This document shows positions 1 through 37,465 of a stretch of DNA of 37,465 nucleotides, in pieces. The stretch comes from Thermoleophilia bacterium (GTDB lineage Bacteria; Actinomycetota; Thermoleophilia; BMS3ABIN01). The DNA lies in contig JACUUL010000018.1 in assembly GCA_014859345.1 (NCBI GenBank), positions 1 to 37,465 of the forward strand. Direction: 5' to 3'. The position numbers and the translations under genes are program-made. Under the pieces are notes generated by a model. The model had not been told where the DNA came from and made no database searches. It saw only the letters and a program-made list of their open reading frames with translations. The first letter of the stretch is position 1, and each line of letters opens with the position of its first letter.

Positions 1-4
1 AGGA

Positions 5-32
5 AACGGCCGCTCCTGAAGGAGCGGCCGTT
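5..32 (-). terminator. Candidate intrinsic terminator of the dsr operon
   Basis: A perfect 12-bp inverted repeat (AACGGCCGCTCC / GGAGCGGCCGTT) encloses a 4-nt loop. On the minus strand the stem runs into a short T-rich end (GTTTCCT) before the window edge. It starts about 54 nt after the dsrL stop codon, where the operon should end. The U-tract is short, so termination efficiency is uncertain. The window edge hides what follows. Confidence 0.75.
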
Positions 33-85
33 CATAACCGTTTCTGTATATCAGTCCGCCAGCGAGTCCGTGCCGGACCGGTCGC

Positions 86-1774
86 CTAACCCATGTCGAT
101 GTATGCGCAGGGGCATTCCTCTGCGCACTTGGAGCAGCCTACGCAGGTTTCCAGGGCGAAAACGTAGCGGTCGCCGCCCTCGACGGGCTGATCCATTTTC
201 TTGACTGCGTTGTAGGAGCAGAACTGATAGCAGTTGCCGCAATCGAAGCACATGCCGCAGCTCATGCAGCGGGTGGTTTCCTCGGCGGCCACGTCGGCCG
301 TCCAGGTGGACACCACCTCGGCGAAGTTGCCGGCGCGCGCCTCGACAGGAATGTGCTGTTTCTGCAGGCGGGGATGTTCCTTGTAGTAATGCAGCGCCAT
401 ATCGTCGGACTTGACCACCTTGGGAGGATATTCCTTGGGGATCTCCTCGCCACGGATGTGGTAGTCGATGGCGTTGGCCGCCTGGCGGCCCAGGCCGATG
501 GCCTCGGTCACGGTGCCCAGCCGGTTGGTGATGTCGCCGCCCGCGAACACGCCCTCCTCGCTGGTGGCTCCGGTTGCCTCGTCCACGGTGATCCAGCCCT
601 TCTCGTCCTTGAACTGGTCCAGGCCCTCGAAGTCACCGCCCTGGCCGATGGCCGGAATGACCATGTCGGCGTCGATCACGTACTCGGAGCCCGCGATCGG
701 CACGGGGCGCCGGCGCCCGGACTCATCCGGCTCGCCCAGCTCCATCTTCTGGACCTTGAGGCCCGTGACCTTGCCGCCATCACGGACGACTTCGACCGGG
801 GCCAGCAAAAACTCGATGTTGATGCCTTCGGCAAGGGTGTCCTCGATCTCCTCGTCCTCAGCCGGCATCTCCTCGCGGGTGCGGCGGTAGATGATCTGGG
901 GCTCCGCGCCCAGCCTCCAGGAGACCCGGGCCGCGTCCACGGCGCTGTTGCCGCCGCCGATGACCAGCACCTTCTTGCCCTTCAGGTCCATCTCCTGACC
1001 TGAATTCACCTGGTTCAGGAACTCGAGGGCGTTCATGACGCCTTCGCCTTCCTCACCGTCAATCCCCAGCACCCAGCCTTCCTGGGCGCCGATGGCGAGA
1101 TAAACGGCGTCGAAATCTTTCCGGAGGTCTTCAAAGGAAATATCCTTGCCGACCTTGGTGCCGTACTTGATGTCAACGCCGAGATCGGCGATGTTGGCCA
1201 CCTCCGCGTCCAGGATATCCTCCGGCAGCCTGTAGCTGGGAATACCGTAGCGCAGCATGCCGCCAGACTTGGGGGCCGCCTCGAAGATGGTCACCGGATA
1301 GCCGCGGCGGGCCAGCTGAAAGGCGCAGGACAGACCGGCGGGACCGGAACCCACGACCGCTATCTTCTCGGACTTGGTTTCGTCGTTGAGTTTCTCATGC
1401 TTGAGGCTCTTCTCCAGGGCGAAATCGCCCAGGAAGCGCTCGACCTGGTTGATCGAGACTGCCTCGTCCTTGGCGTTCCGGTTGCAGTCCGTCTCGCAGA
1501 AATGCGGACAGACGCGGCCGATAATAGCCGGAATCGGATTGGTTTCGCTCAGCAGGCGCCACGCCCTCTCCGAGGATTCCTCGTTGGTCCGCTTGAAATC
1601 ATCGGACTGGGCAATCATCGTCAGAAACCCGCGAATGTCGTTGCCGCTGGGACAGGCATTCTGGCACGGAGGCATCTTGGCTTTGTAAACCGGCCGCAGA
1701 TGAGAACCTTCGGCGCCACGCTTGTAACTGGCTGCCCCGATCTCACGTTTTCTTATCTTTAAAACTACTGCCAT
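86..1774 (-). CDS. dsrL: DsrL-like NAD(P)H:acceptor oxidoreductase (GltD-type flavoprotein with C-terminal Fe-S domain)
   Basis: A 562-residue protein of the glutamate-synthase small-subunit/DsrL family. Cysteines 37, 41, 89, 93 and 97 form the N-terminal Fe-S region. A first dinucleotide fold (VGSGPAG, about 141-147) should bind FAD. A second (VIGGGNSAVD, 271-280) is followed by YRRTREEMPA, the arginine-rich NADPH-type motif. GVFAGGD (about 408) completes the FAD site. The C-terminus has two ferredoxin-like clusters: Cys 503/506/509 plus 512/515/519, and Cys 544/547/550/554. In the known family DsrL passes electrons between NAD(P)H and DsrAB. It is last in the operon, 170 nt after dsrD. AGGAG lies 7 nt before the ATG. 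Linkage to dsrABD and the short C-terminus suggest the type seen in reducers and disproportionators (DsrL-2), which is inference. A generic GltD-like protein is the alternative. Confidence 0.82.
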   Translation of the reverse strand: MAVVLKIRKREIGAASYKRGAEGSHLRPVYKAKMPPCQNACPSGNDIRGFLTMIAQSDDFKRTNEESSERAWRLLSETNPIPAIIGRVCPHFCETDCNRNAKDEAVSINQVERFLGDFALEKSLKHEKLNDETKSEKIAVVGSGPAGLSCAFQLARRGYPVTIFEAAPKSGGMLRYGIPSYRLPEDILDAEVANIADLGVDIKYGTKVGKDISFEDLRKDFDAVYLAIGAQEGWVLGIDGEEGEGVMNALEFLNQVNSGQEMDLKGKKVLVIGGGNSAVDAARVSWRLGAEPQIIYRRTREEMPAEDEEIEDTLAEGINIEFLLAPVEVVRDGGKVTGLKVQKMELGEPDESGRRRPVPIAGSEYVIDADMVIPAIGQGGDFEGLDQFKDEKGWITVDEATGATSEEGVFAGGDITNRLGTVTEAIGLGRQAANAIDYHIRGEEIPKEYPPKVVKSDDMALHYYKEHPRLQKQHIPVEARAGNFAEVVSTWTADVAAEETTRCMSCGMCFDCGNCYQFCSYNAVKKMDQPVEGGDRYVFALETCVGCSKCAEECPCAYIDMG

Positions 1775-1804
1775 ACGTTTCTCCTTTTCTCAGGCTTCAT
1801 CGCA

Positions 1805-1893
1805 CCAGATGATTCTGGCTCCTGTTCTCCGGGACATGATTCCTGGTGCCCCCCGGCCAATCTGCCAGGGGGACATGATCATTCGCGTTCCCC
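1805..1893. repeat. Cluster of three hairpins in the dsrD-dsrL gap
   Basis: The 170-nt gap between dsrD and dsrL holds three inverted repeats: CCAGA-TGAT-TCTGG (1805-1818), CCGGG...CCCGG (1829-1856), and GGGGGAC...GTTCCCC (1868-1893, one G-T wobble). The last two share the core GGGACATGAT with a third copy between dsrP and dsrA. None is followed by a T-run on the minus strand, so they look like RNA-stability or processing elements, or copies of a small interspersed repeat, rather than terminators. Confidence 0.6.
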
Positions 1894-1944
1894 GCGCCAT
1901 ATCAAATCCATACCGCCCGGTGCGAAACGCCTAAGGCGATACGA

Positions 1945-2193
1945 TTAATCGTTAGCAGAGCCTTCCACATGCGGAAGCTCGATGGAACTGCCGCCGAAAT
2001 AGCCGTAGACACACTTGCCGGAGTCGATAAGCTCCTTGATGGCCGCCTTGACGTCCTTCCTGTCGACTTGGTCGCCGTACTTGGCGGCCATGGCTTTCTG
2101 CAGATCGCCGGCCTTTATCTTCTTCTTGCCGGCGTTCTCCGTGACTATCGCCAGGCATTCTTCCGCCAGCTGCTCCGTGGAAATATCCCCCAT
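1945..2193 (-). CDS. dsrD: DsrD, small winged-helix activator of sulfite reductase
   Basis: An 82-residue protein matching DsrD in length (family about 78), in position directly after dsrB (15 nt), and in its C-terminal VYGYFGGSS segment. The lysine-rich middle (GKKKIKAGDL) and the IKELIDSG helix fit the winged-helix fold. DsrD is known from sulfate and sulfite reducers, where it stimulates DsrAB allosterically. It is normally absent from sulfur oxidizers, so it is the best marker here for the reductive direction. A strong GGAGGAGG ribosome site overlaps the end of dsrB, implying coupled expression. The stop is TAA. Confidence 0.9.
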   Translation of the reverse strand: MGDISTEQLAEECLAIVTENAGKKKIKAGDLQKAMAAKYGDQVDRKDVKAAIKELIDSGKCVYGYFGGSSIELPHVEGSAND

Positions 2194-2208
2194 AGCGGGA
2201 ACCTCCTC

Positions 2209-3285
2209 CTAGTACCTGTTGTGAATTGACCTTCTGTAAGTAGTGCCGGCGTGACGGAAGTCATCGAGGTGATACTTGGTGAATTCGATGCCGGTCAGGT
2301 CGAAGAATTTCTCCCAGCCGATCCTCTCGATCCACTCGCCCACGCGCTCGAATGGCTTGGCGTTGGCCGCGTAGACCTCGACGATCTCCTTGACCTTGCT
2401 GGTGACTTCCGGCCAGCGCGGCGGGTTGTTCGGGATAAACGGCACCGCCAGCTTCGTGAACTTCGGTTCCGTCCGGGCGTTGGAGATCTTGCCGCCGACC
2501 CAGATGGAAACGCCGTCATTCAGCGGGTCGGCCATCGGCATCGCCGGGCAGACCGTGAAGCAGTTGCCGCAGTACATGCACTTGTCCTCATCCACCTTGA
2601 CGGTGGTCTTGCCTTCGACCGAAGTGGGCCGGATGGCGTTGTTGGGGCAGGATGCCACCGTGGTCGGGATCTCGCAGAGGTTCGGCAGCGTCTCGTGGTC
2701 GATCCTCGGCGGAGTCCGGTGCAGGCCAAGGATGGCAATGTCGGAGGCGTGGACGGCGCCGCACATGTTCAGGCAGCAGGCCACGGCCACCCGCAGCTTG
2801 GCCGGCAGCTTCTCGGTGGTGAAATATTCGGCCAGCTCGTCCATGACCGCCTTCACCAGGCCGGAGGCGTCGGTCGCGGCCGAATGGCAGTGCACCCAGC
2901 CCTGGGTATGGACGACGTTGGAGATGGCGTTGTTGGTGCCACCCACCAGGAAGCCCTTCTCGCCGATCTCTTTCTTGAGCGGTTCGATGTTATCCTTGTT
3001 GGCCAGCAGGAACTCGACGTTGTTCCGGCTGGTGAAGCGGAAGTATCCGTCGGCATACTTGTCCGCCAGGTCGCAGACCATGCGCAGGAAATTCGAGGAC
3101 ACCAGCCGCGGCGAGGACATCCTCACCGAGTAGATGGTGCCGTTGGGACCGGTGTGAGCCAGCACGCCCGGCGCCAGCGTCTCGTGGAATTCCCATTTGC
3201 CGTAGTTCTCCTTGATGAGCGGATGCAGGAACTTCTCGTAATGAGGAGGACCTATATCCGTTACTCTCTTAGCTTCGGTTGCCAT
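2209..3285 (-). CDS. dsrB: Dissimilatory sulfite reductase beta subunit
   Basis: A 358-residue beta subunit of the siroheme sulfite reductase that reduces sulfite and delivers sulfur to DsrC. The siroheme/[4Fe-4S] ligands are visible as Cys133 in HTQGWVHCH and as ACCLNMC (Cys170, 171, 175). The inserted ferredoxin domain carries [12 protein letters not shown] (Cys236, 239, 242, 246). Substrate-side basic residues lie in the SPR and FTSRNN segments (about 58-89). Length and motif order match bacterial reductive-type DsrB. AGGAGG lies 10 nt before the ATG. It follows dsrA by 100 nt, with a strong hairpin in between, and precedes dsrD by 15 nt. It would act as a cytoplasmic alpha2beta2 complex with DsrA and, transiently, DsrC. 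Confidence 0.97.
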
Positions 3286-3313
3286 TTATTCCAGACCTCC
3301 TGTCGTGTGCTTG

Positions 3314-3375
3314 TCGTCCTGAGTGAAAGCGAAGAATCTCGTCGACATTCTTAGGCGCTTCGCGCCTCAGAATGA
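3314..3375. repeat. REP/MITE-like palindromic element between dsrA and dsrB
   Basis: A 62-bp element with imperfect terminal inverted repeats (TCGTCCTGAG / CTCAGAATGA, 8 of 10 paired). Its right half is a 13-bp stem with one mismatch: CATTCT-T-AGGCGC, loop TTC, GCGCCT-C-AGAATG (3346-3374). The ends resemble the TGTCATYCYGAGCG units at the right edge of the window. No T-run follows on the minus strand. It fills most of the 100-nt dsrA-dsrB gap and would fold in the mRNA between the two subunits. Confidence 0.7.
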
Positions 3376-3385
3376 ACTCTTCAGA

Positions 3386-4600
3386 TTACTCTTCGCCTTC
3401 GCCTTCGCCTTCGTCTTCCTCGGCAAAGTACTCCTCGTAGAAGATGTACGGATTGTCCCTCGGAGCCTTGACCATCTTGGGCGAGGGCTCCATTTCGATA
3501 CCTTCGAGGAAGGTGGCCAGGCTGACGCGCTCGATGAATTCCCCGATGCGCTCGCGCGCGGTGCCGTGCTCATCCCAGAACTCCCACATTCTGTCAATGA
3601 AGTCATACAGCTCCTCGTAATCCCCGTCCTCTATCTTCATGAAGGGAACGATGACCGAACCGAAGAGAGCTCCTTCCACGATGGGAGCCTTGGCGCCGAT
3701 GTTGATGGCAAAGCCCTTGTCATCTCCAACAGCCAGCGCCTTGGGCATGCGGTTGATGCAGTGCATGCACTTGACACAGTTGCTGTTGTCGATGTTGATT
3801 TCCTTGCCCTCAACCGTGATGCACCTGGTGGGGCATTTCTCGACGACAAACTCCTGCACGTTGAAGCCGTCATCCAAGTACTTGGCGAACTCTTCCTGGT
3901 TGACCTTGATGTCGTCCTTCCAGATGCCGATGACCGCCATGTCGGAACGGGCGATGGCCGCCGTGCAGTCATTGGGGCAACCGGACATTTTCATCTTGAA
4001 CTTGTAGTTGAACATGGGGCGATGCAGCTCGTCCTGATAGTTCTGCGTGAGCTGATAGGTCATGTCCATGGTGTCGTAACAGGCATTCTGGCAACGCGCC
4101 GGACCCACGCAGCAACTTGGCGTCCGCATGTCGGACCCGGAACCGCCCAGGTCCCAGCCTTTCTCGGTGAGCGCCCGGAAGGTGGGTTCCAGCTCTTCGG
4201 TCCTGGTGCCCAGGAGGACCATGTCACCGGTGGAGCCGTGCATGTTGAACAGACCTGAGCCATGCTCGTCCCAGATGTCAACAATCTCGCGCAGGGCATC
4301 CGTGGTGTAGAACCAGCCCGAGGGCTGATTGACGCGCACCGTATGGAAGTGCGAGACGCCGGGGAAGTCTTCCGGCAGGGCCGAGTAGCGGCCGATGACG
4401 CCGCCGCCATAGCCCATGACGCCCACGAGGCCGCCGTGCTTCCAGTAGCCTCTCTTGTCCTCGTAGGATTTCTCGAGCTGGCGCAGCAGGTCCGCGGCCA
4501 TCGGCTTCCTGTCTGCGACTGACTTGATGTCGCTGACAAAGCTGGGCCAGGGTCCCTTCTCCAACTCCTCCAAGAGTGGGATCTTGAGATCGTCTGCCAT
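3386..4600 (-). CDS. dsrA: Dissimilatory sulfite reductase alpha subunit
   Basis: A 404-residue alpha subunit. Siroheme/[4Fe-4S] ligands appear as the cysteine cluster [13 protein letters not shown] (Cys163, 164, 170, 174) and SGCPNDC (Cys208, 212). The ferredoxin insert uses Cys256/260 (CPTRC) and CVKCMHC (Cys275, 278, 281), the characteristic DsrA arrangement followed by INRMPKAL. The C-terminus ends in a highly acidic tail (residues 393-404) encoded by repeated GGCGAA hexanucleotides, which looks lineage-specific. AGGAG lies 8 nt before the ATG. The gene is separated from dsrP by 131 nt containing an 8-bp hairpin and from dsrB by 100 nt. It works with DsrB and DsrC in the cytoplasm to reduce sulfite. 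Confidence 0.97.
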
Positions 4601-4660
4601 TTCCTAATCTCCTTTTGTCGGGATTATTTTTTGCCGCTCATTACTGTTTGCTATTGCTCC

Positions 4661-4687
4661 AGGGGAACATGATTTCTTAGTTCCCCT
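4661..4687. repeat. Perfect 8-bp hairpin between dsrP and dsrA
   Basis: AGGGGAAC (4661-4668) and GTTCCCCT (4680-4687) are exact inverted copies around an 11-nt loop that begins ATGATT. The core GGGGAACATGAT recurs twice, with small changes, in the dsrD-dsrL gap. There is no T-run, so this is not a canonical terminator. It may separate the membrane-complex mRNA from the dsrAB mRNA by processing. Confidence 0.6.
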
Positions 4688-4731
4688 GATAATCGATGGA
4701 ACTGACTTTCACGCCGGCAAGGTGGCTGTGC

Positions 4732-5994
4732 CTAGGCGCCTTCCGCCGCGGGTTCGGCCGGTCCCACGCTCTCCGCCGCTTCTTCCTCTGCCGGCTCTTC
4801 GGCGTGCGCTTCCTTTACATACACGCCCTCGACCGGCAGCAGCGGCAATACTTTTATTCCTACTATGTACACCAGGCCGATCAGCGAGAAGATACCAACG
4901 AACTGCATCCATTCGACGAACTGGGGAATGTACGGCCAGACGACGCCATCCCCGAAACCGCTGGTGACCTCATAACCGGGCAGGATCGGCTGCGGCAGCA
5001 CCTGGCCCGGAATGATGAACAGGATGCGCTCGCCGAGAACGCCTACCACGTGCATTGCCGACGCGGCAAGTATCCATCCGATCCTTTGCCTGGTGCCGGG
5101 ATTGAGCAGGATGATTATGGGCAGGATCAGTCCTATCAGAAATACCTGGCCCCAGAGAACAAAGTTCAGGAAATTTCCTCCGAACATGATGAACGTCTCA
5201 CCATGCTGGAATTCCGGAGCGTAAAGGTGGGTGAGGCGTTCGATGGTAACGATATACATCACGAAGATGATCAGCCCCAGCATGATCTTGCTCAGGTTGA
5301 GGAAGAACCTCCTGTCTATCTCCCGGTCGGTGTACTTGAATGTCAGATGCAGCATTATCATCGCCAGCGCGGTTCCTGAAGACAGCGCCGCGACAACAAA
5401 GGCCAGAGGCGTCATCGACGAGAAGAACATGTCGCGGCCGTTGATGATGCCGAAGATGAAGCCGGTGCCGGAGTGGACGAAGAGAGCGGCGATCACCGCC
5501 GCGATGCCCAGAATCTTGGCGAACTTCTCGCTCTCCTTGAACTGGGCCCACAGATAGAGGACGCCGATTGTCATGTAGGTAGAGTAGATGAACGCGTTCA
5601 GCGACAGCATCGACCGCGGGTTGATGTTATAAAACGGCAGGAACAGCCTGTCCGGACGGCCCCAGTCGGAGATCAGTATTGCCAGGGCCCCAACCATGAA
5701 CAGCACCGCGTTGAAGGCCGCCACCCTCGAAAGCACCTTGTACTCTTTTTGATTGAACAGCACCGCCAGGCCGGAGATCATCAGCGAGCCGGCGCTCAGG
5801 CCGACGAACAGCACGAAAATAACCTTGGCGCCGCCCCAGGTGACAGAGTTGCTAAGTCCGGTGATATGAAATCCAGTGTAGAACCTGATAGTAGAAGCGG
5901 CCAGCCAGCCCAGGGCCACCAGCCCCAGCAAGACGACCCACGTCCAGTAACGGGGACTCTTGCCTTCGATTGTGGAGAAATAATACTTTGCCAT
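4732..5994 (-). CDS. dsrP: DsrP, NrfD-like integral membrane subunit of DsrMKJOP
   Basis: A 420-residue, strongly hydrophobic protein of the NrfD/PsrC family with about ten predicted membrane helices between residues 18 and 390. It is the quinone-reactive membrane subunit partnered with the periplasmic Fe-S protein DsrO. Recognisable family features are the GGAKVIFVLFVGLSAGS helix, the DWGRPDR loop (about 110) and the HSGTGFIFG segment. The last 25 residues form an Ala/Glu/Pro-rich cytoplasmic tail that looks unstructured. The ATG lies 3 nt after the dsrO stop with GGGAG upstream, so translation is probably coupled. A 131-nt gap with a hairpin follows before dsrA. Confidence 0.92.
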   Translation of the reverse strand: MAKYYFSTIEGKSPRYWTWVVLLGLVALGWLAASTIRFYTGFHITGLSNSVTWGGAKVIFVLFVGLSAGSLMISGLAVLFNQKEYKVLSRVAAFNAVLFMVGALAILISDWGRPDRLFLPFYNINPRSMLSLNAFIYSTYMTIGVLYLWAQFKESEKFAKILGIAAVIAALFVHSGTGFIFGIINGRDMFFSSMTPLAFVVAALSSGTALAMIMLHLTFKYTDREIDRRFFLNLSKIMLGLIIFVMYIVTIERLTHLYAPEFQHGETFIMFGGNFLNFVLWGQVFLIGLILPIIILLNPGTRQRIGWILAASAMHVVGVLGERILFIIPGQVLPQPILPGYEVTSGFGDGVVWPYIPQFVEWMQFVGIFSLIGLVYIVGIKVLPLLPVEGVYVKEAHAEEPAEEEAAESVGPAEPAAEGA

Positions 5995-5997
5995 AGC

Positions 5998-6741
5998 CTA
6001 CACTCCCAGGTAGAACACGTTGGGTTTTACTTCCAGGTTTGGCCTCAGCACCGTGACGCGCTCCTCGGCTATGATCTGGGCTACGTCGCTGGAGGGGTCG
6101 TTCTTGTTGCCGAAAGTGAGAGCGTTCATGGGACACTCCTCGACGCATGCCGGCAATTCTCCCTCATCGAGCTTCCGGTGGGCGCAGAAGGTGCATTTGG
6201 TCGCCACCCCCAGCATCAGCTTGGGAACCTCGCGGTTCGTCCACATCTCGTCCGGGATGTTCTTGAAGGTGATGGCTCGGGCCCGGTACGGACATGCGAT
6301 CACGCAATACCGGCAGCCGATGCACCTATGCTCGTCGATGAGCACGATTCCGTCGGTCTCCCGCACGAATGAAGCCTTGGTAGGACACACATGCACACAG
6401 GGAGGATCCTCGCAGTGCACGCAAAGCAGGGGCACGTTTCGCTCCTCAGCTCCCGGCAGCTCGTGCGGTGTCGCCTGCGCCACCCTGATCCAGTAAATAT
6501 CGTATCTCTGGTCACCGTACAGCGGTACGTTGTTCTCCCGGCGGCAGGCGTCCTCACAGACCCTGCAGCCGTCACACTTGTTCGAATCGACGACCATGGC
6601 ATACTGCAGCTTCGTCCTGGGGCCGGCAGAACCCATCGCCTTGGCCAGGACAAGCTGCGAGGCGGGAGTCGCGGCCGTCACCGCCGCCAGCAGGCCGCCC
6701 ATCTTGAGAAATGTCCTTCTATCAATCGAGTCTGTTCCCAT
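5998..6741 (-). CDS. dsrO: DsrO, Tat-exported periplasmic Fe-S protein
   Basis: A 247-residue ferredoxin-like protein with a twin-arginine signal at the N-terminus (DRRTFLK, Arg8-Arg9, then a hydrophobic stretch to about residue 33). Sixteen cysteines in four groups should hold four [4Fe-4S] clusters: 56/59/62/66, 107/110/115/119, 140/143/146/150 and 183/186/199/203. This matches DsrO, which relays electrons between triheme DsrJ and the membrane subunit DsrP on the outer face of the cytoplasmic membrane. The gene starts 46 nt after dsrJ and ends 3 nt before dsrP. The GGGAG upstream of the ATG is rather distant (about 14 nt). Confidence 0.94.
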   Translation of the reverse strand: MGTDSIDRRTFLKMGGLLAAVTAATPASQLVLAKAMGSAGPRTKLQYAMVVDSNKCDGCRVCEDACRRENNVPLYGDQRYDIYWIRVAQATPHELPGAEERNVPLLCVHCEDPPCVHVCPTKASFVRETDGIVLIDEHRCIGCRYCVIACPYRARAITFKNIPDEMWTNREVPKLMLGVATKCTFCAHRKLDEGELPACVEECPMNALTFGNKNDPSSDVAQIIAEERVTVLRPNLEVKPNVFYLGV

Positions 6742-6787
6742 CGTCTAAACTCTTTCTCCCGTTTTCCAGTAAGAGCCGCCCGCCCTG

Positions 6788-7201
6788 CTAGACTTCCGGA
6801 CGGGGATAATCGGGTTGGTCGGTTGAATGGCAACCGCCGTTCTCGGTCATGCAGCCGGGCTTGACGCCATTGTACTTGTGACATTCCGCGCAGAAGTTTT
6901 CATAATCATGGCAGGTGAAGCATCCCTTGATGCTGTGCTGCTCGTTGATTTCCCCGTAGCGCACGTAATTGACCCGCTCTTCCTTGAGGATCTTCATATG
7001 GTTGACCCGCATGTATTCGGTCTCCTCGACGCAGCGCGTCTCTCCGTCGCGCTTCTCGAGCTCTTCCGGATTTTGGTTGATACGCTCTTCCAGGTCCGCT
7101 TTCGTCTCAACCTTGCCTATGTTGCCCTGTGCCGCGTTGACGATGAACGGCAGAGTGACTATCACCAGGAAAACCAGCGTTGCGATTACGGCTTTTTTCA
7201 T
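6788..7201 (-). CDS. dsrJ: DsrJ, periplasmic triheme cytochrome c with an atypical third heme site
   Basis: A 137-residue protein with an N-terminal signal/anchor helix (residues 3-23). The conserved DsrJ block around Cys57 is present (RCVEETEYMRVNHM), including the cysteine thought to ligate one heme through an unusual His/Cys pair, plus Met64 and His68 as possible ligands. Two standard heme-binding sites follow: CFTCH (94-98) and CAECH (104-108). The third site, after the conserved GVKPG, is Cys117-x6-Cys124-His125 instead of the expected CxxCH. The DNA reading is clean here, with no frame change. The ATG overlaps the dsrK stop (ATGA). It would pass electrons across the periplasmic side of DsrMKJOP. 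Confidence 0.92.
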   Translation of the reverse strand: MKKAVIATLVFLVIVTLPFIVNAAQGNIGKVETKADLEERINQNPEELEKRDGETRCVEETEYMRVNHMKILKEERVNYVRYGEINEQHSIKGCFTCHDYENFCAECHKYNGVKPGCMTENGGCHSTDQPDYPRPEV

Positions 7202-8781
7202 TCTTTGGCCCCCAGTTCAATCGCGCTTGCCACCAGTTGATGCACTCCGCCGCAGACGCTCAGGGGAATACCGTACTTGGGCATCACTTTGGTAAACTGA
7301 GCCTTGTCGATAGCGCAGATGCAGGCCATGAAGTTCACGCCGTGGGTCTCCCTTACCTTGTGCAGCGCCTGCATTCTGGGCAGCGCCCCCTGGACGCGCA
7401 GCTCCAACAGGTCATCGGTTAGCAGACCGCCGCCCCCTCCGCAGCAGAAGGTTTTTTCCATGATCGTATCTTGATCCATGTCGACATAACGATTGCAACT
7501 GGCCTTGATAAGTTCCCGCGGGATGGTGAACTGACCACCACGCTGATCGCCCATGCGGGCGCCGCGGGCCACGTTGCAGGAGTCGTGCATGGTGACTACC
7601 CGATCGTCGTTGGCGGACTTGTCGAACTTGATGGCGCCGCGGTTGTAGAGGTCGAGGGTGAACTCGCAGATGTGCTGCGGCCGCGGATAATTGGGATCGA
7701 GCGAGCCAAAGGGGCCGATGATCGTATTCCAGAAGGAATAGGCGATCCTCCAGGCGTGACCGCATTCTCCGACCACCAGCCGTTTGGGTCTGAGTTCCTC
7801 TATCGCTTTCTGCACCCGCGAGGCGACTTTCTGCATCTGGCCGTAGTTGCCGATGAAAATGCCGAAGTTACCGGCCTCCGACGCCGTGGAACTGAAGGTC
7901 CAGTTTATGCCGGCCTGATGCATTACCTTCGCGTATCCGAGCAGCGACTCGACATGCGGCGAGGCGAAGAAGTCGGCCGAGGGGGTCACCATCAGGACAT
8001 CAGCGCCCTCAACATCCAGGGGCAGGCGGATCTTCTGGCCGGTTTCCTCTTCCAGGTCCTCCTCCGTAGATTCCAGCGTGGCGGCGAGCGCCTTGGGGTT
8101 CATGCCCAGATTGTTGCCCACTTCGTGGACCTTGACGATGATGTCATTGGTGTACTTCTGGCCCACGCCGATATGGTCCATGATTTCGCGGGCCGCCATG
8201 GAGATTTCTGCCGTGTCGATGCCGTAAGGGCAGAATACGGAGCAGCGGCGGCACTGCGAACACTGGTGGAAGTAGCTGTACCACTCGCCGAGCAGATCGA
8301 GGTCGAACCTCTCAGCGCCCGCCAGCTTGCCCAGTATCTTGCCTTCGGTGGTGAAATATTTGCGGTAGACCTTGCGGAAGAGCTCGGCCCTGGCGACCGG
8401 CATGTTGTTGCCATCCTGCGTACCGATGAAATAATGGCACTTGTCGGTGCAGGAGCCGCACTTCACGCAGATATCCATGTAGACCTGCAGCGCCTTGTAC
8501 TTCTTCAGCAGGTCTCCCATCTTTGCGATGGCGGCGTCGTGCCAGTCGCTGCGCAGCTCGCTGGGGAAGCCCAGCTTCTCCATCGATTTCGGCTTGCAGA
8601 GATAGGGTTTGTGATCGGCGACGTCCCGCTGCACCTTGGGCGTTTCGATCTGGCCCGTGAGCTCCTCCGCGTTTATCTCATTGGGTTTCTTTCGCGGCGC
8701 CCTCGGCTCGCCGACCTTTTCCAGATCGGTCAAAACTTTTTCTTCTTCTGTCTCGGTGGCTGTTGCCTCGGTATTTGCCAT
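7198..8781 (-). CDS. dsrK: DsrK, HdrD-like catalytic subunit of DsrMKJOP
   Basis: A 527-residue cytoplasmic Fe-S protein related to heterodisulfide reductase HdrD. Two ferredoxin clusters are formed by Cys105/108/111/115 and Cys174/177/180/184. The C-terminal cysteine-rich (CCG) part shows ECGH (Cys340), HDSCN (Cys402), CCGGGGG (Cys446-447) and CICAIDK (Cys487, 489), the site expected to reduce the DsrC trisulfide or disulfide. The first 50 residues are a charged, probably disordered extension. AGGAA lies 7 nt before the ATG. It is preceded by a 282-nt gap after dsrC that holds strong hairpins, and it overlaps dsrJ by 4 nt (ATGA). Confidence 0.95.
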   Translation of the reverse strand: MANTEATATETEEEKVLTDLEKVGEPRAPRKKPNEINAEELTGQIETPKVQRDVADHKPYLCKPKSMEKLGFPSELRSDWHDAAIAKMGDLLKKYKALQVYMDICVKCGSCTDKCHYFIGTQDGNNMPVARAELFRKVYRKYFTTEGKILGKLAGAERFDLDLLGEWYSYFHQCSQCRRCSVFCPYGIDTAEISMAAREIMDHIGVGQKYTNDIIVKVHEVGNNLGMNPKALAATLESTEEDLEEETGQKIRLPLDVEGADVLMVTPSADFFASPHVESLLGYAKVMHQAGINWTFSSTASEAGNFGIFIGNYGQMQKVASRVQKAIEELRPKRLVVGECGHAWRIAYSFWNTIIGPFGSLDPNYPRPQHICEFTLDLYNRGAIKFDKSANDDRVVTMHDSCNVARGARMGDQRGGQFTIPRELIKASCNRYVDMDQDTIMEKTFCCGGGGGLLTDDLLELRVQGALPRMQALHKVRETHGVNFMACICAIDKAQFTKVMPKYGIPLSVCGGVHQLVASAIELGAKE

Positions 8782-8910
8782 CTAATGCTTTCCTTTCGGA
8801 GACAGAAGACTCCTGGTGGCCTTCTGCTTTCTTCCGGAGGGATCAGACTCGTTCGCGACACGATCATCCGTCCTCCGGCCAACAAAAACCGGATTTTTCT
8901 ACTCCCGCAT

Positions 8911-8934
8911 AAAAAAGGGATTTGCCCACCCTTT
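8911..8934 (-). terminator. Weak terminator-like hairpin between dsrC and dsrK
   Basis: Read on the minus strand, AAAGGG and CCCTTT (6 bp, three of them G-C) enclose a 9-nt loop and run directly into six T residues. The form is that of a weak intrinsic terminator or attenuator. It lies about 57 nt downstream of the 15-bp hairpin and 130 nt before dsrK, so it could lower transcription of the downstream dsrKJOPABDL genes relative to dsrMC. Confidence 0.4.
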
Positions 8935-8990
8935 CGAATTGCCTTCCTGCTCGAGGAAGAACGTCAACCACTTCTTCCTGTTGTGATTTC

Positions 8991-9028
8991 CTGGATGCCG
9001 GCCGGCGGTAAGTCCGGCCGGCATCCAG
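8991..9028. repeat. Perfect 15-bp hairpin downstream of dsrC
   Basis: CTGGATGCCGGCCGG (8991-9005) and CCGGCCGGCATCCAG (9014-9028) are exact inverted copies with an 8-nt loop (CGGTAAGT). It is one of the strongest hairpins in the window. It begins 35 nt after the dsrC stop codon. No T-run follows on the minus strand, so an mRNA 3'-stabilising or processing role for dsrC is more likely than termination. Confidence 0.75.
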
Positions 9029-9063
9029 GCGGCATTACACCCTAAACGAAGCCTGATGCCTGA

Positions 9064-9396
9064 TTAAACGCAACCGGTCGGCTTCGGGAGCCCGGCGATC
9101 TTGCAGGCCTGGAGGGCAGGCCCGGCGGGATACAGGTCGTACAGGTATGCGCTGTTGCCCTTCTCGGGACCGAACATCTTCTTCATCTCTTTGATGAGGA
9201 TCTTGATGGCCGGAGCGATATTGTACTCCTGATAGTAGTCCCGCAGAAAGTTGACGACCTCCCAGTGGGCCTCGGTCATATCGACGCCCTCCATCTCGGC
9301 GATATAACTGGCCACATCCTGGCTCCAGTCATCAAGGTTGACGAGATAACCATCGTCGTCCGTCTCGTAAGTCTTTCCGGCAAATTCAAAGCTCAT
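9064..9396 (-). CDS. dsrC: DsrC, sulfur-carrier substrate protein of DsrAB
   Basis: A 110-residue DsrC/TusE-family protein with both functional cysteines on the flexible C-terminal arm: Cys98 (CysB, in LQACK) and the penultimate Cys109 (CysA, in TGCV). The 11-residue spacing is that of true DsrC, not the single-cysteine TusE type. DsrAB loads sulfur between the two cysteines as a trisulfide, and DsrMKJOP reduces it. An AGGAGG site lies 10 nt before the ATG. Its position between dsrM and dsrK is unusual, because dsrC is most often unlinked or follows dsrEFH. It is flanked by gaps with hairpins on both sides, which could allow its own expression level. Confidence 0.97.
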   Translation of the reverse strand: MSFEFAGKTYETDDDGYLVNLDDWSQDVASYIAEMEGVDMTEAHWEVVNFLRDYYQEYNIAPAIKILIKEMKKMFGPEKGNSAYLYDLYPAGPALQACKIAGLPKPTGCV

Positions 9397-9436
9397 TTCT
9401 CTAATTCCTCCTGACTCATTGTCTTTTACTTTTTTC

Positions 9437-9452
9437 AGCTCACGAGTGAGCT
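9437..9452. repeat. Inverted repeat in the dsrM-dsrC gap
   Basis: AGCTCAC (9437-9443) and GTGAGCT (9446-9452) are exact inverted copies around 2 nt, giving a 6-bp stem with a 4-nt loop in RNA. It sits in the 84-nt dsrM-dsrC gap, upstream of the dsrC ribosome site. On the minus strand it is followed by an A-rich run, so it is not a terminator. Confidence 0.45.
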
Positions 9453-9480
9453 AAAGCCTGACTGATGAATCCCTCGTTCA

Positions 9481-10242
9481 TCAAATCGTCTCGGGTGCTT
9501 CTTCCACCACCTCCACCTGTGCCGGCGTTTCCGCAGCCCACGGGGTCACCAGCCTTTTCTCCCGTGGATTGTCAACCTGGTTCCTGGTAGGGCTGAAGAA
9601 CAGGCCTGCCGCGTGCATCAGTTTGCTGAACGGGAAATACACAAGCAACAGGAGCACCAGGCTGAAATGTATGATAAATATTGGCTCGGCAGGAAAAGCC
9701 TGCGGGCTGAAGGATACAATTCCCATGACGAAAGTCTTCACTTGCACGAGGTCCACCCGCAGAAAATGCTTGGCGATCACGCCGGTAACGGCGATGCCGA
9801 CAAGCAGAAGCAGCAGGAAATAGTCGCTCATCACCGATATGTACGCGTGCCGGTCTACCACGAACCTGAGCATCAGGAGAAACAGCAGGCCGATTGCCAT
9901 GATCGGGCCGGCGTACATCTCATAAGTAGTGAAAACGCTTAGTCCCGGAACTGCTGCGATGCCTGCGAAGAAAAATCTGAAGTGTTTGATAACCGCGAGG
10001 AGAAGACCGATGTGGAACAGGTAAGCCGCCAGCCAGAGAACCCTGTTGCTCTTGAAGAGGCTCTTGAACACCGCGACCTCGGAGAGCATCCGTCCCGGCA
10101 CGCCGGTCTCAGTGACCGGCGCCGGAGTCTGAGGAATCTTGAGAGGCGCCGGCGTAGTCGCGTACTTCCACACCTTGGCTACGAGGCCAACAATGAAAAC
10201 GGTTGCCGCAAGATAAGCAAGTATCACAAATAGCACAGTCAA
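9481..10242 (-). CDS. dsrM: DsrM, NarI-like diheme cytochrome b subunit of DsrMKJOP
   Basis: A 253-residue membrane protein with five to six predicted helices (starting at about 4, 68, 110, 140 and 188). It is a short NarI-type cytochrome b that oxidises menaquinol and feeds DsrK. Candidate heme ligands are His77, His87, His192 and His210. The segment PFSKLMH...FFSPTRN and the NPREKR..TPW tail are characteristic of DsrM. The start is TTG with GAGGTG about 7 nt upstream. It is the first gene after the 418-nt regulatory gap and so probably heads the dsr operon. A Pro/Glu-rich cytoplasmic tail ends the protein. Confidence 0.93.
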   Translation of the reverse strand: MTVLFVILAYLAATVFIVGLVAKVWKYATTPAPLKIPQTPAPVTETGVPGRMLSEVAVFKSLFKSNRVLWLAAYLFHIGLLLAVIKHFRFFFAGIAAVPGLSVFTTYEMYAGPIMAIGLLFLLMLRFVVDRHAYISVMSDYFLLLLLVGIAVTGVIAKHFLRVDLVQVKTFVMGIVSFSPQAFPAEPIFIIHFSLVLLLLVYFPFSKLMHAAGLFFSPTRNQVDNPREKRLVTPWAAETPAQVEVVEEAPETI

Positions 10243-10471
10243 AACCCGACACCTCTTCCTTTATGAATGGAGTGCCCGCTTTGTTTACAAAGATGGCTCT
10301 TTGCAGTGGTTACCAGCCGTACCCCCGTTTGATCCCTCCCCCCGCCATTCTTGGCTTGGTCCCTCCCGGCCTTCGCGAAAACATGGGAACGATATCATCG
10401 AGGCTGGAACGTGTCAAACAGGCCGGTGCATCTTCGCCCCAACACCTCTTTCCTCAGTAACAATACCTTAG

Positions 10472-10487
10472 AGGGTATATTAGGGTA
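10472..10487. promoter_or_regulatory. Direct repeat at the predicted dsr transcription start (candidate operator)
   Basis: AGGGTA occurs at 10472-10477 and again at 10482-10487, exactly one helical turn apart. On the minus strand this reads TACCCT-N4-TACCCT. It covers roughly +5 to +20 relative to the start predicted from the adjacent promoter, a position typical for a repressor site. The regulator is unknown, and no regulator gene is in the window. Confidence 0.4.
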
Positions 10488-10498
10488 GGATAACAGGA

Positions 10499-10527
10499 AA
10501 TTTACACCCGACGGCAGCTCTTGTCAA
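10499..10527 (-). promoter_or_regulatory. Sigma70-type promoter for dsrMCKJOPABDL
   Basis: On the minus strand a perfect TTGACA (10522-10527) is separated by 17 nt from TAAATT (10499-10504, 4 of 6 matches). An A-tract-rich stretch directly upstream resembles an UP element. The predicted start near 10492 gives a leader of about 250 nt before the dsrM TTG. This 418-nt stretch (10243-10660) contains no credible gene. Besides the promoter it holds the AGGGTA direct repeat and the ATTTCAT inverted repeat. Confidence 0.7.
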
Positions 10528-10550
10528 TAGTTTTTTTCATTTTTTTATGG

Positions 10551-10572
10551 ATTTCATAAGAAACCATGAAAT
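10551..10572. promoter_or_regulatory. Inverted repeat upstream of the dsr promoter
   Basis: ATTTCAT (10551-10557) and ATGAAAT (10566-10572) are exact inverted copies around 8 nt, centred about 70 nt upstream of the predicted start. This size and distance suit a dimeric activator of the CRP/FNR kind. The half-site does not match the textbook FNR or CRP consensus, so the regulator is not named. Confidence 0.4.
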
Positions 10573-10660
10573 GGCTGGTATTCGCCGGATTTATTTCTTA
10601 TGGACATGTGAAAGAAAGCACAAGTTGTAAATTCCTCCCGGAATGTCAATCGGAGCCGTT

Positions 10661-12043
10661 TTACGCGATAGCCGCGGCTATCTTCTTGACAAACTCGACG
10701 AAACCTTCGGCCCAGCCGGGCGAACCCAGGCTGTGCAGATGGGTGTACGAGGCCATCACGTTCCTGTGGACGATGCCGTCATGCTCTCCGTCGACGCCGC
10801 TGCCCCGGGTCACCCTGTAGGCGAACTGAACGTCTTCAAGGTTCACGATCTCTGAATAGTGGAACTCGTGTCCCCTGATTTTCAGCCCCGGCTCGAACCA
10901 GCCGCCGGCGCCGGTGGCCTCGAGCTCCATATAGCCATGGCCGCGGGGTTTCTCGTGCATGACGATGTCACAGGGAAGGGCGCCCACCATCTCATGGGCT
11001 CTGCCATTCCAGGACATGGCCCGTGACAGGTACATGAGCCCGCCGCATTCGGCGTAGACAGGCATGCCGCCCTCGACGGCCCGGCGGATCTCCCGCCGCA
11101 ACCGGGCGTTGGCCTCGAGCTCCTCCATGAAGACCTCCGGAAAGCCGCCTCCGATATAGAGGCCGTCCACCGCCGGCAGGCTCTCACCGGTCAGGGGACT
11201 GAAAGGAACAAGCCGGGCGCCCGCGGCGCGGAGGGCCTCGAGGTTCTCCGGATAGTAAAAGGTGAAGGCGCGGTCCCTGGCGACGCCGATCCTGACAGCG
11301 GGGGCGGGAATGGCGGGGCCGGGGATATCCAGCTCCGGCAGCGGCGGCGCGGCGCCGGCGATGTCCCTGATCCGTCCAAGGTTGACCGATTCGGCGACAA
11401 TGGTGGTGATCGAGTCGATGACCGCCTCGGCCCCCAGCTCCTCAGCCGCCGGCTTCAGGCCCAGGTGCCGCTGGATTATGCCGATCTCGGGACGGCGCCG
11501 GATGGCTCCCACGACCTCCAGATCGGTGTAACGGTCTATGGCCGCCGTAAGTTTGGCCTCGTGGCGCGGACCGGAAACCTTGTTGAGGATGACTCCGGCG
11601 ATGGCGATGTCCGGCTCGAACCGCTGAAAACCGAGCAGCAGGGGCGCGATGCTGCGGGTCAGGTTCCGGGTGCTGACGATGAGGATGATGGGGGCCCGAA
11701 GAAAGCGGGCCATGTCCGAGGTGCTGCCCTTTCCCCCCAGGTCGGTGCTGTCGTAGAGCCCCATGTTGCCCTCTATCAGGCTTAAATCCGCGCCCGCGGC
11801 GGCGCGCTGAAAAGATTCCATGATGCGCTCCTGGCCCATCATGAACAGATCAAGATTATGGCAATCGCGGCCCGTGGCGGCGGCCAGCCACATGGGATCG
11901 ATGAAGTCAGGCCCTTTCTTGAATGGCTGCACGGCGAGCCCGGCCCCGGTCAGGGCGGCTCCCAGTCCGATGCTAAGGGTCGTCTTTCCCGAGCTGCGAT
12001 GCGGGGCCGAAACGACTATTCTGGGAAGTTGCAGATTTTTCAT
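10661..12043 (-). CDS. dsrN: DsrN, siroheme amidase (CobB/cobyrinate a,c-diamide synthase family)
   Basis: A 460-residue protein with the two-domain CobB architecture. The N-terminal P-loop ATPase domain has APHRSSGKTT (13-22). The C-terminal class I glutamine amidotransferase-like domain carries the nucleophile in YAECGG (Cys333), with GHEFHYS (391-397) and a late THLHS histidine. CobB amidates cobyrinate, while DsrN is proposed to amidate siroheme to the siroheme amide of DsrAB. No other cobalamin gene is present and a dsr operon follows immediately, so DsrN is the better call. The family cannot be split by motif alone, and a true CobB remains possible. The Shine-Dalgarno is weak. Its stop lies 418 nt before dsrM, beyond a separate promoter. 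Confidence 0.82.
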   Translation of the reverse strand: MKNLQLPRIVVSAPHRSSGKTTLSIGLGAALTGAGLAVQPFKKGPDFIDPMWLAAATGRDCHNLDLFMMGQERIMESFQRAAAGADLSLIEGNMGLYDSTDLGGKGSTSDMARFLRAPIILIVSTRNLTRSIAPLLLGFQRFEPDIAIAGVILNKVSGPRHEAKLTAAIDRYTDLEVVGAIRRRPEIGIIQRHLGLKPAAEELGAEAVIDSITTIVAESVNLGRIRDIAGAAPPLPELDIPGPAIPAPAVRIGVARDRAFTFYYPENLEALRAAGARLVPFSPLTGESLPAVDGLYIGGGFPEVFMEELEANARLRREIRRAVEGGMPVYAECGGLMYLSRAMSWNGRAHEMVGALPCDIVMHEKPRGHGYMELEATGAGGWFEPGLKIRGHEFHYSEIVNLEDVQFAYRVTRGSGVDGEHDGIVHRNVMASYTHLHSLGSPGWAEGFVEFVKKIAAAIA

Positions 12044-12107
12044 GGCAGTTTACCCATAACGGATATTTTCGAAGAAAGATTGCCCGTCCTGGAGCCAGCC
12101 GGGAAAT

Positions 12108-12116
12108 ATCATAACA
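12108..12116 (-). promoter_or_regulatory. Candidate extended -10 promoter for dsrN
   Basis: On the minus strand TGTTATGAT fits the extended -10 pattern TGnTATnnT. A start near 12101 would give a leader of about 58 nt to the dsrN ATG. No good -35 box is visible. Confidence 0.4.
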
Positions 12117-12153
12117 GGCGGATCCGGAGCCGCCGGCGCCAGGGCACAAAGCG

Positions 12154-12175
12154 GCATGCATACATTGTTGCATGC
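12154..12175. promoter_or_regulatory. Palindrome upstream of dsrN (candidate operator)
   Basis: GCATGCA (12154-12160) and TGCATGC (12169-12175) are exact inverted copies around 8 nt. The site is centred about 63 nt upstream of the predicted dsrN start, in the 160-nt rluD-dsrN gap. Spacing and size suit a dimeric regulator. It could alternatively fold as a hairpin after rluD, but no T-run follows. Confidence 0.4.
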
Positions 12176-12203
12176 GCCAGGTCCCGGGGCCAAGAAGGGG
12201 GCC

Positions 12204-13181
12204 TCAGCCGCCGGTTGCTTTTACTGTTTCCGAATCCCGGGAAAGCGACTCCAGCGCGGCCTTCAGGTCCTCCGGAAGCGGCGACTCGATTTCCAGCTCC
12301 TCGCCGGTCACCGGGTGCCTGAACTTCAGCCGGGCCGAGTGCAGAAACTGGCGCCCGATGCCAAGCACGTCCCGCTTGCGGCCGTAAGTGCGATCCCCGG
12401 CCAGCGGGTGGCCTATGGCCGCCAGGTGCACGCGGATCTGGTGGGTGCGGCCGGTCTCGAGCTTTATTTCGAGCAGGGAGAAGTCCTCCGGAGCCTTCCC
12501 GGCCGCGGCGGCAGAGCCCGGCCCGGGCCAGCTCCTCAGCACCCGGAAGTGGGTGACCGCCTCGCGGCCGCGGCGGCCGTCCACAGCCATCTTCTGGCGC
12601 CGGGATGCGTCTCGGGCCAGCGGAGCCTCCACCGTGCCCTCCCTGGTCTCGAAGCGCCCATGCGCCAGAGCCAGATATGTCCTCTCGATGGCGCGGCGTT
12701 TGAGCATGCCGGTCAGCCTGCGGTGCGTCTCCTCGTCCCTGGCCACGATGAGCAGGCCGGAAGTGTCCTTGTCCAGGCGGTGCACGATGCCCGGCCGGTG
12801 AGGGCTTTCACCCCCCCTGATCTGATGTGCCAGCAGGCCGTGAACCAGCGTGCCACGAGGATGGCCTTTGGCCGGGTGGGTCACCAGTCCCGCCGGCTTG
12901 TCGACCACCAGCAGGTACTCGTCCTCAAAAGGGGTCCGGAGATTCATTTCCTCGGGCTCGAGAACGGGAGCTTCGGCCCGGGGCAACGGCGAGACGATCG
13001 CCTCTCCCTCCCTGACGCGGTAATTCTTGGAGCGGGGCCGGCCGTCGACCAGCACCGGGCCGGCCTCGATCAGCTTCTGGGCCTCGGCCCGCGAGCCGAT
13101 GCCCGGGGCCGCGGCCAGTACCTTGTCCAGCCGCTGGCCGGCGTCGGCGCCAGTGACTATGATGCGCAGTTGGTTTTGCAT
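12204..13181 (-). CDS. rluD: RluA-family 23S rRNA pseudouridine synthase (RluD-like)
   Basis: A 325-residue enzyme with an N-terminal S4 RNA-binding domain (about 15-65) and the RluA catalytic domain. The catalytic aspartate is in HRLDKDTSG (Asp137). ETGRTHQIRVH and the RQFLHSARL segment are further family motifs. It isomerises uridines in 23S rRNA. The exact target position cannot be told from sequence. It follows lspA by 13 nt, the usual lspA-rluD pair of Gram-positive genomes, and ends that gene string before dsrN. Confidence 0.93.
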   Translation of the reverse strand: MQNQLRIIVTGADAGQRLDKVLAAAPGIGSRAEAQKLIEAGPVLVDGRPRSKNYRVREGEAIVSPLPRAEAPVLEPEEMNLRTPFEDEYLLVVDKPAGLVTHPAKGHPRGTLVHGLLAHQIRGGESPHRPGIVHRLDKDTSGLLIVARDEETHRRLTGMLKRRAIERTYLALAHGRFETREGTVEAPLARDASRRQKMAVDGRRGREAVTHFRVLRSWPGPGSAAAAGKAPEDFSLLEIKLETGRTHQIRVHLAAIGHPLAGDRTYGRKRDVLGIGRQFLHSARLKFRHPVTGEELEIESPLPEDLKAALESLSRDSETVKATGG

Positions 13182-13194
13182 TGGCCCAGTCAGC

Positions 13195-13665
13195 TTAAGC
13201 CTGCGGCGATTCCCCGGTCTTCGAGGGCCTCAGCACCAGCGCCAGGATAAGCAGGATCACGCCCGTGACTATGAAGATGTCGGCAAGATTGAAGGCGGGC
13301 CAGTAGGAGAAATCGATGAAATCGGTGACGCTTTTCCTGGTGAAGCGATCGATGAGATTGCCGGAGCTGCCGGCCACAAGCAGTATGAGCGGCCAGAACA
13401 TATGGCCGTCGTTCCTGACCATCATCGCCGCGACTATCAGGATAAACACTACCATTGTGGTGACGAAGACGATCAGGCTGCCGTAATTGCCCAGCATGCC
13501 GAAGGCGATGCCGGGGTTCTGGATGTGGTTTATGCTGAAAAAAGACAGTACCTGAACGGATTCGCCCGGGTCCAGGAAATACCGCACCAGGAACTTGGTT
13601 GCCTGGTCAGCAGCCACCAGCAACAGGATGATTAAAAACAACAGGGGTGATCTCCCGTGCAACAA
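13195..13665 (-). CDS. lspA: Lipoprotein signal peptidase (signal peptidase II)
   Basis: A 156-residue protein with four membrane helices and the five LspA motifs: Asp20 in ADQATK, NPGIAFG (50-56), SGNLIDR with catalytic Asp106, and FNLAD with catalytic Asp129. It cleaves prolipoprotein signal peptides after lipidation. The start is TTG, 3 nt after the stop of the preceding TraR/DksA-type frame. Its AGGAG ribosome site lies inside the end of that frame, so translation through the upstream gene could matter for lspA expression. Confidence 0.95.
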   Translation of the reverse strand: MLHGRSPLLFLIILLLVAADQATKFLVRYFLDPGESVQVLSFFSINHIQNPGIAFGMLGNYGSLIVFVTTMVVFILIVAAMMVRNDGHMFWPLILLVAGSSGNLIDRFTRKSVTDFIDFSYWPAFNLADIFIVTGVILLILALVLRPSKTGESPQA

Positions 13666-13668
13666 ATT

Positions 13669-14034
13669 CTATCTCTCCTCTTCCCGGCGTTTGCATTCAA
13701 CGCATTTGGAAGCCCATGGCACGGCCTGAAGGCGCGCGGCGGGGATCCGCCTGCCGCAGGCTTCGCATCTGCCATAATTACCCTACTCGGCTGCCTTGAG
13801 AGCCCGGTCCACCTTCTTCAGTATGAACCTTGCGTTCTCTTCCATTGTCAAATCCATGTCTCTTCCCGCTGCCAGCGCCGCGACATCCGCCATCCGGTCG
13901 TCACGGTTTGATTCCTCGATCAGCTCACGCTGGGCCGAATCAACATCCCTTTCGAGGCGCTCCAGGTCGCTCCTGAGCTTGTTCTGGATATCTTTCAGCC
14001 TTTCAATCTGCTTTTTCGCCGGTCCCGGGGACAT
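13669..14034 (-). pseudogene. TraR/DksA-type zinc-finger protein gene interrupted by an in-frame amber codon
   Basis: The first 83 codons encode the coiled-coil N-terminal half of a DksA/TraR-like protein, starting at ATG 14034 with AGGAGG upstream. They end at a TAG (13783-13785). In the same frame the next 37 codons encode a textbook C4 zinc finger: GNYGRCEACG, then IPAARLQAVPWASKCVECK, ending at a second TAG (13669-13671). All four cysteines and the family's YG.C..CG and RL.AVP.A..C..C pattern are intact. With one sense codon instead of the first TAG the protein would be 121 residues, the usual length. GAG to TAG would be a single base change. Synteny supports identity: the YlyA/TraR gene sits before lspA in many Gram-positives. 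Whether it is a recent nonsense mutation, readthrough or an assembly error is open. Confidence 0.85.
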
Positions 14035-14066
14035 AAAAAAATCCGCCTCCTGGTCAGATGTTTAAC

Positions 14067-14363
14067 TTATTCCTCCCCGAGAGCTGTTCTTAACCTGTCC
14101 CGCGCCTCATCCAGGGGCATGCCGGCCATCAGCACTGTTTTTTTTCGGGAGCGCTCGCCAGCGGCCAGCGTCAGACGGTTTCTCCTGATCCCGAAAACGG
14201 ACGCCAGAAACCGCTGAAGCTCGCGGTTGGCCTTGCCTTCCACAGGCGGCGCCGCCAGGCGCACCCTGAGCCGGCCGGCGGATTTGCCGGCTAACTCCGA
14301 TTTTTTGGCGCCAGGGGAAACTCGTACTTTTAAGAGGGTTCCTTCCGGTGTGGAAGAAAGCAC
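14067..14363 (-). CDS. yggU: YggU family (DUF167) protein
   Basis: A 98-residue protein of the DUF167/UPF0235 family. Recognisable features are KVRVSPGAKKSEL (N-terminal strand and loop), RVRLAAPPVEGKANREL (the family signature) and a final helix. No biochemical role is established. I start it at GTG 14363, one base after the divIVA stop, because the family begins just before this strand. A longer frame reaches upstream into divIVA but has no family similarity. It lies between divIVA and the TraR-type gene, as in many Gram-positive genomes. Confidence 0.85.
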   Translation of the reverse strand: MLSSTPEGTLLKVRVSPGAKKSELAGKSAGRLRVRLAAPPVEGKANRELQRFLASVFGIRRNRLTLAAGERSRKKTVLMAGMPLDEARDRLRTALGEE

Positions 14364-14364
14364 C

Positions 14365-15075
14365 CTACCACTTGAATTTGTCGGAATCCGTGTCGATCTC
14401 CACGTCGGCAAAGGGATCTTCCTGCTCGCCACCGAGGACGGAGCTTTCTCCGCCGGACAGGTGAAGGGTCTGCTCATGACGGCCGGGTACAGGCGCCTCC
14501 GGGACGGACCTTACTTCTGCCTGAGGATCCAGCGGCTTTCCGGAAAGGGCCTCCTCGACTCCCGTCTCTTCAGCCTCGGCCTGCACATCAGCGGGTTCTG
14601 CCCTTTCCATCTGAATCGATTCCTCGATAGCCTCGATATCCTGATCGAGAATGTTGGCATAGGTGTCGATGATTTTTCGCAGCTGGTAGCGCAAATCTTC
14701 GTGCTTCTGTTTCAGCGCCTGCACGGAACGCTGTACCTTTTGCCGCTCCGCGTACGAATCATTGACGATGCTGCGAGACTTGAGCTCCGCATCGCGCAGG
14801 ATGAGATCCGCTTCCTTCTGCGCGTTCTGCTTGAGCTCTTCGGCCTGCTGCTGGGCCGAGACCAGGGTCTTTTGCAGCGTGTCCTCGATATTCCGGTACT
14901 GGGAGATTTTCTCTTCCAGCGCCTCCAGACGCTCCCGGGAATCTATGTTTTCGTTGAAGAGCCGTTCGAATTCCGCGGTGATCTCATCCAGGAACTCGTC
15001 CACCTCCGTGTCCTTGTAGCCGCGCACCGAGCGGGCGAATTCCTTGTGCCTGATGTCCAATGGTGTAATCTTCAT
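14365..15075 (-). CDS. divIVA: DivIVA-domain cell-pole/septum protein
   Basis: A 236-residue protein beginning with the DivIVA membrane-curvature domain: MKITPLDIRHKEF, then RGYKDTEVDEFLDEI (about 19-33). A long coiled coil (about 35-160) follows, then an acidic, proline-containing tail. DivIVA binds negatively curved membrane at poles and septa and organises division or polar growth. The ATG has AGGAGG at 4 nt. Upstream is a 248-nt stretch without a gene. Confidence 0.93.
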   Translation of the reverse strand: MKITPLDIRHKEFARSVRGYKDTEVDEFLDEITAEFERLFNENIDSRERLEALEEKISQYRNIEDTLQKTLVSAQQQAEELKQNAQKEADLILRDAELKSRSIVNDSYAERQKVQRSVQALKQKHEDLRYQLRKIIDTYANILDQDIEAIEESIQMERAEPADVQAEAEETGVEEALSGKPLDPQAEVRSVPEAPVPGRHEQTLHLSGGESSVLGGEQEDPFADVEIDTDSDKFKW

Positions 15076-15323
15076 CTTGCCTCCTTGCCGGGGGTTGGAA
15101 TGTTCCTGGCTCCTGATCCCTGGTTCCTTGTGACTGTTTCTTTTTTCTTGTTTGTCCTCCGCCGCCTGTTTCCTGTTTTTGATTTGATGCGGTCATTCCG
15201 TCCGGACCGTGACGTGAAAAGGATCACGCATCTGCCTGAATGATGGATGCCGCCGCAAAAGCCGCTTTTAGGAACGGATTCCCGGCCGCCTCCGGGTCCT
15301 CGGGGATGGCAGGATGGAATCTG
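15076..15323. other. 248-nt gene-free stretch upstream of divIVA
   Basis: The half nearer divIVA is purine-rich on the minus strand, with degenerate repeats of the CAGGAGCCAGGAA and ACAGGAAACAGG type. The other half contains small palindromes (GTCCGGAC, and CGTGA...TCACG). No convincing -10/-35 pair or gene is seen. It is the most likely place for a divIVA promoter. Confidence 0.4.
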
Positions 15324-15599
15324 TCACAGGCTCAGCACCAGACCGACTATGATCCTTCTCAGGATGGAGAGCACGATTATGGCGACGAACGGGCTGAAAT
15401 CAATGCCTCCGGCCACCGGCACGAACCTCCGGAAGATGCCCAGATAGGGCTCGGTGACATCATAGATGAACCGGAAGACGACTACCAGAGATCTTCGTGA
15501 AGGCAGGCCTATCCAGCTGAATATCACTCTGGCAAAAATCAGGACAAAGTACACCCAGTAAAGGGCGTCGATATAGCGGACTATGTCGACCCTTGTCAT
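15324..15599 (-). CDS. yggT: YggT family membrane protein
   Basis: A 91-residue protein with two hydrophobic helices (about 10-32 and 68-90) around the family motif FRFIYDVTEPYLGIFRRFVP. YggT/YlmG proteins are found beside sepF and divIVA in Gram-positives and cyanobacteria and are linked to envelope or nucleoid organisation. The molecular role is not settled. The ATG lies 2 nt after the proC stop, so translation is probably coupled. Confidence 0.9.
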   Translation of the reverse strand: MTRVDIVRYIDALYWVYFVLIFARVIFSWIGLPSRRSLVVVFRFIYDVTEPYLGIFRRFVPVAGGIDFSPFVAIIVLSILRRIIVGLVLSL

Positions 15600-15601
15600 G
15601 A

Positions 15602-16408
15602 TCAGCCCAGCTCATCCGCGCGCTTCACGGTCACCTGGACGGCGTCGATGATCGCCGATCGGGTTCCGTCGCGCTCCAGCTGGGCAATGCCGGCGGCCGT
15701 GGTGCCGGCGGGGGAAGTCACCCGCTGGCGCAGTTCGCTGGGACTCATGCCTGTTTCGGCAAACAGCCGCGCCGTTCCCGATATCATGGAAAATGTGAGT
15801 TCCCGGGATACAGCAGCCGGCAGGCCGGCCATGACGCCCGCATCCACAAAGGCATCCACGATCAGCGCCAGAAAGCCGGGGCCGCTGCCCCCGATTGCCG
15901 TGGCGGCCGGGAACAGCTTCTCTTCGATAGGGATCACGCTGCCCAGCAGCGCGAACAGGGCCTTGACATCCTCCGCTTCACCGGGATCCACGTTGCTGCC
16001 GGAAGCAAAGCTTATGGTGCCGGCGCCGACCTCGACGGCGACGTTGGGCATGAGCCGGAAAACAGGCACCGCCGCCGAAAACAGGACTTCCAGCGAGGTG
16101 ATGGTGCGGCCGGCGACGCATGAGGCCAGCAGCTTGCCGCCGTCGAAGAGGGGAATGGTTTCCTCAAGGGCTGCATCCACATCGGCCGGCTTGACCGCCA
16201 GCAGGACCAGATCGGCGCGCTCCACCAGATCAGAGTTGGACCGCGCCAGGCCGACGCCGGCTTCCCGGCTGAGACGCTCGGCGGCGGGGGCGGCGGCGTC
16301 GGCAACCAGAATGCGCGAACCCATCGACGGGTCGGCTCGCAACCAGCCCCGGACGAACGCTCCGCCCATGCTTCCCGAACCGATGACCCCGATAATGCCG
16401 ATGCTCAT
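15602..16408 (-). CDS. proC: Pyrroline-5-carboxylate reductase
   Basis: A 268-residue NAD(P)H enzyme that makes proline from pyrroline-5-carboxylate. The Rossmann fingerprint is GVIGSGSMGGAF (7-18), followed by the AVKPAD loop. The C-terminal helical domain has the GSGPGFLALIVDAF segment and SPAGTTAAGI (about 230-240), the substrate loop. Its ATG overlaps the sepF stop (ATGA) and its stop precedes yggT by 2 nt. Its place between sepF and yggT is a conserved Gram-positive arrangement. Confidence 0.95.
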   Translation of the reverse strand: MSIGIIGVIGSGSMGGAFVRGWLRADPSMGSRILVADAAAPAAERLSREAGVGLARSNSDLVERADLVLLAVKPADVDAALEETIPLFDGGKLLASCVAGRTITSLEVLFSAAVPVFRLMPNVAVEVGAGTISFASGSNVDPGEAEDVKALFALLGSVIPIEEKLFPAATAIGGSGPGFLALIVDAFVDAGVMAGLPAAVSRELTFSMISGTARLFAETGMSPSELRQRVTSPAGTTAAGIAQLERDGTRSAIIDAVQVTVKRADELG

Positions 16409-16953
16409 GACTGGTTGAAGAAGCCCTTCTCCAACAGCCGGGCCTTCTCTTCCGCGGAGACATCGACGTTGTCGGGCGTAAGCAAAAAGACCTTGTCGGC
16501 GATGCGTTGCATGCCGCCATCAAGCGCGTACGTCAGGCCGCTCGAGAAATCGATCAGCCTCTTGGCCAGGTCGGTGTCCGCGTTCTGGAGGTTCAGGATC
16601 ACGGGCACGCTGGCCTTGAATTTGTCCGCCACCTGCTGGGCGTCGTTGAAATTTTTGGGCAGGACAAGGTGCACGCTCACGTTGGCTGGAGGCGCCGCCG
16701 CCCGGAGTGGCCGCACTCGCGCCACTTTTCTGGTTTTTTCCTCCGGATAGATGTCGTCGTAGTCGATCCTGCCCCTGCGGGAGGAACGGCTCAGCTTGCG
16801 AACATTTGGACGGGCCGCGTAGGACTCCTCCAGCTCCCGGTGCGCGGCCTGATGATCCTCCTGGGCATCATAATTATCATTTTCGAGATCGCGGTCATCC
16901 TCGACCAGCCCGAAATAAATCATTGTCTTGTGCCACATATTGCCGATGGTCAT
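16405..16953 (-). CDS. sepF: SepF, FtsZ membrane tether
   Basis: SepF anchors FtsZ to the membrane and bends it at the septum. The N-terminus (MWHKTMIYFGLVED) is the amphipathic membrane-binding helix. A disordered acidic/basic linker follows, and the C-terminal globular domain (about the last 85 residues) has the SepF signature VILNLQNADTDLAKRLIDF...GL. The start is uncertain. ATG 16953 has GGAGG only 2 nt away, ATG 16938 begins directly at the helix, and an upstream ATG at 16974 is also in frame. The ATGA overlap with proC argues for one operon. Confidence 0.9.
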   Translation of the reverse strand: MTIGNMWHKTMIYFGLVEDDRDLENDNYDAQEDHQAAHRELEESYAARPNVRKLSRSSRRGRIDYDDIYPEEKTRKVARVRPLRAAAPPANVSVHLVLPKNFNDAQQVADKFKASVPVILNLQNADTDLAKRLIDFSSGLTYALDGGMQRIADKVFLLTPDNVDVSAEEKARLLEKGFFNQS

Positions 16954-17013
16954 CACCTCCGGTTCATCAAACAAGCACGCTTCTTGTTCTTCTACTCCGG
17001 CCTTTCTATCCCT

Positions 17014-17718
17014 TTAGCCGAACAGAACGCCGCCGAGCCTGACGATCGTCGCCCCCTCCTCGGCCGCGATGACATAGTCATTGCTCGTTCCCATGGAAAG
17101 CTGCCTGAATTGCCAGGTGTCACGCCATTTCCGGGAGAGTTCGGATGCGAGGCCTCTCAGGGCCGCGAAGATGGGACGAACAGCCTCGGGGTCTGCCACC
17201 AGAGGCGGCATGGTCATGAGGCCGCTGAAGTTCACCTTCGGATATCGCGCCGCCTCCTCCAGAAACCGGTCAACTTCGGAGGGAATGATACCATATTTGC
17301 CGGCCTCTTTCCCAATGTTTACCTGCAGGAGCACATCGGCGGGCTGCCGGGCGCGACGGTTTATCTCCGCCACGGTGGAAATGCTGTTTATCGAGTGAAC
17401 CATCCGGACAACGGGCAGGACCTGCCGCACCTTGTTGCTCTGCAGATGGCCGATAAAATCCCAGGTGAACCTGTCTCCGTAAAGAGCGTGTTTCTCCCTC
17501 AGGTCCTGAGCCCGGTTCTCTCCCACCAGCGAAACCCCGGCTTCGGCCAGGGCTGCCATGGCGGCCGGAGCCACATATTTGGTGGCAACCAGTATCTCGA
17601 CCTCCTCAGGATCGCGGCCTGCCCGGACGCAGGCAGCCGCGATCTCCTCCCTGACGCGGTCCAGGTTGGCCCTCACCCGCCCGGGGTCGAGGCGTTCGTA
17701 TGTGGCGCACCTCGCCAA
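17014..17718 (-). CDS. YggS/YlmE family PLP homeostasis protein
   Basis: A 234-residue alanine-racemase-fold protein that binds pyridoxal phosphate through Lys47 (LVATKYV) but lacks the second racemase domain. Other signatures are WDFIGHLQSNK, VNIGKEAGKYG, GLMTMPP and LSMGTSNDY. The family keeps free PLP and amino-acid pools balanced. The start is an uncertain TTG with AGGAA about 12 nt upstream, and an in-frame GTG 14 codons later is an alternative. It belongs to the conserved pgeF-yggS-sepF trio. Confidence 0.92.
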   Translation of the reverse strand: MARCATYERLDPGRVRANLDRVREEIAAACVRAGRDPEEVEILVATKYVAPAAMAALAEAGVSLVGENRAQDLREKHALYGDRFTWDFIGHLQSNKVRQVLPVVRMVHSINSISTVAEINRRARQPADVLLQVNIGKEAGKYGIIPSEVDRFLEEAARYPKVNFSGLMTMPPLVADPEAVRPIFAALRGLASELSRKWRDTWQFRQLSMGTSNDYVIAAEEGATIVRLGGVLFG

Positions 17719-17850
17719 GGGCTATCCGGTTCCTTTTTCCTTCGGTTTGACCATGTAAAGAGCGTTAATCCTCATGCGTATATTTGGCTCTTCCGGAAAC
17801 TGCCGCGGAAATCCCTCGCCGCGACTGGTGACCTGTTGACTGTTGCCTCC

Positions 17851-18774
17851 TCACTCGATCCAGGCGATGGCGCCGTGGCGGCCGGTGACGCCTTCGCGGC
17901 GGTAGGAGTAAAAATCTTCGTCGCATCCGGTGCAGAGCCGCAGGACATGGATGTTCCCGGAGATCAGTCCGGCTTGCCGCAGCGCTGCTTTGGCGGCGCT
18001 CCGGATATCGAGCCGGACACCGTCGCCGTCTCGCGCGATCACATCCGGGCCGAACCTCGACTCGAATGCCGTCCCTATCTCTTCCCCGACCCGGTAGCAA
18101 CAGGCTCCGATCGCGGGTCCGATGGCCGCGGTCACGCCCCGGGGCGGCATATCATATCTCTCCGTCAGCAAACTCACCCCGCTGCCGATAACGCCCTCCA
18201 TGAGCCCTTTCCGGCCGGCGTGGAGCATCGCGACCACTGGTTTCCCGGATGGGCCGCTCCCCATGAGCGCGACCGGGACGCAGTCCGCGAAGTGAAGCAG
18301 GACCGGGGCCCCCCTGAGCGACGTCGCCAGCCCGTCGCAAGGATCGAATCCTGATTCCTCTCCCGCGGCGCCCGAGCCTGTCAGGGTTTCATCCTCAAGC
18401 GACTCCACCCGTGCGGTGTGCCGCTGGCGGGGACTGGTCAGCCGCGAAGGATCCAGATCCAGGACGCGGGCCAGGATGGCGCGGTTCCGCCTGACATCTA
18501 AAGCGGAGTCATTTACGTGAAATCCGAGATTGAGGGATTCGTAGGGAGCCCTGCTGACCCCGCCGCGCCTGGTCGTGAATACGACGTTGCTTCCGGGCGG
18601 AGCGTGGGCGAAGCGCCAGAGGATGACATCGCCCCGGTTTTCGCGCCTGAATGATCGCGGCCCGCAGGAAAGGTCGCCGGTTCGGTTAAATTTTTCGCCG
18701 CTCGGGTTCACGTCAGAAGCAGATCCTCCGCCAGTGGCGCTGACAGTCATGCCGGAGATTTCTGATGCAGTCAA
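17851..18774 (-). CDS. pgeF: PgeF/YlmD-type purine nucleosidase (laccase-domain protein)
   Basis: A protein of the DUF152 fold, known for purine nucleoside phosphorylase/deaminase activity and for polyphenol-oxidase side activity. The His-Cys-His metal site is recognisable as QRHTARV, HFADCVPVAL and HAGRKG. Most relatives have HAGWRG or HAGWKG, so the Trp-to-Arg change is unusual. IGPAIGACCYRVG and the C-terminal CTGCDEDFYSYRREG fit the family. The frame opens at TTG 18774, or ATG 18750, without a clear ribosome site. The first 50 residues look non-conserved, so the true start could lie further in. Confidence 0.88.
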   Translation of the reverse strand: MTASEISGMTVSATGGGSASDVNPSGEKFNRTGDLSCGPRSFRRENRGDVILWRFAHAPPGSNVVFTTRRGGVSRAPYESLNLGFHVNDSALDVRRNRAILARVLDLDPSRLTSPRQRHTARVESLEDETLTGSGAAGEESGFDPCDGLATSLRGAPVLLHFADCVPVALMGSGPSGKPVVAMLHAGRKGLMEGVIGSGVSLLTERYDMPPRGVTAAIGPAIGACCYRVGEEIGTAFESRFGPDVIARDGDGVRLDIRSAAKAALRQAGLISGNIHVLRLCTGCDEDFYSYRREGVTGRHGAIAWIE

Positions 18775-18809
18775 GCCGGTCGGCGGAACAGGGCGGTCTG
18801 AGGGTTTCG

Positions 18810-19904
18810 CTAGTCCTTGTCCCTCAGAAATGTCGGAATATCAAGAACGTCCTCGCCCAGATCGAAGTCCGGCACTTCACCTGCTTCCCTGGTCTCGCGG
18901 CTGGCGGGGGCCGGCTCGGCCTCCTCACGGCGGACGCGGGAGATGATGCGTCCTGGCCGGCGGTCGAATCCCGTGGCGATGACCGTCACCTTGACCTCGT
19001 CCTCGATGTTCTCGTCGATGACGGCGCCGAAGATGATGTTACTGTTGGAATCCGCGGCGCTCGAGATCACCTCGGCCGCCTCGTTGACTTCGAACAGGCC
19101 CAGGTCAGGGCCGCCGGTGATATTGAGCAGGATTCCGGTTGCGCCCTCCACGGAAGACTCCAGCAGGGGCGAGGAGATGGCCGCCTTGGCTGCTTCGCCG
19201 GCGCGGTTCTCGCCGCCGGCCACGCCGATGCCCATGAGCGCCGAACCCGCGTCCTTCATGATTGCCTTGACGTCGGCGAAGTCAAGGTTGATAAGTCCCG
19301 GAACCGTGATAAGGTCGGTGATGCCCTGAACGCCCTGCCTCAGGACGTCATCGGCGACCTTGAAAGCGTCAATGATCGAAGTGCGCTTCTCCACAACCTG
19401 GAGCAGGCGGTCGTTGGGAATGATGATTACGGTGTCGACCTTTTCCCTCAGCGCGCGGATGCCCTCCTCGGCCTGGTCGCTGCGGCGCTTGCCCTCGAAG
19501 GAGAACGGCCGCGTCACCACGCCCACCGTGAGCGCCCCCAGTTCCTTGGCGATCTCAGCCACCACCGGAGCGGCCCCGGTGCCGGTGCCGCCGCCCTTGC
19601 CGGCTGTGACGAACACCATGTCGGAACCCTTGATGGTCTCGCGGATCTCGTCCCGGCTTTCCTCGGCAGCCTCCCGACCGATCTCGGGGTTTGCTCCCGC
19701 GCCCAGTCCGTGGGTTATCTTGCCGCCGATATGTAGCTTGACGTCGGCGTCACACATTAGCAGCGCCTGCGCGTCAGTGTTTATCGCGATAAACTCGACG
19801 CCTTTAAGGCCGGCATCGACCATCCTGTTAACAGCATTGGTGCCGCCGCCGCCAACCCCTAACACCCTTATGACTGCCAGATAGCTTCTGCCCGGATCTA
19901 GCAT
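18810..19904 (-). CDS. ftsZ: Cell-division GTPase FtsZ
   Basis: A 364-residue tubulin homologue that forms the Z ring. GGGGTNAVN (18-26) and the tubulin signature GGGTGTG (104-110) bind GTP. NLDFAD (206-211) is the T7 catalytic loop. The C-terminal peptide [11 protein letters not shown] binds the membrane tethers FtsA and SepF, both encoded nearby. The residue before the signature is Lys103, where many bacteria have Met or Glu. The linker is short (about 50 residues). The ATG has GGAGG 10 nt upstream, 20 nt after the ftsA stop. Confidence 0.97.
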
Positions 19905-19924
19905 GATGTCTGTCCCTCCAGGGT

Positions 19925-21307
19925 CTAGGTCTTGTTAGAAAAACCAAACCAACCCTTAACCTTCGCCAAAACGTTATTCCACAACCCTAAAGTAGTGGTT
20001 GAGACTTCTGGCGGCTGACTTGGCCCCCTCGCGTAAATGCGCTTGCTGCCGTAAAGGAGCAGGCCCACCGCCGTAGCATAAACGGGATTGTCAGGGATGT
20101 CAATAATGCCCGACGGAGCTATGGGAATTCCAGTTCTTGCAGGCATTTTGGCCACATCCTGGGCCAGCCCGGATATACCCTCAAGCTGGCTCGACCCACC
20201 GGTTATGACAATCCCTGCAGCGACACTCGAGAGATAACCACTGTCGCGGGCCTGCCGCATCACCAGATTGAATATCTCGGAAACGCGAGCCTCGATTATG
20301 CGGGCGAGATATTTCTTGGAAAATGTGATCCGTCGCGGCTCGCCGCCCCCCGGCAATCTTATCTCCGTCCTGGCCATCTCGATGTCTTCGACCACATGGC
20401 TCCGGGCATGGCCGAATTCGATTTTAATTCGCTCGGCTTCCGCCAGCGGCACCTTCAGGCCCACGGATATATCCCGGGTGAGATGATTGCCTCCTACCGG
20501 CAACACCGCGGTATGAGCCAGGCGGCCGCCGGCGAACATGGCCACGTCCGTAGTTCCGCCACCGATGTCGACCAGCATGACTCCGGATCGCATCTCCTCC
20601 TCCTCCAGGCAGGCCTGGCTGGAGGCCAGCTGCTCGAGCACGATATCATCGGTGACCAGCCCGGCCTCCGTTACCGCGGCTATCAGGTTCTGGATGGACG
20701 TGATCGCGCCAAACACCAGATGCCCCGTCATCGAGATCCTGGTGGCGTACATTCCCACAGGCCGCTTGATGCCCTCCTGGCTGTCAAGAGAATAATCACG
20801 AGGCAGAGCATGTATCAACTGGAGACCGTCCGCGACCCGGACACCTTTCAGCTTTTCCATCAAAGCGTCGCGCTCAGCCGCGGTCACGCGGCGGTCGGGA
20901 TTGGGGTTGTTGATGGAAACCCGGCGGTTCATGGAAACGACATGGGCTCCGGCGACTCCGACAAAAGCCTCCCGCGCCTCGGCTCCCGCTTTCGCCGCAG
21001 CCTGTTCCACTGAAGCGCAGATGGACGCGGCCGAATCTTCCAGATCCACAACCACCCCCTTGTGCATGCCCTTGGCCGGGACGTTGCCGATACCCTTGAC
21101 GCTCCGCAGCGCGCCGCCGGCGCCGATCTCACCGATCAGGCAGGCTATCTTGGTGGTGCCCACATCCAGGGCGACCACCGGCGGAAACTCCTGAGCCTCC
21201 GGCTTGCCTCTGGCGCGGCCTGCCGGCTGCGGCGTCCGGCCGGCCGCCGGTCTTCTCCGGCCTCGCCGGTCCCCCTGGTTGATTTTCGGTTTTTTCCCGG
21301 TGGCCAT
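19925..21307 (-). CDS. ftsA: FtsA, actin-like division protein
   Basis: A 460-residue actin-fold ATPase that tethers FtsZ to the membrane. [15 protein letters not shown] (46-60) is phosphate loop 1 and [13 protein letters not shown] is loop 2. [12 protein letters not shown] matches the adenosine motif. The last 15 residues ([13 protein letters not shown]) form the amphipathic membrane helix. An unusual basic, Pro/Arg-rich extension of about 40 residues precedes the domain. The ATG lies 2 nt after the ftsQ stop. Most well-studied Actinomycetota lack FtsA, so its co-occurrence with SepF is a useful taxonomic hint. Confidence 0.95.
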
Positions 21308-21309
21308 GA

Positions 21310-22197
21310 TTATGGCATGGCTTCTTCCAGCCCCAAGGCTTCCGGTTCATGATCCTGGAGCTCCCGGTTCAGCTCTTCCGGCTGGGCCTCGTTCCAGGCC
21401 TCTGCGTCAGCGGATTGATCCTCGGCCGGAGCCTCGCCGGCTTGAGCCGCCGCGTCGCCCCCGGGTTCCGCGCTGTTCCTGATCACCGGACGATCGGGTA
21501 CTGAGACGTCGATGAATACGCCGGCGCCCGCGGCCGCCGTTCTTATCAGTAACTGCCGCATGACCTCAAACTTGAGCCCGTAGTCATCGAGCGAGCCGAA
21601 ATGCACCGAAACCCCGGACGTCATCGTGGCCGTGATGTCGCCGTCGGCCACCAGGACTTCGGAGAACCCGTGGTTGAAATTCACCGGGATGTTGGCGAGA
21701 AACCAGACCCCTGTGGAAACATCCGGGCACTCCGCGGTAATCCCCGGCTCCACGCCGCAAGGCTCTTTCGTCGACAGGACCGGGAATTCCCGGGAAAGCC
21801 CGGCCGCTTCGACAAGCGTACGGCCCTCGGGTGAGAGGATAAAGACCTTGTCTTCGGCAGCCTTCAGGTTCACGAAGGGCCTGTACTCCCGTACGCGGAT
21901 GCGCACCCGGTTTGGAAAATCCCGGTCAATCTCGATCTTCTCGGCAAACGGATTCTCCATGATGGCCCGGCCGACGTCGGCGAAGGATGGTTTCAGCAGG
22001 CTCTCTCCCATCAGGAGAGGAGCCGCTCTGGCCAGTATCTCCTCTTCGGGAATCGCATGATTTCCCTCCACCGCGATCTCCTCGATGGCCAGCAACGATG
22101 ATTGGCTCAGCCAGAAAAAGGCGGATGAGGCGACGCCGAGCAGAAGAACGCCCCACATCCCCCACCAAAGCTTGCTCTTCGATCCCGGCATTATCAT
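21310..22197 (-). CDS. ftsQ: FtsQ/DivIB division protein
   Basis: A 295-residue single-pass membrane protein. The N-terminal helix spans about 10-32. The extracellular POTRA domain begins IEEIAVEGNHAIPEEEIL, and the FtsQ/DivIB beta domain follows (VFILSPEGRTL...). It scaffolds FtsL and FtsI in the divisome. The C-terminal 50 residues are Ala/Glu-rich and look disordered. The ATG overlaps the murB stop (ATGA), and a second in-frame ATG lies two codons later. Confidence 0.9.
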   Translation of the reverse strand: MIMPGSKSKLWWGMWGVLLLGVASSAFFWLSQSSLLAIEEIAVEGNHAIPEEEILARAAPLLMGESLLKPSFADVGRAIMENPFAEKIEIDRDFPNRVRIRVREYRPFVNLKAAEDKVFILSPEGRTLVEAAGLSREFPVLSTKEPCGVEPGITAECPDVSTGVWFLANIPVNFNHGFSEVLVADGDITATMTSGVSVHFGSLDDYGLKFEVMRQLLIRTAAAGAGVFIDVSVPDRPVIRNSAEPGGDAAAQAGEAPAEDQSADAEAWNEAQPEELNRELQDHEPEALGLEEAMP

Positions 22198-23117
22198 CGG
22201 AGAGCCTCCAGGCCGATACCGCCCAGGAACTTGACCTCGGGCTGCAGAAAAATACCATACCTCCCAGCCACGCGGCGCCGGCAGACATTCATGAGATCTA
22301 TTACATCGGCTGTGGCGGCATTCCCTTTGTTGACAATGAAATTGGCGTGGTCGACGGAAACCTCAGCGCCGCCCCTCCTTAAACCCTTGCAACCGGATCT
22401 TTCCAGCAGATAGCCGGCGCTGCCACCCGGCGGGTTCCTGAACACGCTGCCGAATGTGCGCCGCGCCGTGGGTTGGGTTTCGTCCCGGAGCCTGCGGAAA
22501 GACGCCATCGCCTGCCCGATCTTTTGCCGGTCGCCTGGCCTGAGTCCGAGCGTCGCACCGGTCAGCACCATCCCGGGAGGCAGGCTGGCGGTTCGGTAGC
22601 CGAAATCCAGCTCCCGCCGCGTGAGCTCCCGGCGTTCGCCGGGTCCGCAGACCTCCACCCGCTCGACAAGGTCGCCTATCGCCGAGCCGTGCGCCCCGGC
22701 GTTCATTGCCACGGCGCCGCCCAGGGTCCCGGGGATGTACGCCAGAGGCTCGAGCCCGCTGAGTCCGGTTTCGGCCGCAAACCGGGCGGCCTTGGGCAAG
22801 GAAGCCCCGGCGCCGCAGACCAGTCTGGCGCCCTCGGCACGGCATTCCCTCAACTTGCCTGAGAGGATGATGACTATGCCGTGATAACCTTCATCGGCCA
22901 CCAGCAGATTGGTGCCCTTGCCGATCACGAACCAGGGAAGGGAATGCGCCTCGATCACGAGCAGGATGGCGGAGAGGCGGCCGGCTTCTTCGGCGCCGAT
23001 CATGAAGGCGGCCGGGCCGCCGCAGCCAAAGGAAACGAAGCGAGCCATCGGCGCCTCCCTGACTCCCTTGCGGCCGGCGGCTCGTTCTATCTCCTCGAGA
23101 ATGCTTTGTTCAGGCAA
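22194..23117 (-). CDS. murB: UDP-N-acetylenolpyruvoylglucosamine reductase
   Basis: A 307-residue FAD enzyme that makes UDP-MurNAc. FAD-binding motifs are IGKGTNLLVAD (65-75) and YIPGTLGGAVAMNAGAHG (127-144). The catalytic serine lies in FGSVFRNP, and the final acid in QPEVKFLG. Its size and the absence of the E. coli-type insertions place it with type II MurB. The start is TTG, overlapping the murC stop by 8 nt, with GAGG about 10 nt upstream. Confidence 0.95.
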   Translation of the reverse strand: MPEQSILEEIERAAGRKGVREAPMARFVSFGCGGPAAFMIGAEEAGRLSAILLVIEAHSLPWFVIGKGTNLLVADEGYHGIVIILSGKLRECRAEGARLVCGAGASLPKAARFAAETGLSGLEPLAYIPGTLGGAVAMNAGAHGSAIGDLVERVEVCGPGERRELTRRELDFGYRTASLPPGMVLTGATLGLRPGDRQKIGQAMASFRRLRDETQPTARRTFGSVFRNPPGGSAGYLLERSGCKGLRRGGAEVSVDHANFIVNKGNAATADVIDLMNVCRRRVAGRYGIFLQPEVKFLGGIGLEALR

Positions 23118-24486
23118 TGCTGGCCTGCCTCTTCAAAGCGGCCAGCAGGTCGTCACCCACCTTGAATATGTCACCTGCCCCGAGGGTCAGCACCAGGTCG
23201 CCCTGCCTCAGCTCCTTAAGAAGCAGGGGCACGACGTCCCTGGGCCGGGGAATGTAGGCCACGTTGGCCCCCGGGTCCCACTTGAGAGCGGCATCGACCA
23301 CCAGCTTGCCGCTGATCCCCGGCTCCGGCTCCTCGCGGGCGCCGAACACGTCAGTGACGATGGCCAGGTCGCAGAGATTAAGGGCGTGCCCGAATTCGTC
23401 GTGCAGATAACGGGTCCGGGAATAAAGATGAGGCTGAAAAGTCCCGATTATCCGTTTCCAGCCCGCGGCCCGGGCGGCCTCCAGGGTCGCCTGGATCTCG
23501 GTTGGATGATGAGCGTAATCGTCGACAACGGTGACGCCGCCGGCTTCCCCCTTGACCTGAAAACGCCGGGCGGCGCCGGTGAACCTGGCCAGCGCGGGAG
23601 CCGCCCTGGCCGGCGGGACGCCGACAAGGTCGAGCACGGCCAACGCTGCCAGCGAATTCAGAACGTTATGCAGGCCGGGGACGGACAGATCGCTCCACCG
23701 CGGAGAATCCTCACCCGGATGTGAAAGCCTGAAGCGGGTTCCCTTTCGGGATACACTCACTTCCGCGGCCTGGTAATCGGCGGAGTCTTCCTCTCCGAAA
23801 GTGATAACGCGCGCCTCAGTGGCGCCGGCCAGCTCCCTGAGCAGGGGCGTATCCGGGATAACCAGGGCGCCGCCGGGAGGCAGGCTGGATATGAATCTGC
23901 GAAAGACCCTCTCCACTTCCTCTTTGGATGAATAGTGTGAGTGGTGGTCAAGCTCGATGTTCGTGATCACGGCGATCTCGGGACGCAGGTAAAGCAGCGA
24001 TCCGTCGCTTTCGTCTGCCTCCGCCACCAGCCACTGCCCGCTGCCACAGCGCGCGTTGCTGCTTACGTCGTTGAGCTCCCCGCCGATCACAAAGGAGGGG
24101 TCGAGCTCGAGCGCTTCCATGGCATGCGCGATCATCGACGTCGTGGTGGTCTTGCCGTGAGTGCCGGCCACGGCGATTCCCCGCTTGGCGCTCATGATCT
24201 CCGCCAGCATCTCAGCCCGCTGCAGCACCGGAATCCCCCGGCTCACGGCGGCCATCAGCTCGGAATTGCCGGAGGGAATGGCTGTGGAGACCACGACCCT
24301 GTCAGGACGGTCCAGATTTTCAGGATCGTGGCCGAAGGAGACCCCGATGCCGCGTTCTTCCAGTAATCTGGTATAACGGGACCGCTTCAGATCGGAACCC
24401 GTGACCTCGTAACCCAGGTCACGGCATACCTGGGCGATGCCGCTCATGCCGGCTCCGCCGATGCCGATGAAGTGAAGTCTTTTCAA
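23110..24486 (-). CDS. murC: UDP-N-acetylmuramate-L-alanine ligase
   Basis: A 458-residue Mur ligase that adds L-Ala to UDP-MurNAc. The N-terminal fold begins KRLHFIGIGGAGMSGIA. The ATP loop is GTHGKTTTTSM. VEADESDGSLL, NIELDHHSHY and DDYAHHPTEI are MurC signatures. I start it at TTG 24486, two residues before this fold, with AGGT about 7 nt upstream. A longer open frame runs back into murG without similarity. It lies 61 nt after murG and overlaps murB. Confidence 0.95.
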   Translation of the reverse strand: MKRLHFIGIGGAGMSGIAQVCRDLGYEVTGSDLKRSRYTRLLEERGIGVSFGHDPENLDRPDRVVVSTAIPSGNSELMAAVSRGIPVLQRAEMLAEIMSAKRGIAVAGTHGKTTTTSMIAHAMEALELDPSFVIGGELNDVSSNARCGSGQWLVAEADESDGSLLYLRPEIAVITNIELDHHSHYSSKEEVERVFRRFISSLPPGGALVIPDTPLLRELAGATEARVITFGEEDSADYQAAEVSVSRKGTRFRLSHPGEDSPRWSDLSVPGLHNVLNSLAALAVLDLVGVPPARAAPALARFTGAARRFQVKGEAGGVTVVDDYAHHPTEIQATLEAARAAGWKRIIGTFQPHLYSRTRYLHDEFGHALNLCDLAIVTDVFGAREEPEPGISGKLVVDAALKWDPGANVAYIPRPRDVVPLLLKELRQGDLVLTLGAGDIFKVGDDLLAALKRQASIA

Positions 24487-24547
24487 GAATTTACCTGACC
24501 TTGTTTCCTGTCTCTTTCCTGTCCGCCGGCCCGGGTTTTCGGATTTT

Positions 24548-25666
24548 TTAAACCCGGGAGCCTCCGATCCTGAATATCTCGTCGGAGATCCGCCGTGCCC
24601 CGTCCCCGTCCGCCAGCCCGGCGCTGGCGGCGGCCATGCGGCCGAGCCGCCCGCGGTCGCCCAGCAGGGCTTCAACCCTGGACTTGAGAGTACCGGGGCC
24701 AAGCTCTTCATCCCGGATAACCTCCGCGGCGCCGGCTGCCGCCATCCACTCGGCGTTTCGCTGCTGGTGGCCGGCGGTCGCGTATGGATAAGGCACCAGT
24801 ATCGCCGGCTTGCCCAGGGCAGCAAGCTCCAGCACCGAAGCTCCGGAGCGTCCCACTACGAGGTCCGCCGCGGCAATGGCCAGGGGCAATTTGCCTGTAT
24901 AGTCTAGCAAATGATAATTCTCCTGGTCGGCGCCCTGCTCCAGCAGGCGGGCTTTGACGGCCTCATGGTCGCGTTTGCCGCTGACGTGAACAACCTGGAT
25001 GTCCAGGGGCCCGCGACCAAAGGCTTTTACGCATGCTTCGTTGATGGAACGGGCTCCGAGGCTGCCGCCGGTAACCAGCAGCACCGGCATGCCTTCCTTG
25101 AGGCCGAATACGCGGCGCCCCTCTTCCGGCGTGGCCTGGAGCAGCTCGCGGCTGCAGGGCCTGCCGGAATGAAAGTACTTGCCGCCCGCGCGCCCGGGGA
25201 TGTCGAAACAGAGGGCCACCCGGGTAACCAGCGGAGCCAGGACCCGATTTGCCAGTCCCATATGGGAATCGAGTTCCACGATGAGGGTGGGGCGCCTGGT
25301 CAGCGCCGCCACGAATAACGGCGCCCAGCTCACATAGCCACCGCAGCCCACGACTGCATGGGGTTGGCGCCGCCGCAGGATGCTGAGGCTGTCAATTGCT
25401 CCCTTGAACAGTGACCAGAAAAAAAGCAGGTTGCGGGGCGAAATCTTCCTTTCCAGGCCCCGCAGGTCTGCCAGGTCGAGCTGGAAGCCGGCTCCGGGAA
25501 CCAGCCCTGTCTCCAGCCCCCTGCCGGTGCCTATGAATGAGACCTCAGCGCCTCTGTCCCTGAGCGCTCCGGCGATTGCCAGCGCCGGGACGAGATGCCC
25601 CGCGGTACCGCCGGCCGCCATCACCACCCTTAACGGCCCTGAGTTTTCTCTGGGGAACTGTCGCAA
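24548..25666 (-). CDS. murG: MurG, lipid II-forming GlcNAc transferase
   Basis: About 372 residues. A GT-B glycosyltransferase that converts lipid I to lipid II on the inner membrane face. GGTAGHLVPALAIA is the N-terminal glycine loop (usually GGTGGH). VGCGGYVSWAP, TGGSLGARSIN and GRSGASVLELAALGKPAILVPYP are further signatures. The acceptor-side segment ELDSHMGLANR deviates from the common HEQN motif. I start at TTG 25666 because GAGG lies 5 nt upstream and the first strand (LRVVMAAGG) needs residues before the in-frame GTG/ATG cluster at 25627-25621. With this start it overlaps ftsW by 122 nt. Confidence 0.92.
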   Translation of the reverse strand: MRQFPRENSGPLRVVMAAGGTAGHLVPALAIAGALRDRGAEVSFIGTGRGLETGLVPGAGFQLDLADLRGLERKISPRNLLFFWSLFKGAIDSLSILRRRQPHAVVGCGGYVSWAPLFVAALTRRPTLIVELDSHMGLANRVLAPLVTRVALCFDIPGRAGGKYFHSGRPCSRELLQATPEEGRRVFGLKEGMPVLLVTGGSLGARSINEACVKAFGRGPLDIQVVHVSGKRDHEAVKARLLEQGADQENYHLLDYTGKLPLAIAAADLVVGRSGASVLELAALGKPAILVPYPYATAGHQQRNAEWMAAAGAAEVIRDEELGPGTLKSRVEALLGDRGRLGRMAAASAGLADGDGARRISDEIFRIGGSRV

Positions 25667-26804
25667 TCTTACCTCGTGGATTAACTGCAATGTTGAGCAA
25701 TATGCCTATCCCTGACAGCATGACGATCAGGTTGCTGCCGCCATAGCTGATGATCGGCAGCGGGATGCCGGTCAGTGGCAACAGTCCGGTGACGGCGCCC
25801 AGATTTACCGCCGCCTGCCCCACCATCAGCGAAGTAAGCCCCGCCGCCAGATATTTTCCGAAAGGATTGTCGCAGTTTAGCGCGATGCGGTAGCCCACAT
25901 AGGCAAAAGCAGCATACAGGAAGACTACTCCCAGGACGCCCAGAAGACCAAGTTCTTCGCCGATTATGGCCACAATCATGTCGGTGTGGGCTTCCGGCAG
26001 GTAATTGAACTTCTGGATGCTCTCGCCGATCCCCACTCCGAATATGCCGCCGGACCCCAGCGCCACCATTGACTGGATGATCTGGAAGCCTGACTCCCGG
26101 GGATCGCTCCAGGGGTCAATGAAGGTGGTGAGCCGCGCCATCCTGTAGGGAGCCAGGGCCACATACGCGAATCCCAGAACCGCGGCCACGCCGCCCATGA
26201 CCGCGATGTCCTTCTTCCTGGCGCCGCCTATCACCAGCATGCCTGCCATGGCCAGGACGATAATGATGGCCGTGCCCATATCAGGCTGGAACAGCACCAG
26301 AAGGCAGGCCAGCACCGGCAGGCCCAACACCGGCAGAAACAGGCTTTTAAGGTCTCCAAGCAACCGGGGCCGTTTGAACATGACCGTGGCCACATACAGC
26401 ACCACGGCCAGCTTGGCAAGCTCCGAGGGCTGGAACGCGGCGGGTCCATATCCGATCCAGCGGGTGGCGCCCTTGGCGGTCACGCCCACACCCGGAATAA
26501 AAACCAGGAACAGCAGGCTCAGCGACAGCAACATCAGCAACGGCGCCGCCTTCCGCAGGCGCGTGAAATCGAAGCGCGCCAGCCCGAACATCAGTATCAG
26601 CCCCAGCGAAGCGAACAACAACTCTCTCTTCAGGTATAAGTAGCTGTCTCCCTCGCCCTCAGCGAAATAAGCGCTCGCCCAGCTGGCGCTGAACACCATG
26701 ACAATGCCAACGGCCAGAAGTATAAGGGTCAGCGTCACCAGGAACGTGTACTCAAACGAGGCGCGTTGCGGTCTGGTGCTGGATGTTCCTTTTGGTTTCC
26801 GCAA
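25545..26804 (-). CDS. ftsW: FtsW, SEDS-family peptidoglycan polymerase
   Basis: A 419-residue protein with about ten membrane helices. SEDS signatures are FQPSELAKL, FQPDMGTA, SGFQIIQSMVALGSGGIFG, LPEAHTDMIVAIIGEELG (the catalytic region) and ISYGGSNL. It polymerises septal glycan with FtsI. The start is TTG with AAGGAG at about 6 nt. The basic C-terminal tail (last 40 residues) is encoded across the beginning of murG in another frame, an unusually long overlap. Confidence 0.95.
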   Translation of the reverse strand: MRKPKGTSSTRPQRASFEYTFLVTLTLILLAVGIVMVFSASWASAYFAEGEGDSYLYLKRELLFASLGLILMFGLARFDFTRLRKAAPLLMLLSLSLLFLVFIPGVGVTAKGATRWIGYGPAAFQPSELAKLAVVLYVATVMFKRPRLLGDLKSLFLPVLGLPVLACLLVLFQPDMGTAIIIVLAMAGMLVIGGARKKDIAVMGGVAAVLGFAYVALAPYRMARLTTFIDPWSDPRESGFQIIQSMVALGSGGIFGVGIGESIQKFNYLPEAHTDMIVAIIGEELGLLGVLGVVFLYAAFAYVGYRIALNCDNPFGKYLAAGLTSLMVGQAAVNLGAVTGLLPLTGIPLPIISYGGSNLIVMLSGIGILLNIAVNPRGKIATVPQRKLRAVKGGDGGRRYRGASRPGAGNRRSAQGQRR

Positions 26805-26850
26805 AGGATGCTCCTTGACGGCAGTCAGAGGAGCCGGTCCGCCGGTCCTC

Positions 26851-28377
26851 TCACTTCTTCCCGATCTTGCTTACCAGAGAGATGAAATGCTCTCCCCGTT
26901 CTTCAAAGTCGCGATACTGATCGAAGCTGGCGCATGCCGGAGAAAGCAGGACCACGTCCCCCGGAACGGCATTGCCGCTGGCGATCTTCACGGCGTCCTC
27001 AAGGCGCCCCGCCATGATCACCTTGCCACCCTGCCCGGGGAAGCCCTGCCGCTCGAAACTGGCGGATATCTCTGCCGCTGCTTCTCCGATCAGGATGACC
27101 TCACGCACCCGGCCGGCGGCGGCCGCAGCCAGCCGGTCAAAAGAGCATCCCTTGAGGCTGCCTCCCAGAATCAGGTGGATGCCGCCGGGAAAGGCAGTGA
27201 GCGCCTTGATGGCGGCGTCCGCGTTTGTGGCCTTGGAGTCATCGACATACCTGACCCCGTCCACGGTGCGAACCTCCTGGAGGCGGTGCCGGACGCCCGG
27301 GAAGCTGCGCAGCCCGGCGGCCACCTCCCCGGGACCAAGCCCCAATCCGATGCTCACGGCGGTTGCCGCCAGAGAGTTGTCCAGATTGTGCTCGCCTTTC
27401 AGCGAAGCCGCCTCCCAGGCCACGATTTCCACAGGTCCACCTCTGCGCCGGCGGGTGTTTTCTCTCCGTGAAATTTCGCCACCCGGCGGTTCTTTCCTGC
27501 CGCCTTCAGGCAGCCGGCCTCGAAGATCGCCGGAGGCGGCCGCCAGAGCGGCCATATCGGCCACGATAACACCGTCCCTGACCGTGACAAGAGGTTCGAT
27601 TCCCATGGCCTGGGCCGCGGCGGCGGCATCCCCGGAACCGCGGCTGAACCACGCCTGGCAGGCGCTTCCGGGAAGGGGACGGCGGCAATTGGGGTCGTCG
27701 AGGTTTATCACGGCCAGGTCCTGCGGGCGCTGATTGGCAAAGATGCGCGTCTTGGCGGCGAAATAAGGGCCGGGACCATGATGCCTGTCCATATGGTCCT
27801 CTGTCAGATTGAGCAAAACTGCGATGTCCGGCCGCAGCAAGACACTGTCTTCCAGCTGGAAGCTGGAGAGCTCTACCACCAGGATATCCCGCGCCTCGAC
27901 CCGGCCGGCCAGGGTCGACAGGGCGGTGCCCACATTTCCTGCCACGCGGCAGGGACGGCCGGCGCCCCTGAGGATGTGGCCGATCAGCTCCGTGGTGGTC
28001 GTCTTGCCGTTGGTGCCGGTGACTCCAACCATCGGGTTCGGCAGGAAGCGCAAGGCAAATTCCACTTCTCCCCAGACCGGTATGCCCCGGCGGCGGGCTT
28101 CCGTGAGCAGGGGGACATCGGCGGGAACTCCGGGACTCTTGATCACCAGGCCGCAACCGTCCAGCAAGCCGGCATCGTCGCGCCCCGCCTCGATGCGCAC
28201 GCCCGCATTTTGCAGGGACGATCGAGTATCCGGATCCAGCGTTACTTCCTGGCGGTCCGAAAGAAGGATGTCCGCTTGCGGCAGCATCCTGCGGGCGGCG
28301 CCGGCGGCGGCCACTCCCGAGCGCCCCATGCCGGCGACCAGCAGCCTGTCAATTTTAAGATCGGGTGCCCGGTTCAT
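26851..28377 (-). CDS. murD: UDP-N-acetylmuramoylalanine-D-glutamate ligase
   Basis: A 508-residue Mur ligase that adds D-Glu. GMGRSGVAAAG starts the N-terminal domain. GTNGKTTTTELI is the ATP loop, LSSFQLE and NLTEDHMDRH are MurD signatures, and DDSKATNADA is in the C-terminal domain. The protein is longer than usual (about 450) because of a low-complexity, Arg/Gly-rich insertion of about 40 residues around 275-315. The ATG follows mraY by 24 nt with GGAGA upstream. Confidence 0.95.
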   Translation of the reverse strand: MNRAPDLKIDRLLVAGMGRSGVAAAGAARRMLPQADILLSDRQEVTLDPDTRSSLQNAGVRIEAGRDDAGLLDGCGLVIKSPGVPADVPLLTEARRRGIPVWGEVEFALRFLPNPMVGVTGTNGKTTTTELIGHILRGAGRPCRVAGNVGTALSTLAGRVEARDILVVELSSFQLEDSVLLRPDIAVLLNLTEDHMDRHHGPGPYFAAKTRIFANQRPQDLAVINLDDPNCRRPLPGSACQAWFSRGSGDAAAAAQAMGIEPLVTVRDGVIVADMAALAAASGDLRGRLPEGGRKEPPGGEISRRENTRRRRGGPVEIVAWEAASLKGEHNLDNSLAATAVSIGLGLGPGEVAAGLRSFPGVRHRLQEVRTVDGVRYVDDSKATNADAAIKALTAFPGGIHLILGGSLKGCSFDRLAAAAAGRVREVILIGEAAAEISASFERQGFPGQGGKVIMAGRLEDAVKIASGNAVPGDVVLLSPACASFDQYRDFEERGEHFISLVSKIGKK

Positions 28378-28401
28378 GCCAGCGACGTCTCCGCAAAGCG
28401 G

Positions 28402-29370
28402 TCAGCGTCCAGTGGAGAGGTAGAAAATAGTGAACCCTGTGGAAGCGAAAATAGCGCTCACGATCCAGAAGCGCATGATTATCTTCGTCTCCGACCAGGC
28501 CATCAGCTCGAAGTGATGATGAATCGGCGTCATCAGGAATATCCGCTTGCCGGTTGCCTTGAAGCTGATCACCTGGATGATCACCGAGGCCGCCTCCGCG
28601 ACGAATATGGCGCCGATTACCAGCAGCAGGATCTCTGTCTGGGTGAGGATGGCCATGGCCGCGATAGCGCCGCCCATGGCCAGCGATCCGGTATCCCCCA
28701 TGAATATCTCCGCCGGAAAGGAATTGAACCATAGAAAGCCAACGCAGGCGCCCACCAGGCACGCGGAGATCAGGCCCAGATCGTTCTGGTCCGTAAGGAA
28801 GGCGATCGCCATATAGGTCAGCATCGTCACCGCCACCGAACCCGCCGCCAGTCCGTCCAGTCCGTCGGTCAGATTGACTGCGTTGGAGAAGAAGGCAATC
28901 CAGAGGAAGATGAAAAAGTAGTAGGCGATCCCGACGTCGATGCCCCGGTTGGTCATGGGAACACTTATTGTTTCTGAAATATCGGCGTACCTGACCGCGA
29001 TCAGCCCCACGATCACCGCCAGCCCGAGCTGCAGCCCCAGCTTGCCCCGGGCCCTCAGCCCCAGCGAGCGCTTCATGCGGATTTTCGCGAAGTCGTCGGC
29101 AAAGCCGATGGCGCCGCACCCCAGGGTGGTCATGACCACCAGCAGGCTCTTGATGCTCCACTCGCTGAGGATGAAAAAAGGAGTCATCATTCCTATGATG
29201 ATAAGCAGCCCGCCCATGGTGGGAATGCCCCTCTTCGTGGCATGCTGCTTGGGCCCTTCCTCCCGGATCTGCTGGCCAAATTCGTTCTTTTTTACAAAAC
29301 TGATGAACTTTGGTCCCAGGAACAGGGTGATGAGCATTGAAGCCAGACCGGCGGCTAGCAACTGGAACAT
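28402..29370 (-). CDS. mraY: Phospho-MurNAc-pentapeptide transferase MraY
   Basis: A 322-residue membrane enzyme that forms lipid I on undecaprenyl phosphate. Active-site motifs are GFADDFAKI (the Asp pair), NLTDGLDGLA, FMGDTGSLAMGG and PIHHHFE. About ten membrane helices are expected. The ATG lies 6 nt after the murF stop, and AAGGA 9 nt before it overlaps the end of murF. Confidence 0.96.
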   Translation of the reverse strand: MFQLLAAGLASMLITLFLGPKFISFVKKNEFGQQIREEGPKQHATKRGIPTMGGLLIIIGMMTPFFILSEWSIKSLLVVMTTLGCGAIGFADDFAKIRMKRSLGLRARGKLGLQLGLAVIVGLIAVRYADISETISVPMTNRGIDVGIAYYFFIFLWIAFFSNAVNLTDGLDGLAAGSVAVTMLTYMAIAFLTDQNDLGLISACLVGACVGFLWFNSFPAEIFMGDTGSLAMGGAIAAMAILTQTEILLLVIGAIFVAEAASVIIQVISFKATGKRIFLMTPIHHHFELMAWSETKIIMRFWIVSAIFASTGFTIFYLSTGR

Positions 29371-29376
29371 GCCGGG

Positions 29377-30870
29377 CTATCCTTGCGCAGGAAAAGAGCT
29401 GCCCGCAATGGCTTCGCCGCCGGCAGCGATGATAGCGTCGCTGACCTCTTCCAGCTTCATGAAGCGGGAGGCCTTGACCAGCACCACGTCACCGGGCCTG
29501 ATAAGCGAGGGAACCTCCGCCGCGGCCAGCTCGCGGCTGGCGAAATGGTAGCATGATTCCTCCTCTGCGCAATAACCGTCCTGCCGGGCGCCTTCCAGGT
29601 AGCGTGCGGCCAGTTCGCCCACACCGATTACGCAATCAATGCCCAGCGCGGCGGCCCGGCGGCCGACCTGGCGATGGTACGCCGGCGCCGCGGCTCCCAG
29701 CTCGTCCATGTCGCCCAGCACCGCCAGGGTCCTCCGGCCCTGAGCCACAGTGGCCAGGTATTCCAGCGACGAGCCCATGGACAGGGGGTTGGCGTTGTAG
29801 CAGTCGTTGAGCAGCGTGACATCGTTCCCCAGCCTTATCACCTCGCCCCGCATCCCCGGAATACTGATTTTCTCCGCGGCTGCGGCAATCTCTGTGAGGG
29901 GCAAACCCAGTAAACTGTAGGCCCCTAAAGCGGCCAGGAAGTTGAGAAGATGGTGGTGGGCGGCAAAGGGCAGATTGACATCGATCTCGCCGTGCAGGCA
30001 GGAGATGCGGCAATGGATCCCGCCTTCGGGGCGGTGCCGGTGAAATAACGGGTGGATATCCGCGTCCCGGTCAAGGCCGAAGGTGATGATCCGGGCCGGG
30101 ATATCTGCGATGAAGGGCTCAAGAAGATCTTCGCCGTGGGGCGCCACCAGGCTGCCATGAGGAGGCAGGCGGCGGGCTATCTCGGCTTTGCCCCGGGCGA
30201 TGTTGGCCAGGCTGCCCGAGTACGCGAGATGGGCGGGGCCGATGTTGGTGATAACAGCGATCTCCGGAGCGGCTATGTCGCAAAGCCCGGCGATCTCTCC
30301 GGGCGCCTGCATTCCCATCTCAACGACAGCCACCCTGGTCTCCGGCCTGAGCTTAAGCAGGGTCAGCGGCACGCCTACTTCGTTGTTGAAGCTGGCTTCG
30401 CTAGCGATGGCGCCGACCTGTGGCGAGAGCAATGCGTACAGCATGTCCTTGGTGGAGGTCTTGCCGGTGCTCCCGGTTATGGCCACGATTCTGGCCTGGC
30501 TCTTGCCCGCCACCAGCGACGCAATTTTTTTCAGCGCGTCGCCGGGATCCTCGACTGCCACGACCCAGGGCGTATTTCCATTGCCGGATTGGGGCAGGCT
30601 GGCGGCGATCTGCCGTGCGGCCGCTCTTTGGGCCAGAACTGCTGCAGCGCCCTTGGCCAGCGCTTCCCCGGCGAAGTCGCCGCCGTCAAAATGCTCTCCC
30701 TTAAGGGCCACGAACAGGCAACCCTCGAGGTCGGTGCGCGTGTCGGTAGACACGCAATCAACCGCAGCCCCGGGAGATCCGGAAAGCAGTTCCCCTCCGG
30801 AAGCCTCGCTGACCTCTCTTGCCGTTACGGTAATCATTTCTTCGGACTGTTTTACAATGGAACCGCGCAT
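29377..30870 (-). CDS. murF: UDP-MurNAc-tripeptide-D-Ala-D-Ala ligase
   Basis: A 497-residue Mur ligase that completes the pentapeptide. GSTGKTSTKDML is the ATP loop. NNEVGVPLTLL, GMQAPGEI and NDCYNANPLSM are MurF signatures. The frame opens at ATG 30870, and an internal ATG at 30837 matches the usual family start better. Neither has a strong ribosome site. A small upstream frame stops 3 nt before ATG 30870, so coupling is possible. murE is missing upstream. Confidence 0.94.
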   Translation of the reverse strand: MRGSIVKQSEEMITVTAREVSEASGGELLSGSPGAAVDCVSTDTRTDLEGCLFVALKGEHFDGGDFAGEALAKGAAAVLAQRAAARQIAASLPQSGNGNTPWVVAVEDPGDALKKIASLVAGKSQARIVAITGSTGKTSTKDMLYALLSPQVGAIASEASFNNEVGVPLTLLKLRPETRVAVVEMGMQAPGEIAGLCDIAAPEIAVITNIGPAHLAYSGSLANIARGKAEIARRLPPHGSLVAPHGEDLLEPFIADIPARIITFGLDRDADIHPLFHRHRPEGGIHCRISCLHGEIDVNLPFAAHHHLLNFLAALGAYSLLGLPLTEIAAAAEKISIPGMRGEVIRLGNDVTLLNDCYNANPLSMGSSLEYLATVAQGRRTLAVLGDMDELGAAAPAYHRQVGRRAAALGIDCVIGVGELAARYLEGARQDGYCAEEESCYHFASRELAAAEVPSLIRPGDVVLVKASRFMKLEEVSDAIIAAGGEAIAGSSFPAQG

Positions 30871-30873
30871 ATG

Positions 30874-31143
30874 CTATCGGCCCCGCAGTGGAATCCGGTA
30901 TCCGCCGACCGGGGTGGCTGATGTTCTCATTCCCTGTTCTTCCAGATCTTCATGCATGCACCTCTGAAAACAGGGGATCCAGGTGGCGGTGGTGCTCAGG
31001 GGACCGGCAGAGGTCCCGTATTGCGGGCAAAGCGGCGCCGACCAGAAAAATGGCGCACTCTTCGGGTTGCCCGGTTTATGGGGATGATAAATCGATGTGG
31101 CCAGCAGGCCTTCGAGAAGGGTGACGTAGGATACCGCCTTCAT
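30874..31143 (-). CDS. Small unrecognised reading frame upstream of murF
   Basis: An 89-codon frame in the murF-ftsI gap, ending 3 nt before the first murF ATG. I recognise no family. The product would be Pro/Ser/Thr-rich with four cysteines and no membrane helix. No Shine-Dalgarno precedes the ATG, and codon bias is unremarkable. The spacing to murF would suit a leader or translational-coupling frame, but the stretch may equally be non-coding. It shows no resemblance to MurE. Confidence 0.22.
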   Translation of the reverse strand: MKAVSYVTLLEGLLATSIYHPHKPGNPKSAPFFWSAPLCPQYGTSAGPLSTTATWIPCFQRCMHEDLEEQGMRTSATPVGGYRIPLRGR

Positions 31144-31258
31144 CGGGGTGATATTCTACACGATAAGACCCCGGTTGCACACCCGGGATCGTTTATTATT
31201 TTCTGCAACATGGATTTCATCTGCTTATATACCTGCCATCTGGTCGTCGCCCCCGTTT
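31144..31258 (-). promoter_or_regulatory. ftsI-murF gap: hairpin and candidate promoter
   Basis: On the minus strand an 8-bp hairpin (GATCCCGG / CCGGGGTC, one G-U, 31167-31190) lies about 70 nt after the ftsI stop. A TAGAAT -10-like hexamer follows at 31153-31158, with no good -35. This could end the mraZ-ftsI transcript and restart transcription for murF onward. The whole 388-nt gap (30871-31258) also contains a GGGACC/GGTCCC hairpin (31000-31017). I see no tRNA or known riboswitch. Confidence 0.4.
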
Positions 31259-32914
31259 TCATGGCGCGATGCTCATCTTTTGCAGGGAGAACTGGGCAAT
31301 TTTCTTAAAAGCGGGGGCCGCCACGGTGGCGCCGCCGCCAAACGGCCTCGGCTCGTCCACCATAACCAGAATCACCAGCTGGGGATCGGCCGCGGGAGCG
31401 AAGCCGATGAACGAGCCGATATAATCGTCGTTCGAGTAGCCGCTGCCGTCTGGCAGGGGCTTCTGGGCGGTGCCGGTCTTGCCGGCCACGCGGTACCCGT
31501 CGACCCGTGCCAGGGGAGCGCCCTCCTCCTCCACAACCCGCGTGAGATACTGGGTCATCTGGCCGGCGCTCTCCTCACTGAGGATGCGCTCGCTTTCGGT
31601 CATGACGGGCTCATCCCCGATCCGGCATACCAGATGAGGGCTTGCCAGCTTGCCGCCGTTTGCGATGGCGGAGTAAGCCGCTACCATCTGGATCGCGGTC
31701 ACCGAGATGCCCTGGCCGATCGGCACGTTGCCGATAGTGGAGTCGGACCACTTCTCCAGGGGCAGCACGATGCCCTCGGCCTCACCCGGAAAGTCCACGC
31801 CTGTGGGAGTTCCGAAGCCGAAGCGGCCGATCCACTCATTCAGCTTCTCTCCGCCCACGCGCATACCCATGGTCACGGCCCCGATGTTGCTGGAATTAAC
31901 CAGGATCTGACCCACATCCCAGCTAACTTCGCCGCGGTCCATGGCATCGCCTATAGTATGGCCGCCCAGCTCCATCTCTGGCGGGAGATAAATGGTTTCG
32001 CCGGGGGCCACGGCCTGCTCTTCGAGCACGACCGAGGCAATGATCGCCTTGAAGACCGAGCCCGGCTCGTAATTGTCGGTGACGGCCCGGTTTCGCTTGA
32101 GCTCTTCGGGCAGTCCGTCGAAATTGTTGGCGTCAGCGGTGGGGACGTTGGCCATCGCCAGTATCTCACCGGTCCGGGGATCCATGACAACCGCCGCGGC
32201 GCCCTTTGCCGACCACTCCTCCACGGTCTCAGCCAGGATCTTCTCCGTCTCGAACTGAATGGCCTGGTCGATGGTCAGCCAGATATCGGTGCCCCGGGTT
32301 CCTTCCTCCAGGGAAAGCATCTTGATTTCCTTGCCGCCGGCGTCAGTGATCACGCGCTGGCGGCCCCCCGTGCCGGCCAGCACGCTGTCCTGCTGCAGCT
32401 CGACGCCGGCCAGTCCGTGGTTTTCGGTGCCGGCAAAGCCCAGCACCTGGGCCGCAACCTGTTTTTGAGGATAGAGCCTTTTCTCCTCGGAGAGAAAGCC
32501 CAGGCCGGTTATGTCCATGGCCTCGATCTGTCCGGCGATTTCAGGATCGACCTTTCGCGCCAGGTATACAAACCCGGAATCCCGGTCCAGAAGCTTCTGC
32601 AGGATCTCATTGGTGTCGGCGGAAAGCAAAGGCGCCAGAACTTCCGCCGTCTGCAGGGGATCCTCCACGAGATAGGGAGTGGCGTAAATTGTCCGCCTCT
32701 CTTCCCCAACAGCCAGCTCGTTGCCGCCGCGGTCGAAGATGGTGCCGCGGCGGGCGGGGAGATCAAACTCCTGGACATGCTGCTGCTGGGCCATCTCCGA
32801 GAGCTGATCGGCTTTTACAGTCTGCAGGAAGGCGGCCCTTGCCGCGACCGCGCCAAATACCAGGAGAAACAGGAAAAAGATGACCCGTATACGCCTGTTC
32901 GGATTTCCCGGCAT
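31259..32914 (-). CDS. ftsI: FtsI/PBP2b-type division transpeptidase
   Basis: A 551-residue class B penicillin-binding protein. An N-terminal membrane helix (8-28) is followed by the dimerisation domain, with RGTIFDRGGNELA. The transpeptidase domain has the SxxK motif in EPGSVFKAI, SxN in NSSNIG and KTG in AGKTGTAQ. It cross-links septal peptidoglycan. There are no PASTA repeats after the catalytic domain, which ends the protein. The ATG lies 6 nt after the ftsL stop without a clear ribosome site, suggesting coupling. Confidence 0.95.
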   Translation of the reverse strand: MPGNPNRRIRVIFFLFLLVFGAVAARAAFLQTVKADQLSEMAQQQHVQEFDLPARRGTIFDRGGNELAVGEERRTIYATPYLVEDPLQTAEVLAPLLSADTNEILQKLLDRDSGFVYLARKVDPEIAGQIEAMDITGLGFLSEEKRLYPQKQVAAQVLGFAGTENHGLAGVELQQDSVLAGTGGRQRVITDAGGKEIKMLSLEEGTRGTDIWLTIDQAIQFETEKILAETVEEWSAKGAAAVVMDPRTGEILAMANVPTADANNFDGLPEELKRNRAVTDNYEPGSVFKAIIASVVLEEQAVAPGETIYLPPEMELGGHTIGDAMDRGEVSWDVGQILVNSSNIGAVTMGMRVGGEKLNEWIGRFGFGTPTGVDFPGEAEGIVLPLEKWSDSTIGNVPIGQGISVTAIQMVAAYSAIANGGKLASPHLVCRIGDEPVMTESERILSEESAGQMTQYLTRVVEEEGAPLARVDGYRVAGKTGTAQKPLPDGSGYSNDDYIGSFIGFAPAADPQLVILVMVDEPRPFGGGATVAAPAFKKIAQFSLQKMSIAP

Positions 32915-32920
32915 TGGTTT

Positions 32921-33367
32921 CTAGGGGGGGATGGTTCCAGCCGTTACTTGACCTTCCAGTTCGGCGTAGGTAGCCAGTGAGTTGGTTGTTCCAATATATA
33001 TGTACTCCATCTTCCCGGGCGGCACCATGCCCAGGGAGCCGGAGGCGATCTGGCCGATTCTCTCCGGCGAGCTCAAGGCGGAGACCTCGCCCGCCAGCCG
33101 GGCGTTTTCAGCCGTGAGGGTGTTTCTCTCCCGGATCAGCTCGTTGTACTGCATGTTCTTCTGGAGAGTGACCACATGCATCGCCACCAAACCGATAAGG
33201 CTCAAGGCCACCATCATCAGCCAGGCGCCGACGTGGACCGTGTTGAAGACGGGCAGGGCCAGCCTGCGGCCACCGGATGCCGGCCGGCCGGCCGAGGATC
33301 TGGAGTCACGCTCGAACTTCCGCGTAATCTCAGTGAATCCCCAGTCGTTTTGGGCGGCGCGCGCCAT
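32921..33367 (-). CDS. ftsL: FtsL-like division protein
   Basis: A 148-residue bitopic protein placed between rsmH and ftsI, the canonical ftsL position. A basic cytoplasmic N-terminus (1-38) is followed by one membrane helix (about 45-68). A short coiled coil (IRERNTLTAENARLAGEVSAL, split by the window of about 78-100) then leads to the ERIGQIASGSLGMVPP motif typical of FtsL/DivIC. Primary sequence in this family is poorly conserved, so the call rests on topology and position. AGGAGG precedes the ATG at 3 nt. A run of seven C residues precedes the stop. Confidence 0.87.
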   Translation of the reverse strand: MARAAQNDWGFTEITRKFERDSRSSAGRPASGGRRLALPVFNTVHVGAWLMMVALSLIGLVAMHVVTLQKNMQYNELIRERNTLTAENARLAGEVSALSSPERIGQIASGSLGMVPPGKMEYIYIGTTNSLATYAELEGQVTAGTIPP

Positions 33368-33374
33368 CTCCCTC

Positions 33375-34340
33375 CTAGATCTTCTCCGCCACGCGCAGCC
33401 TGGCCGACTGCGAGCGTGGATTTTCCGAAACTTCTTCAGCCGATGGCGAAACGGGCCTGCGGGTGATGAGCCGGACCTCAGGCTCGGCGCCGCACACGCA
33501 CCGGGGCAGATCCGGCGGACACTTGCACTTTCCCAGGCGCCCGGCGAAGAACTGCTTGACGATGCGGTCTTCCAGCGAGTGGAAGCTGATCACCGCCAGC
33601 CGGCCACCCGGAGCCAGCAGCCGAAGGGCGTTCTCAAGCCCGCGGGCCAGAGAGCCCAGCTCGTCGTTCACGGCTATCCTGAGCGCCTGGAAGACACGGC
33701 GGGCCGGATGCCCTGCCCCAAAGCGGGCCGGGGTAGGGATGGCTGTCTTGATGGTGTCCACCAGCTGCAGGGTGGTCTCGTAAGGCTGCTTTTCCCGCTC
33801 GGCGCAGACACGCCTGGCTATCTGGCGTGCATACCTCTCCTCACCATAAGTCTTGAAGATGTGGGCCAGCTCCTGGCATGGCAGCTCGTTGACCAGCTTT
33901 TTGGCCGTGACCGGGTTATCCGGATCCATGCGCATGTCCAGGGGAGCGTTGTAGCTGTAGGAGAACCCCCTCTCCGGCCTTTCCAGCTGCATCGAAGAGA
34001 CGCCCAGGTCCATGTAAATGAGGTCAGCCTCAAAACCGTTCTGATCGAGGTCCTCGAGAGCGTCGGCGAAATTGCCCTGGACGAAACGGCAGCGGAAAGG
34101 CTGATGCCGGGCAAAGAGATCGAAGTAGCCTTTGGCGACCGGGTCCCGGTCAACACCTATGAACATGGCCTGCGGCCCCAGCAACCTGGCCAGCAGGCGG
34201 GCGTGTCCGCCGGCGCCGAAAGTGCAGTCGATTACGGTGTCCTCGGGCTGGGGGTCAAGCAGCCCGACCAGCTCGGCCGCCAGCACCGGCACGTGAACCG
34301 CAAAGTCCTGGGTTAAGCCTTCCATGCCGTTGGTCTGCAT
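33375..34340 (-). CDS. rsmH: 16S rRNA (cytosine1402-N4)-methyltransferase RsmH
   Basis: A 321-residue SAM-dependent enzyme (former MraW) that methylates C1402 in 16S rRNA. HVPVLAAELVGLL opens the domain. DCTFGAGGHARLL binds SAM, DLGVSSMQL and ISFHSLEDRIVKQFF are signatures, and CKCPPDLPRCVCG is the cysteine segment near the C-terminus. I start at ATG 34340, with GGGAG 6 nt upstream. A longer frame extends into mraZ without similarity. It is the usual second gene of the dcw cluster. Confidence 0.95.
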   Translation of the reverse strand: MQTNGMEGLTQDFAVHVPVLAAELVGLLDPQPEDTVIDCTFGAGGHARLLARLLGPQAMFIGVDRDPVAKGYFDLFARHQPFRCRFVQGNFADALEDLDQNGFEADLIYMDLGVSSMQLERPERGFSYSYNAPLDMRMDPDNPVTAKKLVNELPCQELAHIFKTYGEERYARQIARRVCAEREKQPYETTLQLVDTIKTAIPTPARFGAGHPARRVFQALRIAVNDELGSLARGLENALRLLAPGGRLAVISFHSLEDRIVKQFFAGRLGKCKCPPDLPRCVCGAEPEVRLITRRPVSPSAEEVSENPRSQSARLRVAEKI

Positions 34341-34383
34341 CCCTCTCTCCCTTGGTCGCGGACGCCAGTCTTGCCGCCGTCCT

Positions 34384-34812
34384 TTACTCTTCCTGTTCAT
34401 AGCGCTGGTCCTCGGCCTCTTCCCAGGCCTCCCAGCGGCCCTTGTCCCAGATCTCAAACTTGTTGTTGAGACCCTTGAACACCACTTCCTTGCCGATGCC
34501 CGCCACTTTCAGATGGTAAGCCGACAGGCTGATGCGTCCCTGTTTGTCCACTTCGCAGGGGAAGGCTGACCCGAAGAGCGTCCTTTCGATCCTGAGAGCT
34601 TCCCTGCTGGTGATGGGATTGAGGCTGGAAAGCTGGTTCTGGACCAGTTCCTGCCATTCGGATTCTGGGTAGACGGCCAGGCATCCGCCGAAGAATTTGG
34701 TGACCACGACTTTGCCGCCGGAAATCTGGGAGCGAAACTTTGCAGGAATCGCCACCCTGTTCTTCGAATCCAATGTGTGTACGTAATGTCCCCAAAATTT
34801 ATATCCCGGCAT
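34384..34812 (-). CDS. mraZ: MraZ, dcw-cluster transcription regulator
   Basis: About 142 residues with two SpoVT/AbrB-like DNA-binding repeats: HTLDSKNRVAIPAKFR and CEVDKQGRISLSAY. MraZ forms a ring and represses or tunes its own dcw operon by binding short direct repeats. I start at ATG 34812, because the in-frame GTG at 34845 would place the operator inside the gene. The Shine-Dalgarno is weak (GGGGA). The first repeat has Asn where the DxKGR motif normally has Gly. Confidence 0.94.
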   Translation of the reverse strand: MPGYKFWGHYVHTLDSKNRVAIPAKFRSQISGGKVVVTKFFGGCLAVYPESEWQELVQNQLSSLNPITSREALRIERTLFGSAFPCEVDKQGRISLSAYHLKVAGIGKEVVFKGLNNKFEIWDKGRWEAWEEAEDQRYEQEE

Positions 34813-34819
34813 ATTGGTT

Positions 34820-34844
34820 CCCCACTTTATACCACTATTCCCCA
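34820..34844 (-). promoter_or_regulatory. MraZ operator: three direct repeats with 10-bp period
   Basis: On the minus strand TGGGG (34844-34840), TGGTA (34834-34830) and TGGGG (34824-34820) are spaced exactly 10 bp apart. This matches the TGGGN-N5-TGGGN arrangement known for MraZ. A -10-like TATAAA (34826-34831) lies between the second and third repeats, so binding would block transcription. The predicted start falls only a few bases before the mraZ ATG. Confidence 0.75.
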
Positions 34845-35104
34845 CACAGCAAGCAAAATCATGCCTGAATTTGAGGAGTTTCCCCTATTTTTTCGTATGA
34901 TTGTCCCCGAAATACGCACGGTTTGTTGCAGAGGATGCGCGGCTTGAGCGAATTTGCCAAAAGACGTGGAAAATTCCCGCGGACGTTAAAGGTCCTTCCT
35001 GCTTCCGGGGAATGGCCTTGAAGGAGCAAAAGAAACCGGGCGGCAACCGTACCAGCAGAAGCAGGGAGCCGCGAATGATTTTTGCAGATGGGGAAAAGTG
35101 GTTG

Positions 35105-35120
35105 GCCGGCGGCTGCCGGC
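35105..35120. repeat. GC-rich hairpin after the TPR gene
   Basis: GCCGGC (35105-35110) and GCCGGC (35115-35120) pair around a 4-nt loop, 18 nt beyond the TPR gene stop. On the minus strand a T4 run follows only after 8 nt, so termination is possible but weak. The rest of the 34846-35137 stretch shows no gene and should hold the dcw promoter. Confidence 0.35.
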
Positions 35121-35137
35121 TGCCCCGCTGAAACCGC

Positions 35138-35716
35138 CTAGGGCGAGAACCCGGTGTCGTCCGGGCCGGCCAGCAGTTGCTGGGCCAGATTGGCGCTGCG
35201 GTTACTCGGATTAATATCGTACGCCCGCTGCCAGTCCTTCCGCGCTTCTTCCATCTTGCCCGATTCGGCGTAAACGGCGCCTCTCACCAGCAGAAGCACC
35301 TGGTGATTGGGGTCGATGGCCAGGCCTTTCTCGACCTCACGCATGGCCACGTCGATCAATCCCTGTCCCAGGTAGGCCTCGCCCAAGCCGGCGTAGATGT
35401 CGGCGTCCTGCGGGTTTGCAGCCAATGCCTTGCTGTACCACTCAGCCGCTTCGGTGTATCTTCCCTGCATTGAATAAATACTGGCCAGGCCGGACATGGC
35501 CACGTCGTCCGCGGGGTTGGCGGCGATCAGATCCTTGTAAGCCTCTACCTGCGGCGTGTAGCTTAACATTTCATTCCGCAGGCGGGCCAACTCCTCAGGC
35601 GAATGCGGATTTTCCGGGTCTTTATCGCTTCCCCGGAACAACGCGGGCGCGGTCAGGGCGACCACCACTACCACGGCAGCCGCAATTATCGCCCAGTAAT
35701 ATGCCTTGAACTTCAC
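35138..35716 (-). CDS. Membrane-anchored TPR protein
   Basis: A 192-residue protein with an N-terminal signal-anchor helix (about 7-27) and a charged linker. Four TPR-like repeats span about 55-180 (for example AEWYSKALAANPQDADIYAGLGEAYL and its successor motif ending GLAIDPNHQ). TPR arrays are protein-binding scaffolds, and the partner cannot be read from sequence. The start is GTG with AAGGAG 5 nt upstream, and a perfect TATAAT lies 35 nt upstream. It is a separate unit from the dcw genes. Confidence 0.85.
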   Translation of the reverse strand: MKFKAYYWAIIAAAVVVVVALTAPALFRGSDKDPENPHSPEELARLRNEMLSYTPQVEAYKDLIAANPADDVAMSGLASIYSMQGRYTEAAEWYSKALAANPQDADIYAGLGEAYLGQGLIDVAMREVEKGLAIDPNHQVLLLVRGAVYAESGKMEEARKDWQRAYDINPSNRSANLAQQLLAGPDDTGFSP

Positions 35717-35750
35717 GAATTCTCCTTACCGGAAGGAAACATCGATAATT

Positions 35751-35756
35751 ATTATA
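35751..35756 (-). promoter_or_regulatory. Candidate -10 box for the TPR gene
   Basis: On the minus strand the hexamer is a perfect TATAAT. A start near 35744 would give a leader of about 28 nt. The -35 region (GGACTT, 16 nt away) matches poorly. Confidence 0.5.
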
Positions 35757-35856
35757 GCGCAAAGACCGGGCAAGTCCGCCACTCACAAAACTAATTTTTA
35801 TTAAGGCTTGGCCGATGGGGTCGCCGGTTGGCTTCCCGCTTCCCTGATCTGGTTTA

Positions 35857-36648
35857 CTAGCCTTCCGGTGAATCAAACAGGCCGAGATAGAGCTGCATAA
35901 GCTCGTTGCCGAAAAACAGGGCGGCCAGCGCCCCCACTGCCAAAAAGGGCCCGAAAGGCACGCGGCTCTTCCGGCCCTTGCGCCCGGCCGCAATCAGCCC
36001 GATGCCCACGAGGGCTCCCAGCAGGAATCCCAGAAAGAGGCCGACGGTCACGGACCTTCCCAGGAAAAACCCCAGCATGCCGGCGAGCTTGACGTCGCCC
36101 ATGCCCATGCCCTTGGGGAAGATCAGCGTGATCAGAAAGAAAAAGCCGGCGCTTGCGACCCCGGCCAGCGGGAAAGTCCACCAGGAGGGGAAGTCCGGGT
36201 CGGTGGCGCTCAAAGAGATGGCCACCATGGCCGTAACTCCCACGGCCGCCACCGGAAGCACCACTATGTTGGGGATGATGTAATGCTCCAGATCGATGAA
36301 GAAGACCACGATCAGGGTCGAGATCAGCAGCAGGGCCGGGAACAATTCGGCTGTCAGGCCGAAGCGCCAGCCGGCCAGGACGAAGAGCACGGCGTTAAGC
36401 AGTTCCACCAGTGGATAACGCACCGGGATGGAGGTGCCGCAGCGCCGGCATTTCCCCCTGAGTGCCAGATAGCTCACCAGAGGAATGTTGTCGTACCAGT
36501 TCAGGGGCCGGTCGCACTCCGGGCAGTGCGAAGCCGGAGCTATAACCGATTCGCGCCGCGGCAGGCGGTAGATGCAGACGTTGAGGAAGCTGCCTGTGAC
36601 AGCGCCCACGACAAAGAGAAGGATAAGGGTAGGAATCATAATAGCCAC
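35857..36648 (-). CDS. pilD: Prepilin peptidase (PilD/TadV type A24 family)
   Basis: A 263-residue membrane aspartic protease that cleaves and N-methylates type IV pilin-like signal peptides. The cytoplasmic N-methylation domain has the zinc pair CPECDRPLNWYDNIP and CRRCG. Catalytic aspartates lie in FFIDLEHYIIP and in the GxGD motif GMGMGDVKLAG. Seven to eight membrane helices are expected. The frame starts at GTG 36648, and an ATG three codons later is an alternative. No clear ribosome site is seen. No pilus genes are in the window. Confidence 0.94.
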   Translation of the reverse strand: MAIMIPTLILLFVVGAVTGSFLNVCIYRLPRRESVIAPASHCPECDRPLNWYDNIPLVSYLALRGKCRRCGTSIPVRYPLVELLNAVLFVLAGWRFGLTAELFPALLLISTLIVVFFIDLEHYIIPNIVVLPVAAVGVTAMVAISLSATDPDFPSWWTFPLAGVASAGFFFLITLIFPKGMGMGDVKLAGMLGFFLGRSVTVGLFLGFLLGALVGIGLIAAGRKGRKSRVPFGPFLAVGALAALFFGNELMQLYLGLFDSPEG

Positions 36649-36730
36649 GGTTTTAGTTTTCGGTCCGGTCTCCAGGGTGCCTGAGTGGCCTCTTTCGACC
36701 GGGGCAGGAACCCTGAGTCCGCGAATCTTG

Positions 36731-37387
36731 TTATTTCGCCGGTTCCAGCACCACTATTTTCGGGCCGGCGGACAGATTTTCCTTTTCCACCTCTATCTCG
36801 CTGGCGCCGGCCCGCTCAACTGATGGCTTGCCCGCCAGGAATTCATCGACTCCGGCGATCTGGAAACGGCATTTGCTGTTGCGGAAATGCATGGGTATCG
36901 TCAGGGGCGGAGACAGCTGCTGCCAGACCCGAGTGGCGGCGGCCGCGTCAATCGTGAAGGTTCCGCCCACGGGAATCATGAGAACGTCAACCGGGCCGAT
37001 AGCCTCGACCTGCTCGGCCGAGAGCACCTGGCCCAGATCTCCCAGATGGCAGATATTGAAGCTGTCGGCGCTTATCGAGAAAACGAGATTGTCTCCCCGC
37101 TGGGCGCCAGCCACCTTATCGTGGTAAGAGGCTACGCCGAAGATGCTGAATCCCGCTTCACTGTGGCTGTTAGGCGTGGAGACAATAATGGGCGTACCTC
37201 CGACCGCCTCCACGTTGTTATGGTCGGGATGCTGGTGGCTGATCGTGACCACGTCGGCGGTCTCGTCGATTGGATCGTAAAGCAGGGTTCCCGGATAGGC
37301 TTCCACGTCGTAGGGATCGGTGATGAGGACGGCGCCGGACCCGGTGGTGAGAAGAAAACAGCTGTGCCCCAGCCACTTTATCTTCAT
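36731..37387 (-). CDS. UPF0173-type metallo-beta-lactamase-fold hydrolase
   Basis: A 218-residue protein. MKIKWLGHSCFLL opens the fold. The metal motif HQHPDH (HxHxDH) and the later HLGDLG supply ligands, and the final histidine is probably in PMHFRN. Members of this group are broad metal-dependent hydrolases of unknown substrate. The ATG has GGGGAGG about 9 nt upstream. Its upstream DNA is occupied by a 22-bp tandem repeat. Confidence 0.88.
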   Translation of the reverse strand: MKIKWLGHSCFLLTTGSGAVLITDPYDVEAYPGTLLYDPIDETADVVTISHQHPDHNNVEAVGGTPIIVSTPNSHSEAGFSIFGVASYHDKVAGAQRGDNLVFSISADSFNICHLGDLGQVLSAEQVEAIGPVDVLMIPVGGTFTIDAAAATRVWQQLSPPLTIPMHFRNSKCRFQIAGVDEFLAGKPSVERAGASEIEVEKENLSAGPKIVVLEPAK

Positions 37388-37410
37388 GAAGACAAACCTC
37401 CCCTTTCAAG

Positions 37411-37465
37411 CATCCCGAGCGCCTCTGCTTGTCATCCCGAGCGCCTTTACTTGTCATCCCGAGCG
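37411..37465. repeat. 22-bp tandem repeat at the right edge
   Basis: CATCCCGAGCG recurs at 37411, 37433 and 37455 with an exact 22-bp period. The spacers are near-identical (CCTCTGCTTGT and CCTTTACTTGT). The array runs off the window. The unit TTGTCATCCCGAGCG resembles the end of the palindromic element between dsrA and dsrB, so both may belong to one interspersed repeat family. Confidence 0.8.

Follow-up and report, generated by a model that had tools for sequence, protein, structure and literature searches.

The window, meaning the whole stretch of DNA that was analyzed (37,465 nucleotides), is contig C86 of a 2.08 Mb Thermoleophilia draft genome in 122 contigs. On its minus strand, a DksA/TraR-type open reading frame (hereafter the TraR gene) extends from 14034 to 13669 and reads as 83 codons, a TAG, 37 further codons in the same frame, and a second TAG, as claimed in the preliminary description. 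The interrupted gene and the neighboring lspA gene comprise the following features:

13786..14034, minus strand: 5' portion (83 codons) of the DksA/TraR-like gene, starting with ATG at 14034 and lacking the zinc finger; aligned with orthologues
13783..13785, minus strand: in-frame TAG, codon 84; found in none of the 26 aligned orthologues
13672..13782, minus strand: 3' half with an intact C4 zinc finger (CEAC...CVEC), 37 codons; PF01258, 48.7 bits
13669..13671, minus strand: second TAG, the normal end of the gene; orthologues stop at the same alignment position
about 13673..13680, minus strand: stretch resembling a ribosome site, GAGGAGAG, lying within the 3' half and putatively serving lspA
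13195..13665, minus strand: lspA with a TTG start at 13665, sharing the reading frame of the TraR gene; TIGR00077, 98.8 bits, and PF01252, 115.6 bits

The 37 codons downstream of the first TAG encode GNYGRCEACGRRIPAARLQAVPWASKCVECKRREEER, in which all four finger cysteines are kept (C90, C93, C111, and C114). On their own, these residues score 48.7 bits against PF01258 (E 7e-13, cut-off 24.9), well above any chance open frame, and the protein obtained by reading through the stop scores 44.8 bits, also above the curated cut-off of 24.9. The earlier observation that the zinc finger is whole beyond the stop is thus borne out. A search of the whole 2.08 Mb genome identified no PF01258 match other than the TraR gene. 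Among NCBIfam models the best for the read-through protein is TIGR02890 (YteA), at 79.3 bits against a cut-off of 134.4; YteA is therefore the nearest model, but the TraR gene is not a member by the cut-off rule. In sum, the gene is like the DksA/TraR C4 zinc-finger proteins (PF01258) in its finger, and its length and its position next to lspA are as in relatives, while it differs from them by the TAG at codon 84 and by scores under the NCBIfam cut-offs.

The second TAG is separated from the TTG start of lspA by AAT, in agreement with the 3 nt originally described, and the placement of the lspA ribosome site inside the downstream half of the TraR gene was likewise recovered, as the putative site GAGGAGAG. 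The TraR gene and lspA share a reading frame (288 residues with two TAGs), so their products would be joined into one protein if both TAGs were decoded. In 30/30 loci compared (the window's own and 29 from relatives), lspA adjoins the TraR gene. Two relatives, G002 and G003 (loci L272 and L274), keep the order YggT-DivIVA-DUF167-lspA-RluD with the TraR gene missing between DUF167 and lspA. Since these genomes have lspA without the TraR gene in front, lspA is not reliant on coupling to TraR within the family. No account of the TraR-lspA arrangement came up in a search of the literature on TraR/DksA together with lspA.

The orthologue search covered 60 relatives, none of the same species or genus as the window genome, and a match to the TraR gene was found in 46 of them. 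Within the order the gene is present in 17 of 19 genomes, and an internal stop occurs only in the window's genome (0/16 others). Codon 84 is occupied in the 26 aligned orthologues by E (11), A (3), S (3), D (3), G (2), K (2), L (1), and N (1) and never by a stop; judged from these eight different residues, it is a variable, tolerant site. Furthermore, no internal stop or short form was seen among the relatives' full-length TraR matches inspected in the alignment. A shared UAG in orthologues had been put forward as the sign that would favor recoding, and the counts of 0/26 aligned and 0/16 in the order speak against it. The presence of the same locus without TraR in G002 and G003 indicates that the gene is dispensable, and the two losses look independent, as other sampled members of the genus of G002 (g3) retain the gene. 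Those of the nearest relatives that have named records come from metagenomes, and most carry the label Actinomycetes, Thermoleophilia, or Gaiellales. A contig-record search with the TraR protein gave no match, and one with the TraR alignment returned family members only, in a collection from which records very near the window genome may be left out.

The state of the downstream half bears on the age of the stop. On a fixed topology, the window's TraR branch has a length of 0.49 in the upstream half against 0.63 in the downstream one, a family-scaled ratio of 1.9-fold; relaxation of the downstream half is not demonstrated by this value because three intact relatives have similar ratios (1.77 to 1.87). 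The codon score is coding-like upstream (0.38) and falls to -0.12 downstream, which was considered as a sign of decay and rejected, as the score falls in the same direction across this site in 15/15 intact orthologues compared. This drop consequently reflects zinc-finger composition rather than decay. With the downstream half free of clear decay, the stop event looks recent.

In-frame stops elsewhere in the genome were sought by a scan for coding-like flanks in the same frame over about 1.18 Mb (57% of the genome), with candidate lists judged by eye, so that the counts are minimum estimates. With selenocysteine candidates set aside, four stops inside genes were found in this 57% (two TAG, one TAA, and one TGA). 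In addition to that of the TraR gene, these are a TAG in chaB at C25:6098-6100 (L182), where a Pfam ChaB match of 77.9 bits spans the stop and the copy in genome G007 is intact; a probable nonsense TAA at L250:734 in an ORF6N-domain gene, whose continuity across the stop is a reading of the downstream sequence because the domain match ends ahead of it; and a probable nonsense TGA at L191:16063 within a GT87 match. Four stops of mixed type are as expected from sporadic nonsense changes or base errors, and the two TAGs among them are too few to test for enrichment. Further TAG candidates at L171 and L234 were rejected, as they were judged by eye to mark the start of a neighboring gene and the natural end of a gene. 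At L171, near 18247 and 19020, there are two similar TAG-ended genes, each followed by a similar in-frame membrane-protein-like stretch, and the pairs look like a duplicated two-gene unit.

The same scan, over the same 57% of the genome, recovered in-frame TGAs that look like selenocysteine codons:

formate-dehydrogenase-like gene: in-frame TGA, recognized by eye
two thioredoxin-like genes: in-frame TGA, one of the genes tested against Pfam
PCYCGC protein gene: in-frame TGA, probable selenoprotein
C8:16817-17602 and C8:18971-19741 (L279 and L283, both in L192): two tandem beta-propeller-like genes with a shared in-frame TGA (YT-U-DSG...)

The formate-dehydrogenase-like, the two thioredoxin-like, and the PCYCGC proteins are probable selenoproteins and are encoded at L209, L165:15427, L199:2803, and L267:254. 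A tRNA-Sec with a TCA anticodon lies at C38:2555-2646. The TGA of the beta-propeller-like genes is kept in a homologue (L280) from G001, a genome of another genus, and a further G001 homologue (L284) has Cys at the site. A conserved stem-loop, GGCGCTAGGTCTAGCGCC, is located just 3' of this TGA, with a compensatory change in L280. From these sequence comparisons the beta-propeller-like genes, which have no Pfam match above cut-off, are a candidate selenoprotein family. The likely recoding of UGA here resembles the TraR UAG in that the in-frame stop falls within a conserved domain. In contrast to the TraR UAG, which has none of these features, the beta-propeller UGA cases come with the tRNA-Sec, with UGA or Cys at the site in relatives, and with a downstream hairpin. 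Where this genome probably recodes a stop, it thus shows signs that are missing at the TraR UAG.

Against this background, it is improbable that UAG read-through yields a useful full-length TraR protein, whether by leakiness or by a suppressor tRNA hidden in an assembly gap. The conserved downstream half and the second amber in chaB are compatible with such a product, and in E. coli some degree of TAG read-through is documented (PMC11126739). The TraR gene also resembles cases of UAG recoding, by pyrrolysine or by a suppressor tRNA, in having an in-frame UAG within a conserved domain. It is unlike them in that the stop is unconserved, RF1 is present (482 bits, together with an RF2-type paralogue), and TAG is a common terminator, ending 293 of 996 called genes (about 29%; simple codon-score caller, 1.18 Mb). 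Additionally, the PylS part of the pyl search suggested in the preliminary description came out negative, the best score in a profile search of the genome being 22 bits against a cut-off of 178. No CTA anticodon was found at the loci around 34 RF00005 matches, in a tRNA set that is incomplete and also lacks Glu and His, a gap that leaves this reading some room. Nothing unusual in RNA structure lies 3' of the TraR TAG (folding z -0.66), and no Rfam family matched in a search covering the window, L182, and L192. Efficient suppression would, moreover, also fuse TraR to lspA, as the normal stop of the TraR gene is an in-frame TAG. Nothing indicates that read-through at this UAG is programmed, and the suggestion of regulated amber read-through into lspA found no support, as the stop is missing from the orthologues, PylS is absent, RF1 is present, the incomplete tRNA set showed no CTA anticodon, and the RNA past the stop has no unusual structure. 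In a narrower version, a gap-hidden suppressor tRNA would partly decode UAG and yield low levels of full-length TraR and ChaB beside normal termination; this is very improbable, although the TAG in chaB leaves a small chance of a shared amber effect.

Least probable of all is that the 83-residue product functions by itself as a shortened coiled-coil form. In its favor, the upstream half is undamaged, with coding-like codon usage; none of the aligned full-length orthologues is short, however, and the finger residues would not remain conserved after long disuse. A more serious contender, though still an unlikely one, is that the TraR gene of the population is intact and the TAG stems from faulty assembly or sequencing, or from a minority-strain base taken into the metagenome consensus. 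The draft state of the genome and the otherwise intact gene favor an error, and the four scattered stops, being of mixed type, are as compatible with base errors as with mutations. A published study, which did not assess MAGs, shows that assemblies can contain spurious internal stops, above all at low coverage (PMC11017572). On the other hand, the genes neighboring TraR in the window appear as unbroken open reading frames and internal stops were found in 0/27 ABC-ATPase matches, which argues against a high error rate. For the TraR TAG, a real lesion is favored over a consensus error.

Taken together, the TraR stop is most likely ordinary recent gene breakage or a draft base error and not a new reading of the code. 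The best explanation, which we consider probable, is that a dispensable DksA/TraR-like (YteA-type) regulator gene has acquired a recent single nonsense codon, in the lineage or in the sampled strain. The lesion is private among the order's genomes and the gene is dispensable, as seen in G002 and G003, as would be expected of a nonsense pseudogene. Of the three options originally offered, a recent nonsense mutation and an assembly error are still tenable, given the private stop, the tolerant site, and the lack of clear decay, while regulated read-through is without support. The zinc finger is part of the DksA/TraR family fold, and on this account the truncated product is probably inactive. In the proposed sequence of events, ribosomes would end at codon 84, the 83-residue piece without the finger would probably be inactive or degraded, and lspA would be translated from its own ribosome site. 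That every finger residue is kept would also fit read-through to a protein that still functions, or an intact gene whose sequence contains a base error. The case is like nonsense pseudogenes and spurious draft stops (PMC11017572) in having one private stop in an otherwise intact, dispensable gene.

If this UAG were in fact read as sense, it would be one of the rare cases of that kind outside pyrrolysine systems, with a working RF1 alongside. As it stands, the TraR UAG provides a worked negative beside likely UGA/selenocysteine recoding in one genome, and the comparison of loci shows that lspA persists without a TraR gene in front of it in two relatives.
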